From assembly GCA_001767455.1 (NCBI GenBank), contig MELC01000028.1, positions 2,694-53,710 of the forward strand: 51,017 bases of DNA, written 5' to 3'. Shown here in pieces: positions 1-51,017 of this stretch. This DNA is from Acidobacteria bacterium RIFCSPLOWO2_12_FULL_66_21 (GTDB lineage Bacteria; Acidobacteriota; Vicinamibacteria; Vicinamibacterales; 2-12-FULL-66-21). Under the pieces are notes generated by a model. That model searched no databases and had not been told where the DNA came from. It saw nothing but the letters and a program-made list of their open reading frames with translations. The position numbers and the translations under genes were made by a program. Within the stretch, counting starts at the first letter, position 1. Each line of letters starts with the position of its first letter.

Positions 1-40
1 CGGCACCTTTCAGCACCCCTCGGCACCCCTCGGCACCTTG
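1..40 (-). repeat. Decamer repeat, reverse orientation
   Basis: Read on the minus strand, this is about four copies of a 10-bp unit close to GTGCCGAGGG. The unit closely resembles the GTGCTGAAGG decamer that forms the array at 24689-24860, so the two look like members of one family in opposite orientation. It lies just upstream of the FabZ-LpxA start, and the array may continue left of the window. Confidence 0.6.
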
Positions 41-60
41 AACTGATAAACTCCCCGTTT

Positions 61-1326
61 GTGCCCATCAACATTCCCGAGACATTGGACCGGCTCTGCT
101 ATCGATATCCGGCGACGCTTGTCGACGCGGTGACCGAGTACGAGCCTGGCAAGCGACTCGTCGCCGTCAAGAACGTCACGATTAACGAGGATTTCTTCCA
201 GGGGCACTTTCCCGGAGAGCCGCGGTTTCCAGGCGTCCTGATGATCGAAACGCTCGCGCAGGTGGCCGGACTGCTGCTCATGCAGCCGAAGGACGGCGCG
301 CCTCCGGGCCGGGCGTATCTCCGCGGCGTCGACGACGCGAAGTTCCGCCTGCCGGTGATGCCGGGCGATCGCCTCCGGCTCGAGGTCACGCTGGGCCCGC
401 AGCGCGCGCGGCTGGCCCGCGCCCGCGGCGTCGCCTACAGCGGCGACGAGATCGTCGCCGAGGCCGAGCTGCTGATGGGCCTGGAGCCAGACGCCCTGGA
501 TGAATCCCGCGGCGAAGTCGCGATCCACCCGACGGCGATAGTCCATCCCGGCGCCGAGATTGGCGCCGGCAGCGTGGTCGGCCCGCACGTCGTCATCGGC
601 GAGCACGTCCGGATCGGGCGGCGCTGCCGCATCGGCGCCTCGTCGGTCATCGACGGGCACACCGAGATCGGGGACGACAACGAGATCTTTCCGATGGTGT
701 CGATCGGCCTCAAGCCCCAGGATCTGAAATACAAGGGAGAGCCCACACGCCTGACCATCGGCAGCCGCAACGTCATCCGCGAGTTCGTGACGATGCACCG
801 CGGAACGGCGGGAGGCGGCGGCATCACGCAGGTCGGGGACGAGAACGTGTTCATGGCCTACGCGCACGTGGCGCACGACTGCCATGTCGGCAGCTACACG
901 ATCTTCGGGAACGCGGCGACGCTCGGCGGTCACGTGACGGTCGAGGACTACGCGACGATCAGCGCGTTCTCGGGCGTGCACCAGTTCTGCCGGGTCGGGA
1001 AGCACGCGTTCATCGGCGGCTTCTCGGTGATCACGAAGGACGCGCTGCCGTTCGCGAAGACGGTGGGCAACCGCGCGCGCATCTACGGGCTGAATACGAT
1101 CGGGCTGGTGCGGCGCAAGTTCTCGCAGGACTCGATCGCGAAGCTGCGCCGCGCGTACCGGCACCTGCTGCATTCGAACACGAGCCGCGCCCTCGCGCAA
1201 ATCGAACGCGACCCGTCATTGAGGTGCGAGGAAGTGCGGTATGTCGTGAACTTCATCCGCACGTCGGCTCGAGGGGTTGGCCTGCGCCGTCCGAGCCGCA
1301 GGCTGGAAGAGGCGGTCGAGGAGTAG
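61..1326 (+). CDS. lpxA: FabZ-LpxA fusion: 3-hydroxyacyl-ACP dehydratase / UDP-GlcNAc acyltransferase
   Basis: This 421-residue protein joins two normally separate enzymes. Residues 1-150 are a FabZ hot-dog domain with the HFPG motif (His49) and the downstream catalytic glutamate (Glu63 in MIETLAQ). FabZ dehydrates 3-hydroxyacyl-ACP. From about residue 155 there is a complete left-handed beta-helix LpxA, with hexapeptide repeats starting HPTAIVHPG. It has the AHVAHDC motif, with His272 at the place of the E. coli catalytic His125, and the HQF motif. LpxA transfers a 3-hydroxyacyl chain from ACP to UDP-GlcNAc, the first step of lipid A synthesis. Both domains therefore act on the same 3-hydroxyacyl-ACP pool in the cytoplasm. 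The residue aligned with E. coli Gly173, the hydrocarbon ruler, is Val323. The start is GTG. Fusions of FabZ with LpxC are well known; fusion with LpxA is less usual. Both domain calls are firm. Confidence 0.93.
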   Translation: MPINIPETLDRLCYRYPATLVDAVTEYEPGKRLVAVKNVTINEDFFQGHFPGEPRFPGVLMIETLAQVAGLLLMQPKDGAPPGRAYLRGVDDAKFRLPVMPGDRLRLEVTLGPQRARLARARGVAYSGDEIVAEAELLMGLEPDALDESRGEVAIHPTAIVHPGAEIGAGSVVGPHVVIGEHVRIGRRCRIGASSVIDGHTEIGDDNEIFPMVSIGLKPQDLKYKGEPTRLTIGSRNVIREFVTMHRGTAGGGGITQVGDENVFMAYAHVAHDCHVGSYTIFGNAATLGGHVTVEDYATISAFSGVHQFCRVGKHAFIGGFSVITKDALPFAKTVGNRARIYGLNTIGLVRRKFSQDSIAKLRRAYRHLLHSNTSRALAQIERDPSLRCEEVRYVVNFIRTSARGVGLRRPSRRLEEAVEE

Positions 1327-1346
1327 GCCCGACCTTCAGGTCGGGC
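1327..1346 (+). terminator. Hairpin after fabZ-lpxA
   Basis: This is a perfect 8-bp stem, GCCCGACC / GGTCGGGC, with a TTCA loop, directly after the stop codon and before the convergent lipoprotein gene. It lacks a T-tract, so it is either a weak bidirectional terminator or one of the CCTTCAGG-centred palindromes that recur in this window. Confidence 0.5.
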
Positions 1347-1352
1347 GGGCGC

Positions 1353-1766
1353 TCAGTAGTGGACTACGGTGAGCTTGTAGGTCACGGGATCGGTCAGGCT
1401 TCCCGCCGCGTCGTAGATCCTCGCGCACAAGGTGCCGGCGGCCGTCGCCGTGCCGGTCACGGTCGTCCCCATCGCCGCGGCATCGTTCGCAATCACGATC
1501 TGGCAGGCCACCCCGTTCCAGGTGCCGAGCGCCAGCCCGATCGTGGCGGCCGGGTCGATGGTCGTGGCGGTCACGGTCACGTCGCCCGCGACGGCCACCG
1601 AGAAGGAGTGGGACGCGGCGCCGTTCTTGTTGAGCGTCCCTTCGAACGTCTCGGTCGTCGTCGTCGGTGTCGGCGTGGTCGGCGTGGTGTTGTCGGTGTT
1701 GCTGTCGCACGCGGCACCTGCCACGAGCGCTGCGGCCACGAGAACCTGGAAACACAGTCGACGCAT
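1353..1766 (-). CDS. Small secreted lipoprotein, unknown function
   Basis: This encodes 137 residues. The N-terminus MRRLCFQ is followed by a hydrophobic stretch and Cys20 in GAAC, a plausible though imperfect lipobox. A Thr/Pro-rich linker (about residues 24-40) leads into a roughly 95-residue beta-rich domain. That domain has the look of a bacterial pre-peptidase C-terminal type beta-sandwich (a FEGTLNKNG opening, then alternating hydrophobic strands); this is inference. The start ATG has a good GGAG Shine-Dalgarno five bases upstream. The gene is convergent with fabZ-lpxA and interrupts the otherwise rightward lpx genes. A 57-bp dispersed repeat lies 14 bases upstream of its start. No specific function is recognised. 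Confidence 0.7.
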
Positions 1767-1780
1767 TCTGACTCCGTTTT

Positions 1781-1837
1781 TGAATCGTCGGGGTCCCCTG
1801 CACCCCGACTGGCGACCGTCACTCCGCCGGCGCTTCG
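1781..1837 (-). repeat. 57-bp dispersed repeat, copy A
   Basis: Read on the minus strand, this segment matches 6184-6240 over 57 bases without gaps, at 50 identical positions. In both places the repeat ends with CCCCGACGATTCA 8-14 bases before a start codon, here that of the lipoprotein gene. It may carry a shared regulatory or structural element, or be a mobile intergenic repeat. Confidence 0.75.
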
Positions 1838-1850
1838 TTTGCCGAATGGC

Positions 1851-1907
1851 GGGCCCCCCTGCACCCCGCCAAGCTCGTCGCTCACGGGGGCCCTCCGCCC
1901 CGCTCCT
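1851..1907 (-). repeat. GC-rich dispersed repeat, related to 48199-48268
   Basis: On the minus strand this reads GGAGCGGGGC, then GGGCCCCCGTGAGCGACG, then a G-rich tail containing GGGGTGCAGGGGGGC. The same order of blocks appears on the plus strand between the two giant surface-protein genes. The rest of the 1838-2055 gap holds no gene I can support. Confidence 0.55.
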
Positions 1908-2055
1908 CGCATGCCGGCTCCGTTCCGGCCGCGATCGAACCAGTCCGGCTCGCCCTTGCCGGAACGCCGGATATCGTTCTGATAGACTGATTATCGTACC
2001 CCATGAAGTCCTTTCCCGCCTCGGGTTTTGTGACGCCGCCTCAGGTCCCCGGCCG

Positions 2056-2892
2056 ATGGGCAGAATCGGCCTGATTGCCGGCAACGGCCGGTTTCCGTTT
2101 CTTGCGCTCCAGGCCGCCAGGAGCCTCGGCCACGAGGTCACGATCGTGGCGGTCAAGGAAGAGGCCTTCAAGGATCTCGAGGAGGCGGCCCGCGCGGCCT
2201 CGGCCGAGTTCCACTGGGTCTCCCTGGGGCAGCTCGGCAAATGCCTGAGGATCCTGAAGGCCGCCGGCGTGTCGGAGGCGATCATGGCCGGGCAGGTCAA
2301 GCACGCGAAGATCTTCACGGGCATCATGCCGGACCTGACGCTGCTGGCCGCGTTCAGGCGGCTGAAGGCCTACAACACCGACGCCTTGATCTCGGCGGTC
2401 GCCGACGTGATGCGCGACGAAGGGATCGAGCTGCTCGATTCGACGGCGTTTCTGCAGCCGCTCCTCGCCCGTCCCGGCACGCTCACCGAGCGGGCACCGG
2501 ACGACGCGGAGCGCGAGGACTTCGACTTCGGATACCGGATGGCCGACGCCGTCGCCGGACTCGACATCGGCCAGACGATCGCCGTCAAGCACAAGGCCGT
2601 GGTCGCGGTCGAGGCGATGGAGGGGACCGACGAAGTGATCGCGCGCGCGGGGCACCTGGCGGGGCCGGGCGTGCGCGTGATCAAGGTCGCCAAGCCGAAT
2701 CAGGACATGCGCTTCGACGTGCCGGTGGTCGGCCTCGCGACGATCCAGGCGATGCGCATCGCCGACGCGAGCGCCCTCTCCATCGACGCCGATCGGACGC
2801 TCGTGCTCGACGGCGAGCACGTCATTGCCTCGGCCAACGAGGCGCGGATCGCGATCGTCGGCCGTCCCGTCAAGGAGTCGCGTGGCAACTGA
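2056..2892 (+). CDS. lpxI: UDP-2,3-diacylglucosamine diphosphatase LpxI
   Basis: This encodes 278 residues of the LpxI (DUF1009) family. The N-terminus [11 protein letters not shown] is characteristic, as are GQVKHAKIF, the [10 protein letters not shown] segment and the [17 protein letters not shown] segment. LpxI hydrolyses UDP-2,3-diacylglucosamine to lipid X (2,3-diacylglucosamine 1-phosphate) and UMP. It replaces the unrelated LpxH in many bacteria. ATG at 2056 is chosen because the family begins at this conserved glycine-rich motif; the open frame continues upstream through repeat sequence. The last 11 bases overlap the next gene, which implies translational coupling. Its neighbours (LpxA upstream, oxidoreductase downstream) place it in lipid A assembly. 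Confidence 0.93.
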
Positions 2893-3823
2893 ACCGCTGC
2901 GAGTGGCCGTGATTGGCGTGGGGCACCTCGGACGCCACCACGCCCGCATCCTCTCGGCGCTCGACGGCGCTCGCCTCGTCGCCGTCGTGGACACCATCCC
3001 CGAACGCGCCGCGGAAGCCGCGGCGGCGACCGGTGCCGAGCCCCTCTCGGATTTCACCGCGCTCGCGGGGAAGGTGGATGCCGTCACCATCGCCGTCCCG
3101 ACGGACCTGCACCACGATATCGCGCGGCCGTTCCTGGAGCGCGGTACCGCGGTGCTCGTGGAAAAGCCCATGGCGCGCTCGCTGGCGGAGGCGGATGCGC
3201 TCGTCTCCGCGGCGCGCGCGTCGCAGGCGACGCTCGCGGTCGGCCACACGGAGCGGTTCAACCCGGCTGTGGCGGCCGTAATGCCGCTCGTGACGTCTCC
3301 ACGGTTCATAGAGGTGCACCGCCTCGGGGTCTTTCCGGACCGCAGCCTCGACATCGACGTCGTCTTCGACCTGATGATCCACGACCTGGACGTGATTCTG
3401 GCGCTCGTCCGTTCAGACGTCGCGGCCATCGAAGCGGTCGGGGTGCCCGTCTTGACCCCGCGGTTCGACATCGCGAATGCGCGGCTGCGGTTTGCCTCGG
3501 GCTGCATCGCGAACGTCACGGCCAGCCGGATCAGCCGCGACCGGGTCCGGAAAATCCGCTTCTTCCAGCCCGATTCCTACCTGTCGATTGACTACGCCGC
3601 GCAGGAAGTGGAGGGCTGGCGGCTGGTGCGCCGCGAGGGGGCGCGCCCGGCGATCGAAGGGGGGCCGCTCGCCGTGACCCACGACGAGCCGCTCCGGCTG
3701 GAGCTCGCGGATTTCGTCGCGGCAGCCCGCGATCGACGGCCGCCGGTCGTCGACGGTCATGCCGGGCGGCGCGCCCTCGAGCTGGCCACGCGCATCGCGG
3801 AGAAGATGGAATCGGCGGTCTGA
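2882..3823 (+). CDS. Gfo/Idh/MocA-family oxidoreductase next to lpxI
   Basis: This encodes 313 residues from a GTG start that overlaps the end of lpxI; the longer ATG start upstream would add low-complexity Arg/Ser sequence. An N-terminal Rossmann fold ([17 protein letters not shown]) is followed by the family signature VEKPMARS and by [13 protein letters not shown]-terminal alpha/beta dimerisation domain completes it. The family uses NAD(P) to oxidise or reduce sugar hydroxyls. Its position directly after LpxA and LpxI suggests it acts on a nucleotide sugar of the lipid A pathway. The known precedent is GnnA, which oxidises UDP-GlcNAc at C3 to allow amide-linked lipid A. The partner aminotransferase GnnB is not in the window, so that role is an inference. 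Confidence 0.85.
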
Positions 3824-3824
3824 C

Positions 3825-5279
3825 ATGTTCAACGATCTCGACGGCTTCATCGCGGCGCTGGACAGGGAACGCGAGCTCGCGCGCGTGGCGGAACAGGTCA
3901 GCCCGGACCTGGAGATCTGCGCCGTGGCCGATCGCGTCTCCAAGTCCCCCGGCGGCGGGCCGGGGCTGTTGTTCGAGCGACCGGGCGGCTTCGACATCCC
4001 GGTGGCGGTCAACCTGTTTGGCTCCATGAAGCGCATCTGCATGGCGCTCGGTGTGCGCACCCTCGACGATCTGGCCCGGGAGATCGAGACGCTGACGACC
4101 CCGAAGGTCCCCAGCGGGTTGTTCGATGCGCTGAAGATGCTGCCGATAGTCAACCGGCTGACGGATCTGATGCCGAAGACCGTGAAGGACGCCCCCTGCC
4201 AGGAAGTCGTCAACCGCGAGGGCACGCTCGACGACTTGCCGATCCTCAAGTGCTGGCCGGAGGACGGCGGACGTTACATCACGCTGCCGCTGGTGTTCAC
4301 GAAGGATCCGGAGACGGGAGCCCGCAACATCGGCACGTACCGGATGCAGGTGTTCGACGGCCGCACGACGGGGATGCACTGGCAGCGCCACAAGGGCGGC
4401 GCGCAGCATCACCGCGTCGCCGAGCGCATGGGGAAGCGCCTGCCGGTCGCGGTGGCGCTCGGGCCGGATCCCGCGACGGCGTATTCGGCGACGGCGCCGA
4501 TGCCCGAGGGGCTCGACGAGCTGATGCTGGCCGGCTTCCTGCGGCGCGAACGGGTCGAGCTCGTCAAGTGCGTGACGGTGGACCTCGAGGTGCCCGCCAA
4601 CTCCCAGATCGTTCTCGAGGGGTACGTCGATCCCGGCGAGCGGCGGCGCGAGGGGCCGTTCGGCGATCACACGGGTTTCTATTCGCATCCCGACGACTAC
4701 CCGGTGTTCCATCTCACCTGCATCACGCAGCGGAAGCGCCCGACGTATCTCACGACCGTGGTCGGCGTGCCGCCGATGGAGGATTACTACCTCGGCAAGG
4801 CCAGCGAGCGGATCTTCCTCCCCCTGATCAGGAAGACCCTGCCGGAAATCGTCGACATGCACTTTCCGGCCGCCGGCATCTTCCACAACATCGTCATCAT
4901 CTCGATCGACAAGCGGTATCCCGGCCACGCGCGCAAGATCATGAACGCGTGCTGGGGTCTGGGCCAGCTCATGTTCTCGAAGACGGTGATCGTCGTCGAC
5001 AAGGACGTCGACGTGCAGAACGAGGCCGAGGTCGCATGGATCGTCGGGACGCATTACGATCCGGAGCGGGACATCCAGTTCACGCGCGGCCCGGTCGACG
5101 ATCTCGAGGACGCCAGCGACCTGCCCGCGTTCGGCAGCAAGATGGGCATTGACGCGACGCGGAAGTGGCCCTCGGAAGGTTTCACGCGGACGTGGCCGAC
5201 CCGGATCGCCACCACCGACGCCGCCAGGGCGAAGGCCGACGCCGTATGGAAGACGATCAGCGAGGGGTGGAAAGCGTGA
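3825..5279 (+). CDS. UbiD-family decarboxylase, probably the menaquinone (futalosine) pathway enzyme
   Basis: This encodes 484 residues, the usual UbiD length. The prenyl-FMN-binding segment NIGTYRMQVFD is near residue 168. The catalytic Glu-Arg-Glu region lies in the stretch from GYVDPGERRREGPFGDHTGF near residue 275. UbiD enzymes decarboxylate aromatic acids using prenylated FMN made by UbiX. A UbiX gene (10713) and an MqnP-like prenyltransferase (9753) lie in the same cluster. This one is therefore likely the decarboxylase that converts the prenylated dihydroxynaphthoate intermediate to demethylmenaquinol. It starts one base after the preceding stop, and its own stop overlaps the next GTG (GTGA), so it sits in a tight operon. 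The exact substrate is inferred from context. Confidence 0.9.
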   Translation: MFNDLDGFIAALDRERELARVAEQVSPDLEICAVADRVSKSPGGGPGLLFERPGGFDIPVAVNLFGSMKRICMALGVRTLDDLAREIETLTTPKVPSGLFDALKMLPIVNRLTDLMPKTVKDAPCQEVVNREGTLDDLPILKCWPEDGGRYITLPLVFTKDPETGARNIGTYRMQVFDGRTTGMHWQRHKGGAQHHRVAERMGKRLPVAVALGPDPATAYSATAPMPEGLDELMLAGFLRRERVELVKCVTVDLEVPANSQIVLEGYVDPGERRREGPFGDHTGFYSHPDDYPVFHLTCITQRKRPTYLTTVVGVPPMEDYYLGKASERIFLPLIRKTLPEIVDMHFPAAGIFHNIVIISIDKRYPGHARKIMNACWGLGQLMFSKTVIVVDKDVDVQNEAEVAWIVGTHYDPERDIQFTRGPVDDLEDASDLPAFGSKMGIDATRKWPSEGFTRTWPTRIATTDAARAKADAVWKTISEGWKA

Positions 5280-6202
5280 GCGCGCTCGACGGGCTCGCCG
5301 AACGTGTGACGGCGGGCGCGACCATCACCGAAGCGGATGCCCGCCTGATGCTGGCGAGCCACGACCTGATCGCCATCGGCGTGATGGGTGATGCCGTCCG
5401 TCGCCGCCTGCACGGCGCGAGAACGACGTTCGTGCGCGTGTTCGAGATTCACGTGAACGCGCCCCCCGCGGGACGGCCCCTGCACGTGTCGGCCGGCGAG
5501 TTCCGAATCATCGGACGCCCCGCATCGTTCGAGGCGGCGGTGAAAGCGGTCGGCGCGGCCTCGGCGATCGCGTCGGGCGTGCCCGTGACCGGGTTTTCAC
5601 TGATCGATCTCCAGGGAGTCGCGTCCGAGTCGGGCCAACGGCTCGACGCGGTGTGCTCGGCTCTCCGATCCGCGGGTCTCGCGGCTGTGGCCGAGGTCCC
5701 CGTCGACCTCGCCGGTGACGCGGCGGCCGACGCGGTGAACGCCGCGCGGTCCGCCGGGCTCGCCGTCACACGCCTGACCGTCCACGCGCTCCCGGACGCC
5801 CGCGCGATCGAGCCCGCCGTCAGAGCTCGGGATCTCCAGCTCGCCACCGGCGGCTTCAGGGTCTTCGCGCCGCTGCCGCGCACGATGTCCGTGACGGAAC
5901 CGTCGAGCGGGTACGACGACGTGAAGCAGGTGGCGATGGCGAGACTGCTGGCGGCGAACATCGAATCGATCCAGGTGGACTGGGCGCTCTACGGTCCGAA
6001 GCTGGCGCAGGTGGCGTTGACGACCGGCGCCGACGACGTCGACAACGTCGCGGCGCAGGAGTCCGGCGCGCTCGGCACGCGGCGGAGCAGCCTCGAGGAG
6101 ATACGGGGCAACATCCGCGCGGCGGGGCTCGAGCCGATCGAGCGAAACGCGGTATTCGAGTGCGGCTGGAATGGAGCCGGCGGCGGAGCGCCGGCGGAAT
6201 GA
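5276..6202 (+). CDS. MqnE-like protein lacking the radical-SAM cluster cysteines
   Basis: This encodes 308 residues from a GTG start that overlaps the UbiD stop. The N-terminus (ADARLMLASHDLIAIG, then VRRRLHGART) matches the start of aminofutalosine synthase MqnE. The C-terminus also matches the MqnE/MqnC C-terminal part (SGYDDVKQVAMARLLAAN, then YGPKLAQVALTTGADDVDN, then GLEPIERNAVF). The middle still looks like an alpha/beta barrel, but the CxxxCxxC motif that binds the [4Fe-4S] cluster is absent. Only two cysteines remain in the protein, one mid-chain and one near the end. The chain is about 60-80 residues shorter than a typical MqnE. The frame is intact and coupled to its neighbours, so it looks like a maintained pseudoenzyme and not a decaying gene. 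It cannot perform radical-SAM chemistry as known. It could be a scaffold or partner for the real MqnE. Confidence 0.75.
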   Translation: MSALDGLAERVTAGATITEADARLMLASHDLIAIGVMGDAVRRRLHGARTTFVRVFEIHVNAPPAGRPLHVSAGEFRIIGRPASFEAAVKAVGAASAIASGVPVTGFSLIDLQGVASESGQRLDAVCSALRSAGLAAVAEVPVDLAGDAAADAVNAARSAGLAVTRLTVHALPDARAIEPAVRARDLQLATGGFRVFAPLPRTMSVTEPSSGYDDVKQVAMARLLAANIESIQVDWALYGPKLAQVALTTGADDVDNVAAQESGALGTRRSSLEEIRGNIRAAGLEPIERNAVFECGWNGAGGGAPAE

Positions 6203-6240
6203 AGGCCGCCCGTCGTGGTGCAGGGGTCCCCGACGATTCA
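6184..6240 (+). repeat. 57-bp dispersed repeat, copy B
   Basis: This is the second copy of the 1781-1837 repeat, 50 of 57 bases identical, in direct orientation with respect to the next gene. It encodes the last residues and stop of the MqnE-like protein and ends 8 bases before the mqnA start. Confidence 0.75.
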
Positions 6241-6248
6241 GGAAAACC

Positions 6249-7055
6249 ATGAAGCCAGTTCGTCTCGGCGCGGTCGCGTACCTGAATGCGCGTCCGCTGG
6301 TCTACGGCCTCGAGATACGGACCGATCTCTTTGCGCTGCGCTTCGACGTGCCATCGAAGTGCGCGGCGCTCCTGCACGAAGGGTCGATCGACCTTGGCAT
6401 GATCCCGTCGATCGAGTACTTGCGCGGCCAGCCGTATCGCATCGTCCCCGACTGCGCCATCATCTCCGAAGGCGCGGTGGCGTCGGTCGCCCTGTTCAGC
6501 AAGACGCCGGTCGAGGCCGTCATCTCGATTGCCGCCGATACGAGCTCGCGCACGTCGACCGGACTGTTGCGCGTGTTGTGCTGCGAACGCTTCGGCATCG
6601 ATCCGCGCTTCGAGCCGATGCACCCCGATCCCGTCGTCATGCTGCGGCACTGCGACGCGGCGCTGCTTATTGGGGACCCCGCGCTGTTCCTCGATTACGA
6701 GGGGATGGGCCTCGTGAAGACCGACCTGGGCGAGCAGTGGACGGCCATGACAGGACTGCCGTTCGTGTGGGCTTTCTGGGCCGGACGGCCGGAGGCGCTC
6801 TCGACCGGGCACGTTGCCGCGCTGCAGGAGGCCAGGGACGGCGGGGTCGCGGCATCGGATGAGGTGGCCGACGCGTACTGCGGACCGCAACATGCCGCGC
6901 TGGGCCGCGCGTACCTGAGAGAGAATATCCGCTACCGTCTCGGCGAGCGCGAAGAGGCCGGGCTGCGGCGGTTCTACGAGCTCGCCGCCAGGCACGGCGT
7001 CGTCGATCGCGCGCAGGCGCCGGCGTTCTACCCACGCCCGAAACATGTCTACTGA
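6249..7055 (+). CDS. mqnA: Chorismate dehydratase MqnA
   Basis: This encodes 268 residues. The family hallmark VRLGAVAYLNARPLVYGL is at the N-terminus, followed by DLGMIPSIEYL and SRTSTGLLRVL. MqnA has a periplasmic-binding-protein-like fold. It dehydrates chorismate to 3-enolpyruvyl-benzoate, the entry step of the futalosine route to menaquinone. The ATG at 6249 is set by the conserved N-terminus. The end overlaps mqnC by 11 bases, so the two are probably translated together. The start is preceded by a dispersed repeat instead of an obvious Shine-Dalgarno. Confidence 0.93.
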   Translation: MKPVRLGAVAYLNARPLVYGLEIRTDLFALRFDVPSKCAALLHEGSIDLGMIPSIEYLRGQPYRIVPDCAIISEGAVASVALFSKTPVEAVISIAADTSSRTSTGLLRVLCCERFGIDPRFEPMHPDPVVMLRHCDAALLIGDPALFLDYEGMGLVKTDLGEQWTAMTGLPFVWAFWAGRPEALSTGHVAALQEARDGGVAASDEVADAYCGPQHAALGRAYLRENIRYRLGEREEAGLRRFYELAARHGVVDRAQAPAFYPRPKHVY

Positions 7056-8259
7056 GGCCCTGGCGGACCACGTGCGGAACGGCGGGCGGCTCGATGCCGC
7101 CGGCGCGCTGGAGCTGTACCTCGACGCGCCCACGCCGCTCCTCGGCCGCCTCGCCGGCGAGATCCGCCGCCGCAAGCACCCCGACGGCGTCGTCACTTAC
7201 ATCATCGACCGCAACGTCAACTACACGAACATCTGCGTTGCGCGCTGCAATTTCTGCGCGTTCTACCGGCCGGTCGGATCCGCCGAAGGGTACGTCCTCG
7301 GGTTCGACGACATCTTCCGGAAGATCGACGAGACGATGGCGCTCGGCGGCGGCCAGTTGCTGCTGCAGGGCGGGCACAATCCCGATCTGCCGCTCGAGTG
7401 GTACGAGGACCTGTTCCGATCGGTGAAGCAGCGCTATCCCGCCTTTCGCCTGCACGCGCTGTCGCCGCCCGAGGTCGTGAACCTCTGCCGCCTCTCCAGG
7501 CTGCCGGTTCCCGAGATCATCGACCGGCTCGTTGATGCCGGGCTGGACAGCATTCCCGGCGGCGGCGCCGAAATTCTCGTCGACCGCGTGCGCAAGCTGC
7601 TCAACTGCTACAGCAAAGCGACGGCGGACGAATGGCTCGATGTGATGCGCCACGCGCACCGCGCGGGTCTGCGCACGACGGCCACGATGATGTACGGGAC
7701 GGTGGAGACGCCCGAGGAGCGGCTCGAGCACATGTTCCGGCTGCGCGAGCTGCAGGACGAGACCGGCGGATTCACCGCGTTCATCGCGTGGAGCTACCAG
7801 CCGGAGCACACGGAGCTTGGCGGGAGCGAGGCCACCGGCGTCGAGTACCTGCGCACGCTCGCCACCGCGCGCCTCGTCCTCGACAACTTCGACAACCTGC
7901 AGGCGTCGTGGGTCACCCAGGGGGGCAAGGTGGGGCAGTTGAGCCTCGCTTACGGCGCGAACGACATGGGCAGCGTCATGATCGAGGAGAACGTCGTCCG
8001 AGCCGCCGGCGCCAGCTACTGCATGGACGAGATGGAGATCGTGCGCAACATCGAGAACGCCGGGTTCACGGCGCGGCGGCGCAACATGCACTACGAGGCG
8101 CTCGGTGAGCCGATCTTCCGCGGGCGGCAGGTGCCCCGCACGCTGGAGCTCGCGGTCGCGCGCGGAGAGGACGATGCCACGCGTCCGCCGGAGATCGGGC
8201 GGTACGCGGCGAGAAGCGCCGCAGAGAAGAAGGCGCGACAGGCCGGCGCCACGGAGTAA
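7045..8259 (+). CDS. mqnC: Cyclic dehypoxanthinyl futalosine synthase MqnC
   Basis: This encodes 404 residues. It is a radical-SAM enzyme with the complete CxxxCxxC motif at Cys64, Cys68 and Cys71 (NYTNICVARCNFCAFYR). It also has the GGGAEI segment and the conserved ELQDETGGFTAFIAWSYQPE. MqnC cyclises dehypoxanthine futalosine to the spiro compound that MqnD later cleaves. The NYTN motif before the first cysteine and the AFYR after the last separate MqnC from MqnE. The C-terminal 30 residues are extra, charged and probably disordered. The stop codon overlaps the next start (TAATG). Confidence 0.94.
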   Translation: MSTEALADHVRNGGRLDAAGALELYLDAPTPLLGRLAGEIRRRKHPDGVVTYIIDRNVNYTNICVARCNFCAFYRPVGSAEGYVLGFDDIFRKIDETMALGGGQLLLQGGHNPDLPLEWYEDLFRSVKQRYPAFRLHALSPPEVVNLCRLSRLPVPEIIDRLVDAGLDSIPGGGAEILVDRVRKLLNCYSKATADEWLDVMRHAHRAGLRTTATMMYGTVETPEERLEHMFRLRELQDETGGFTAFIAWSYQPEHTELGGSEATGVEYLRTLATARLVLDNFDNLQASWVTQGGKVGQLSLAYGANDMGSVMIEENVVRAAGASYCMDEMEIVRNIENAGFTARRRNMHYEALGEPIFRGRQVPRTLELAVARGEDDATRPPEIGRYAARSAAEKKARQAGATE

Positions 8260-9455
8260 TGGGACGGCTCTTTCGTGCCCGATGGGTGCTGCCGATGACC
8301 GGCCCGCCGCTCAGGAACGGGTGGGTCGCCTGCGATCACGGCGTCGTCGTTGGCGCCGGCGAGACGCCGGCGGATACCGCGGGCTTCGAGGTCATCGATG
8401 CGGGCGAGGCGGCCATCCTGCCGGGCCTGGTGAACGCCCACACGCATCTCGAGCTGTCGTGGATGCGCAGCCAGGTGCCTCCGGACGCGTCCATGCCCGC
8501 ATGGGCCGCGAGGCTGATGGCGCTCAGGCGATCGGTCAGCGCCGAACCTCCCGAACCCATCGTCGAGGCCGTTCATGAGCTGCGCGCGGCGGGCACGTCG
8601 CTCGTCGGCGACGTGACCAACACGCTTGCCGCCTACGAGCCGCTTCTCGACAGCGATCTCAGCGGAGCCATATTCCGCGAGCTGCTGGGATTCAGCGGCG
8701 CGCAGCCGGAGCGCGCCGTCGCGGACGCCGTTGCGCAACTGGATGCGCTGACGAAGGTCGCGTGGCTCCGCCCGTCGATCGTGCCGCACGCGCCGTACTC
8801 CGTCTCGCCATCGCTCTTCCGCGCGATCACCGCGGTGGCCGGCGGCCGCCCGGTCAGCGTGCATCTCGGCGAATCGCAGGACGAATTGCGTCTTCTCCGC
8901 GATGGAACGGGTGCCTGGCGCGAGCTGCTCGGGCGGCTTGGCGTCTGGGACGACGCATGGCAGCCGCCCGGGTGCGGTCCCGTCGAGTACCTCGAACGGT
9001 TGGGGCTCGTCGGCGGGCACCTGCTGGCGGTGCACGCGACTCATCTGTCAGCGCAGGAAATCGCACGACTGGCGGCGGCGAACGCCACGATCGTGACGTG
9101 TCCGCGCTCGAACCGGTGGACCGGCGCCGGGACGCCGCCGATCGAGCGGTTCTATGCCTCAGGCGCGCGGGTCGCCATCGGTACGGACAGCCTCGCGAGC
9201 GTGGAGAATCTGAACCTCTTCGCGGAGATGGCCGAGGTTCACCGCCTCGCGCCGGGCGTCCCAGCGCGAACGCTTCTCGAGAGCGCGACCATCCAGGGCT
9301 CCGTCGCGCTCGGTTTCGACGGCGAGTTCGGGACGATCGCGCCTGGAAAGCGGGCGGACCTCATTGCGGTCAGCGTTCCGGCGGACACTGCCGATGTGGA
9401 AGAATATCTCGTAAGTGGAATCGAGCCCGATCGAATTCAGTGGCTCGAGACGTAG
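8259..9455 (+). CDS. Amidohydrolase, probable aminodeoxyfutalosine deaminase
   Basis: This encodes 398 residues of the metal-dependent amidohydrolase superfamily (chlorohydrolase/TrzN-like branch). Metal ligands are visible: NAHTHLE (His61, His63), VHLGES, and Asp310 in GTDS. In futalosine clusters this position is typically filled by MqnX, which deaminates 6-amino-6-deoxyfutalosine to futalosine. That assignment fits the neighbouring mqnC, but related deaminases of methylthioadenosine or guanine share the same motifs. The start overlaps the mqnC stop, indicating one transcript. Confidence 0.82.
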   Translation: MGRLFRARWVLPMTGPPLRNGWVACDHGVVVGAGETPADTAGFEVIDAGEAAILPGLVNAHTHLELSWMRSQVPPDASMPAWAARLMALRRSVSAEPPEPIVEAVHELRAAGTSLVGDVTNTLAAYEPLLDSDLSGAIFRELLGFSGAQPERAVADAVAQLDALTKVAWLRPSIVPHAPYSVSPSLFRAITAVAGGRPVSVHLGESQDELRLLRDGTGAWRELLGRLGVWDDAWQPPGCGPVEYLERLGLVGGHLLAVHATHLSAQEIARLAAANATIVTCPRSNRWTGAGTPPIERFYASGARVAIGTDSLASVENLNLFAEMAEVHRLAPGVPARTLLESATIQGSVALGFDGEFGTIAPGKRADLIAVSVPADTADVEEYLVSGIEPDRIQWLET

Positions 9456-9465
9456 ACTCGCAGTT

Positions 9466-9745
9466 CGCGGTTCGCGGTTCACGGCTCGGCGCTGGGCGCT
9501 GGGCGCTCGGCGCTGGGCGCTGGGCGCTGGGCGCTGGAAGCTGGGCGCTGGAAGCTGGAACCTGGAAGCTGGAACCTGGAAGCTGGAACCTGGAAGCTGG
9601 AACCTGGAAGCTGGAACCTGGAAGCTGGAACCTGGAAGCTGGAACCTGGAAGCTGGAACCTGGAAGCTGGAACCTGGAAGCTGGAAACTGGAAACTGGAA
9701 GCTGGAAACTGGAAACTGGAAGCTGATACTGATAGCTGATCGCTG
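9466..9745 (+). repeat. Heptamer array (CTGGAAG/CTGGAAC) before mqnP
   Basis: About 280 bases fill the gap between the deaminase and the prenyltransferase. The array starts with GTTCGCG and GGCGCTG-type heptamers, passes into a long run alternating CTGGAAG and CTGGAAC (14-bp period), and ends in GCTGATA-type units. Because 7 is not a multiple of 3, all three frames read through with a WKLEAG-like peptide. These readings are artefacts. No gene is present. Confidence 0.9.
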
Positions 9746-9752
9746 ATAACTA

Positions 9753-10622
9753 ATGCGAAGGATTCTGACCTATGCCTCGTTCGTGCGATTCAGCCACTCG
9801 GTGTTCGCGCTGCCGTTCGCGTTGACCGGCGCGCTGCTGGCGCTGAACCGGCTTGGTGAATGGAATGGCCGGGTCGTCGGCTGGCGGATCTGGTGGATCG
9901 TGGCCGCGATGGTGGCCGCGCGCAGCGCCGCCATGGGATTCAACCGCCTGGCCGACGCGTCGCACGACGCGCTCAATCCGCGGACCGCGGGGCGCGAGCT
10001 GCCGCGCGGCGTCATGAGCCGGCGCGAGGCGCAGGCGTTCATTGGCGTGGCAGCCGCCGTGTTCGTGTTCGCGGCGTGGAAGCTCAACCCCCTCTGCCTG
10101 GCGCTCTCGCCAATCGCGCTCCTGATTGTCTTCTGGTATTCCCTGGCCAAACGGTTCACGAGCTTCACGCAGTTGTTTCTGGGTCTGGCGATGGCCGTTG
10201 CCCCGGTGGGCGGCTGGCTCGCGGCGGGCGGCCGCGGCGGGTGGGAACCGTGGCTCCTGGGACTGGCGATCGGGATGTGGGTCGGGGGATTCGACGTGCT
10301 GTATGCGTGTCAGGACCTGGATTTCGACCGGGTCCATGGATTGCGATCGATTCCCGTGCGCTACGGCGTCGCCCGCTCATTGCTGATCTCGCGGGGGATG
10401 CACATCATCGCGGTCGTGTGTCTTGCCGCGCTCGCCCCGGCCGCGGGACTCGGTCCCGTGTATGTCGCGGGGGTTGCCGGCGTCGCCGCGCTCCTCGTGT
10501 ACGAGCAGTCGCTCGTCAGCGAAGCCGATCTCTCGCAGGTGAAGCGAGCCTTCGACCTGAATGGGTACGTCGGCTTGTTGTATCTGGCCACGACCACGCT
10601 GTCAGTGTGGATCGCCAGGTAA
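9753..10622 (+). CDS. UbiA-family prenyltransferase, probable MqnP
   Basis: This encodes 289 residues, very hydrophobic, with about eight membrane segments. The two aspartate-rich motifs of the UbiA family are present. The first is NRLADASHDALNPRT, with Asn64, Asp68 and Asp72. The second is DLDFDRVHGLRSIP near residue 187. The family transfers a polyprenyl chain to an aromatic acceptor in the inner membrane. The next gene is UbiX and the cluster also has UbiD, MqnA and MqnC. This is therefore most likely the MqnP prenyltransferase of the futalosine pathway and not UbiA or MenA. ATG 9753 directly follows a heptamer array and has no clear Shine-Dalgarno. Confidence 0.88.
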   Translation: MRRILTYASFVRFSHSVFALPFALTGALLALNRLGEWNGRVVGWRIWWIVAAMVAARSAAMGFNRLADASHDALNPRTAGRELPRGVMSRREAQAFIGVAAAVFVFAAWKLNPLCLALSPIALLIVFWYSLAKRFTSFTQLFLGLAMAVAPVGGWLAAGGRGGWEPWLLGLAIGMWVGGFDVLYACQDLDFDRVHGLRSIPVRYGVARSLLISRGMHIIAVVCLAALAPAAGLGPVYVAGVAGVAALLVYEQSLVSEADLSQVKRAFDLNGYVGLLYLATTTLSVWIAR

Positions 10623-10637
10623 ACGTGGAACGTTTCA

Positions 10638-10712
10638 AAGCTGATAGCTGATAGCTGATAGCTGATAGCTGATAGCTGATAGCTGGAAACTGGTAACTGG
10701 TAACTGGTAACT
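10638..10712 (+). repeat. Heptamer array (GCTGATA / ACTGGTA) before ubiX
   Basis: About six GCTGATA units are followed by ACTGGAA and three ACTGGTA units. The array runs straight into the GTG start of ubiX, leaving no room for an independent ribosome-binding site. Confidence 0.9.
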
Positions 10713-11318
10713 GTGGATAAACGCACCGTAGCAGTCGCGATAACCGGCGCGAGCGGCGCGCTGTACGCCGTGCGGACGCTCGCGGCGCTGCTGGAGCGCG
10801 AGTGTCACGTCGAGTTGATCGTCACGGAGTACGGGCGGCGGCTGCTGCACGATGAGCTGGGGGATGGCGCCACCGTCGACAAGCTCGCCGACTATCTGGC
10901 GGCCCGATACGGCGACGGCGTGAAGAAGGGATCGTTCACGCTGTACAGCAACCGCGATCTGGGAGCCAAGCTCGCGAGCGGCAGCCAGGGATGCGACGCG
11001 ATGGCCATCGTTCCGTGCTCGATGAAGACGCTGGCCGCGGTGGCGCACGGGCTGTCACGGACCCTGGTGGAGCGTGCGGCGGACGTCATGTTGAAGGAGC
11101 GGCGCACGCTCGTCATCGTGCCGCGTGAAACCCCGATGAGCCTTCCGCAGCTCAGGAACATGGTGCTCTGCGCCGAGGCCGGCGCGATGATCCTTCCAGC
11201 GATGCCGGCCTTCTATCAGATGCCGCGGACGCTCGACGACCTCGCCGATTTCATGGCGGGCAAGATCCTCGGCGCGCTCGGATTCACGCACAGGCTGTAT
11301 CCGTCCTGGGAGGGATAA
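10713..11318 (+). CDS. ubiX: Flavin prenyltransferase UbiX
   Basis: This encodes 201 residues. The N-terminal [16 protein letters not shown] is the UbiX flavin-binding signature. It is followed by [16 protein letters not shown] and the [15 protein letters not shown] segment that lines the prenyl-phosphate pocket. UbiX attaches dimethylallyl phosphate to FMN, giving the prenyl-FMN that UbiD needs. The UbiD homologue sits at 3825 in the same cluster, so the pair form a functional unit. The start is GTG, placed at the end of a heptamer array. Confidence 0.95.
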
Positions 11319-11334
11319 CGGGCTGACGGGTCGT

Positions 11335-11460
11335 CAACTTCCAACTCCCAACTTCCAACCCCCAAACCGTTGGAAGTTGCGATTCGGGATTTGCGGTTGG
11401 GCGTTGGGAGTTGGGCGTTGGGCGTTGGGCGTTGGGCGTTGGGAGTTGGGCGTTGGGAGT
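11335..11460 (+). repeat. Inverted heptamer arrays before menG
   Basis: A left arm of CTTCCAA/CTCCCAA-type heptamers is followed by a core of about 35 bases and a right arm of GTTGGGC/GTTGGGA heptamers. The arms are complementary and could form a long imperfect hairpin. The right arm runs into the coding region of the methyltransferase. Confidence 0.85.
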
Positions 11461-12172
11461 TGACAAGCACCCCACCCGTATAGCGGGAATGTTCGACGCG
11501 ATCGCGCCGCGATACGACCTGCTCAACCACCTGCTCAGCGCGGGATTGGATCGACGCTGGCGCGTGCGTGCGGTCGAGGCGCTGGCGCCCGGCGGGCACG
11601 CGCGCGTGCTTGATCTCTGCACCGGCACGGGCGACCTGGCCATCGCCACCATCACCCGATCGCCGGGCGCGACGGTCGTCGGCGTGGACTTCGCGGCGGA
11701 GATGCTGCGCCTGGGGCGCGCGAAGGTGCGCGCTCTGGACCTCCTGCAGCGCATCCACCTGGTGCGCGGCGACGCCGCGATGATTCCGCTGCCGAATCGG
11801 TCCTGCGACGCCGCGACGATTGCCTTTGGGATTCGCAATGTCGCCGATCCCGGCGCCGCGCTCGCCGAGCTCGCCAGGGTCCTCAGACCGGGCGGCCGCC
11901 TGGCGATCCTCGAGTTCGGCCAGCCGCGCATCCCGGGGATCAGGACGCTGTACGGCTGGTATTTCCGGTTCCTGCTGCCGCTGGTCGGGCGGCTCATTTC
12001 CCGCCACGACAGCGCGTACTCCTATTTGCCGGCGTCAGTCGGCAACTTCCCACCTCCGCCGGAGTTCTGCCGCCTTCTCGCTGTCGCGGGATTTTCACAG
12101 GTCCAGGCCGTCCCCCTCACCTTCGGCATCGTCTATCTATTCGTAGGCGTGCGGACACCCGAACAGAAGTAG
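11453..12172 (+). CDS. menG: Demethylmenaquinone methyltransferase, MenG/UbiE family
   Basis: This encodes about 239 residues. The conserved [17 protein letters not shown] opening is followed by the SAM-binding motif [12 protein letters not shown]. The family C-terminus, with [12 protein letters not shown], completes it. The enzyme C-methylates demethylmenaquinol, the last step of menaquinone synthesis, which fits its place after ubiX. The start is uncertain. UbiE proteins usually have 10-20 residues before MFD, which favours TTG at 11453, inside the last heptamers. ATG 11489 (MFDAI) is the alternative, and the open frame extends back to 11411 through repeat DNA. Confidence 0.9.
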
Positions 12173-12193
12173 GGAAGCAGGGAGGAAGTCCAA

Positions 12194-12262
12194 CAGGAGG
12201 AGGAGAGCAGGGGAGGCCTGCCTTTCAAAGACAACACGATCTCCCCTTCTCTCTTCCTCCTG
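12194..12262 (+). terminator. Long inverted repeat after menG
   Basis: The 22-base left arm (12194-12215, purine-rich, starting CAGGAGGAGG) pairs with 12241-12262 with three mismatches around a 25-base loop. It lies 22 bases after the menG stop and before the TonB-like promoter, so it may end the menaquinone transcript. It is polypurine/polypyrimidine and could form unusual DNA structure. There is no T-tract. Confidence 0.45.
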
Positions 12263-12340
12263 TCGGGTCTTATTGACGACCCGGCCAGCGGGACTGTGGC
12301 TGTCGTCCGTACAAAGTTCAAACGCCGGTGCCGCCCGCGC

Positions 12341-12349
12341 TGTTATAAT
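12341..12349 (+). promoter_or_regulatory. Extended -10 promoter of the TonB-like gene
   Basis: TGTTATAAT is a perfect extended -10 element. No good -35 is visible at 17 bases. The ATG at 12364 lies 15 bases downstream, so the transcript would have a leader of only about 8 bases. Confidence 0.65.
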
Positions 12350-12363
12350 CAGCTAAGTCTCTG

Positions 12364-13329
12364 ATGTACTTCAACTTCGAGGACAACCACCCTGACACCC
12401 CGACACTGCCTCGGACGCTGACGCGGCTCGAGGTCGTGCTGCTGACGGCGGTGTTCTACCTGTCGGTGGTGATCCTCGCCATGGTGCTGCCCCAGACCGA
12501 ATGGTTCAAGGCCATGGAAGCGCGCCGGGAGGCGGCGCTGGAGGAACAGCAGCGCCAGGAGATGGAGCGGCAGCGCGAGAACGCGCGGTTCGTCTTCGTG
12601 CAGCCGCGTCTCGACATGCCGTCGCAGGCGCCGCCGAAGCGATACGAGCTGTCCGACATCGACCGGCAGGCGCGCACGGTGGAGCGCGCGGCGCGTCCGA
12701 CCAACTCCATGCCCTTTTCGCGCGGCAACACCTTCGAGCGCATCGAGTCAGTCCAGCCGATGCCGGAGACGCGGCAGGCGCAGCGTTCGTCGCAGGCGGA
12801 CCCGAACACGCGCGATTCGGCCGGCGAGACGCGGACCGGGCTCACGCTGCCGGATTCGCTGACCGCCGCCGAGCCCCGCGCTGCCGACAAGACCAGCCAC
12901 GGCCCGTCAGCGGGAGTGCTGGCCGACGCGATCCGCAACATTCAGAAGTACGCCCAGAAGGACGGCTTCGTGAACCTCCAGGGTGGGGCCGGCCAGGATT
13001 TCGGGCCGGCCATCCAGTTCGATACGAAGGGCGTTGACTTCGGTCCGTGGCTCGCCAGGTTCGTCGCGCAGATCCGTCGCAACTGGTTCATCCCGTACGC
13101 TGCCATGTCGATGCACGGCCACGTGGTGATCACGTTCTACGTGGGCAGGGACGGCCGGATCACGGAGTTGCGCGTCCTGAAGCCATCTTCGATCGACGCG
13201 TTCAACAATTCCGCCTATGGCGCCCTTGCGTCGTCGAACCCGACGGTGCCGCTGCCGCCGCAGTATCCGGACGATCGGGCGTTCTTCACGGTGACGTTCT
13301 TCTTCAACGAGAATCCGGAGTCGCGATGA
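12364..13329 (+). CDS. TonB-like energy transducer protein
   Basis: This encodes 321 residues. There is one membrane segment at about residues 24-44 (VVLLTAVFYLSVVILAMVLP). A charged helical stretch rich in Glu/Gln/Arg (residues 50-75, probably coiled coil) and a long polar linker follow. The C-terminal 95 residues form a TonB-type domain (FVAQIRRNWFIPYAAM, then GHVVITFYVGRDGRITELRV). TonB proteins carry proton-motive energy across the periplasm to outer-membrane receptors. No ExbB/ExbD or receptor is adjacent, so it may instead be a periplasm-spanning protein that shares this domain. The last four bases overlap a tiny ORF. Confidence 0.85.
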   Translation: MYFNFEDNHPDTPTLPRTLTRLEVVLLTAVFYLSVVILAMVLPQTEWFKAMEARREAALEEQQRQEMERQRENARFVFVQPRLDMPSQAPPKRYELSDIDRQARTVERAARPTNSMPFSRGNTFERIESVQPMPETRQAQRSSQADPNTRDSAGETRTGLTLPDSLTAAEPRAADKTSHGPSAGVLADAIRNIQKYAQKDGFVNLQGGAGQDFGPAIQFDTKGVDFGPWLARFVAQIRRNWFIPYAAMSMHGHVVITFYVGRDGRITELRVLKPSSIDAFNNSAYGALASSNPTVPLPPQYPDDRAFFTVTFFFNENPESR

Positions 13330-13421
13330 CCTGGCCGGGCCGCACGCAGCAGATCGGGCTGCTGCTCGCGCTCGCGCTGGTGGCCGCGCTCGCCCTCGCC
13401 CGAGCGCTCGGTGTTCTTTGA
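13326..13421 (+). CDS. Possible 31-residue membrane peptide
   Basis: The ATG overlaps the TonB-like stop (ATGA), and the ORF ends inside the start of miaA, giving two overlapping junctions. The peptide has a basic N-terminus (MTWPGRTQQ) and one hydrophobic helix of about 18 residues, made of Leu and Ala. No homologue is recognised. It may be a real small membrane protein coupled to its neighbours, or chance coding in GC-rich DNA. Confidence 0.4.
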   Translation: MTWPGRTQQIGLLLALALVAALALARALGVL

Positions 13422-14376
13422 ACCCGTGGGACCCCTGCTCGTTGCGATTCTGGGTCCGACCGCGACCGGCAAGAGCTCACTCGGTATCTCCCTCGCACGG
13501 GAGTTTGGCGGAGAAGTGGTCAGCTGCGACTCGACCGCCGTCTATCGCGGCTTCGATATCGGGACGGACAAGGCGCCCGCCGGGGAGCGCCGGGGCGTCG
13601 TCCATCACATGATCGACGTCGTGGATCCGACCGAAGAGTACTCGGCCGCGCGATACGCGCGCGAGGCCGCCGCCGTCATTCGTGACGTCACGCGGCGCGG
13701 CCGCCTGCCGATTCTTGTCGGCGGGACGGGCTTGTACTATCGGGCGCTGACGCGCGGGTTCTTTCCCGGCCCCGCGCGCGATACGCCACTGCGCGCGCGG
13801 CTCGAACGCATCGCCGATCGAAAAGGGGTGGAGAGGCTGCATCGCATGCTCTCGCGCGTCGATCCCCCGTCGGCGGAGCGCATCCAGTCACGCGATCGCA
13901 AGCGGCTCGTCCGGGCGCTGGAAGTCCATCGGCTGACGGGGCGATCGCTGACCGAGCATTTTGCCGCGACCCAATCGCCGCTGCCCGAGTACGAAGTGGC
14001 CGCGTTCGGATTACGGATTTCGCCGGAGGCGACGCTGGCCCGCGTGACCGCGCGCGTCGATGCGCAGTTCGAGCGCGGCCTGCTGGACGAGATCCGCGCG
14101 CTCCTGGGGTCCGGCCTACCCGAGACCGCACATCCGTTCACCGGTCTCGTGTATCGTCAGGCCCTCGAGCACCTCAAAGGCGTGCGCGACGAAGCGGCGA
14201 CGCGCGAGCTCGTCGTGCGCGAGAACCGCCGCTACGCGCGGCGGCAGTTGATCTGGTTCAGGAAAGAGCCTAATCTACAGTGGATTCACGCCCCGGGGGA
14301 ATGCGAGGAGACGCACAACACAGTCGCCCGTGCCCTCGCGGCCATGGAGAGATCCCCTGATGCCTCAGACCCGTGA
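13411..14376 (+). CDS. miaA: tRNA dimethylallyltransferase MiaA
   Basis: This encodes 321 residues, full length. The P-loop GPTATGKSS is at residues 15-23. It is followed by SCDSTAVYRGFDIGTDK, which is the substrate-binding Asp-Ser region, and by GGTGLYYRALTRG. MiaA adds a dimethylallyl group to A37 of tRNAs that read codons beginning with U. The start is GTG at 13411, with GTG 13426 as an alternative. The 3' end overlaps hfq by 17 bases; miaA-hfq is a classic gene pair. Confidence 0.96.
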   Translation: MFFEPVGPLLVAILGPTATGKSSLGISLAREFGGEVVSCDSTAVYRGFDIGTDKAPAGERRGVVHHMIDVVDPTEEYSAARYAREAAAVIRDVTRRGRLPILVGGTGLYYRALTRGFFPGPARDTPLRARLERIADRKGVERLHRMLSRVDPPSAERIQSRDRKRLVRALEVHRLTGRSLTEHFAATQSPLPEYEVAAFGLRISPEATLARVTARVDAQFERGLLDEIRALLGSGLPETAHPFTGLVYRQALEHLKGVRDEAATRELVVRENRRYARRQLIWFRKEPNLQWIHAPGECEETHNTVARALAAMERSPDASDP

Positions 14377-14623
14377 GTCCAAGCCGGCCCCCGCGCAACC
14401 GAACATCCAGGATGTGTTCCTGAACTACGCGCGCCGCGAGAAGCTCGCGGTGCACATCCGGCTGATGGACGGCACGGATCTCGAGGGACGCGTCAAGAAC
14501 TTCGACCGGTTCGCCGTCATCGTCGAGTACAACGGCGCCGATCACATGATCTTCAAGCATGCCATCGCCGCCATCCGGTCGCCGCGGCCGATGAGCAACT
14601 ATTACTCGTCGCACGAAGCCTGA
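14360..14623 (+). CDS. hfq: RNA chaperone Hfq
   Basis: This encodes 87 residues from ATG 14360 (MPQTRESKP). The Sm1 motif region begins at NIQDVFLNYARREK. The Sm2 motif contains IFKHAIAAI (Lys66-His67-Ala68), the KHA core that binds U-rich RNA on the proximal face. Hfq forms a hexameric ring that pairs small RNAs with mRNAs. The frame continues upstream inside miaA, but the family starts close to the chosen ATG. The C-terminal tail is short. The stop is directly followed by the deoB start. Confidence 0.94.
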   Translation: MPQTRESKPAPAQPNIQDVFLNYARREKLAVHIRLMDGTDLEGRVKNFDRFAVIVEYNGADHMIFKHAIAAIRSPRPMSNYYSSHEA

Positions 14624-15817
14624 TTGAGCACGCCTCTTCCCGACCGCGTCATCCTCATCGTCCTCGACAGCGTCGGCGTCGGCGAACTGCCCGACGCGCG
14701 CACCTATCGCGACGAGGGCAGCGATACCGTCGGCAATATCTCGCGCCGCGTGCCGCTCGGCGTCCCGACGCTGCGGCGGCTCGGCCTGGCGCGCGTCGCC
14801 GCAATCAACAAGTGGGGCAACGCCGGCGAACCGCTTGGCGCTTACGGCCGGATGGCGGAAGCGTCGCCGGGGAAGGATTCGGTGACCGGCCACTGGGAGC
14901 TCATGGGGCTCGTGCTCGATCGGCCGTTTCCGGTGTTTCCGCACGGTTTTCCGAAGGAACTCATCGACGAGTTCGAGCGGCGGATCGGCCGCGCCACGCT
15001 GGCGAACCGCCCCGCCTCCGGCACCGCCGTCATCGACGAGCTCGGGCCGGAGCATCTCCGCACCGGGCGGCCGATCGTCTACACGTCGGCTGACAGCGTG
15101 TTTCAAATCGCCGCGCACGAAGACGTCGTTCCGGTTCCCGAGCTGTATCGCTGGTGCGAGATGGCGTACGAGCTGGTGGGGAAGGGGATGGGCGTCGGGC
15201 GTGTGATCGCGCGGCCGTTCATCGGCGCGCCGGGCGCCTTCATGCGCACGTCCAATCGCCGCGACTTCGCCCTGACGCCGTTCGCGCCGACCCTGCTCGA
15301 CCGCCTGACCGAGGCCGGACACCCGGTAATCGCCATCGGCAAGATCGAGGATCTGTTCGCCGGGCGCGGCATCACGCGGTCGGTTCACACGACGAGCGAC
15401 GACGAGGGGATGGATGAGGTGTCGGCGGCGACGGCGTCCACGCCCGCGGGCTTGATTTTCGCGAACCTTGTCGACTTCGATACGCAGTACGGGCATCGCA
15501 ACGATGTGGCCGGCTATGCCGCCAACCTCGAGCGCTTCGACGCGCGGCTCGCGGCGTTCCTCCCCCGGCTCGGCCCACGCGATCTCCTCGTCATTACCGC
15601 CGATCACGGCAACGATCCGACGACGCCCAGCACGGATCACGCGCGGGAGTACGTCCCGCTGTTCCTCGTCGGCGCGGCGGTTGGCGGGGGTATCGACCTT
15701 GGCACACGCCCGACGTTCGCCGATCTCGGGCAGACACTGGCGGAGCTTTTTCGCGTCGGCCCGCTCGCGCACGGGACCAGTTTTCTGGGAGACATTCTCA
15801 AGGAGGGAGAATTGTGA
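14624..15817 (+). CDS. deoB: Phosphopentomutase DeoB
   Basis: This encodes 397 residues of the alkaline-phosphatase-like superfamily. The metal-binding aspartate is in VLDSVGVGELPDA. The phosphorylated Thr lies in KDSVTGHWELMG, and a second metal site is in ITADHGNDPTTPSTDHAREY. DeoB interconverts ribose or deoxyribose 1-phosphate and 5-phosphate in nucleoside salvage. The start is TTG immediately after the hfq stop, so the two are co-translated. No other deo genes are adjacent. Confidence 0.95.
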   Translation: MSTPLPDRVILIVLDSVGVGELPDARTYRDEGSDTVGNISRRVPLGVPTLRRLGLARVAAINKWGNAGEPLGAYGRMAEASPGKDSVTGHWELMGLVLDRPFPVFPHGFPKELIDEFERRIGRATLANRPASGTAVIDELGPEHLRTGRPIVYTSADSVFQIAAHEDVVPVPELYRWCEMAYELVGKGMGVGRVIARPFIGAPGAFMRTSNRRDFALTPFAPTLLDRLTEAGHPVIAIGKIEDLFAGRGITRSVHTTSDDEGMDEVSAATASTPAGLIFANLVDFDTQYGHRNDVAGYAANLERFDARLAAFLPRLGPRDLLVITADHGNDPTTPSTDHAREYVPLFLVGAAVGGGIDLGTRPTFADLGQTLAELFRVGPLAHGTSFLGDILKEGEL

Positions 15818-15821
15818 GTTC

Positions 15822-15915
15822 TGAGTTGTGAATTGATAGACAATCGGCCACGAGTCGTCCGTCCGGACGGCACTGGCATCGATGACTCTCAACTCACAAT
15901 TCACCAATTCGCAAC
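15822..15915 (+). repeat. Inverted heptamer-like arrays before dgt
   Basis: Left arm units such as TTCTGAG and TTGTGAA are mirrored by a right arm CTCAACTCACAATTCACC, around a core containing the palindrome GTCCGTCCGGAC. This is a degenerate member of the heptamer family. Here the arm order is reversed relative to most of the other arrays. Confidence 0.65.
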
Positions 15916-15920
15916 TTCAG

Positions 15921-15964
15921 TGCAGTGACCATCAGGGAACAATGCAGTGACCATCAGGGAACAA
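15921..15964 (+). repeat. Exact 22-bp tandem duplication across the dgt start
   Basis: Two identical 22-base copies (15921-15942 and 15943-15964) each contain GTGACCATCAGGGAACAA. Both carry a GTG that would begin MTIREQ. Only the second is in frame with the dGTPase; the first is displaced by 22 bases and leads into a shadow frame. Confidence 0.9.
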
Positions 15965-16993
15965 CTGGAAGAGCGCGAGCGCCGCACCCTGGCGCCGCAG
16001 GCGGCCAAGAGCGCCGATACGAAGGGGCGGCTCCGGCCCGAGCCGGAGGACGGCATCCGTCCGGCGTTCCAGCGGGATCGCGACCGCATCATCCACTGCA
16101 AGGCGTTCCGGCGGCTGAAACACAAGACCCAGGTGTTCTTCGCGCCCACCGGAGACCATTACCGCACGCGCCTCACGCACACGCTGGAGGTCTCCCAGAT
16201 CGCGCGCAGCATCGCGAAGGTGCTGCAGCTCAACGAGGACCTGACAGAGGCGATCGCCCTCGGCCACGACCTGGGGCACACGCCATTCGGCCACGCCGGC
16301 GAGCGGGTGCTCAACACCCTGATTCCCGGCGGCTTCAACCACTACGAGCAGAGCCTGCGAATCGTGGACGTCCTCGAGAACGAGCGCCGGGGATTGAACC
16401 TCACGTGGGAAGTCCGTGACGGCATCGCGCGGCATTCGAAGGGGCGCAACGGCATGCCGGTCGGGGCCGACGCCGGGCACCGTGCCAGCACGATCGAAGG
16501 GCAGATCGCGCGCGTGGCCGACATCATCGCGTACGTGAATCACGACATCGACGACGCGGTCCGTGCGGGACTGCTCTGCGACAAGGACCTGCCCGAGGAG
16601 CAGCTCGCCGTTCTTGGCCGATCGTCATCCGAACGCATCGGCCGGATGGTCACGGACGTCGTGGTGCAGACGCTGGAGGGCGGGCTCGCGGAGATCCGCA
16701 TGAGTGACCGCATCCTTGCGGCCACGGTTGGTCTGCGCAGCTTCCTGTTCGACGCCGTGTACGAGAACGCGCTGGCCACGGCGGAGTTCAGCAAGGCGGG
16801 CGGCATTCTCGGGGGACTGTGGGCGAAAGTGCGCGAGAGCCCCGAGGGGTTCCTGGATCACCGGACTATCGAGGAGGAGGGGCTGGACGCCGCCGCCCGG
16901 GACTTTGTTGCCGGGATGACGGATCGGTACGCCGTCAACCTCTACGAGCAGCTCTTCATACCTAAACCCTGGGTCTCTCTCAGAGGTATCTAA
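15947..16993 (+). CDS. dgt: dGTP triphosphohydrolase-like HD protein
   Basis: This encodes 348 residues. The HD-domain metal ligands are clear: RTRLTHTLEVSQIAR and GHDLGHTPFGHAGE. Upstream RIIHCKAFRRLKHKTQVF is typical of dNTPase family proteins. Such enzymes hydrolyse dNTPs to nucleoside and triphosphate, and this short form groups with the dGTPase-like type. The GTG at 15947 is the second copy of a duplicated start region. The last residues (SLRGI) and the TAA lie at the junction with the mobile element at 16999; the stop overlaps the left flanking direct repeat. Confidence 0.92.
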   Translation: MTIREQLEERERRTLAPQAAKSADTKGRLRPEPEDGIRPAFQRDRDRIIHCKAFRRLKHKTQVFFAPTGDHYRTRLTHTLEVSQIARSIAKVLQLNEDLTEAIALGHDLGHTPFGHAGERVLNTLIPGGFNHYEQSLRIVDVLENERRGLNLTWEVRDGIARHSKGRNGMPVGADAGHRASTIEGQIARVADIIAYVNHDIDDAVRAGLLCDKDLPEEQLAVLGRSSSERIGRMVTDVVVQTLEGGLAEIRMSDRILAATVGLRSFLFDAVYENALATAEFSKAGGILGGLWAKVRESPEGFLDHRTIEEEGLDAAARDFVAGMTDRYAVNLYEQLFIPKPWVSLRGI

Positions 16994-16998
16994 GCCCC

Positions 16999-17352
16999 GG
17001 GTAGTGGGTCAGTTTGGATCAGCTAAGCTAGGTATATCACTACCCGACGAGCGACACGTCCGTCAGGCCGAAGGAGAAGATCGTGAAAGATGAATGGACC
17101 AAGGTGAGTCCAAGCGACACGCTTGTGAAATTCACGTACTCGGATCTTCCGACCGGGGAAGCGTTTTTGACGGCACAGATTGCCGGCCACGAGGTCGTCT
17201 GCTCGGTCCTTTTGCCCAAGCCGGAACACCCGTTCAGTCGTGAAGGGGTTGAAAGTCACTTCGAGCACGGAACCGACTTCGGCATACGGTCTCGGACACA
17301 GCCACACTGAGCAGAGTCGTCATACAGGCCGGTTTCAAACTGACCAACTACC
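16999..17352. mobile_element. 354-bp element with terminal inverted repeats and 7-bp direct repeats
   Basis: Terminal inverted repeats GGTAGTGGGTCAGTTTGGA (17000-17018) and its counterpart (17334-17352, read inwards) match at 17 of 19 positions. The sequence AAGCCCC flanks the element on both sides (16992-16998 and 17353-17359), as expected for a target-site duplication. An extra inverted copy of the end motif, CACTACCC, lies inside at 17038-17045. Multiple end-binding sites and GGTCAGTTTG-type ends recall IS21-family termini, but no istA/istB is present. It looks like a MITE or a relic carrying one small ORF. The interior has visibly lower GC than its surroundings. Confidence 0.8.
17083..17310 (+). 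CDS. Small hypothetical protein inside the mobile element
   Basis: This encodes 75 residues from a GTG start with a good AAGGAG Shine-Dalgarno seven bases upstream. The sequence is polar and unlike any family I recognise; it has one cysteine (VVCSVLL) and a His-rich stretch near the end (ESHFEHGTDF). Third codon positions are less GC-biased than in neighbouring genes, which agrees with acquired DNA. It could be a passenger protein or a fragment. It is the only plausible gene in the 354-bp element. Confidence 0.5.
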   Translation: MKDEWTKVSPSDTLVKFTYSDLPTGEAFLTAQIAGHEVVCSVLLPKPEHPFSREGVESHFEHGTDFGIRSRTQPH

Positions 17353-17366
17353 AAGCCCCCGGGTGA

Positions 17367-17384
17367 TGGGCTACGGGTAGCCCA
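17367..17384 (+). terminator. Hairpin between the mobile element and yceD
   Basis: TGGGCTA and TAGCCCA form a 7-bp stem around CGGG. It lies just outside the element and upstream of the yceD promoter. There is no T-tract, so termination is only possible. Confidence 0.35.
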
Positions 17385-17421
17385 CGACCAGGCCCCGAGC
17401 CCGGAGCTACGAGTTTCAAGG

Positions 17422-17427
17422 TATAAT
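17422..17427 (+). promoter_or_regulatory. Consensus -10 (TATAAT) upstream of yceD-rpmF
   Basis: TATAAT stands out in GC-rich surroundings and faces yceD. No convincing -35 is seen at 16-18 bases. Transcription from here would leave a leader of about 205 bases that includes the hairpin at 17491 and the palindrome at 17553. Confidence 0.5.
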
Positions 17428-17490
17428 GACGGGTTACTGCCCGGACCGACCACGCCCCTGGGCGCGCACGGCGCGCCTGCGAGCCGGGGC

Positions 17491-17519
17491 CCCCGACGCG
17501 CGTTCTTTGCGCGTTGGGG
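17491..17519 (+). other. Strong hairpin in the yceD leader
   Basis: CCCCGACGCGC pairs with GCGCGTTGGGG (one G-T pair) around GTTCTTT. It lies within the long untranslated leader between the TATAAT at 17422 and yceD. It may be a leader RNA structure or another short palindromic repeat. The rest of 17430-17637 has no gene. Confidence 0.5.
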
Positions 17520-17552
17520 TGGGAAGGAGCGGCGCGGGGCATAGGGTCCCCG

Positions 17553-17595
17553 CCCTTCGACATGGCTCAGGGCGTGCTGAGCTCCGTCGAAGCAC
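17553..17595 (+). repeat. REP-like palindrome (CCCTTCGACANGGCTCAGGG type)
   Basis: CTTCGAC with GCTCAG on the left mirrors CTGAG and GTCGAAG on the right, giving an imperfect hairpin. The same family appears inside the second surface-protein gene at 48523-48574. This sequence type is a widespread extragenic palindrome. Confidence 0.7.
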
Positions 17596-17637
17596 GCAAG
17601 CGACCGAGCCGGGGTGTGGGCGGAGCCCCACCTGAAT

Positions 17638-18171
17638 ATGCTTCTCGACCTGAACCAGCTGCACGGGCCGCGACAGCATTTCGAGCGCACGTTTCCGCCC
17701 GCGGCGTTCGACCCGCAGGACCCGGAGTACCGGGTGGCGACGCCTGTCGAGCTGTCGATGGACGTCGTCAAATCGGGCAAGGACGTCTTCCGGGTCGCCG
17801 GGCGGGCCGTGACACGCATCGAGCTCGAATGCAGCCGCTGCGTCGAGCCCTTCGAGGTGCCGGTGGACGCGCGGTTCGAGTTGCGCTACGTGCCGCAGGC
17901 CGAAGCGGCGGGCGAAGGGGAACACGAGGTCGCGGAAGACGATCTGACGACGGCCTTTTATCGCGAGGGGACGCTGGACGTGATCGACCTGCTGCGCGAG
18001 CAGTTCCAGCTCGCGCTGCCGATGAAGCCGCTGTGCGCCGAAGGCTGCCGCGGCCTGTGCCCCGAGTGCGGGGCGAACCTGAACCGTACCCAGTGCGATT
18101 GCGCGCCGGTGTGGGAAGATCCCCGGCTTGCGCCGCTCAAAGGGCTGCTGAACCGAGAGAAGGAGAACTGA
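17638..18171 (+). CDS. YceD/DUF177 family protein
   Basis: This encodes 177 residues. Cysteines at 65 and 68 (ELECSRCVEPF) and a C-terminal cluster (CAEGCRGLCPECG, then CDC) are typical of DUF177 proteins, which are almost always encoded directly before rpmF. The family is linked to ribosomal RNA or large-subunit maturation; the molecular role is not well defined. The cysteines suggest zinc binding. ATG 17638 is chosen at the conserved MLLDLNQL; an upstream in-frame ATG at 17614 is possible. Four bases separate it from rpmF. Confidence 0.9.
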   Translation: MLLDLNQLHGPRQHFERTFPPAAFDPQDPEYRVATPVELSMDVVKSGKDVFRVAGRAVTRIELECSRCVEPFEVPVDARFELRYVPQAEAAGEGEHEVAEDDLTTAFYREGTLDVIDLLREQFQLALPMKPLCAEGCRGLCPECGANLNRTQCDCAPVWEDPRLAPLKGLLNREKEN

Positions 18172-18175
18172 TCCG

Positions 18176-18358
18176 ATGCCGAACCCAAAACGCCGCCACT
18201 CGAAGACGCGGACCGCGAAGCGCCGCACGCACGACGCGCTGCAGCCGGTTCCGACGGGCACCTGCCCGCAGTGCCGCGAGTCGAAGGCGCCGCACCAGGT
18301 GTGTCCGCACTGCGGCTACTACAAGGGCCGGCAGGTCAGGCCGGTGGAAGAGGCGTAG
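18176..18358 (+). CDS. rpmF: 50S ribosomal protein bL32
   Basis: This encodes 60 residues. The basic N-terminus MPNPKRRHSKTRTAKRR is diagnostic. Four cysteines in two CxxC pairs (CPQC and CPHC) make the zinc ribbon found in the C+ form of bL32. The gene follows yceD and precedes the fatty acid genes, the usual bacterial order. Confidence 0.98.
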   Translation: MPNPKRRHSKTRTAKRRTHDALQPVPTGTCPQCRESKAPHQVCPHCGYYKGRQVRPVEEA

Positions 18359-18361
18359 CTT

Positions 18362-18478
18362 CGCTTTCAGCTTTCAGCTTCCAGTTTCCAGCTTCCAGCT
18401 TCCGGAACCTGACACCTGGGGCAGGGGCCCGCTGCTGGCAACTGAAGGCTGGTAACTGGCGACTGGCAACAGGGAACT
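18362..18478 (+). repeat. Inverted heptamer arrays before plsX
   Basis: Left arm units (CTTTCAG, CTTCCAG) run to about 18402. A core containing CACCTGGGGCAGGGGCCC follows, and then a right arm of ACTGGTA/ACTGGCA-type units. The arms are complementary. The array ends within about 10 bases of the plsX start. Confidence 0.85.
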
Positions 18479-18482
18479 TTCT

Positions 18483-19484
18483 TTGCGCATCGCCATCGAC
18501 GCGATGGGCGGTGATGACGGCCCCGGCCGCATCATCGATGGGGCGCTCGTCGCGGCGCGGCATCTACAGATCGGGCTGCTGCTCGTCGGCGCCCGGGACG
18601 CGATCGCCCGCGAGCTCGCCCGCCACCCAGCCTCCGGCACGATAGACCTTCGCATCATCGACACTCCCGAAGCGATCGGCATGGACGAGCCCGCCGCGGC
18701 GGCGCTGCGGCGCAAGCCGCGCGCGTCGATCCGGCTGGCGGCCGAAGCCGTCCGGGACGGCGAGGCGGCCGCGGTGTTCAGCGCCGGCCACACCGGCGCC
18801 TCTGTCATGGCGGCCCACGCGGCCTTTGGTCGTCTTCCCGGCGTCGATCGCCCCGCGCTCGCGACCATCATTCCCACGCGCCGCGACCCCGCGGTTTTGC
18901 TCGACTCGGGCGCGACGGTGGAGTGTCGGCCCCAGCACCTCGTCCAGTTCGCGGTCATGGGATCCGCGTACGCCCGCGTCGCGCTTGGCTGCCGCGCCCC
19001 GCGCGTCGGCCTCCTGTCGGTCGGCGAGGAGGAAAGCAAGGGCAACGATCTCACGCGCGAGGCCCACCAGCTTCTCAAATCCGCACCCATCACGTTTGTC
19101 GGCAACATCGAAGGGCGCGACGTGTACGCCGGCGAGGCGGACGTGATCGTCTGCGACGGGTTCACCGGGAACGTGACGTTGAAGATCAGCGAGGGACTCG
19201 TCGAGACCGTGGAGCGGCTGCTGCACGACGAATTGTCCGCGACGTTCGGCACGCGCGTGGGGTATCTTCTGTCGCGGCAGGCCTTCCGCCGGTTCCGCAA
19301 GCGGATGGACTACGCGGAGTACGGCGGCGCCCCCCTCGTCGGCCTCAACGGCCTGTGCGTCGTCGGCCACGGCCGCTCGTCGGCGAAAGCGGTCCGCAAC
19401 GGCGTCGCGATGGCCGCGCGGATCGCGCAGGACGGCCTGCTCGAAAAGCTCGCCCACGAGGTCGCGGCGGTGAGCCACGGGTAG
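18483..19484 (+). CDS. plsX: Phosphate acyltransferase PlsX
   Basis: This encodes 333 residues. The opening MRIAIDAMGGDDGP is the family signature. Conserved SAGHTGASVMAA and VCDGFTGNVTLKISEGLVE follow. PlsX makes acyl-phosphate from acyl-ACP for glycerol-3-phosphate acylation, at the inner face of the membrane. The start is TTG after a heptamer array. In many genomes fabH follows plsX; here fabD comes next. Confidence 0.96.
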   Translation: MRIAIDAMGGDDGPGRIIDGALVAARHLQIGLLLVGARDAIARELARHPASGTIDLRIIDTPEAIGMDEPAAAALRRKPRASIRLAAEAVRDGEAAAVFSAGHTGASVMAAHAAFGRLPGVDRPALATIIPTRRDPAVLLDSGATVECRPQHLVQFAVMGSAYARVALGCRAPRVGLLSVGEEESKGNDLTREAHQLLKSAPITFVGNIEGRDVYAGEADVIVCDGFTGNVTLKISEGLVETVERLLHDELSATFGTRVGYLLSRQAFRRFRKRMDYAEYGGAPLVGLNGLCVVGHGRSSAKAVRNGVAMAARIAQDGLLEKLAHEVAAVSHG

Positions 19485-19485
19485 C

Positions 19486-19531
19486 GACTTTGACTTCGAC
19501 TTCGACTCTCGACTAACGACTATCGACTACC
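19486..19531 (+). repeat. Short GACTTCG/GACTATC array before fabD
   Basis: This run of six- and seven-base units based on CGACT (GACTTC, GACTCTC, GACTAAC, GACTATC) fills the whole gap and ends at the fabD ATG. It is a small variant of the heptamer arrays elsewhere. Confidence 0.75.
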
Positions 19532-20476
19532 ATGATCGCATTTGTATTTCCCGGACAGGGCGCGCAGAAAGTCGGCATGGGAAAATCGCTCGCGGAGCGG
19601 TTCTCGATCTGCCGCGACACGTTTGCCGAGGCGGACGAGGCGCTCGGCGAGTCGCTGAGCACGCTGTGCTTCGAAGGGCCGGAGGACCGTCTCCAGCTCA
19701 CCGAGAACACGCAGCCGGCGATCCTGGCGACCAGCGTGGCCGTGTGCCGGCTCGTGGAATCACGGGGCATCACGGCACAGAGCGCGGCCGGTCACAGTCT
19801 CGGCGAGTATTCTGCGCACGTGGCCGCCGGTACGATATCCTTCGCGGATGCGTTGCGGACGGTGAGGCGCCGCGGGCAGTACATGCAGCAGGCGGTGCCG
19901 GTCGGGGTCGGTGCGATGGCCGCGATTCTCGGCCTGGATGCCCTCGGCGTGGGGCGCGCGTGCGAGCAGGCGGCCGCGGAGCTGCCGGGCCAGGTCGTGT
20001 CGCCGGCGAACCTGAACGCGCCCGGGCAGGTCGTGATAGCCGGGCACGCGCAGGCCGTGGCGCTCGCGGGCGAGAAGGCGAAGGCGCTCGGCGCCAAACG
20101 CGCCATCGCGCTGGCTGTGAGCGCACCCTTCCACTGCGCGCTGATGAAGCCGGCAGAGGAGCGCCTCGCGCCGGATCTGCGCGGTCTGGCGGTACGCGAC
20201 CCGGCCGTCCCGGTCGTCGCCAACGTGGACGCCGAACCGAAACGGACGGCGTCGGACTCGGTCGATGCCCTGGTGCGGCAGGTCTCGTCGCCCGTGCGAT
20301 GGGAGGACGTCGTCAGGCGGCTCATCGCGGACGGCGCGCGGACGTTCGTGGAGCTCGGGCCCGGGAGCGTCCTTGCGGGGCTGATCAAGAAGATCGACCG
20401 CACGGTCGCGGTGATGAGCGTCGAGGACGCGAAGGGTGTGGCCGCGCTCGATGCGCTCGGCCGCGACCCGTCTTGA
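19532..20476 (+). CDS. fabD: Malonyl-CoA:ACP transacylase FabD
   Basis: This encodes 314 residues. The N-terminal IAFVFPGQGAQKVGMG is followed by the nucleophile motif AGHSLGEYSA (Ser89) and the downstream catalytic His in APFHCALM. The oxyanion Gln lies in FPGQGAQ. FabD loads malonate onto ACP for chain extension. It lies between plsX and fabG. The gap to fabG is 41 bases with no clear signal. Confidence 0.96.
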   Translation: MIAFVFPGQGAQKVGMGKSLAERFSICRDTFAEADEALGESLSTLCFEGPEDRLQLTENTQPAILATSVAVCRLVESRGITAQSAAGHSLGEYSAHVAAGTISFADALRTVRRRGQYMQQAVPVGVGAMAAILGLDALGVGRACEQAAAELPGQVVSPANLNAPGQVVIAGHAQAVALAGEKAKALGAKRAIALAVSAPFHCALMKPAEERLAPDLRGLAVRDPAVPVVANVDAEPKRTASDSVDALVRQVSSPVRWEDVVRRLIADGARTFVELGPGSVLAGLIKKIDRTVAVMSVEDAKGVAALDALGRDPS

Positions 20477-20517
20477 TTGGGGACGCTCGCGGCGAACGAC
20501 CCGCGAGAGCTGAGAGT

Positions 20518-21258
20518 ATGATTGATCTTTCGGGGCGCGTGGCCATCGTGACGGGTGCGTCCAGAGGCATCGGACGCGCGATTGCGATCGGGCTCGCCGC
20601 GCAGGGGGCGCACGTCGTGGCGGCCGCGCGCGAGGATCACGCCGACGAGGTCGCGCGGGAAATCGGGGCGGCCGGACGGAAGGCCGAGGCGGCCGCGCTC
20701 GACGTCACGGCGCCGGGCGGCGCCGACGCCATCGTGGCCCGGACGATCGAGCGCCACGGCCGGATAGACATCCTGGTGAACAATGCCGGGATCGCGCGCG
20801 ACCAGTTGATGCTGCGCATGAAGCGCGAGGACTGGGACGCGGTCATCGCGACGAACCTGACGGCGGCGTTCGCGCTGACGCAGGCGGCGCTCAAGCCGAT
20901 GATCCGCCAGCGTTTCGGGCGGATCGTCTGCATCAGCTCGGTCGTGGGGCAGAGCGGCAACGCCGGGCAGGCGAACTACGCCGCGTCGAAGGCCGGGTTG
21001 ATCGGGTTCGCCAAGGCGGTGGCGCTCGAGGTCGCCTCGCGCGGCATCACCGTCAACGTCGTCGCGCCGGGGCTCGTCGAGACGGACATGACGCGCGCGG
21101 TGACCGGCAAGGCGCGCGACGAGTGGGCCGCGAAGATTCCGCTGCGGAGGCTGGGCACGCCGGACGACATCGCCGCGGCGGTCTGCTTTCTCGCGTCGGA
21201 CGAGGCGTCGTATATTACGGGGCAGACTCTCGCCGTGAACGGCGGGATGTACATGTAG
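20518..21258 (+). CDS. fabG: 3-oxoacyl-ACP reductase FabG
   Basis: This encodes 246 residues. It has the SDR cofactor motif TGASRGIGRAIA, the NNAG motif, and the catalytic Ser141, Tyr154 and Lys158 (YAASK). The C-terminal APGLVETDMT is typical of FabG. It reduces 3-oxoacyl-ACP with NADPH in each elongation cycle. ATG 20518 is set by the standard N-terminus MIDLSGRVAIVTG. Confidence 0.95.
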   Translation: MIDLSGRVAIVTGASRGIGRAIAIGLAAQGAHVVAAAREDHADEVAREIGAAGRKAEAAALDVTAPGGADAIVARTIERHGRIDILVNNAGIARDQLMLRMKREDWDAVIATNLTAAFALTQAALKPMIRQRFGRIVCISSVVGQSGNAGQANYAASKAGLIGFAKAVALEVASRGITVNVVAPGLVETDMTRAVTGKARDEWAAKIPLRRLGTPDDIAAAVCFLASDEASYITGQTLAVNGGMYM

Positions 21259-21261
21259 TGT

Positions 21262-21282
21262 CGGGATCGAGTGACGATCCCG
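21262..21282 (+). other. Intercistronic hairpin between fabG and acpP
   Basis: CGGGATCG and CGATCCCG form a perfect 8-bp stem with loop AGTGA. It is followed at once by the strong AGGAGG of acpP. It could stabilise or process the mRNA so that acpP, which is needed in excess, is expressed more than fabG. Confidence 0.55.
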
Positions 21283-21296
21283 CGTAGGAGGATTGA

Positions 21297-21536
21297 ATGG
21301 CCGTCGCTGACAAGGTGAAGAGCATCATCGTGGAGCAGCTCGGGGTGGACGAAGAAGAAGTCACGCCGGATGCGTCGTTCGTCGACGACCTCGGGGCCGA
21401 TTCGCTCGACACCGTGGAGCTGGTCATGGCGTTCGAGGAGGAGTTCGGGATCGAGATTCCCGACGACGACGCCGAGAAGATCACCCGCGTGAAGGAAGCG
21501 ATCGAGTACATCGAGTCCCATTCGAAAAAGAAGTAG
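21297..21536 (+). CDS. acpP: Acyl carrier protein
   Basis: This encodes 79 residues, acidic. The phosphopantetheine site is Ser36 in [18 protein letters not shown]. It has the best ribosome-binding site in the window, TAGGAGGATTGA before ATG, as expected for an abundant protein. It carries growing acyl chains to FabD, FabG, FabF, PlsX and the FabZ-LpxA fusion. Confidence 0.98.
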
Positions 21537-21537
21537 C

Positions 21538-21555
21538 GCAGCCCTTCAGGGCTGC
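21538..21555 (+). other. Hairpin after acpP (CCTTCAGG type)
   Basis: GCAGCCC and GGGCTGC form a 7-bp stem around TTCA. It has the same loop and core, CCTTCAGG, as the hairpin at 1327. It may act as an mRNA 3' stabiliser or a weak terminator between acpP and fabF. Confidence 0.5.
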
Positions 21556-21580
21556 CTGATCGACCACCAACGGAGGCTTT

Positions 21581-22822
21581 TTGAGCAGGCGAGTCGTCGT
21601 GACGGGCGTCGGCCTCGTGTCGCCGCTCGGCATAGGGACCGAGGCGAACTGGGAGGCGCTTTGCGCGGGACGAAGCGGCATCGGGCCGATTACGCGGTTC
21701 GACGCGACGCTGTTTTCCGCGCGCATCGCGGGCGAAGTGAAGAACTTCGACCCGCTCCAGTTCATCGACAAGAAAGACGTCAAGAAGATGGACGTCTTCA
21801 TCCAGCTCGCGATCGCCGCGTCGCAGTTCGCGATCGACGACGCAGGACTGACCATCGGTCCGGAGCTTTCGACGAGGACCGGCGTCTTCATCGCGTCGGG
21901 CATCGGCGGGTTCAGCACCATCGAGCGCGAGCACAAGGCGCTGATGGAAGGGGGCCCTCGGCGCATCTCCCCGTTCTTCATCCCCGCATCGATCATCAAT
22001 CTCGCCGCCGGGCAGGTGTCGATCCGGTTCGGCGCGAAGGGGCCGAATTCCGCCCCCTGCACCGCGTGCTCCGCCTCGGCGCACGCGATCGGGGACGCGT
22101 ACGAGGTGATCCGGCGCAACGACGCCGACGTGATGATCGCGGGCGGGTCCGAAGCGGCGATTACGCCGATGGGCGTGGGCGGCTTTGCCGCCATGCGCGC
22201 GCTGTCGACGCGCAACGACGAGCCCGAACGCGCGAGCCGGCCGTTCGAGAAGAACCGTGACGGGTTCGTGATGGGCGAGGGATCCGGGGTCGTCATCCTC
22301 GAGGAGCTGGAGTTCGCGCGGCGCCGCGGCGCGCCCATCTACGCGGAGCTCGTGGGCTACGGCCAGTCCGCCGACGCGTTTCACATCACCGCCCCCTCGG
22401 AAGACGGCGACGGCGGGGTGCGCGTCATGCAGCTCGCGCTGCAGGACGCCGGCATCACGCCCGCGCAGGTGGATTACATCAATGCGCACGGCACGTCCAC
22501 GCCGTTCAACGACAGGCTCGAGACGCTGGCGATCAAGCGGCTGTTCGGCGAGGCCGCGCGCACGGTGGCGATCTCGTCCACCAAGTCGATGACCGGTCAC
22601 CTGCTCGGCGCCGCCGGCGGACTGGAAGCGGGCATCACCTCGCTGGCGATCCGCCACCAGATGATTCCGCCGACCATCAACTACGATACGCCCGATCCGG
22701 AATGCGACCTCGACTACGTGCCGAACACGAAGCGCGCCGCAACGATCGAGTACGCGCTGTCGAACTCGTTCGGGTTCGGCGGCACGAATGGCGCGCTGTT
22801 GTTCAAGAGGTACGAAGAATAG
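21581..22822 (+). CDS. fabF: 3-oxoacyl-ACP synthase II FabF
   Basis: This encodes 413 residues. The thiolase-fold catalytic triad is Cys163 ([11 protein letters not shown]), His in [11 protein letters not shown] and His in [12 protein letters not shown]. FabF condenses malonyl-ACP with acyl-ACP. The start is TTG, with GGAGG upstream. It closes the fab cluster. Confidence 0.96.
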
Positions 22823-22960
22823 TTTCCAGTCTCCAGCTTCCAGCTTCCAGCTTCCAGCTGAGAACGCCTCGGAGCGGTGCCAGCCACGCCGGGAGCTGGC
22901 AACTGGAAGCTGGAAGCTGGAAGCTGGAGACTGGAGACTGGAAGCTGGAGACTGGAAGCT
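22823..22960 (+). repeat. Inverted heptamer arrays before etfB
   Basis: A left arm of CTTCCAG units and a right arm of CTGGAAG/CTGGAGA units flank a core of about 40 bases (GAGAACGCCTCGGAGCGG and onwards). It is the cleanest example of the inverted arrangement and ends four bases before the etfB ATG. Confidence 0.9.
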
Positions 22961-22964
22961 TTTC

Positions 22965-23732
22965 ATGAAAATAGCCGTCTGCGTCAAACAGGTCGTGACG
23001 CGCGGGTGGCCGCTGCGCGTCAACGACGCCAAGACCTGGATTCGCGACCAGGACGCCAGTTTCGAGCTGAACGAGCCGGACGCCTACGCGCTCGAAGAGG
23101 CGCTGCGCCTGAAGGAGAAGCAGGGGGGCGAGGTCGTCGTCTGCTCGGCCGGTCCTGCCCGGGCGTCGCAGGTGATCCGCGAGGCGCTGGCGCGCGGCGC
23201 GGACCGCGCCATCCACGTCGAGTCCGACGCGCTCGCGTCGGCTGACGCGTTCACCATCGCAGAGGCGCTTGCCGGCGCGGTTCGCGACGAGCACTTCGAT
23301 CTCGTGCTGACCGGCCTGCAGTCCGACGACCAGGGCTTCGGCCAGGTCGGCGTCGTCCTCGCCGAGAAGCTCGGCATGCCGCACGCGACCATCATCATGG
23401 AAGTCCAGGTCGTCGATTCGGGACTTCGTGTGAAGCGGGAGCTGGAGGGCGGATGGTTCCAGTGGATGGCCCTGCCGCTGCCGGCGCTGCTCACGATCCA
23501 GAGCGGCATCAACCAGCTCCGCTACGCGACGCTGAAAGGGATCATGGCCGCGAAGAAGAAGGAGATCCGCAAAGCGGCCCCCGGCTCGGGCGGCGAGGGA
23601 GCCACGCGGATCGCGGGCGTGTATTTCCCCGAGAAGGGGAAGAAGACGCAGATGATTCCGGGCTCGGCGGCCGAAGCCGCCAAGGAGCTGGTCAAGCGCC
23701 TTCGTGAAGAGGCCAGGGTGATCGAGTCATGA
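22965..23732 (+). CDS. etfB: Electron transfer flavoprotein subunit beta
   Basis: This encodes 255 residues. MKIAVCVKQV is the typical opening, and LTGLQSDDQGFGQVG and the C-terminal region match EtfB. With EtfA it forms a heterodimer that takes electrons from acyl-CoA and other dehydrogenases. ATG 22965 matches the family start; the longer open frame is repeat-derived. The stop overlaps the etfA start (ATGATG). Confidence 0.95.
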   Translation: MKIAVCVKQVVTRGWPLRVNDAKTWIRDQDASFELNEPDAYALEEALRLKEKQGGEVVVCSAGPARASQVIREALARGADRAIHVESDALASADAFTIAEALAGAVRDEHFDLVLTGLQSDDQGFGQVGVVLAEKLGMPHATIIMEVQVVDSGLRVKRELEGGWFQWMALPLPALLTIQSGINQLRYATLKGIMAAKKKEIRKAAPGSGGEGATRIAGVYFPEKGKKTQMIPGSAAEAAKELVKRLREEARVIES

Positions 23733-24688
23733 TGCTCGTCATTGCCGAACAGCGCGAGGCGAAGCTCAATCGTGCCACGTGGGAGACCATTGCCGCGGCG
23801 CAGCAGGCCGGCGGCCCCGTCAAGATTGCGGTCCTTGGATCCGGGATTGACGGCGTCGCCGCCGAGGTCGCGGCCGCCGAGGCCGCCGAAGTGATCGCGG
23901 TCGATGCCGAGCCGCTCGCCCAATACACCGCGGACGGATATGTCGCGGCGCTCGCCGCGCTCATCGGGCAGGAGCAGCCGTCGCACGTGTTCCTGCCGCA
24001 CACCTACCAGGCCCGCGACTTCGCACCGGCACTGGCCGCGCGGCTCGGCCGCGCGCTCGTGACCGACGTCACGGCGATCAAGAAACAGGATGGGGGGTTT
24101 GTCTTCGTCCGTCCCGTGTTCCAGGGCAAGCTCAACGCGGATGTCGCGGCGGACGGCCCGGCGCCGCACATCCTGACCTGCCAGATCGGCGCCTTCCGCG
24201 CGGACGCCGTCGTCCGCGGCAGCGCGAGCGCGGCCGTGCGAAAAGCCGAGATCGCGATCGACGCGGGGGCCATCCGCCAGAAGCCGGAAGCGCCGTTCAA
24301 GGAAGCCAAGCAGGCGGTCGACTTGTCGCAGGCGGAACGGATTGTCGCGGTTGGCCGCGGCATCAAGGGGCAGGAGCATCTGAAGCTGGTCGAGCAGCTC
24401 GCACAGTCGCTCGGCGCAGAAGTGGCCGCGTCGCGGCCGATTTGCGATGCCGGCTGGCTCCCGATGGATCGCCAGATCGGCAGCTCGGGACAGACCGTGG
24501 CACCCAAGCTGTACGTGGCGCTCGGCATCTCCGGCGCGATCCAGCATCTCGTCGGCATGAAAGGCTCGCGCACCATCGTCGCGATCAACAAGGACGCCGA
24601 GGCGCCGATCTTCGAGGTGGCCGACTACGGGATCGCCGGTGACCTCTTCGAAGTCGTGCCGGCGATGATTGCCGAGCTTGCGAAGTAG
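23729..24688 (+). CDS. etfA: Electron transfer flavoprotein subunit alpha
   Basis: This encodes 319 residues. The C-terminal FAD-binding region is complete (GRGIKGQEHLKLVEQLAQ, GASRPICDAGW-like AASRPICDAGW, IGSSGQTVAPKLYVALGISG, AINKDAEAPIFEVADYGI). EtfA binds the redox FAD. It overlaps etfB by four bases, and the quinone oxidoreductase follows, so all three should be co-expressed. Confidence 0.96.
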   Translation: MMLVIAEQREAKLNRATWETIAAAQQAGGPVKIAVLGSGIDGVAAEVAAAEAAEVIAVDAEPLAQYTADGYVAALAALIGQEQPSHVFLPHTYQARDFAPALAARLGRALVTDVTAIKKQDGGFVFVRPVFQGKLNADVAADGPAPHILTCQIGAFRADAVVRGSASAAVRKAEIAIDAGAIRQKPEAPFKEAKQAVDLSQAERIVAVGRGIKGQEHLKLVEQLAQSLGAEVAASRPICDAGWLPMDRQIGSSGQTVAPKLYVALGISGAIQHLVGMKGSRTIVAINKDAEAPIFEVADYGIAGDLFEVVPAMIAELAK

Positions 24689-24860
24689 GTGCTGAAGGGT
24701 GCTGAAGGGTGCTGAAGGGTGCTGAAGGGTGCTGAAGGGTGCTGAAGGGTGCTGAGAGGCCTGCCGCGCCGAAGCGCGCCGCGCGAGGGCGGGTGCTGAA
24801 GGGTGCTGAGAGGCCTGCCGCGCCGAAGCGCGCCGCGCGAAGGCGGGTGCTGAAGGGTGC
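24689..24860 (+). repeat. Decamer array with a duplicated 54-bp unit
   Basis: Six GTGCTGAAGG units are followed by two copies of a 54-bp block. Each block holds GTGCTGAAGG, GTGCTGAGAG and a 34-base GC-rich part containing CGCGCCGAAGCGCG. One more decamer follows, and the GTG of the next gene lies in the last partial unit. The decamer is related to the repeat at 1-40. Confidence 0.9.
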
Positions 24861-26524
24861 CTGACCGCGAGACGCTGGAAGTCGACGTTCTGATCGTGGG
24901 CGGCGGGCCCGCGGGGATGTCGGCCGCGCTGCGGCTGGCGCAGCTCCAGAAGGCGAAGGGGGGAGAGCCCCTCGGCATCGCCGTCATCGAGAAAGCGCGC
25001 GAAGCCGGAGCGCACATGCTGTCCGGCGCGGTGCTCGATCCGTCCGCGCTGAAGCAGCTCGTCCCCGACTTCAAGGAGAAAGGGGCGGCGCTCGCCGCCG
25101 TGGTGCACGACGACCGGGTGTACTTCCTGACGCGGACCGGAAGAATCCGTTTTCCCTTCACGCCCCCTCCACTCCAGAATCACGGCAACTACATCATCTC
25201 GCTCAACCGCTTCGTGAAGTGGCTGTCGGGCCTTGTCGAAGCGGAGGGGATCGACGTCTTCACCGGGTTTTCCGCCTCCGAGGTCCTCTACGACGGCGAC
25301 CGCGTGGCGGGCGTCCGCACGGGCGATCGCGGGGTTGACAAGCATGGACAGCCGAAGGGGACGTTCGAGCCTGGCGTCGATATCCGCGCCAAGGTCACGA
25401 TCCTGGCCGACGGCGTGCGCGGCAACCTGACCAAGGCGCTCACGCGGCGGCTCGCGCTCGATACCGGCCGCGCGCCGCAGCTCTATGCGGTGGGCATCAA
25501 GGAGCTGTGGGAGGTGCCGCAGGATCGAGTCGCGCCGGGCACCGTCATTCACACGATGGGCTTTCCGCTCAGTACGCAGGAATTCGGCGGCGGGTTCATC
25601 TACGCCATGCCTGACGGCGTTCTCGCGGTCGGATTCGTCACCGGGCTCGACTATCGCGATCCCATGTTCGATCCGCACGTCACCTTCCAGCATTTCAAGC
25701 GGCACCCGCTCGTCGCGCCGCTGCTCGAAGGGGGCCAGATGGTCCGTTACGGCGCGAAGGCGCTGCCCGAAGGGGGCTGGCACGCCATTCCGCGTGTCTA
25801 CGCGGACGGCGTGCTCATTGCCGGGGACGCGGGCGGGTTCCTGAACTCGATGCGGCTGAAGGGCGTCCATCTCGCCATGCGCACGGGCATGCTGGCGGCC
25901 GAGACCGCGTTCGACGCGATCCGCGCCGGCGATGCATCCGCCGCGCGTCTGGAGCAGTACGAACGCGCGATCAGCGCGAGCGAGGTCCGCCGCGAACTGT
26001 ATCCGGTCAGGAACGTGCATCAGAGCTTCAGCTACGGCCTGCTCGCGGGCGTCGCGTATTCAGGGCTCTCGCTCGTCACCGGCGGGTGGTGGTTCCGCGA
26101 TCCGATGCCGGCGCACGCCGGCTACGAGCGGATGGCGAAGATCGGCGAGTACTATCGCGACGGCGCGCCCGATCCCGATTCACCGGTGCGGCCCGCGAAG
26201 ATCGATCGGCAGCTCACCTTCGATCGTCTCACCAGCGTGCATTTCGCCGGCACGCGTCACGCCGAGGATCAGCCGTCGCATCTCATCGTGCACGACACCG
26301 ACATCTGCCGCACGCGCTGCCGCCAGGAGTATGGCAACCCCTGCACGCGCTTCTGTCCCGCGAACGTCTACGAGATGGTCGACGTCGGCGACGGCACGAA
26401 GAAGCTGCAGATCAACGCGTCGAACTGCGTGCACTGCAAGACGTGCGACATCATGGATCCCTACCAGGTCATCGACTGGGTGCCGCCAGAGGGAGGCGGC
26501 GGGCCGCAGTACGACGGGATGTGA
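24857..26524 (+). CDS. Electron transfer flavoprotein:quinone oxidoreductase (ETF-QO)
   Basis: This encodes 555 residues. It has an N-terminal FAD motif VDVLIVGGGPAGMSAALR, an ETF-QO middle domain (GGGFIYAMPDGVLAVGFVTG, IAGDAGGFLNSMRLKGVH), and a C-terminal [4Fe-4S] ferredoxin-like domain (CPANVYEM, NCVHCKTCDIMDPYQ). It moves electrons from EtfAB to the membrane quinone pool, here presumably menaquinone from the cluster at 3.8-12 kb. The GTG start lies within the decamer repeat; the motif spacing supports it. Confidence 0.95.
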   Translation: MPDRETLEVDVLIVGGGPAGMSAALRLAQLQKAKGGEPLGIAVIEKAREAGAHMLSGAVLDPSALKQLVPDFKEKGAALAAVVHDDRVYFLTRTGRIRFPFTPPPLQNHGNYIISLNRFVKWLSGLVEAEGIDVFTGFSASEVLYDGDRVAGVRTGDRGVDKHGQPKGTFEPGVDIRAKVTILADGVRGNLTKALTRRLALDTGRAPQLYAVGIKELWEVPQDRVAPGTVIHTMGFPLSTQEFGGGFIYAMPDGVLAVGFVTGLDYRDPMFDPHVTFQHFKRHPLVAPLLEGGQMVRYGAKALPEGGWHAIPRVYADGVLIAGDAGGFLNSMRLKGVHLAMRTGMLAAETAFDAIRAGDASAARLEQYERAISASEVRRELYPVRNVHQSFSYGLLAGVAYSGLSLVTGGWWFRDPMPAHAGYERMAKIGEYYRDGAPDPDSPVRPAKIDRQLTFDRLTSVHFAGTRHAEDQPSHLIVHDTDICRTRCRQEYGNPCTRFCPANVYEMVDVGDGTKKLQINASNCVHCKTCDIMDPYQVIDWVPPEGGGGPQYDGM

Positions 26525-26705
26525 CAGCAGGCAGCTGGCAGCTCGCAGCTGGCAGTAGACGTAGCAGGCAGCTGGCAGCTGGCAGCAGGCCGTGACGAAG
26601 CTGGCAGCAGGCAGCCGGCAGCAGGCAGCGAATGGAGCTGTCGAGTTGCCATCGATCAGCGGGACAGCGTGATCCACTGCCTGCAGCCGGCTGCCTGCCG
26701 CCTGC
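26525..26705 (+). repeat. CTGGCAG/CAGGCAG heptamer arrays
   Basis: CTGGCAG and GCAGGCAGC-type units run to about 26630. After a short unique core, CTGCCTG and CCGGCTG units follow in the opposite sense. TGCTACAAT at 26703-26711 resembles an extended -10 but lies only five bases before the next ATG, so it may be chance. Confidence 0.8.
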
Positions 26706-26716
26706 TACAATTCCCC

Positions 26717-27394
26717 ATGCTCTCCACCTCCCAGCGGATGAAAGCCGCCGCGATTGCCGCGGGTGGGTATCCGCTGCTGGCGCTGCTCGGGCGCACGCTG
26801 AAATGGAAAGTGGAGGGGGCCGGGCACTGGGATGACGTGATTCGCGCGGGGCAGCAACCCATTCTGGCGTTGTGGCACGGCCGGATCCTGGCCGGCCTCC
26901 ACTATTTCAGGGACCGCGGCATCGTGGTGATGACCAGCCAGAACTTCGACGGCGAGTGGATCGCGCGGATCCTGGCGCGCTTCGGATTCGGTACGGCGCG
27001 GGGATCCACCTCCCGCGGCGGCGCGCGGGCGCTCGTTCAACTGCGCCGCGACCTGACGGCCGGGCACCCGGCGGCATTCACCGTCGACGGCCCGCGCGGG
27101 CCCGCGCGCCTGGCGCAGTCGGGCGCGGTCTGGCTGGCGGGCAACACCGGCCAGCCGATTCTCCCGTATCACATCGAGGCCGATCGCTGCTGGACGGTCG
27201 ACAGCTGGGACCGCACGCAGGTGCCGCGCCCTTTCAGCACCGTGGCGATCGCCATCGGCCCGCCGCTGCACATCCGCGACACCACGCCGGCAACCGTTGA
27301 GGCGGGGCGGGTCGAGCTCGAGGCGGCGCTTGCGCGCTGCGAGCGTCGCGCCCACGAGCTCCTCGAGAGACGCGTCCAGGCGTCATGCTGCTGA
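26717..27394 (+). CDS. DUF374 lysophospholipid acyltransferase-like protein
   Basis: This encodes 225 residues. LALWHGRILAGLHYF and the DUF374 hallmark AFTVDGPRGPARLAQSGAVWLA are present. Relatives belong to the LPLAT acyltransferase group and are often encoded near LPS genes, so lipid or lipid A acylation at the inner membrane is plausible but unproven. ATG 26717 is chosen because upstream in-frame sequence is repeat-derived. The end overlaps the next gene by 10 bases. Confidence 0.85.
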   Translation: MLSTSQRMKAAAIAAGGYPLLALLGRTLKWKVEGAGHWDDVIRAGQQPILALWHGRILAGLHYFRDRGIVVMTSQNFDGEWIARILARFGFGTARGSTSRGGARALVQLRRDLTAGHPAAFTVDGPRGPARLAQSGAVWLAGNTGQPILPYHIEADRCWTVDSWDRTQVPRPFSTVAIAIGPPLHIRDTTPATVEAGRVELEAALARCERRAHELLERRVQASCC

Positions 27395-28416
27395 TTACGA
27401 GCACGCGATTCGACGAGCACGTCACGCCTCCCGGACATCCCGAGCGCAGCGAGCGCGCGCACGTCTTCGACGCCGTCGCGGCGCAGTGGCTGAAGAAAGG
27501 CGGACGCACGGCGGCACCGCGGTCCGCCACGCGCGACGAGCTGGCGCGGGTACACGACCCCGGCTACATCGACCTGATGGCCGCGACCTCCGGGCACCCG
27601 ACGAGGCTCGACGAGGACACCTTCACTTCGCCCGAGTCGTGGGAGATCGCGCTGCTGGCGGCCGGCGCCGCCGCTCAGGCGGCGGAGTACGCGCTCGATC
27701 ACCGCGAAGCGGCGTTTGCGCTGGTGCGGCCGCCCGGCCACCACGCCGAGCGCGATCGCGCCATGGGTTTCTGCCTGTTCAACAACGTCGCGGTGGCCGC
27801 CGCGGTCGCGCTCGCCCGTGGCGTCGAGCGCGTCGCGATCGTCGATATCGACGTCCATCACGGCAACGGCACGCAGGCGATGTTCTACGACGAGCCCCGC
27901 GTGCTCTATGCCTCGACGCACCAGTACCCGTTCTATCCGGGCACCGGTGCGGCCGACGAGGTCGGCGACGGCCCGGGGAGTGGGTTCACCGTCAACGCGC
28001 CGCTCGAAGCGGGCGCCACCGGCGCGGACTACGACCGGGTGTATCGGCGCGCCATCGTCCCGATCCTCGATCGGTTCTCGCCGCAACTGCTCCTCGTGTC
28101 GGCCGGGTTCGACGCGCACGAGCACGATCCGCTGGCGTCGATGCGCATGACGGCCGCCGGGTATGCCAACATCGTGCGACAGATCGTCGAGGTGGCGGCG
28201 CGGCACGGCGCGCTCGCGCTGGTCACCGAGGGAGGTTACGAGCTTCCGGCGCTCGCTGCCTGCCTCGAGGCGTCGTTTGCGACGATCGATGAGGTGCCGG
28301 GATCCAAGGTGCCTGGCCCTCCAGCCTCGGATGCAGTGGGGACAGGCACCGTACGCGGCGAGCGGGCGCTCGCGGCGGTCCGCGCGGCCCAGGCGCCGTT
28401 CTGGCGTGGGATATAA
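27385..28416 (+). CDS. Histone deacetylase-like amidohydrolase
   Basis: This encodes 343 residues of the class II HDAC/AcuC/Aph family. Catalytic and zinc residues are visible in [33 protein letters not shown] and [12 protein letters not shown]. Bacterial members deacetylate small molecules (acetylpolyamines) or acetyl-lysine; the substrate is not clear here. The last 40 residues include a short palindromic repeat element (28308-28350) read as protein. The stop overlaps the leuS promoter. Confidence 0.9.
28308..28350 (+). repeat. GGTGCCTG / CAGGCACC palindromic repeat inside a CDS
   Basis: GGTGCCTGGCCCT and GGGGACAGGCACC form imperfect inverted ends around 17 bases. This kind of sequence is a common extragenic repeat. 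Here it encodes part of the deacetylase C-terminus without breaking the frame. Confidence 0.6.
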
Positions 28417-28417
28417 T
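28412..28417 (+). promoter_or_regulatory. Consensus -10 (TATAAT) before leuS
   Basis: TATAAT overlaps the deacetylase stop codon and sits 10 bases before the leuS GTG. A transcript from it would be nearly leaderless. No clear -35 is visible. Confidence 0.5.
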
Positions 28418-28426
28418 CGAAAGATC

Positions 28427-31042
28427 GTGTCGGACTACAAACCCCAGACAATCGAGAAGAAATGGCAGGCGCGCTGGCGGGAGTCGCGCGCCTTCGAGGT
28501 GTCGGAGGATCCCGATCGGCCGAAGTTCTATTGTCTGGAGATGTTCGCGTACCCGTCGGGCCACGCGCACGTCGGCCACGTCCGCAACTACATGATCGGC
28601 GACGTGGTCGCGCGCATGAAGCGCATGCGCGGCTACAACGTCCTGCACCCGTTCGGGTGGGACGCGTTCGGGATGCCCGCGGAGAACGCCGCCATCAAGA
28701 GCGGAACGCATCCCGAAACCTGGACGCTCGAGAACATCGCCCACATGAAAGGCCAGCTCCAGCGCATCGGCATCAGCTACGCCTGGGAGCGCGAGCTGGC
28801 CACCTGCCAGCCGGAGTACTACCGCTGGAACCAGTGGCTGTTCCTGAAGATGCTCGAGCGCGACCTGGCGTATCGCAAGCGCTCGAACGTCAACTGGTGT
28901 CCGAGCTGCCAGACCGTGCTCGCCAACGAGCAGGTCGTCAACGGCGAATGCTGGCGCTGCGGCACGGTGGTGACCACGCGCGACCTGGAGCAGTGGTTCT
29001 TCCGCATCACGCAGTACTCCGACGAGCTGCTGGAAGCAGCGAACCGGCTCGGCGACTGGCCCGAGAAGGTCCTGATGATGCAGCGGAACTGGATCGGCAG
29101 GTCCGAAGGAGCGCGCGTGAAGTTCGCGCTGTCTACGAGCCACGAGCCACGAGCCACGAGCCACGGGATCGACGTCTTTACCACCCGCATCGACACGATC
29201 TACGGGGCGAACTTCATCCTGCTGGCGCCGGAGCATCCGCTCGTGCAGGCGTGGAGCCAGGTGCCCGGGTCCGAGGCGTTCCGCGCGAACATGCAGCGGT
29301 TCCAGGCGCAGGATCGCACCGCGCGGATGACGGGCGATGTCGAGAAGGAAGGGTTCGACACCGGCCGGACCGCGATCAACCCGTTCACCGGACGTCCCGT
29401 TCCGATCTGGGTGGCCAACTTCGTCCTGGGCGAGTACGGAACGGGCGCGGTCATGGGGGTGCCGGCACACGATCAACGCGACTTCGAGTTCGCGCGCAAA
29501 TACGGCCTGCCCATAACGGTCGTAGTACAGCCCGCCTCCGCACAAGGCTCCGGCGGGGCAGGCTCCGCCTCCGCACAAGGCTCCGGCGGGACAGGCCCCG
29601 CGGAGACACTGTCCTCCGACTCGATGACAGAGTCGTACGACGGTCCCGGCACGCTCGTCGAGTCGGGCGAGTTCTCCGGGGTCCCCTCGGCTGAGGCCAT
29701 CGACAGGATGACGGCGTCGGCGGAAGCTCGCGGTCTCGGCGAGCGGACCGTGCAGTACCGCCTGAAGGACTGGGGCATCTCCCGCCAGCGCTACTGGGGC
29801 ACGCCGATTCCCGTGCTGTACTGCGACACGTGCGGAATGGTGCCGGTGCCCTCCGACAGCCTGCCCGTGGAGCTGCCCAGGATCGCGGAGTTCTCGGGAC
29901 GCGGCGACTCGCCGCTGGCGCAGGTGCCGGAATTCGTGAACACGACGTGCCCGGACTGCGGCGGCCCGGCGCGCCGCGAGACGGACACGATGGACACGTT
30001 CGTCGACTCGTCGTGGTACTTCTTCCGGTTCTGCGATCCGCGCAACACCGAGCTGCCGTTCGATCCCGACAAGGTCGCCTACTGGGGCCCCGTCGACTTC
30101 TACAGCGGCGGCGTCGAGCATGCCATCCTTCACCTGATCTATTCGCGGTTCTTCTGCCGGGTGTTCCGCGATCTCGGCATGACGCACCTGGACGAGCCGT
30201 TCTCGCGCCTGCTGACGCAGGGGATGGTGTTGAAGGCCGGGCAGGTCATGTCCAAGTCGAAAGGCAACGTCGTCGATCCGGACGACATGATCGAGAAGTT
30301 CGGCGCCGACGCGCTGCGTCTCTACGTGATGTTCGTCGCGCCGCCGGAAAAAGAGATCGAGTGGACCGACGCGGGGCTCGAGGGGAGCTGGCGTTTCCTG
30401 GCGCGCGTGTGGCGTCTGGTCGATCAGCTCGCGGAAACGATCGGTGGTGAAGGGATTCCGCCTGCGGCGGACCTTCAGATCACCGACGCCGAGCGCGCGC
30501 TGCGCCGCAAGACGCACGGCACGATACGCCGCGTGACGATCGACCTCGATCCGCGGGTGCACCTGAACACCGCCGTCTCGGGGCTGATGGAGCTCGTCAA
30601 CGAGCTGTATGCGTTCTGCGGACGGACGGAGTGCCTGCGCTTCGGCCGCGACGGCGAGGACACCGCCACGGTCGGCGCGGTGGAGAGCGCCGGAACGGTC
30701 GCGGTGCTCAAGGAAGCGATCGAATCGCTCGTGCGCATGATCTCGCCGTTCGCGCCCCACATGGCCGAAGAGCTCTGGGAAATGCTCGGTCACACCGGCG
30801 GCATAGTCGCCGCGGGGTGGCCCGTGTACGACGAAGCGGTGGCTCGCGCGGAAGAAATCGTGGTGCCCGTCCAGGTGAACGGCAAACTGCGCGGACGCCT
30901 GAGGGTTCCGGCCGGCGTCAGCGAGGACCGGCTGCGTGAGATGGCGGTCGCCGATCCGGCCGTCGCCAGGCATCTCGAGGGGAAAACCATACGGAAGGTC
31001 GTCGTCGCCGGCGGCCGTCTCGTGAGCATCGTGGCAAACTGA
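28427..31042 (+). CDS. leuS: Leucyl-tRNA synthetase
   Basis: This encodes 871 residues from a GTG start ([14 protein letters not shown]). It has the class I signatures HAHVGH (HIGH) in [14 protein letters not shown] and MSKSKGN (KMSKS). Zinc-ribbon cysteines are in [10 protein letters not shown] and ECWRCG. The CP1 editing domain contains [12 protein letters not shown] and the conserved [12 protein letters not shown]. Two stretches of repeat DNA are read as protein in the editing domain: a heptamer run near residues 236-247, and two 11-residue repeats near residues 369-391. The C-terminal [11 protein letters not shown] domain is intact, so the enzyme should be active. Confidence 0.96.
29134..29166 (+). 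repeat. Heptamer run inside leuS
   Basis: About four copies of CGAGCCA lie between the coding parts for VKFAL and IDVFTTR. They are read as SHEPRATSH. Total length keeps the frame. This places an intergenic-type repeat within an essential gene. Confidence 0.85.
29532..29597 (+). repeat. Two 33-bp tandem repeats inside leuS
   Basis: Two 33-base copies, each starting CCGCCTCCGCACAAGG, encode [11 protein letters not shown] and [11 protein letters not shown], a Gly/Ser/Ala-rich insert in the editing domain. They differ at about two bases. Confidence 0.85.
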
Positions 31043-31590
31043 TGGCGAACTTCACACGACGTCTGGTCCTGACCGCCTTCTCGGCGGCGTCGCTCGCCGG
31101 GATGTCCGGCTGCGGCTATTCGCTATCCGGCCGCGGCTCGTTTCTGCCGGCCTACATCAAGGTGATCGGCGTGCCGACCTTCACGAACGCCACGACGGTC
31201 TACGATGTGGAACGCCGGGTCTCGGAACGCGTCCGCACCGAGTTGATCGGAAGGGGAAAGTACACGGTGAAGCCGGAGGCGACCGGCGTCGACGCCGTGC
31301 TCTCGGGCGAGATCCTCTCGATTACGCTGGTTCCCACCGCGATGACCGATCAGCGCCAGGCGTCCCGTTACGCGCTGACGCTCACGGCCAGGATCGAGTT
31401 CAAGGACACCAAGACCGACAAGGTGATCTGGTCGAACTCCGCGATGCAGTTCCGTGAGGAGTACGAAGTGACCAACGCCGCGAGCGCGGCGGATGTGTCC
31501 GCGTTCTTCGGCCAGGACGCCAACGCGCTCGACCGCGTCGCGCAGGAATTCGCGCGCAGCGTCGTCAGCGCGATCCTGGAGGCATTCTGA
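31042..31590 (+). CDS. lptE: LPS-assembly lipoprotein LptE
   Basis: This encodes 182 residues. The signal peptide ends in a lipobox MSGC with Cys24, and GYSLSGRGSFLP is the LptE-type opening. VIGVPTFTN and ERVRTELIGRGKYTV follow, as in the family. LptE sits in the outer membrane with LptD and completes LPS export. Here it fits the lpx genes. The ATG overlaps the leuS stop (TGATG); leuS-lptE-holA is a known gene order. Confidence 0.9.
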   Translation: MANFTRRLVLTAFSAASLAGMSGCGYSLSGRGSFLPAYIKVIGVPTFTNATTVYDVERRVSERVRTELIGRGKYTVKPEATGVDAVLSGEILSITLVPTAMTDQRQASRYALTLTARIEFKDTKTDKVIWSNSAMQFREEYEVTNAASAADVSAFFGQDANALDRVAQEFARSVVSAILEAF

Positions 31591-31596
31591 CGAAGC

Positions 31597-31697
31597 TGCC
31601 TGTTGCCAGCTTCCAGCTTCCCGCTGGACCCCAAGAACGAGCTGGGAACTGGAAGCTGGGAACTGAGCTGGAAGCCGGAAGCTGGGAACCGGGAACT
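31597..31697 (+). repeat. Inverted heptamer arrays before holA
   Basis: A left arm with GCTTCCA units and a right arm of CTGGGAA/CTGGAAG units flank a core around GGACCCCAAGAACGAG. The array ends about 12 bases before the holA ATG. Confidence 0.8.
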
Positions 31698-31708
31698 CAC
31701 GGTCATAT

Positions 31709-32707
31709 ATGCCCGCTGCCACGCCGCAGGCCGTTCGCCGGCAAATCGCACAAGGGAAGCTCGATCCGGTCTATCTGATCGTCGGCGACGACGACGCGGA
31801 GATGGCGCGGCTGGCCGCGGACCTGTCGGCAGTCGTCGAGGACGAGCTGCGCGCGTTCAACCTCGAGCGCATGTACGCAGGGGAGAAGGCGACGTCACCC
31901 GCGGCCATCGTCGAGTCCGCCCGCACCCTGCCGATGATGGGCGAGCGCCGAATCGTCGTGGTGCTCCGTGCCGAACGGCTGCTGAAGCCCAAACGTCGAG
32001 GGAAAGAGGAGGAGGCGGGGGACGTCGAGCCGGTGCCGGGCGGCGGCGATACCGACCTCCTCGATGCCTACGTCAAGAGGCCGGAACCGCTGACGACGCT
32101 GGTGTTCGTGGCCTCGGACGTGGACCGGTCGAGAAGGCTGTACAAGTCAATCCAGAAGCACGCGACGATCGTCGAGTGCTGGGGGCTGAAAGGGTCGTCG
32201 AAGGACCGCGTGGACCTGCGGCAGGTGGCGCGCGCCGCGGAGCAGCTCGTGCGTCAGGCGGTCGCCGATGCCGGGCAGCAGATCGATCCGGCGGCGGCGC
32301 GACTGGTCGCCGAACGCGCGGGCACCGACATCGCCACCTTGCGCGGAGACGTCGAGCGGCTGCTCCTCTTTGCGGCGGGCAAGCCGAAGATCGACCTCGA
32401 GGACGCTCAGGAGGTCGTCAGCGTCGAGACGACGCAGGACGATTGGGCGGTGACGAGCGCGATCCAGCGGGGCGACCGCGCGGAGGCGCTGCGGCAACTC
32501 GCCCTGGCGCTCGATGCGGGCACGGTGTCGTACATGGTGCTCGGCCAGCTTGGCTATTTCGTCAGGGAACGGTTGCCGGGAATCGACGCCCGCCGCGTAC
32601 CGGCGGCCGTCGAGGCGCTGTTCCGCACGGACCTGGATCTCAAGACGTCGGGAGGCGACCCGCGGGTCCTGCTCGAGCGGCTCGTCGTCGAGCTATGCCG
32701 CCGCTGA
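31709..32707 (+). CDS. holA: DNA polymerase III subunit delta
   Basis: This encodes 332 residues. PVYLIVGDDDAEMARLA is the HolA opening; a charged insertion (KPKRRGKEEEAGDVE) interrupts the first domain. The middle LVRQAVADAGQQIDPAAARLVAERAG and the C-terminal bundle match the family. HolA is the clamp-loader subunit that opens the sliding clamp. Its 3' end overlaps the convergent rpsT by 15 bases, a conserved pairing. Confidence 0.92.
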   Translation: MPAATPQAVRRQIAQGKLDPVYLIVGDDDAEMARLAADLSAVVEDELRAFNLERMYAGEKATSPAAIVESARTLPMMGERRIVVVLRAERLLKPKRRGKEEEAGDVEPVPGGGDTDLLDAYVKRPEPLTTLVFVASDVDRSRRLYKSIQKHATIVECWGLKGSSKDRVDLRQVARAAEQLVRQAVADAGQQIDPAAARLVAERAGTDIATLRGDVERLLLFAAGKPKIDLEDAQEVVSVETTQDDWAVTSAIQRGDRAEALRQLALALDAGTVSYMVLGQLGYFVRERLPGIDARRVPAAVEALFRTDLDLKTSGGDPRVLLERLVVELCRR

Positions 32708-32968
32708 GGATTTCTTCGCGACGCGCGCCGCGAGGCGCGATTTGTAGCGGCCTGCCGTGTTCCTGTGGATGATCTTCTTCGCGGCCATCTTGTCGACGAG
32801 CGAGATCGTCTGGCGGAGCGCATCCTTCACCTCGGCCGGGCTGCCGGCATCGATGGCGGCGCGGATGTCGCGCAAGGCGCTCCGCATGCGGGTGCGGAAC
32901 TGCCGGTTCTGTTCACGGCGCTTGACGTTCTGTCGGTGCGCTTTGAGCGCGGAGTCGTGACTGGCCAC
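32693..32968 (-). CDS. rpsT: 30S ribosomal protein bS20
   Basis: This encodes 91 residues, very basic and helical. MASHDSALKAHRQNVKRR and KKIIHRNTAGRYKSRL are typical. The start is GTG with GAGG about ten bases upstream. It is transcribed leftwards, convergent with holA. Its probable promoter (33041-33049) gives a leader of about 65 bases that carries the hairpin at 32999. Confidence 0.96.
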   Translation of the reverse strand: MASHDSALKAHRQNVKRREQNRQFRTRMRSALRDIRAAIDAGSPAEVKDALRQTISLVDKMAAKKIIHRNTAGRYKSRLAARVAKKSSAAA

Positions 32969-32998
32969 AGTGCTTGATCCTCGAGTTCTCAGTCGTGG

Positions 32999-33019
32999 GC
33001 CGGGCCTGTCAGGCCCGGC
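32999..33019 (-). other. Strong hairpin in the rpsT leader
   Basis: GCCGGGCCT and AGGCCCGGC form a perfect 9-bp stem with a 3-base loop. It lies between the S4 gene and rpsT. It could end the S4 transcript, or act in the S20 leader if transcription begins at 33041-33049. Its CCTGTCAGG core is close to the CCTTCAGG hairpins elsewhere. Confidence 0.55.
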
Positions 33020-33040
33020 GTTTAGGGCTACAAACCCGCA

Positions 33041-33049
33041 AGTATATCA
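33041..33049 (-). promoter_or_regulatory. Extended -10 promoter for rpsT
   Basis: On the minus strand this reads TGATATACT, a good extended -10. Transcription would start near 33034, about 65 bases before the rpsT GTG. Confidence 0.5.
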
Positions 33050-33084
33050 CGCCAACCCCGGCCTTGAGCCGCCGGCGCGCGCCG

Positions 33085-33510
33085 TCAATCGTCGCTCCCG
33101 CCGCGCTTCATCCGGCGAAGCTGACGCCGCTCGCGTTTGTCGGGCGATCCCGCTGAGGCCGTCCTGAACTGGCGGGCGAGCCGCTCCAGGCGCCGCATGG
33201 CCACCTCTTCCGGCGAGGGTGCCGGCGTGACGTCTTCGTAGAGCTCTCGCGCCTCCGCCTTGGCGATGTGCCTGTCGGCGAGGCCGCGAACGACGAGATG
33301 CTGCTTGCGCCCGAGTGGCCGCGAGATGACGATCGCGTCGCCGGCGCGGACCTCCCGGTGCGGCTTTGACGCCTGGCCGTTGACGTCGATCTTGCCGAGC
33401 TTGCACGCCTTCTGTGCCTCGGATCGCGTCCGGAACAGGCACGCGACGTCGAGCCAGACGTCGAGACGGACGGACTCCACGGGGGAAATCTTATCGAATA
33501 ATCCGGGCAC
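33085..33510 (-). CDS. S4-domain RNA-binding protein (Hsp15-like)
   Basis: This encodes 141 residues from a GTG start. The S4 domain spans about residues 12-60 (VRLDVWLDVACLFRTRSEAQKACKLG is its first part, followed by the KIDVNGQASKPHREVRAGD segment). A basic, probably disordered tail follows (KRERRQLRRMKRGG). Relatives include Hsp15, which rescues stalled 50S subunits. The role here is likely ribosome-associated. It is divergent from the RRM protein gene. Confidence 0.88.
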   Translation of the reverse strand: MPGLFDKISPVESVRLDVWLDVACLFRTRSEAQKACKLGKIDVNGQASKPHREVRAGDAIVISRPLGRKQHLVVRGLADRHIAKAEARELYEDVTPAPSPEEVAMRRLERLARQFRTASAGSPDKRERRQLRRMKRGGSDD

Positions 33511-33522
33511 GCGGTCGAAAGC

Positions 33523-33531
33523 TGGTATACT
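33523..33531 (+). promoter_or_regulatory. Extended -10 upstream of the RRM gene
   Basis: TGGTATACT faces rightwards. The surrounding CTGGTATAC is partly palindromic, so it could also serve the leftward S4 gene 13 bases away. A rightward transcript would have a leader of about 185 bases. Confidence 0.45.
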
Positions 33532-33688
33532 GGTTCCCGTCAGGTGGAAGACAGCCCGCTAGAGTAGCCGCGTCAGAGTCGAATCGAGCTCGCCTCGCTT
33601 CTCCCCTCCGCTATCCGGGAATAACCGGAACACTACGCACGCAGCAGGAATCCATCCGAGCGGTCCATTTCGGACACGCGTTATCAGT

Positions 33689-33704
33689 GCCTCCCAACAG
33701 AGGC
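33689..33704 (+). other. Small hairpin in the RRM gene leader
   Basis: GCCTC and GAGGC pair around CCAACA about 20 bases before the ATG. Long structured leaders are common for cold-inducible RRM proteins; regulation here is inferred. The rest of 33540-33724 has no ORF. Confidence 0.35.
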
Positions 33705-33724
33705 GGAAGTGCAGGATCAGTTAC

Positions 33725-34036
33725 ATGGCTCGAAAACTCTACGTCGGCAATCTGCCCTACGACACGGGCGAACAGGACCTCCAGACGCTCTTCGGTGAGG
33801 CGGGGACGGTCGAATCGGTGAACGTGATGCGCGACATGGCCACGGGCCGCGCGCGCGGCTTCGCGTTTGTCGAGATGGCGTCGGACGAAGACGCGCAGAA
33901 GGCGATCAGCCAGTTCAACAACTACGAACTGGGCGGGCGCAATCTGAACGTCAACGAGGCGCGCCCCAAGCCCCAGGGTGGCGGCGGGTACGGTGAAGGC
34001 GGCGGCAGCCGGCGCCGGTCGGAACCCCGCTGGTGA
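33725..34036 (+). CDS. RRM-domain RNA-binding protein
   Basis: This encodes 103 residues. One RRM is present: RNP2 is LYVGNL (residues 5-10) and RNP1 is RGFAFVEM (residues 44-51). A short glycine- and arginine-rich tail follows (GGGGYGEGGGSRRR). It resembles the small cold-induced RRM proteins of cyanobacteria and other bacteria, which bind single-stranded RNA. A clear terminator follows at 34107. Confidence 0.95.
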   Translation: MARKLYVGNLPYDTGEQDLQTLFGEAGTVESVNVMRDMATGRARGFAFVEMASDEDAQKAISQFNNYELGGRNLNVNEARPKPQGGGGYGEGGGSRRRSEPRW

Positions 34037-34106
34037 ATCGACGCTGACTTCTGGGAAGCCGGGCGCTGACGCGCCCGCGGCCCGATAGTCTGGCCCGATC
34101 GGAACA

Positions 34107-34140
34107 GGCGGCACCCGTATGTGGTGCCGCCGTTGTTCTG
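34107..34140 (+). terminator. Rho-independent terminator after the RRM gene
   Basis: GGCGGCACC and GGTGCCGCC form a perfect 9-bp stem with a 7-base loop (CGTATGT), followed by GTTGTTCTG. It is the best-formed terminator in the window. Confidence 0.75.
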
Positions 34141-34219
34141 TACGGGGCACCAGTTCCTCCCCCGTTTCTTCTCATTTCCCGCGAACATGCGGTCCCTCTT
34201 CCTCGTCTTCACAAGCATC

Positions 34220-36649
34220 ATGCGGCACCTGCTCGGTGACATTCGCTCGGGCGTCCGGATGCTGGTGAAGTATCCGACGCTGTCGTTGGTCGCCATCGTG
34301 ACGTTGGGCCTCGGCATCGGCCTCAGCACCACGGTCTTCTGCGTCGTCAACGGCGGCATGTTCAAGGGACTGCCGTTCAAGGACGCGGACCGCATCGTCG
34401 CCGTGGTCGGCACGCTTCCGTCGCAGGGACAGCCGCGGCGTCCCATCAACGTCCAGGACTTCGCGGTCTTCCAGTCCCGGCAGACCTCGTACGAGTACTT
34501 CGGCGCCTTCAACATCACGCCGGTGAACCTGTCGCTGGAAGAGGGGCGGCCCGAGCGCTTCACCGCGGGGCAGCTCACCGTGGCTGCCTTCGAGCTGCTT
34601 GGCGTGCAGCCGATTCTCGGCCACGGGTTCCGCGAAGGCGACGACAAGCCCGGCAGTGAACCGGTGATGCTGCTCGGATACGACCTGTGGCAGCGAAAGT
34701 ACTCCGGTTCGCCCGCCATCGTCGGCAGGACGATTCGAGTCAGCGGCGTGCATCGGACGGTGATCGGCGTGATGCCGGAGAACTTCCTGTTCCCGTTCCG
34801 CGAGTCGCTGTGGATGCCGCTGGTGATCGATCCGCTCGCAACCCGGCGGGCGCAGGCGCCGGGTCATCAGATCCTGGCGAGGCTGAAGCCGGGCGTCGCC
34901 ATCAGGCAGGCGAAGGCGGAAGCCGCCGCCATCGCGGCGGCGCTCGAGCGTGAGTTCCCCGAGACCAACAAGGGGGTGAGCGCGGACGTGATGCCCTATA
35001 CGGAGATCGCGCTCGGGCCGGAGATCTACAGGCTGCTCTTCACGATGCTTGGGGCGGGAATCGGCGTGCTGCTGATTGCCTGCGTGAACGTGTCGAACCT
35101 GCTCGTCGCGCGCGCGTCGCTGCGGCAGCGCGAGATTGCAGTGCGGATCGCCATCGGCGCCGGCCGCGCGCGCATCGTCCGGCAGCACCTCACCGAGGTG
35201 CTGGTGCTATCAAGCCTCGGCGCCCTCATCGGGATCGTCCTGAGCATCTTCGGCATGCGCTGGTTCACGCAGGCGCTGGCCGTCAACCCGCCGCCGTTCT
35301 GGATCACCTTTGATCTCGATTACCGGGTGCTGCTGTTCGTGCTCGGGCTCGTCGTCGTCTCGAGCCTCTTTGCGGGCGGCCTGCCCGCGCTGCACGCCGC
35401 CCGCGTCAGCGCGTCCGGCGCGCTCAAGGAGGACAGCCGGTCGTCGACGAGCGGCAAGCTCGGCAAGTTCAGCAGCGCGCTGGTGGTGGGCGAGCTCGCG
35501 GTGTCGTGCGGCCTGCTGATCGCCGCCGGCCTGATGATCAAGAGCGTCGTGCAGCTGAAGACGGTGCCGATGCCGTTTGCCGTGGACTCCATCCTCACGG
35601 CGCGCATCGATCTGCCGCGCGAGACGTACCCGGACTCGGCTGCGAGCATCCGCTTCTACGAGCAGTTGCTGCCGCGCCTGCAGACCGCCACAGGCGTCGC
35701 CGCCGCGACGCTGTCCGACGGCCTCCCGGCTGCCGGCAATGGCGCGGTGCCCGTGGCGATCGAGGGCAAGGCGTACCCGCAGCAGAGCGATTACCCTCTC
35801 GCGCGCGAAGGGATTGTGACCGCCGGCTACTTCGACACGTTCCAGGCCCGCGTGCTGCGCGGGCGCGAGTTCGCACCGTCGGACAATGCGACGGGCCAGC
35901 CGGTCGCCATCGTCAACGAGTCGTTCGCGCGCGTGCTGTTCGGGGGCATCGATCCCGTCGGTCGCCAGATGAAGCGCTCGCGGCCGAACTCGCACGAGCC
36001 GTGGCTCACCATCGTCGGTGTCGTGCCGGACCTCGTCATGCAGGGCATCGGCAACAACAACGCCAGCCCGATCGGCTACTACATTCCGATCGCGCAGAGC
36101 GACGTGGCCAACGGCGTCCGCATTGCCGTCCGCACGAATCACGATCCGGCATCGGCGGCGCCTTTCCTGCGCTCCGCGGTGGCGTCGCTCGATCAGGACC
36201 TGGCGATTTACGAGATCAACACGCTGCGGTGGGTCATCGATCGCCAGACGTGGTTCTACACCGTGTTCGGCACGTTCTTCATGGCGTTCGGCTTCTGCGC
36301 GCTGTTCCTGGCGGCGGCGGGGCTGTACGGGGTGATGTCGTTCGCGGTGACCCAGCGCACCCGCGAGATGGGCGTGCGCTCGGCGCTCGGCGCGCGCGGC
36401 GCGCAGTTGATCCTGCTCGTCATGCGCCGGAGCGTCGTGCAGCTGGTCATCGGCCTCGTTCTCGGGATCGGCCTGGCGCTTGCGGCTTCACAGGGCCTGC
36501 AGCCGATCCTCTACAAGGTCAACCCGCGCGACGCCGTGGTGTTCGCGGCCGTTGTCGTCACGCTGGCCGTCGCGAGCCTCATCGCGAGCTTCCTGCCCGC
36601 ACGCAGAGTGACGAAGATCGATCCGGTCGTGGCGCTGGCGGCCGAATGA
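34220..36649 (+). CDS. ADOP-type orphan ABC transporter permease (MacB/FtsX family)
   Basis: This encodes 809 residues. It has two MacB periplasmic core domains and two FtsX permease regions. The N-terminal membrane helix (LSLVAIVTLGLGIGLSTTVF) is followed by FtsX segments near residues 270-410 and 690-805 (TREMGVRSALGARGAQLI). The opening MRHLLGDIRSGVRML fits the acidobacterial duplicated orphan permease family, which lacks an adjacent ATPase. ATG 34220 is chosen on that basis; 34187 is an alternative. Such proteins probably work with an unlinked ATPase in export or in stress signalling. No MacA-like adaptor is adjacent. Confidence 0.9.
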   Translation: MRHLLGDIRSGVRMLVKYPTLSLVAIVTLGLGIGLSTTVFCVVNGGMFKGLPFKDADRIVAVVGTLPSQGQPRRPINVQDFAVFQSRQTSYEYFGAFNITPVNLSLEEGRPERFTAGQLTVAAFELLGVQPILGHGFREGDDKPGSEPVMLLGYDLWQRKYSGSPAIVGRTIRVSGVHRTVIGVMPENFLFPFRESLWMPLVIDPLATRRAQAPGHQILARLKPGVAIRQAKAEAAAIAAALEREFPETNKGVSADVMPYTEIALGPEIYRLLFTMLGAGIGVLLIACVNVSNLLVARASLRQREIAVRIAIGAGRARIVRQHLTEVLVLSSLGALIGIVLSIFGMRWFTQALAVNPPPFWITFDLDYRVLLFVLGLVVVSSLFAGGLPALHAARVSASGALKEDSRSSTSGKLGKFSSALVVGELAVSCGLLIAAGLMIKSVVQLKTVPMPFAVDSILTARIDLPRETYPDSAASIRFYEQLLPRLQTATGVAAATLSDGLPAAGNGAVPVAIEGKAYPQQSDYPLAREGIVTAGYFDTFQARVLRGREFAPSDNATGQPVAIVNESFARVLFGGIDPVGRQMKRSRPNSHEPWLTIVGVVPDLVMQGIGNNNASPIGYYIPIAQSDVANGVRIAVRTNHDPASAAPFLRSAVASLDQDLAIYEINTLRWVIDRQTWFYTVFGTFFMAFGFCALFLAAAGLYGVMSFAVTQRTREMGVRSALGARGAQLILLVMRRSVVQLVIGLVLGIGLALAASQGLQPILYKVNPRDAVVFAAVVVTLAVASLIASFLPARRVTKIDPVVALAAE

Positions 36650-36792
36650 ACCAATTTCCAGCGTCGCGCGCGTGCGCCGGAATCCCGGCTGAGGCGTGCC
36701 ACGGCGATCTTCACCTTGGGAACGTGATTCCCATAGTGAGCATGAGATACCCGCACGGGAACGTTCTACCCGCGGTGTGTTTCACCCGTTAG
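36646..36792 (+). pseudogene. Possible short relic with a kinase-like HGDLHLGNV motif
   Basis: This 48-codon frame overlaps the permease stop (ATGA). It contains EACHGDLHLGNVIP, close to the Brenner motif (HGDLHxGN) of aminoglycoside phosphotransferase-like kinases. Nothing else of such a kinase is present on either side. It may be a recombination relic or a chance match. The remaining gap to 36897 shows only small palindromes such as GGGAACGTGATTCCC and no gene. Confidence 0.3.
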
Positions 36793-36897
36793 TCTCTGTC
36801 GCGCAGCACGTTCCGTGTTAGTGTGACCCTACCCGAAGGGGACTCCATACCCAGTTCGAGATGATGGGCGGGCAGAAAATGCCACGCAGGCGGGTAG

Positions 36898-39800
36898 TTG
36901 TGCGTCGAGCACATTACTTGCACTCGCGGCGCACTCATCAAGCAGATCAGCGACTTGGCCAACCGCCTCCGCGTCGCCATCGCGTGCGCCCTCGTCCTCA
37001 CCGCGTCGTCCGCGTGGGGGCAGCCGCTCCGAAAGATCGGGGAGCTGCGGCTGTCGATCCTTGGCGTGTCGGCCGGTCTCGACCCCTCGAATCCCGTCGT
37101 TCCCAAGAACACCCCGGCCGGTGCGCGCGTCGTCGTGCGCGGCGGCGCCGGGCCGCTCGCAACTCCTGACGTGCTCCGGTTCCTTGGCACCGACCTCTCC
37201 GTTCGGGCGGAGCTGACCGGCCCGTCGCTCGCGTCGCCCATCTCGCTCACCAGCGCCGGCACAGGCGATGCGCTGCTGCTCCCGCTGCCGCCGCTCGCCG
37301 CCGCCGGTGACTATCAGCTCACCAACCTGCGTCTCGTCGCGGGCGGCCGCACGGTCCTCGACCTCACGCCCGCGCGCGCGCGCGTCCAGGTGATCGAGCA
37401 GGTCCTCATCACCTCCGTCAAGACACGTCCGCTGACGCTCGACGAAATCAAGAGCAAGGGGATCGTGCTCGACAGCGACGACTATCTGGGATTCGAGTTC
37501 ACGCTCGGCCTGATGCTCGAGTCGAAGCCCGTGAAGGTGACCTTTCCCGTCATCTTCGACAAGGCCGGCACGCCGCTGCCCGAATTGACAGGGAAGCTGG
37601 CCAACCTGCCGCCGCTCGACATCGAGCTGCCGAACCTTCCGACCATCATCCCGACGATGCTGATCCTCGAAGGGGTGAGCGGCGGCACGCCGCTGGTGTC
37701 GCTGCCGGGCGGCCAGCAGGTCGAGGTGCGCATCCCGAGCGTGCTCGTGATTCCGGGAAGCGTCGGTTATCTGAAGCAGTTCTTCTCGGCGCAGCTCTTC
37801 GTCGCCAATGGCGCCCCCGCAGGCTCGGGCCTGACGGTGCGCGACATCACGAGCGCGCTGAAGCTGCCCGCGGGCGCGGATCTCGAGCCCGGAACCGCGG
37901 ACGATCCGCTGTCGCTGCCCGACACCATCACCGGCATCCAGCCCGCGACCATGCCGGTGAAAACCGTCGGTCCCGACGGCAAGGCGGGGACCGCGGACGA
38001 CAGCGTCACGCTCCAGCCGGCCGATCAGGCGCAGGCGGAGTTCCTGATCAGGGGCGAGCAGGAAGGATTCCACCGGCTCGAGTTCGACATCAACGCGACG
38101 CTCGACGGCCTGGCGACGGGATCGATTGCCGTGACCGGCAAGGCGCGGGGCGCCGTCCTCGTTCGCAACCCGTACTACGACGTTACCTTCACCGTGCCCA
38201 CCGTCGTCAGGCGCGGCGAGGAGTTCCGCGTGTTCGCGACGGTCACGAACATCGGGCAGGGCATCGCCAACGACCTGAGCCTCTCGCTCGATCGCAGCCG
38301 CATGAGCGGCGCGCAGCTCACGAGCGACGAGACGGTGAGCACCGCCACGCTGCGGCCCGGCGATGCGCACACGTTCGACTACACGTTCCGCAGCGACAAG
38401 ACCGGCCAGGTCGTCGCGAGCTATCTGAAGTTCGACACCGCGAACGGGACGACCGGGGATCTGAAGTTCACGCTCGGGGTCGGTGAGCGCGGCGTGCTCC
38501 TGTCGCCCGACACCCTTGTCTTGCCCTCGCCGGTCGAGTCCTTGCCGGGCGGGCTGGTCGAGGCCGCCGTGCGCGTGCTCGGGCAGGCCTGGAGCGTCGC
38601 GAACTCGCCGCCGGGCACGCTGCCGCCGGGCGTCATCCGCATCACCCGGGCGCACGCGATGGACAAGGCGCTGGCGCTGGCCGAGGCGGGGCTGCGCGTC
38701 AGTCTGGGCGAGCCGCAGGCGGACGCGGTGCGCGATCTGCTGCTCGACTTCTATGGCGCGGGCGCGGCAACGGGAGCCATCGACGTGGGTTTCGATCAGC
38801 TCCTGCGCGACACGGAAGCTGGCCGAGCGCTCGCCGCCGCGTTCGGCGGGGCGTTGGCGCCCGCCGTCGCTGGCGTGGGCGCGCCGGAGTACGAGCGGGG
38901 ACTGGCGTCGCTCGCCGCGTCGGGCCCGGACACATTCTCAGTCTCGGCGAGCGGTGCGACGACCACACTGTCGATCGCCGACGCCCGCGGCCGCCGCCTG
39001 TCCACGACGATCGACGACGGCGCGGCGTCTCCGCCGGCCGAAATCCCCGGCGGCGTGATCGTGAAGACGGGGGCGGACCTGCTGTCGCTGGTGGGCTCGC
39101 CCGGTTCGTCGCCGTACACGCTCGATCTCTCCGCCGTCGAGACGACGACGACGGCGTTGAGTCTGACGTTCCCGCGGGGCGACGGGACGTTCGTGCGCGG
39201 CACCGCGGCGGTCGAGCTCGGCGGCGCGGCGCGCGCGAGGGTCGTCGTCGATCTCTTACGCCCCGACAGCGTCGTCGTCGAGCGGGACGGCGACGGCGAC
39301 GGCGGCTACGAGACGGCGACGCCGATGGCGATGGCCGCGCTCCCCGCGGCCGGCCCGCGGCTCCTGTCAGCGACCATCATCGGGCCCGAGACGCTGCCGG
39401 CGGCCGGTCCGTTCGGCCAGCACGTCGCGCTGCTCTTCGACCGGGTGGTGGACGGGACGTCCGCCGGCGATCGGACGCACTACCGGATTCCGTCGAACGC
39501 GTTCCGCGCCGTCAGGCGCCAGCTCTCCGGACGTCTGGTCTTCGGCCAGCTCGATCAACCGGAAGGTCCGCACGTGCCGACGCGCGTGACGACGGATCCG
39601 CTTCCCGACATGCGCGGCACCCTCGGCGTGCCGGGCGATGTCCCCCTCGGCTCGCGCCTGGAGGATCCAGGCGCGGTCGTCACGGGCCGGATCTTCCAGG
39701 CCGACGGGCAGCCCGTGTCCACGGCGATCGTCCGTTACATCCAGAACCTGGATCTGAGCTGCCAGCAACCCGGCTACTCGCTGGCGCTGGCGGTGCTGCC

Positions 39801-42800
39801 GGTCGCCGCCGACGGCTCGTTCGAATTCCGCTACGTGCGGCAGGACGCCTGCGGGCTGGCCTTCAGAATCTTCACGCAGGATCCGGCGACCGACGCGATA
39901 CGAACCGCCGACGCGAAGGTCCGCGCCGACGGCGAGCGGATCGTGCTGGACATCGCGCTGTTCGGCCGCGGGTCGGTGACGGGTGTCGTGCGCGATCTGC
40001 AGGGACTGCCGGTCGGCGGCGCGGCCGTGATCGTCCAGAGCCAGATCGATCCGCAGATTCAGGGCGGCGCCATCACGGACGGCGACGGCCGCTACACGAT
40101 CGACGGGATTACGGTTGGCGTCGTCAGCGTGCAGGCCAAGAAGCTCCTGGCGACCGGGACCATCGCCTCGAGCGCCGCGGCGGGACGCATTGCGCGCGCG
40201 GGAACCGCCGCCGTCGTCGACCTCACGCTCGACGCCGGATCCGGAACGGTCGCGGGGACCGTCTTCACGCGGACGGCCGGCGTGAACAGCCCGGCGGCGG
40301 GCGCGCTCGTGCGGTTCTTCCTGAACGGCCAGGGGATCGTCGCCGCGCAGTTCACGAAGCCCGACGGCACGTTCCGGTTCGACGCGATGCCTCCGGGACA
40401 GTACACCGTGACGGGTACGCTGAACACTGCGGCACGGGAATCGGCCGGCGTGTCGGGTCTCCTCGCAAGCGGCGAGACCATCACCGGACGGGACCTCGTC
40501 GTCGAGACGAGCGCGGCGACCTCCGTCACCGGGCGCGTCCTTCTGCCGAACGGCTCGGCGGCCGCCGAAGCGCTCGTCGTGTTCGGCGACCGCGGGACCT
40601 ACACCAGCGCGGCCGGCACGTACATGATGCCGGACGTCCCAATCATGCCGGATCGGCCGCAGGCGTTCGTGGCGACGAGCCGCGACGGGCTCCGGAAGGG
40701 CCAGACCATGCGCATCATCGCGTCGCCCGCTGATGCCGCGAACGTGGACATCACGCTGTCGGCGCTCGGCAGCGTCGAGCTGCTCGTGGCCGATCCCGCC
40801 GGCGTCCCGCTCGCCGATCAGGAGGTCGTCGTGCTGGCCAGCGGGTCCGCCTCGCGCGGGGCGTGCAGCCTCGGCTGCGGCTGCGCGCTGGTGACCGGCC
40901 GCACGAACGCGGGCGGCGTCGTCCGCTTCGACGATCTGCCTGTCGGACGCGTCACCGCGCGCGCCACGCGCATCGTCGCGGGATTCATCGACGTCGTCGA
41001 GACCGCCGTCTCGGTGACCGCCGACGGCCTGACCGGCGCGGGCGTGCTGCGCTTTTCGGGCGCGGGCACGATCTTCGGGCACGTGATCGGCCCGGACGGC
41101 CGCGCGGCCTTCGGGGCTGACATCACGATTCGATCGCGGACCTACTTCCGCGAGTCGTGCACGCTGCAGTCCGACGTGTCGCACCGCCTGCGCACGGACC
41201 AGGCGGGCAATTACCGCGTCACGACGGTCGGCGTCGGCGCCGTCACGATCCAGGCGAGCCACCCATTCTCGAGCGCCGCCCAGGTTGGAGCCTCCGTCAC
41301 GCTGACCGCGGCAGGACAGGAACGGCAGGTCGATCTCACCATCCCGAGCACGACGGCCGGCGAACTGTCCGGCTACGTGTTCCTGCCCGACGGCGTGACG
41401 CCGGCGGGCGCCGGCGTCGAGGTGACGGCCAACGGTCCGCTGCCGGACGTGACGGTGTTCACCGACGAGGCCGGACACTTCCGGTTCGCGCGCATCTTCC
41501 CCGCGGGTAATTACACGGTGACCGCGCGCGATCCGCGGACGGGCGGCCAGGTCCGCGACCGCGTGGCGCTGAAGGCGACCCAGGATCTCCGCCACGACCT
41601 TCGACTCAAGGGGACCGGCACCGTCCGCGTCCGCGTCGTGACCGTGCTCGACGTCCCGGTGACGAGCGCATTCGTGCGCCTGGTCGAGACCGAATTCCCC
41701 GGGCGCACGTATGAAGGCGTCGCCGACGCGTCCAACGCCGGCGTGATCGAGTTCTCCGGCGTGTTCGAGGGGCCGCTGGCGGCATCCGCGTCCGACCCGC
41801 AGGGGCGCGGCGGGCGCGCGTCGGCCACCCTGTCCGCGGGCGCCGTGCTCGATATCAAGGTGGCGTTGTCGGTGACCGGGACGGTGAGCGGCCGGCTCCT
41901 CGACCCCGCCGGGACTCCGGTGCCGTTCGCGACGGTGAAGCTGACGGCGGCCGGGCGAGTCATCGGCCAGGTGACGACGGGCGGGTCGGGCGACTCTCTC
42001 GGATGGTTCGAGTTCCAGTACGTGCCGGCGGGCGCGCTGCGTCTCGACGCCGTCGATCCGATGACCGCGCGGACCGGCTTCGCGGTGGGCTCGCTGTCGC
42101 ACGAAGGCGAACAGGTGTCGCTGGACGTCACCGAGCAGGCCCTCGGCCGCGTCGAAGGGCTGATCACCGGGGACGGCGTCGCGCGCGACGCCGCGCAGGT
42201 GGAGATCGTGTCCGGCTCGTACCGCGTGTCCACCATCTCCGATGGGAACGGGCGCTACGGGGTTGACGGCGTGCCGGAAGGCACGGTCGTCGTCACCGCG
42301 AAGAGCGACGGCGGCCTCTTCAGCGGCAGCGCCACCGCGACGCTCCAGGGTGAAGCCGCGACGCTCGCGATCGACGTCGCCTTGCGGGCGTCGGCGCCGC
42401 TCTCCGGACGCGTCGTGGCGTTCGACGGCTCGAATCCGCCGCCATCGGCGGTCACGGTGAAGGTCAACGGCGTCATGGCGACGCTCAGCACGGTGACGGA
42501 TACGACCGGCGCGTTCGCCTTCGATCGCGTGCCTGCCGGCACCGTGACGGTCTCGGTCGATGTCATCGGCTCGATCGATCGAGGGCAGATGACGGTGACA
42601 ATTCCGGCCGAGCCGATCGTGATCCCGCTCAACGGCGTCGGACGGATCACCGGGCAGGCGCACGATTCGTTCGGGCAGCCCGTCAGCGGCACGGCGCTCG
42701 TGACGGGCACGGGGCCGTTCCCGTACAACTGGTCGGTCACCGTGCCGGCGTCCGGCGAATTCTCGCTGCCCCAAGTGCTGGCCGGACCCTTCACCGCGTC

Positions 42801-45800
42801 GCTGCGATCCCAGGTGGGCGTGTCCACGCTCTACGGGCGTGCGTCCGGCACCGTCGTGGCGGGGCCGGCCGCGACGCCGCTCGACATCGTCCTGCAGGAG
42901 AGCGGCACGCTGTCCGGACGCGTGCTGCGCTCCGACGCGACCACGCCCGCGCTTGGCACCGAGATCGTCATCAAGCCGCAGGTCGGACCCGAGTTCGTCA
43001 CGCAGGCAGGAACGGACGGGCGGTTCACGGTGCCCGGCGTGCCGGTGGGCACGGTGACGGTGCGGTTCAGCGATCCGTTCACGACGGGGCTCGCGAAGCG
43101 ATCGGTCACGATTGCGGCCAACGGCGCCGAGGTCGATCTGCAGGACGTGGTGCTCGACGACACGGCCATCGCGGTGGTGTCGGTCGAGCCGGCGAGCGGC
43201 ACGGCCGGGGTCGATGTGCACACCGCCGTCCGGATCGCGTTCACCGATCCCGTCCAGTCGTATTACAGCGTGCAGGTGAAGAAGGGCACGGCGCTCGTCG
43301 GCGCCGTCCTGACGCTCTCGGCCGACCAGATGGTGCTGACCGTCACGCCGTCGGCTGCCGCGGGTTGGCCCGACGGATCGGAACTGACCCTGTCGGTGCC
43401 GGCGGCCGTGACCGACGTCCTCGGCCGGAACATGGTGTCGCCCTTCACGAGTACGTTCAGGACGGTCGACCTCTCGCCCCCGCTTGTCGCCGCGATGGCG
43501 CCGGGCCCCTCGGCCATCGGCGTGCCTCCGCAGACGGCGATTACCGTCACGTTCAACGAGCCGCTGGACGCGACCGCCGGCGTGCAGGGGATCGTCACGC
43601 TCACGACTGGTGCGACGGTTGTGGACGGAACGGCCACGTTCACCGCGCCGTCAACGATCGCGTTCACGCCGTCCGCGCCGCTCGCCGGCGACACGCGGTA
43701 CGACGTGGCCGTCACCGGCGCGGTCGATCTCAGCGGCAACCGGCAGACCACGGCGTACACCTCGTCGTTCTCAACGCCCGACACGACGGCTCCGGTGCTG
43801 GTGCTGCAGGTGCCGTCCACGACCTGGGTCCGCACCGCGCGGCCCTATCTGCAGATCGCGCTGACGGACGCGACGACCGGTGTGGACGGGCCGGCCGGCA
43901 CCTTGGAAATCGACGGGCAGGCCGTATCCGTGCAGCGATCGACGGCGTATCTGACCTACACACCGCCCGCCGATCTCGCCGAAGGATCGCACGCGATCGC
44001 CGCGACCGCGCGCGACCTCGCCGGCAATGTCGGCACGCTGCTCTTCACCCTCCGGATCGACTCGAGTGCGCCGGATCCCGCCGCCATCACGAACCTCGTC
44101 GACGCGCAGATCGTTCGCGGCACGTTCACGATTGCGGCAGCCGCGTCCGACGAGACGTCCGGCGTGGCCAAAGTGGAGTTCTATCGAGACGGCATCAAGA
44201 TCGGTGAAGACACGCAGGCGCCCTACGAGCTCGCGTACAACGCAAGCGGACTGGCGGATGGACCGCATGAGTTCAAGGCGCGCGCGACCGACGTGGCGGG
44301 CAACACGGGCGCGTACGGTCCGCCGGTGTCTCTCGTCGTGGACAACGTTCCGCTCGTCCTGACCATCACGGAGCCGGCGGCCGGCAAGCGCGTGCGCGAG
44401 TCCGTGCTCGCGCGGGTGACGCCTTCCGAGGCGGTGTCTCGAATCGACTTCACGGTGGGATCGTCCGTCGTGTCCCGCACCGCGGCCCCTTACGAGGCGA
44501 CGCTGGACGTGACCGGCGTCCCGGAAGGGAACGTGACGATCGTCGTGACGGGGTACCCGCTGGTTGGTGAAACCGCCACCAGGAGCGTGTCGATCGTCGC
44601 GGATCGCACGCCGCCGCCGTCGCCCGATGTGTCGAAGATCGACGCGGAGCCGCCCGCCGGCGGCCAGTCGCTCGTCATCGGACGGATCGGCGCGGCCGAA
44701 GCGGGCGCGCGCGTCGAGATCACCAACACGTCGCATGCGGCCTTTGCGGCGATCGACGCGGCGGCGAACGGATCGTTCACGACCAGTATCGGCGGCCTGG
44801 TGGACGACATGCTCTCGATCGTTGCGGTGGACGACCTGGAGAACCGGAGCGCCCCGTCGTTCGTGTTGATCCGGCGGACGCCGACGCTGCCCCCCGCCGA
44901 AGGGACCACCGCGCTGCGCTTCGAGGGTCTGGTCGCGGACCGCGTCGGTCCCGGCGCCGCGGCGCTCCTGCCCGACGGCGCGCTCGACGCGGTGTTCACG
45001 CTCACACTGTCGATAGGCGACGGGATGACGCGCCAGTTGTCGTACATCGATCTGGCGGGGCCGTCGACGCGAAGCACGCAGGTGGCCATCGGCTCGACGC
45101 TTGGCGTCGCGGCCGACGCCGGCGCGCCGCTCCTCAACAACGCCGACGGCACCGTGTCGTTCTCGATCACCTCGGGCGCGACGCTCACGCTCGTCGCGGC
45201 GGACTTCGGGTTCGTGCAGGAAGGCGCGACCTACACCGCGACGGCGGTCTTCTCGGACGGATCGAGGTTCGTCGGATCGTTCGAGTACGTCCCGGCGGCC
45301 GATCGCGTCCAGGTGGCGCACTCGCTGGTGGCTGCCGCGGTGCCGCCAACCGTCCAGGTCTCGCCCGGCGTGCCGGGCACGGCGACCATCACCCTGTCGG
45401 ACATTCGCGACATCGACGGGACGCGGGTGCCCGACGGCGCGAAGGTCGCCATCGCCGTCGCCGACATGTCGTCGAAGGACGCGCGCGGCAGTCCCGTGCA
45501 CTCGGCCGGCGGCGACATCCTGGACGGCCAGCCCGCCGCCAACAACCCGTCGTTCCGCATCTTCTCCGTGCTCGGCGGGACCGTCGTCGCGACGTACTCG
45601 ACCGGCGGGATTGCTCCGGTCTCAGTCATGGGCGCACTGGCGGTCGTGCAGGTCCAGGGGGCCGACGCCAGCGGCAACGTGCTCGGGACGGAGCTCGTCG
45701 GCGCGCTTGGGATCAACGTCCGCGCCTCGGCCGACCGGGCGATCGTCGAGCCCTCGGCGACCTCCGTGTACGCCGACAAGGCGGATCGCCGGATTCCGGT

Positions 45801-48162
45801 CGTCGTGCGCGTGCGCGACGCGAACGGCAACGCCGTGCCGGACGGAACGAGGGTGGTCGTCACGGCCACCTCCGGCTTGAACACCGATGGAGTCAACACG
45901 ATCCTGTCGGCCGGCGGAACGGTCTACGGCGGCGACAGCTCGCCGTCGGGCGGCTTCTACCGTGCGCTCACGGTTATTGGCGGGGTCGCCGAGTTCCAGT
46001 ACAGCGCGGTGGACGTCGCGGTGCCGGTGGGGCAGACCGCCGCGGCCGTCCTGCAGGTGATGCCCGCCACCAGCGCTGGCGCGAAGTCGTCCAGCGTCGC
46101 GATTGGAACCGCGGTCGTGACGCTCGCCGGGGCCGCCGACGCCGAGGTCTACCTGTCGCCCGCCTCAGCCCCGATCGTCTTCCCCGCGCGACCGGTGCAG
46201 GTCATCGTGCGCCACATCCACGACACGTGGGCCGGTCTCGTCCCCGACGGCGCCAGGTTCCTGCTGACGCCGGAGAGCGGGCTCCTCACCTACCGCGGCG
46301 CGACCGTCTCGTCGGCGGGCGGCAGCATCCTGGATGGCGGCTCCTCGACGAGCGGCGGGTTCTACAAGACCTTCACGGTGTCCGGCGGAGAATTCGTCGC
46401 GACGTACGCGGCTGACGATGTGGTCAGCGTGCAGTCCGGAGAGACGAAGATCGCCGCGATCCAGGTGGCGGCGGCCGGCCCCTCCACCGTCAGGCTCTTC
46501 GGCGAAGCGGTTGTCGTGGCGTCTCTGCCGCTCGTGGCGCCGACGCACGGCGCCGGTTCGGCGGACCCGCCGTCGCTGCTGGCCGACGGCGCGCTGCACA
46601 CCGCGGCGGTCACCTTCGCGCCCGTGCTCGACGCCTACGGCAACCCGCTGCCCGAAGGCTCGCAGGTCGTGGCCACCGTTGCCAGCGGCCTCGCGACGCG
46701 CGACGGCGTCACGATTCCGTCGGCGGGCGGCCAGATCCTGAACGGCGGCACGTCGCCGAGCGGCGGCAACTATCGGCTGTTCACCGTCCAGAACGGCGCG
46801 GTCTCCGTCATCTACAGCGACCAGAACCTGACCGCGATTCCGGGCGAAACGAAGATCGCCAACCTCGTGCTGCTGCCCGCCACGAGCACGGGCGCGAAGC
46901 TGAGCAGCATCGCGATCGGCGTCGTGCCGATCACCCTCGCGGGCCTCACGACCGCGGAGGTCGCGGTGAGCCCTTCGGCGCTGCACGCCGACGGCGGCGA
47001 CCGCCGCGCGGCCGTCACCGTCACGAACCTGCGCGACGCCGCGGGACAGCTCGTGCCTGACGGGACTTTCGTGGGAGTCACCGCCACGAACAACACGGCA
47101 GTCACCGCTGATGGCTGCTGCAACATCGTTTCAGCCGGCGGGTCGATCGTGGGCGGCACCACAGCCGGCAACTTCCGGATCTTCCCCGTCGTCAACGGAC
47201 AGGTCACCGTCGAGTACTCGTCGAGCCCCGTGTCGGTCGCCACCGGAGAGGCTGCGGCGACGGTGGCGGTGGTTCCCGCCAAAGCGTCCTCGACGATCTC
47301 GACTCGCGTCATCGGCACCGCGACGGTCCGGCTGCTCGCGCCGGCGGCCGGAACCGTTGTGGCATCGCCGATTGACGTCCTCGCGGATGGCGCCGATCGC
47401 GCGGTGCAGATCGTCGTGCGAGACATCATCGACTCCGGCGGCGTCGCCGTGCCCGATGGAGCGCGTATCGGGCTGACCGCCGCCAACAACGTGGCCGTGA
47501 CCGCCGACGGCTGTTGCGTCGTGACCTCGGCGGGCGGCACCATCACCGCGGCCGGAACGGTCGCGGGAGACGGCGCCTCGGCGACCAACAACGGGAACTT
47601 CAAGCTCTTCACCGTCGCCAACGGCGAAGCGCACGCCAGCTACTCGACGGGATCGCTCACCGCGAACGTCGGCGAGACGAAGGTCGCCACCGTGGCCGTC
47701 GTTCCCGCGAGCTACGGCACGACGACGTTGACCAACCGCGCGTTTGCGACCGGCACGGTGAGCCTGCGCGGTATCACGTCGGCCAGCTCGAGCGGGCCGC
47801 AGACGGTTGCGCGGGGCGGCGCGCCCGTGACGATTACGTTCACCGGCATCAAGGACTCGGCGGGGAATACGGTGCCGGACGGCACGAGGGTCGGCGTGAC
47901 CGCGGCGTCGAACGTGACCACCGACGCGACCACAGGGCAGGTCATCAGCTCGGTCGGCGGGTCGATCGTGGACGGCACGACGTCGACGGACAATGGCAAC
48001 TTCAAGGTGTTCCCGGTGATCAACGGCACTGTGACGGTGAGCTACCAGCCGCCCGCGACGGCTGGCACCGCGCGGATCCAGATCGTCCCGGCGCGGCAGG
48101 ACACCACGATCATCCAGACGCACTGCCTCGTCGGCGCCGTCTGGACGATCGTCGTCCAGTAG
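36898..48162 (+). CDS. Giant secreted multidomain protein (3,754 residues)
   Basis: A signal peptide ends near AWG at residue 41, so the protein is exported. The layout by residue is as follows. Residues 42-420 are an unassigned region with two GTADD-containing, possibly calcium-binding loops. Residues 424-540 are a CARDB-like beta domain. About 927-2085 hold 13 carboxypeptidase-regulatory-like beta sandwiches, each opening like GSVTGVVRDLQGLPV. About 2090-2300 are two Big_5-like domains, and 2300-2650 are Ig-like repeats. About 2800-3754 hold seven invasin/Big_1-like repeats of 125-150 residues, each with a VPDG and a SAGG motif. There is no obvious C-terminal anchor, LPXTG or PEP-CTERM; it ends in TIVVQ. 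It is probably a surface fibre or adhesin. Start TTG 36898 is uncertain; TTG 36955 gives a shorter, cleaner signal peptide. Confidence 0.85.
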   Translation: MCVEHITCTRGALIKQISDLANRLRVAIACALVLTASSAWGQPLRKIGELRLSILGVSAGLDPSNPVVPKNTPAGARVVVRGGAGPLATPDVLRFLGTDLSVRAELTGPSLASPISLTSAGTGDALLLPLPPLAAAGDYQLTNLRLVAGGRTVLDLTPARARVQVIEQVLITSVKTRPLTLDEIKSKGIVLDSDDYLGFEFTLGLMLESKPVKVTFPVIFDKAGTPLPELTGKLANLPPLDIELPNLPTIIPTMLILEGVSGGTPLVSLPGGQQVEVRIPSVLVIPGSVGYLKQFFSAQLFVANGAPAGSGLTVRDITSALKLPAGADLEPGTADDPLSLPDTITGIQPATMPVKTVGPDGKAGTADDSVTLQPADQAQAEFLIRGEQEGFHRLEFDINATLDGLATGSIAVTGKARGAVLVRNPYYDVTFTVPTVVRRGEEFRVFATVTNIGQGIANDLSLSLDRSRMSGAQLTSDETVSTATLRPGDAHTFDYTFRSDKTGQVVASYLKFDTANGTTGDLKFTLGVGERGVLLSPDTLVLPSPVESLPGGLVEAAVRVLGQAWSVANSPPGTLPPGVIRITRAHAMDKALALAEAGLRVSLGEPQADAVRDLLLDFYGAGAATGAIDVGFDQLLRDTEAGRALAAAFGGALAPAVAGVGAPEYERGLASLAASGPDTFSVSASGATTTLSIADARGRRLSTTIDDGAASPPAEIPGGVIVKTGADLLSLVGSPGSSPYTLDLSAVETTTTALSLTFPRGDGTFVRGTAAVELGGAARARVVVDLLRPDSVVVERDGDGDGGYETATPMAMAALPAAGPRLLSATIIGPETLPAAGPFGQHVALLFDRVVDGTSAGDRTHYRIPSNAFRAVRRQLSGRLVFGQLDQPEGPHVPTRVTTDPLPDMRGTLGVPGDVPLGSRLEDPGAVVTGRIFQADGQPVSTAIVRYIQNLDLSCQQPGYSLALAVLPVAADGSFEFRYVRQDACGLAFRIFTQDPATDAIRTADAKVRADGERIVLDIALFGRGSVTGVVRDLQGLPVGGAAVIVQSQIDPQIQGGAITDGDGRYTIDGITVGVVSVQAKKLLATGTIASSAAAGRIARAGTAAVVDLTLDAGSGTVAGTVFTRTAGVNSPAAGALVRFFLNGQGIVAAQFTKPDGTFRFDAMPPGQYTVTGTLNTAARESAGVSGLLASGETITGRDLVVETSAATSVTGRVLLPNGSAAAEALVVFGDRGTYTSAAGTYMMPDVPIMPDRPQAFVATSRDGLRKGQTMRIIASPADAANVDITLSALGSVELLVADPAGVPLADQEVVVLASGSASRGACSLGCGCALVTGRTNAGGVVRFDDLPVGRVTARATRIVAGFIDVVETAVSVTADGLTGAGVLRFSGAGTIFGHVIGPDGRAAFGADITIRSRTYFRESCTLQSDVSHRLRTDQAGNYRVTTVGVGAVTIQASHPFSSAAQVGASVTLTAAGQERQVDLTIPSTTAGELSGYVFLPDGVTPAGAGVEVTANGPLPDVTVFTDEAGHFRFARIFPAGNYTVTARDPRTGGQVRDRVALKATQDLRHDLRLKGTGTVRVRVVTVLDVPVTSAFVRLVETEFPGRTYEGVADASNAGVIEFSGVFEGPLAASASDPQGRGGRASATLSAGAVLDIKVALSVTGTVSGRLLDPAGTPVPFATVKLTAAGRVIGQVTTGGSGDSLGWFEFQYVPAGALRLDAVDPMTARTGFAVGSLSHEGEQVSLDVTEQALGRVEGLITGDGVARDAAQVEIVSGSYRVSTISDGNGRYGVDGVPEGTVVVTAKSDGGLFSGSATATLQGEAATLAIDVALRASAPLSGRVVAFDGSNPPPSAVTVKVNGVMATLSTVTDTTGAFAFDRVPAGTVTVSVDVIGSIDRGQMTVTIPAEPIVIPLNGVGRITGQAHDSFGQPVSGTALVTGTGPFPYNWSVTVPASGEFSLPQVLAGPFTASLRSQVGVSTLYGRASGTVVAGPAATPLDIVLQESGTLSGRVLRSDATTPALGTEIVIKPQVGPEFVTQAGTDGRFTVPGVPVGTVTVRFSDPFTTGLAKRSVTIAANGAEVDLQDVVLDDTAIAVVSVEPASGTAGVDVHTAVRIAFTDPVQSYYSVQVKKGTALVGAVLTLSADQMVLTVTPSAAAGWPDGSELTLSVPAAVTDVLGRNMVSPFTSTFRTVDLSPPLVAAMAPGPSAIGVPPQTAITVTFNEPLDATAGVQGIVTLTTGATVVDGTATFTAPSTIAFTPSAPLAGDTRYDVAVTGAVDLSGNRQTTAYTSSFSTPDTTAPVLVLQVPSTTWVRTARPYLQIALTDATTGVDGPAGTLEIDGQAVSVQRSTAYLTYTPPADLAEGSHAIAATARDLAGNVGTLLFTLRIDSSAPDPAAITNLVDAQIVRGTFTIAAAASDETSGVAKVEFYRDGIKIGEDTQAPYELAYNASGLADGPHEFKARATDVAGNTGAYGPPVSLVVDNVPLVLTITEPAAGKRVRESVLARVTPSEAVSRIDFTVGSSVVSRTAAPYEATLDVTGVPEGNVTIVVTGYPLVGETATRSVSIVADRTPPPSPDVSKIDAEPPAGGQSLVIGRIGAAEAGARVEITNTSHAAFAAIDAAANGSFTTSIGGLVDDMLSIVAVDDLENRSAPSFVLIRRTPTLPPAEGTTALRFEGLVADRVGPGAAALLPDGALDAVFTLTLSIGDGMTRQLSYIDLAGPSTRSTQVAIGSTLGVAADAGAPLLNNADGTVSFSITSGATLTLVAADFGFVQEGATYTATAVFSDGSRFVGSFEYVPAADRVQVAHSLVAAAVPPTVQVSPGVPGTATITLSDIRDIDGTRVPDGAKVAIAVADMSSKDARGSPVHSAGGDILDGQPAANNPSFRIFSVLGGTVVATYSTGGIAPVSVMGALAVVQVQGADASGNVLGTELVGALGINVRASADRAIVEPSATSVYADKADRRIPVVVRVRDANGNAVPDGTRVVVTATSGLNTDGVNTILSAGGTVYGGDSSPSGGFYRALTVIGGVAEFQYSAVDVAVPVGQTAAAVLQVMPATSAGAKSSSVAIGTAVVTLAGAADAEVYLSPASAPIVFPARPVQVIVRHIHDTWAGLVPDGARFLLTPESGLLTYRGATVSSAGGSILDGGSSTSGGFYKTFTVSGGEFVATYAADDVVSVQSGETKIAAIQVAAAGPSTVRLFGEAVVVASLPLVAPTHGAGSADPPSLLADGALHTAAVTFAPVLDAYGNPLPEGSQVVATVASGLATRDGVTIPSAGGQILNGGTSPSGGNYRLFTVQNGAVSVIYSDQNLTAIPGETKIANLVLLPATSTGAKLSSIAIGVVPITLAGLTTAEVAVSPSALHADGGDRRAAVTVTNLRDAAGQLVPDGTFVGVTATNNTAVTADGCCNIVSAGGSIVGGTTAGNFRIFPVVNGQVTVEYSSSPVSVATGEAAATVAVVPAKASSTISTRVIGTATVRLLAPAAGTVVASPIDVLADGADRAVQIVVRDIIDSGGVAVPDGARIGLTAANNVAVTADGCCVVTSAGGTITAAGTVAGDGASATNNGNFKLFTVANGEAHASYSTGSLTANVGETKVATVAVVPASYGTTTLTNRAFATGTVSLRGITSASSSGPQTVARGGAPVTITFTGIKDSAGNTVPDGTRVGVTAASNVTTDATTGQVISSVGGSIVDGTTSTDNGNFKVFPVINGTVTVSYQPPATAGTARIQIVPARQDTTIIQTHCLVGAVWTIVVQ

Positions 48163-48198
48163 GCGGGGTCTTCAGGCGCGCCACGGGCGCGCCCGCCG

Positions 48199-48268
48199 GA
48201 GCGGAGCGGGGCTTTGGGGCCCCCGCGAGCGACGGCGTTGGGGGGTCCGGCGGGGCGAAGCCCCCCGG
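48199..48268 (+). repeat. GC-rich dispersed repeat between the giant genes
   Basis: GGAGCGGGGC, then GGGGCCCCCGCGAGCGACG, then GGCGGGGCGAAGCCCC in order. It shares its block structure with 1851-1907 on the other strand. It fills most of the 129-base gap between the two surface-protein genes, and GGGGC-GAA-GCCCC can form a hairpin. Confidence 0.55.
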
Positions 48269-48291
48269 TCTGGTGACGGCAGAAAAGGCAC

Positions 48292-51017
48292 ATGGCACAT
48301 CAGAGGTCCTCGCACCCACGCTGGCGCCGCGCGACCGCCCACCTGCTCGTGTGGCTCATGTACGCCAGCGGGATCACGACCGCCGCGCCGCCTTCGCCCC
48401 TGCGCGCGACGCCGCGCCAGGCGAGTTCCGAGCCCGCTGCCTTCGCGCTCGGCGCGACGCCGTCCCGCCTGTCCGCCGTAGCGCTCGGCGCGAAGGCGGA
48501 AGCTGCGGGCCGCGAGCTGCGACCCTTCGACAGGCTCAGGGTCGTCCCGAGCATCGTCGAGGGGCGAGCTGCGGAGAGCGAGGCGCAGATCGATCCGAGC
48601 GCTCCAGTCTCCCTCTTCGGTCCAGTCGAGTACATCCGCTATGCCGGCGCGGCCAACGTGTACACCGCGAACATCGCCGTCCCGCCCTGGGTCGTCGCCC
48701 CCTTCACACTGCACGTCCAGAACGGCAACCCGGACGGCGCGCGCCGGCTCTCCTCCGCGACCCTGACGATCAACGGTGTGGAGGTCGTACATCAGAACGA
48801 GTTCGGCCAGAACGTGGCCGCTATCGATCACACCGTGATGCTGGGCGCCGCGAACACGCTCGTCGCCAGGCTGACCAGCAACCCGCTCGCCCGGATGTTC
48901 GTGAGCGTGTCGGGCACCAACGGGGACCACACCGCACCGGTCCTGACAGTTGTGCAGCCCGGGACCGCCATCAACACCGGCAGCCCGCACGTCGTGCTGC
49001 GGTACGAGGACGCGAAGGGCGCCGGAGAGCCGGCGGCGTCGGCGATTCAGCCGGCAACGCTTGCCGTCGCCATCGACGGCGTGGATCTCACGGCGCTCTT
49101 CACGAAGACGGCCACAGAGGCGGTTGGGGATCTGCCGGCGCCGCTTCCAGAAGGACAGCACACGCTTGTCGCGGCAATCTCGGATGTCGCAGGCAACGTC
49201 GCCCACGCCACCGCCACGTTCCGCGTCGATCTGACCGCCCCCTCGATTCAGGTGGTCGAGCCTGGGACCGCGGCCTACGTCGGGACGACGACCCCGGCGA
49301 TCCGGATCGTCTACGCCGACACCGGAGGAATCGACCTGCCGTCGCTCGAGATCACGGTCAACGGCATCGACCGGACCGCGCTCTTCACGAAGAGTCCGAC
49401 CGGCGCGTCGGGGACGCTGGCCGGCGACGTCGCGCTCGGCGAAGGTCCGGCGAGCGTGGCGGCGCGTATCCGCGACGCGGCCGGCAACGAGAGCACGGCC
49501 GCGCTGGCGTTCACCGTGGACGTCACGGCGCCGCACGTCACCGTGCTTTCTCCCGCCGACAACGGCTTCACGAACCAGTCCTCGATCGAAGTGACCGGAG
49601 GCGTGACCGAGTCGTCGCCCTTCACGGTCAAGGTGGACGCGATCGACGCACCGGTGGTCGCCGGGCATTTCACCGCGACCGCCGTCCCGATCGGCGTCGG
49701 CCCGGACGTCACCGTCAACGTGGTCGCCACCGACGCGGCGGGCAACACCGGCACGTCCTCGATCCACCTGCGCGTCGATCGCACGCCGCCGGTCCTGGCG
49801 ATCACCAGCCCCGCCGCCGGCGACTACATCAGGGGCCCGCTCGTCACCGTCTCGGGCACGGTGTCGGACGAGACGCCGGTCCTCGTCAAGCTGGGCGAGG
49901 ACTTCGTGCCGGTGACCGGCGGAACATTCACGACCGAGATCCAGACGGCCGACGGCGCCCTGACCATCCATGTCATCGCCACGGACGCAGCCGGCAACAC
50001 GACCGTGGCGGAGGTCGCGACGAACATCGACACCGGCGCGCCAGTCCTCACCCTGACGTCGCCGCCCGATCAGCTCGTCACGAACCTGCCATCGGTCGCG
50101 GTTACCGGCTCGGTGGGCGACGCGTCTCCGGTCGTGCTGACGCTGAACGGCGCGGAGGTGCCCCTCGCATCCGGCGCGTTCTCGACGATGTTCGAGCTGA
50201 CCGCGGAGGGAACGGCCACACTGAATCTCGTGGCGACGGATCGCGCGGGCAACGCGTCGGCGATCGCGCGGACCCTCGTCGTCGATCGCACGCCGCCCGT
50301 GCTGTCCGTTGTGTCGCCCACGGCCGGCGAGATCATCGGCACGCTGCCCGTCGTCGTCCGGGGGCTCGTGCAGGACGCGACCGCCGTGACCGTGAAGGTG
50401 AACGGCGTCGAGGCGACCCGCACGCAGGGTGCGTGGGAGGCGGCGTTCGGCGACCTCGCCGAGGGCACCCACGTGTTCACCGCAATTGCGACAGATGCCG
50501 CGGGCAACGAGACGACGGTCACGCGCGACGTGACGATCGACCTGACGGCTCCCGTGGTGGCGATCGCGGCTCCCGCTGGAGGAGTGCTGACGCGCGACGC
50601 GACCGTGCAGGTGTCGGGCACGGTGACCGATCGCTCGGCGCAGTCGCTCGAGATCAACGGCGTGCCCGTGCCGCTTGGTGGAAGCGGGACGACCCGTACC
50701 TTCAGCGCGACGGTGCCGCTGGCCAACGGGGACACCCACATCGTCGTCGTCGCCACGGATGCGACGGGGCGTACCGGCCAGGCGGAAGTGGACGTGACAC
50801 GCGATTCCATCCCGCCCGCCATCGAGCTCTCCGCGTCCGAGCGCATCACGAAGCGCCGTCCCGGCGAGGCGGTCGTCAGCGCGAGCGACAACCTGTTCGT
50901 GTCGCAGGTGACCCTCGCGGTGGACGGCGCGATCGTCGCGACGCTGCCGTCCGCGTCCGGCCAGACGATTGGGTTCAGCGCGCCGGCGTCCGCCCGCGCG
51001 GGCGACACGCTGACGCT
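48292..51017 (+). CDS. Second large Ig-like repeat surface protein (partial, runs off the window)
   Basis: An open frame from ATG 48292 continues to the window end, at least 908 residues. A basic start (PRWRRATAHLLVWLMYASG) looks like a signal peptide. Residues about 40-100 are encoded by inserted repeat DNA. A beta domain follows (PVEYIRYAGAANVYTANI, then INGVEVVHQNEFGQNV). Eight Ig-like repeats of 85-100 residues come next, each starting with a PPVL or APVL type motif and ending with DAAGN. It sits 129 bases after the giant protein and is probably co-expressed. In related architectures such repeats often precede RHS/YD domains, but none is visible here. Confidence 0.8.
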   Translation, partial: MAHQRSSHPRWRRATAHLLVWLMYASGITTAAPPSPLRATPRQASSEPAAFALGATPSRLSAVALGAKAEAAGRELRPFDRLRVVPSIVEGRAAESEAQIDPSAPVSLFGPVEYIRYAGAANVYTANIAVPPWVVAPFTLHVQNGNPDGARRLSSATLTINGVEVVHQNEFGQNVAAIDHTVMLGAANTLVARLTSNPLARMFVSVSGTNGDHTAPVLTVVQPGTAINTGSPHVVLRYEDAKGAGEPAASAIQPATLAVAIDGVDLTALFTKTATEAVGDLPAPLPEGQHTLVAAISDVAGNVAHATATFRVDLTAPSIQVVEPGTAAYVGTTTPAIRIVYADTGGIDLPSLEITVNGIDRTALFTKSPTGASGTLAGDVALGEGPASVAARIRDAAGNESTAALAFTVDVTAPHVTVLSPADNGFTNQSSIEVTGGVTESSPFTVKVDAIDAPVVAGHFTATAVPIGVGPDVTVNVVATDAAGNTGTSSIHLRVDRTPPVLAITSPAAGDYIRGPLVTVSGTVSDETPVLVKLGEDFVPVTGGTFTTEIQTADGALTIHVIATDAAGNTTVAEVATNIDTGAPVLTLTSPPDQLVTNLPSVAVTGSVGDASPVVLTLNGAEVPLASGAFSTMFELTAEGTATLNLVATDRAGNASAIARTLVVDRTPPVLSVVSPTAGEIIGTLPVVVRGLVQDATAVTVKVNGVEATRTQGAWEAAFGDLAEGTHVFTAIATDAAGNETTVTRDVTIDLTAPVVAIAAPAGGVLTRDATVQVSGTVTDRSAQSLEINGVPVPLGGSGTTRTFSATVPLANGDTHIVVVATDATGRTGQAEVDVTRDSIPPAIELSASERITKRRPGEAVVSASDNLFVSQVTLAVDGAIVATLPSASGQTIGFSAPASARAGDTLT
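48435..48503 (+). repeat. Repeat insertion inside the second surface gene (part 1)
   Basis: GCTGCCTTCGCGCTCGGCGCG and a near-inverted CGCTCGGCGCGAAGGCGG flank a short centre. This looks like an intergenic repeat that now encodes part of the N-terminal linker without breaking the frame. Confidence 0.55.
48523..48574 (+). repeat. REP-like palindrome inside the second surface gene (part 2)
   Basis: CCCTTCGACAGGCTCAGGG and GAGCATCGTCGAGGGG form the palindrome. It is read as RPFDRLRVVPSIVEGR, a translation commonly produced by this repeat. It belongs to the same family as 17553-17595. Confidence 0.75.

Follow-up and report, generated by a model that had tools for sequence, protein, structure and literature searches.

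The gene at positions 5276 to 6202 of the window (the whole stretch of 51,017 nucleotides that was analysed) encodes a protein, here called PSE, which resembles the aminofutalosine synthase MqnE in sequence and predicted fold and is without the CxxxCxxC motif of the radical SAM superfamily. PSE is an order-wide family, beyond what chance would give, and the order is one of soil and aquatic bacteria. We tentatively propose, at a probability of about 0.4, that it is a former operonic MqnE which now serves as a non-radical, ligand-binding partner of a segment of the menaquinone pathway.

Results

PSE lies in a menaquinone operon and lacks the radical-SAM cysteines

The first-pass annotation of this DNA had described the frame of PSE as intact and start/stop-coupled to the UbiD gene, with mqnA coming after it, and we found an open frame of 308 codons that overlaps the UbiD gene by four bases, with the mqnA start at 6249. 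A search of the window against Rfam at gathering thresholds gave 0 matches. The features, all on the + strand, are as follows.

3825-5279, +, UbiD-family menaquinone biosynthesis decarboxylase (TIGR03701, 606.4 bits, above cut-off)
5276-5279, +, GTGA, four-base overlap of the PSE start with the UbiD stop (sequence)
5276-6202, +, PSE, MqnE-derived protein without the cysteine motif, 308 aa, GTG start (sequence, profiles, predicted fold)
5420-5452, +, predicted barrel strand 1 of PSE, residues 49-59, with conserved T51, F52 and R54 (model, alignment)
5453-5497, +, short linker of PSE, residues 60-74, where MqnE has the CxxxCxxC loop and helix alpha-1 (model, comparison)
5861-6160, +, conserved region of PSE, residues 196-295 (FAPLPR, TGYDDV, IQVDW, GPKLAQVAL, GADD.D.V, G.RR), which includes the CofH_C match (alignment, profiles)
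6249-7055, +, mqnA (PF02621 match above cut-off)
7045-8259, +, mqnC, canonical radical SAM (TIGR03699, 479.7 bits, above cut-off)
8259-9455, +, amidohydrolase, probable aminofutalosine deaminase (NF006269, 145.9 bits, below the cut-off of 320)
9753-10622, +, UbiA-like prenyltransferase (TIGR01475 above cut-off, MqnP models below theirs)
10713-11318, +, UbiX family flavin prenyltransferase (above cut-off)
11411-12172, +, UbiE/MenG family methyltransferase, start codon uncertain (above cut-off)

The ends of PSE had been said to match MqnE, with a profile search proposed as the check, and the NCBIfam MqnE model TIGR03700 indeed matches two stretches, the better of them at residues 173-295, with 86.1 bits, below its cut-off of 434.55. 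PSE also stays below the cut-offs of the MqnC model TIGR03699 (68.6 bits, cut-off 428.1) and the CofH model TIGR03551 (45.3 bits, cut-off 374.1). Its sole Pfam match is CofH_C (PF19288) at residues 204-295, which at 40.4 bits exceeds the gathering cut-off of 27, and all 30 aligned PSE sequences match both TIGR03700 and CofH_C at E <= 0.001.

The loss of the CxxxCxxC motif, read from the single sequence at first, extends to all 30 aligned sequences and to all 80 named PSE loci; the looser pattern C.{2,5}C..C was found in 0/30 aligned sequences, which places PSE outside the motif definition of the radical SAM superfamily, and no cysteine is conserved among these 30. The known radical mechanism of MqnE requires the cluster ligands that PSE is without. 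PSE retained 28 of the 118 MqnE-conserved columns. The GG.hP, PGGGAE and YGH.E stretches of MqnE were absent from it, one of the comparisons behind this covering 28 MqnE loci out of 30 and 23 MqnC out of 69. The 30 PSE sequences have 33 invariant columns of their own: E75, R77, W236, D254, D256, R269 and R270 are invariant both here and in a 35-genome set, and D144 and D235 are invariant in the 30-sequence alignment and variable in the 35-genome set.

Structure prediction gave a model of PSE with a pLDDT of 94.0 and eight barrel strands. Using Foldseek and VIA-align, we found that MqnE ranks first among the matches to this model (Z 28.4 over 294 residues; next family 20.4), so that the best match is not an unrelated barrel family of known function, the outcome that would have spoken against an MqnE-like protein. 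By this match and the two profile stretches, PSE shares its ancestry and its predicted fold with MqnE. The barrel region had been called shortened, which is right in the detail that the eight strands are kept while the cluster loop and helix alpha-1 are lost; the linker of residues 60-74 sits between strands 1 and 2 of the model, and other loops are also cut. As judged from the alignment and the predicted model, charged residues on or beside the barrel strands account for many of the invariant positions.

PSE is retained under purifying selection across the order

PSE was present in 52 of the 60 genomes of the order, including that of the source, and adjoined mqnA in 77 of the 80 named loci; the survey for a cysteine-less form beside mqnA, suggested at first pass, therefore found the gene conserved there and not absent from related genomes. 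Among the eight genomes without PSE, G022, G033, G038, G043 and G052 gave weak matches to the MqnE model (best E 2.9e-9) or none, in G008 and G048 the contig breaks off within mqnA, and in G034, a genome of 74% completeness, mqnE alone was found. In the phylum draw, one genome (G328) carries mqnE and an mqnD-like gene, with mqnC and PSE not detected.

In 77/80 loci no stop interrupts the PSE frame before the match ends; in the other 3/80 a stop falls 18-51 bases short of that point, at the variable C-terminal tail. Pairwise dN/dS was 0.11-0.35 (34 pairs), which, together with retention over the order, upholds the description of PSE as a selected, maintained MqnE-like protein. With the catalytic motif lost, the frame intact and purifying selection acting on it, PSE would count as a pseudoenzyme by its sequence.

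PSE probably descends from an operonic MqnE

It had also been proposed to look for a canonical mqnE in the rest of the genome, and we found one outside the operon (G000:C73), with 483.5 bits, above cut-off; MqnE above cut-off was present in 48 of the 52 PSE-bearing genomes. The gene arrangement mqnE(Cys)-mqnA-mqnC occurs at L213 and L214, which belong to two genomes from a different order within the class, and at L232, from one genome of a further family. Outside the order of the source genome, mqnA adjoins canonical mqnE in only 3 of the 20 loci fetched, a count in which the MqnE of L221 and L226 were missed by the pattern.

The PSE profile scored a mean of 118.7 bits against other Acidobacteriota MqnE (n=16) and 124.3 against the L213/L214 MqnE, versus 99.6 against the order's own MqnE (n=29) and 75.7 against MqnC (n=23). 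In trees built on a sample of PSE, MqnE and MqnC, one earlier placement being a quick tree, the stem of PSE is very long. Holding PSE with the L213/L214 MqnE gave a likelihood 2.75 above that of the free search (p-AU 0.58), holding it with these and three other MqnE 2.10 above (p-AU 0.56), and holding it with the order's own MqnE 0.14 above (p-AU 0.51); placement with the order's MqnC was 15.8 below the free search and was not rejected (p-AU 0.20). Because two other genomes of the class have canonical mqnE in the place that PSE holds here, PSE is probably an ancestral operonic MqnE stripped in place, the trees being compatible with several placements.

A cysteine-less MqnC shows a parallel pattern

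In another Acidobacteriota family, 12 of 30 genomes encode a cysteine-less MqnC. A second MqnC-like protein was found in 12/12 genomes with the cysteine-less form and in 0/18 with the intact form, one scan behind this split having missed 7 of the 30 rows through its pattern. The structure model of the cysteine-less MqnC, built from four sequences, was poor (pLDDT 63). Its gene adjoins one read as a glycosyltransferase.

Evolutionary rates weakly link PSE to MqnC and the deaminase

Over 35 genomes (6/41 dropped), the rate of PSE covaried with that of MqnC (0.57), the deaminase (0.51), MqnA (0.23) and MqnE (0.10, p 0.24); by bootstrap, the difference MqnC minus MqnE was 0.01-0.66, and that of deaminase minus MqnE includes zero. 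MqnC itself covaries in this set with MqnE (0.36) and the deaminase (0.38). Over 42 loci (38/80 dropped), a set that shares genomes with the former, the values for PSE were 0.33 with MqnC, 0.30 with the deaminase, 0.15 with UbiA and 0.00-0.08 with LpxA, LpxI, Gfo and MqnA. The covariation thus points weakly, from sequence rates, to MqnC and the deaminase and not to MqnE, and leans against the first-pass idea of PSE as a partner of the true MqnE. Since neighbour pairs without an evident link show similar values in the 42-locus matrix (Gfo-MqnC 0.31, LpxA-Gfo 0.41), we hold our best explanation less firmly.

Discussion

A proposed role for PSE

In the sequence of events that we infer, together with the ligand, the partner and the absence of catalysis, a second canonical MqnE encoded elsewhere would have taken over the aminofutalosine synthase reaction, after which the operonic copy would have shed the iron-sulfur loop together with helix alpha-1 and further conserved motifs, yet persisted throughout the order as a TIM-barrel protein devoid of the cysteine motif. 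PSE would work without radical chemistry as a ligand-binding partner; it retains conserved charged residues on or beside the barrel strands, as well as the C-terminal cap. It may act with the deaminase and MqnC, the enzymes that come after MqnE, to hold or hand on a nucleoside intermediate. Alternatively, it might activate the deaminase or MqnC in the manner of catalytically dead 'prozyme' paralogues, which are described as activating a partner enzyme in PMC5201418, PMC3663545 and PMC6221367, with a further precedent in PMC12727527. The conserved charged residues of PSE would be equally suited to a new enzyme.

That PSE is such an enzyme, acting without radicals on a related nucleoside, is an unlikely explanation, and its most attractive form is futalosine hydrolysis, the MqnB step, which falls between the deaminase and MqnC, the two flanking enzymes with which PSE weakly covaries. 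The futalosine hydrolase model matches nothing in the source genome, whose two PNP_UDP_1 proteins score as purine nucleoside phosphorylase and methylthioadenosine phosphorylase, and it matches in 0/12 genomes of the source genome's family; PSE, for its part, offers invariant acidic and arginine residues. However, mqnB above cut-off stands alongside PSE in 11/28 PSE-bearing genomes of one draw and 10/52 of another. It is moreover scarce in the phylum (24/297 above cut-off) and scarce also in two PSE-less genomes of the same class, and therefore the mqnB gap exists without PSE. In comparisons from which four genomes with partial mqnB-like matches were left out, residue 54 is R in 35/35 readable mqnB-lacking genomes and Q in 6/14 mqnB-bearing ones, but R54Q amounts to two changes on the tree and is the strongest of 73 positions tested, and the rate of PSE shows no clear increase in genomes that have mqnB (medians 1.10 and 0.97, p 0.28). 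Strict complementarity, with PSE substituting for MqnB only where mqnB is absent, was rejected on the 11/28 coexisting cases.

A scaffold or subunit with a purely structural role, joining the operon enzymes and having no ligand of its own, would fit the operon place, the gene overlap, the weak covariation with two neighbours and the retention of the parallel cysteine-less MqnC; we regard it as doubtful, as many invariant residues are charged and on or beside predicted barrel strands and the cysteine-less MqnC has no recognised mqn gene beside it. Specific heterodimerisation with canonical MqnE, which PSE would activate or stabilise, draws on MqnE being its nearest homologue and fold and on the dead-paralogue partnerships described for other enzymes in the literature cited above, yet the covariation with MqnE is 0.10 (p 0.24) and the mqnE gene lies outside the operon, and we think this decidedly improbable. 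The loss of catalytic motifs and a tree length of 17.8, faster than MqnC (7.6) and MqnE (5.4), might suggest a decaying, functionless relic kept by lying inside the operon, an explanation with hardly any probability left against order-wide retention, the low dN/dS, the 33 invariant columns in 30 sequences, the frames open to the match end in 77/80 loci and a rate no faster than that of the deaminase (tree length 19.0).

Implications

For a displaced enzyme, deletion is the usual expectation. In the present case, a radical-SAM enzyme that served quinone biosynthesis was apparently stripped in place and kept over a whole order, and its MqnC counterpart follows the same pattern, 12 versus 18 without exception; retention after stripping therefore implies a non-radical role that outlives catalysis. 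A bolder reading, which we consider quite unlikely, is that a radical-SAM enzyme, once supplanted within its pathway, gave up both the iron-sulfur and the SAM machinery and turned into a different, non-radical enzyme of that pathway, possibly the futalosine hydrolase not found in the source genome and its family. The phylum would then have two or more cases (MqnE here, and MqnC in another family) of a displaced radical-SAM protein kept without the cysteine motif. As a putative ligand-binding partner, PSE provides a defined protein and named steps for asking if futalosine-pathway enzymes form complexes, and it also raises the question of how futalosine is hydrolysed in genomes where no mqnB is recognised.

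Comparison with known systems

A literature search on titles and the starts of abstracts, with subscription journals mostly outside its scope, gave no cysteine-less MqnE or MqnC, and passages of PMC3914697, PMC13386864, PMC8498797, PMC10211241 and PMC10754289 contain none. PSE resembles MqnE (TIGR03700; PDB 6xi9/6xig) in overall fold, N-terminal helices, C-terminal cap and, at L213/L214/L232, operon place, but differs from it by the lack of CxxxCxxC, helix alpha-1, GG.hP, PGGGAE and YGH.E. With MqnC, the cyclic dehypoxanthinyl futalosine synthase, it has a homologous barrel and C-terminal region in common, although it scores lower to MqnC than to MqnE, has no cysteine motif and is followed by a canonical mqnC two genes downstream. 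CofH, the F420-cofactor synthase subunit, belongs to the same radical-SAM subfamily and contains the CofH_C region, whereas PSE again has no cysteine motif. The closest analogy in kind is with the prozymes, such as those of AdoMetDC and DHS in trypanosomes and the plant TSB-like protein, where, according to PMC5201418, PMC3663545 and PMC12727527, a dead paralogue stands beside a live enzyme; these belong to other enzyme families and act by activation, while PSE is known from its sequence and is of bacterial radical-SAM ancestry.

A cysteine-less MqnE-like protein in the menaquinone operon

Reading the operon against the step order of the futalosine pathway and the significance of radical-SAM motifs, we consider PSE, the MqnE-like protein encoded among its genes, to be a stripped MqnE in identity and origin, with a probability of about 0.85 that is our judgement and not a computed value. 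The gene stands in the following setting.

5276-6202, + strand: PSE, a 308-codon open frame that starts with GTG
from 6249, + strand: mqnA, downstream of PSE
from 7045, + strand: mqnC, downstream of mqnA
from 8259, + strand: probable aminofutalosine deaminase gene, downstream of mqnC
3' of the deaminase gene: UbiA, UbiX and UbiE family genes

The GTG start of PSE shares a 4-base overlap with the TGA of the UbiD gene upstream. CxxxCxxC is absent from the whole 308-aa sequence, CofH_C is the sole Pfam match, and the MqnE model TIGR03700 matches in two stretches, best at residues 173-295, scoring 86.1 bits where its cut-off is 434.55. Tandem repeats of 7 and 14 bases (CTGGAAGCTGGAAC and relatives; window 9484-9725, 10639-10713, 11396-11462 and 22894-22960) sit between menaquinone-cluster genes and elsewhere in the window.

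The AlphaFold2 model of PSE (30 sequences; mean pLDDT 94.0, pTM 0.91) has chains of Pedobacter heparinus MqnE as its top four PDB matches; using VIA-align, MqnE matched over 294 residues with Z 28.4 and rmsd 3.0, and the next family, biotin synthase, reached Z 20.4. The eight predicted strands (49-59, 75-79, 104-108, 135-142, 166-169, 196-201, 231-235 and 254-259) can be read as the eight strands of the barrel. Alignment with the canonical enzymes indicated that the cysteine loop and helix alpha-1 of MqnE are reduced to a short linker in PSE, and that the GG.hP, PGGGAE and YGH.E stretches are also missing. Among the 118 columns conserved to at least 90% in 45 MqnE sequences, PSE kept 28 and lost 90, and in the same comparison it had 34 conserved positions of its own. 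Its conservation peaks in residues 196-262 (mean 0.78), is 0.70 in both 30-60 and 263-295, and has its minimum in 1-29 (0.31).

Distribution and selection of PSE

PSE is present in 52 of 60 genomes, the window's own counted. The eight others comprise five with weak or no MqnE-model matches, two with contigs ending inside mqnA and one that is 74% complete. The weak or absent matches in those five (G022, G033, G043, G052 and G038, four of them in family f12) suggest loss of the futalosine pathway. Across 297 genomes drawn evenly from the phylum, 28 had PSE-grade matches (E below 1e-79, the next best match being 1e-30), and every one of these belongs to the window's own order, Vicinamibacterales, for which 30 genomes are listed; the PSE/MqnE-type profile matched 230 of the 297.

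When named genomes were scanned, 129 relatives came up, from which 80 loci were retained, and the cysteine motif occurred in none of these 80. The titles are mostly Acidobacteria, Vicinamibacteria or Vicinamibacterales, with a few apparently mislabelled; four loci (L048, L051, L087 and L088) bearing titles such as Bifidobacterium breve, Alphaproteobacteria and Acidimicrobiia look like mislabelled metagenome bins. Among recognised genes, the one after PSE is mqnA at 77 of the 80 loci and mqnC at two, the contig stopping past PSE at one, and the median distance from the PSE stop to the mqnA match is -1 base (77 loci). In 34 closely related pairs the dN/dS of PSE was 0.11-0.35, and that of mqnA pairs in the same analysis was 0.05-0.28. 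Upstream of the menaquinone genes, most of the loci L036-L115 carry LpxA-like, LpxI-like and Gfo/Idh oxidoreductase genes, with LpxI and Gfo adjacent at 64/80; the recognised gene directly 5' of PSE is Gfo at 47/80 and ubiD at 24/80.

A second, canonical MqnE and the origin of PSE

Another contig of the window's genome carries a canonical mqnE scoring 483.5 bits, above the cut-off, and about 8 kb from it lies a second PF02621 gene, probably mqnD. MqnE above the cut-off was found in 51 of the 60 genomes and, by list comparison, in 48 of the 52 bearing PSE. The PSE-bearing G023, which has none above the cut-off, gave a partial match of 330 bits, and G003 (57% complete), G005 (87%) and G030 (98%, 500 contigs) gave no MqnE match besides MqnC and PSE. 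Five f9 genomes (G019, G031, G041, G050 and G058) have an extra MqnE-model match of 287-305 bits in frames of 818-1009 aa, possibly an F420-type CofGH fusion.

Canonical mqnE, mqnA and mqnC follow one another at L213 and L214, from the two genomes retrieved for another order of the same class, and at L232, from one genome of a further family; PSE therefore holds the place that mqnE has in these three genomes. Outside the order, mqnE lies beside mqnA in only 3 of the 20 canonical MqnE loci fetched, the remaining ones being beside UbiA, UbiX, UbiD or mqnC or having no reference genes in the stretch. With the PSE profile, MqnE from other Acidobacteriota averaged 118.7 bits (n=16; L213/L214 MqnE, 124.3), compared with 99.6 for MqnE of the order itself (n=29) and 75.7 for its MqnC (n=23). 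In a likelihood tree, PSE falls between MqnE and MqnC, and its stem is very long; constraining it with L213/L214 MqnE gave the best likelihood obtained, which exceeds that of the free search by 2.75, with the alternatives not rejected, and the tree cannot confirm an origin from the operonic MqnE. We infer an order of events in which the second MqnE would have arisen first and the operonic copy would have been stripped later.

A parallel case in MqnC

In f23, another family of the phylum, a cysteine-less MqnC adjoins a presumed glycosyltransferase gene, and in the sister genomes L208 and L209 an intact MqnC, that of L208 above the MqnC cut-off, adjoins the same gene.

Cysteine-less MqnC loci: L146-L149, L198-L207, L210, L211, L300
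Intact MqnC loci: L208, L209, L301-L316

The 30 best-scoring f23 genomes divide into 12 with cysteine-less and 18 with intact MqnC. A second MqnC-like protein, tested for because it was first noticed in two of the cysteine-less genomes, was present in 12/12 of these (609-861 bits; two with an internal stop) and in 0/18 intact ones; in 12 of these 18 the same search recovered their intact MqnC at 34-37% identity, and in the other 6 no match reached the threshold. Its cysteine motif was read in two examples; on the MqnC model it scores 314 bits, and since this is below the cut-off, its putative activity is uncertain. In a tree of 23 rows, the nine cysteine-less sequences of one genus formed one clade, and that of genome G188 stood apart on a long branch.

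Candidate roles of PSE

Our preferred reading is that PSE may have been retained as a non-radical, ligand-binding partner of the steps after MqnE, a tentative mechanism to which our judgement, again not computed, gives somewhat less than even odds. Relative rates were obtained by fitting branch lengths per protein on a fixed topology for 35 genomes. PSE correlated with MqnC at 0.57, with the deaminase at 0.51, weakly with MqnA at 0.23, and not with MqnE (0.10, p 0.24); MqnC itself correlated with the deaminase at 0.38 and with MqnE at 0.36. In bootstraps, the PSE correlation with MqnC exceeded that with MqnE by 0.35 (0.01-0.66), and the correlation with the deaminase exceeded that with MqnE by 0.29 (-0.05 to 0.65). 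Over 42 named loci, a set overlapping the first in genomes, the values for PSE were 0.33 with MqnC, 0.30 with the deaminase, 0.15 with UbiA and 0.00-0.08 with LpxA, LpxI, Gfo and MqnA; as LpxA-Gfo (0.41) and Gfo-MqnC (0.31) in the same matrix demonstrate, correlations of about 0.3 occur without an evident link. Rate covariation links PSE to MqnC and the deaminase weakly and indirectly.

Since the futalosine hydrolase (mqnB) model had no match in the window's whole genome, and its two PNP_UDP_1 proteins score as purine nucleoside phosphorylase and methylthioadenosine phosphorylase, PSE might itself be the futalosine hydrolase. However, mqnB is above the cut-off also in 11 of 28 PSE-bearing genomes, it is scarce across the phylum with or without PSE (24/297 above the cut-off), and the relative rates of PSE did not differ clearly with its presence. 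R54 of PSE is replaced only where mqnB is present (6/14, versus 0/35 readable without it), although this amounts to two changes on the tree and is the strongest signal among 73 positions.

Comparison with known systems

A cysteine-less MqnE or MqnC had no report in the literature searched, most subscription journals being outside its reach. In kind, PSE is a putative pseudoenzyme from a family already known, and the precedents closest to it are catalytically dead paralogues with an enzyme-activating role (PMC5201418, PMC3663545, PMC6221367, PMC12727527); what is surprising is the apparent replacement in place, together with the parallel MqnC case.
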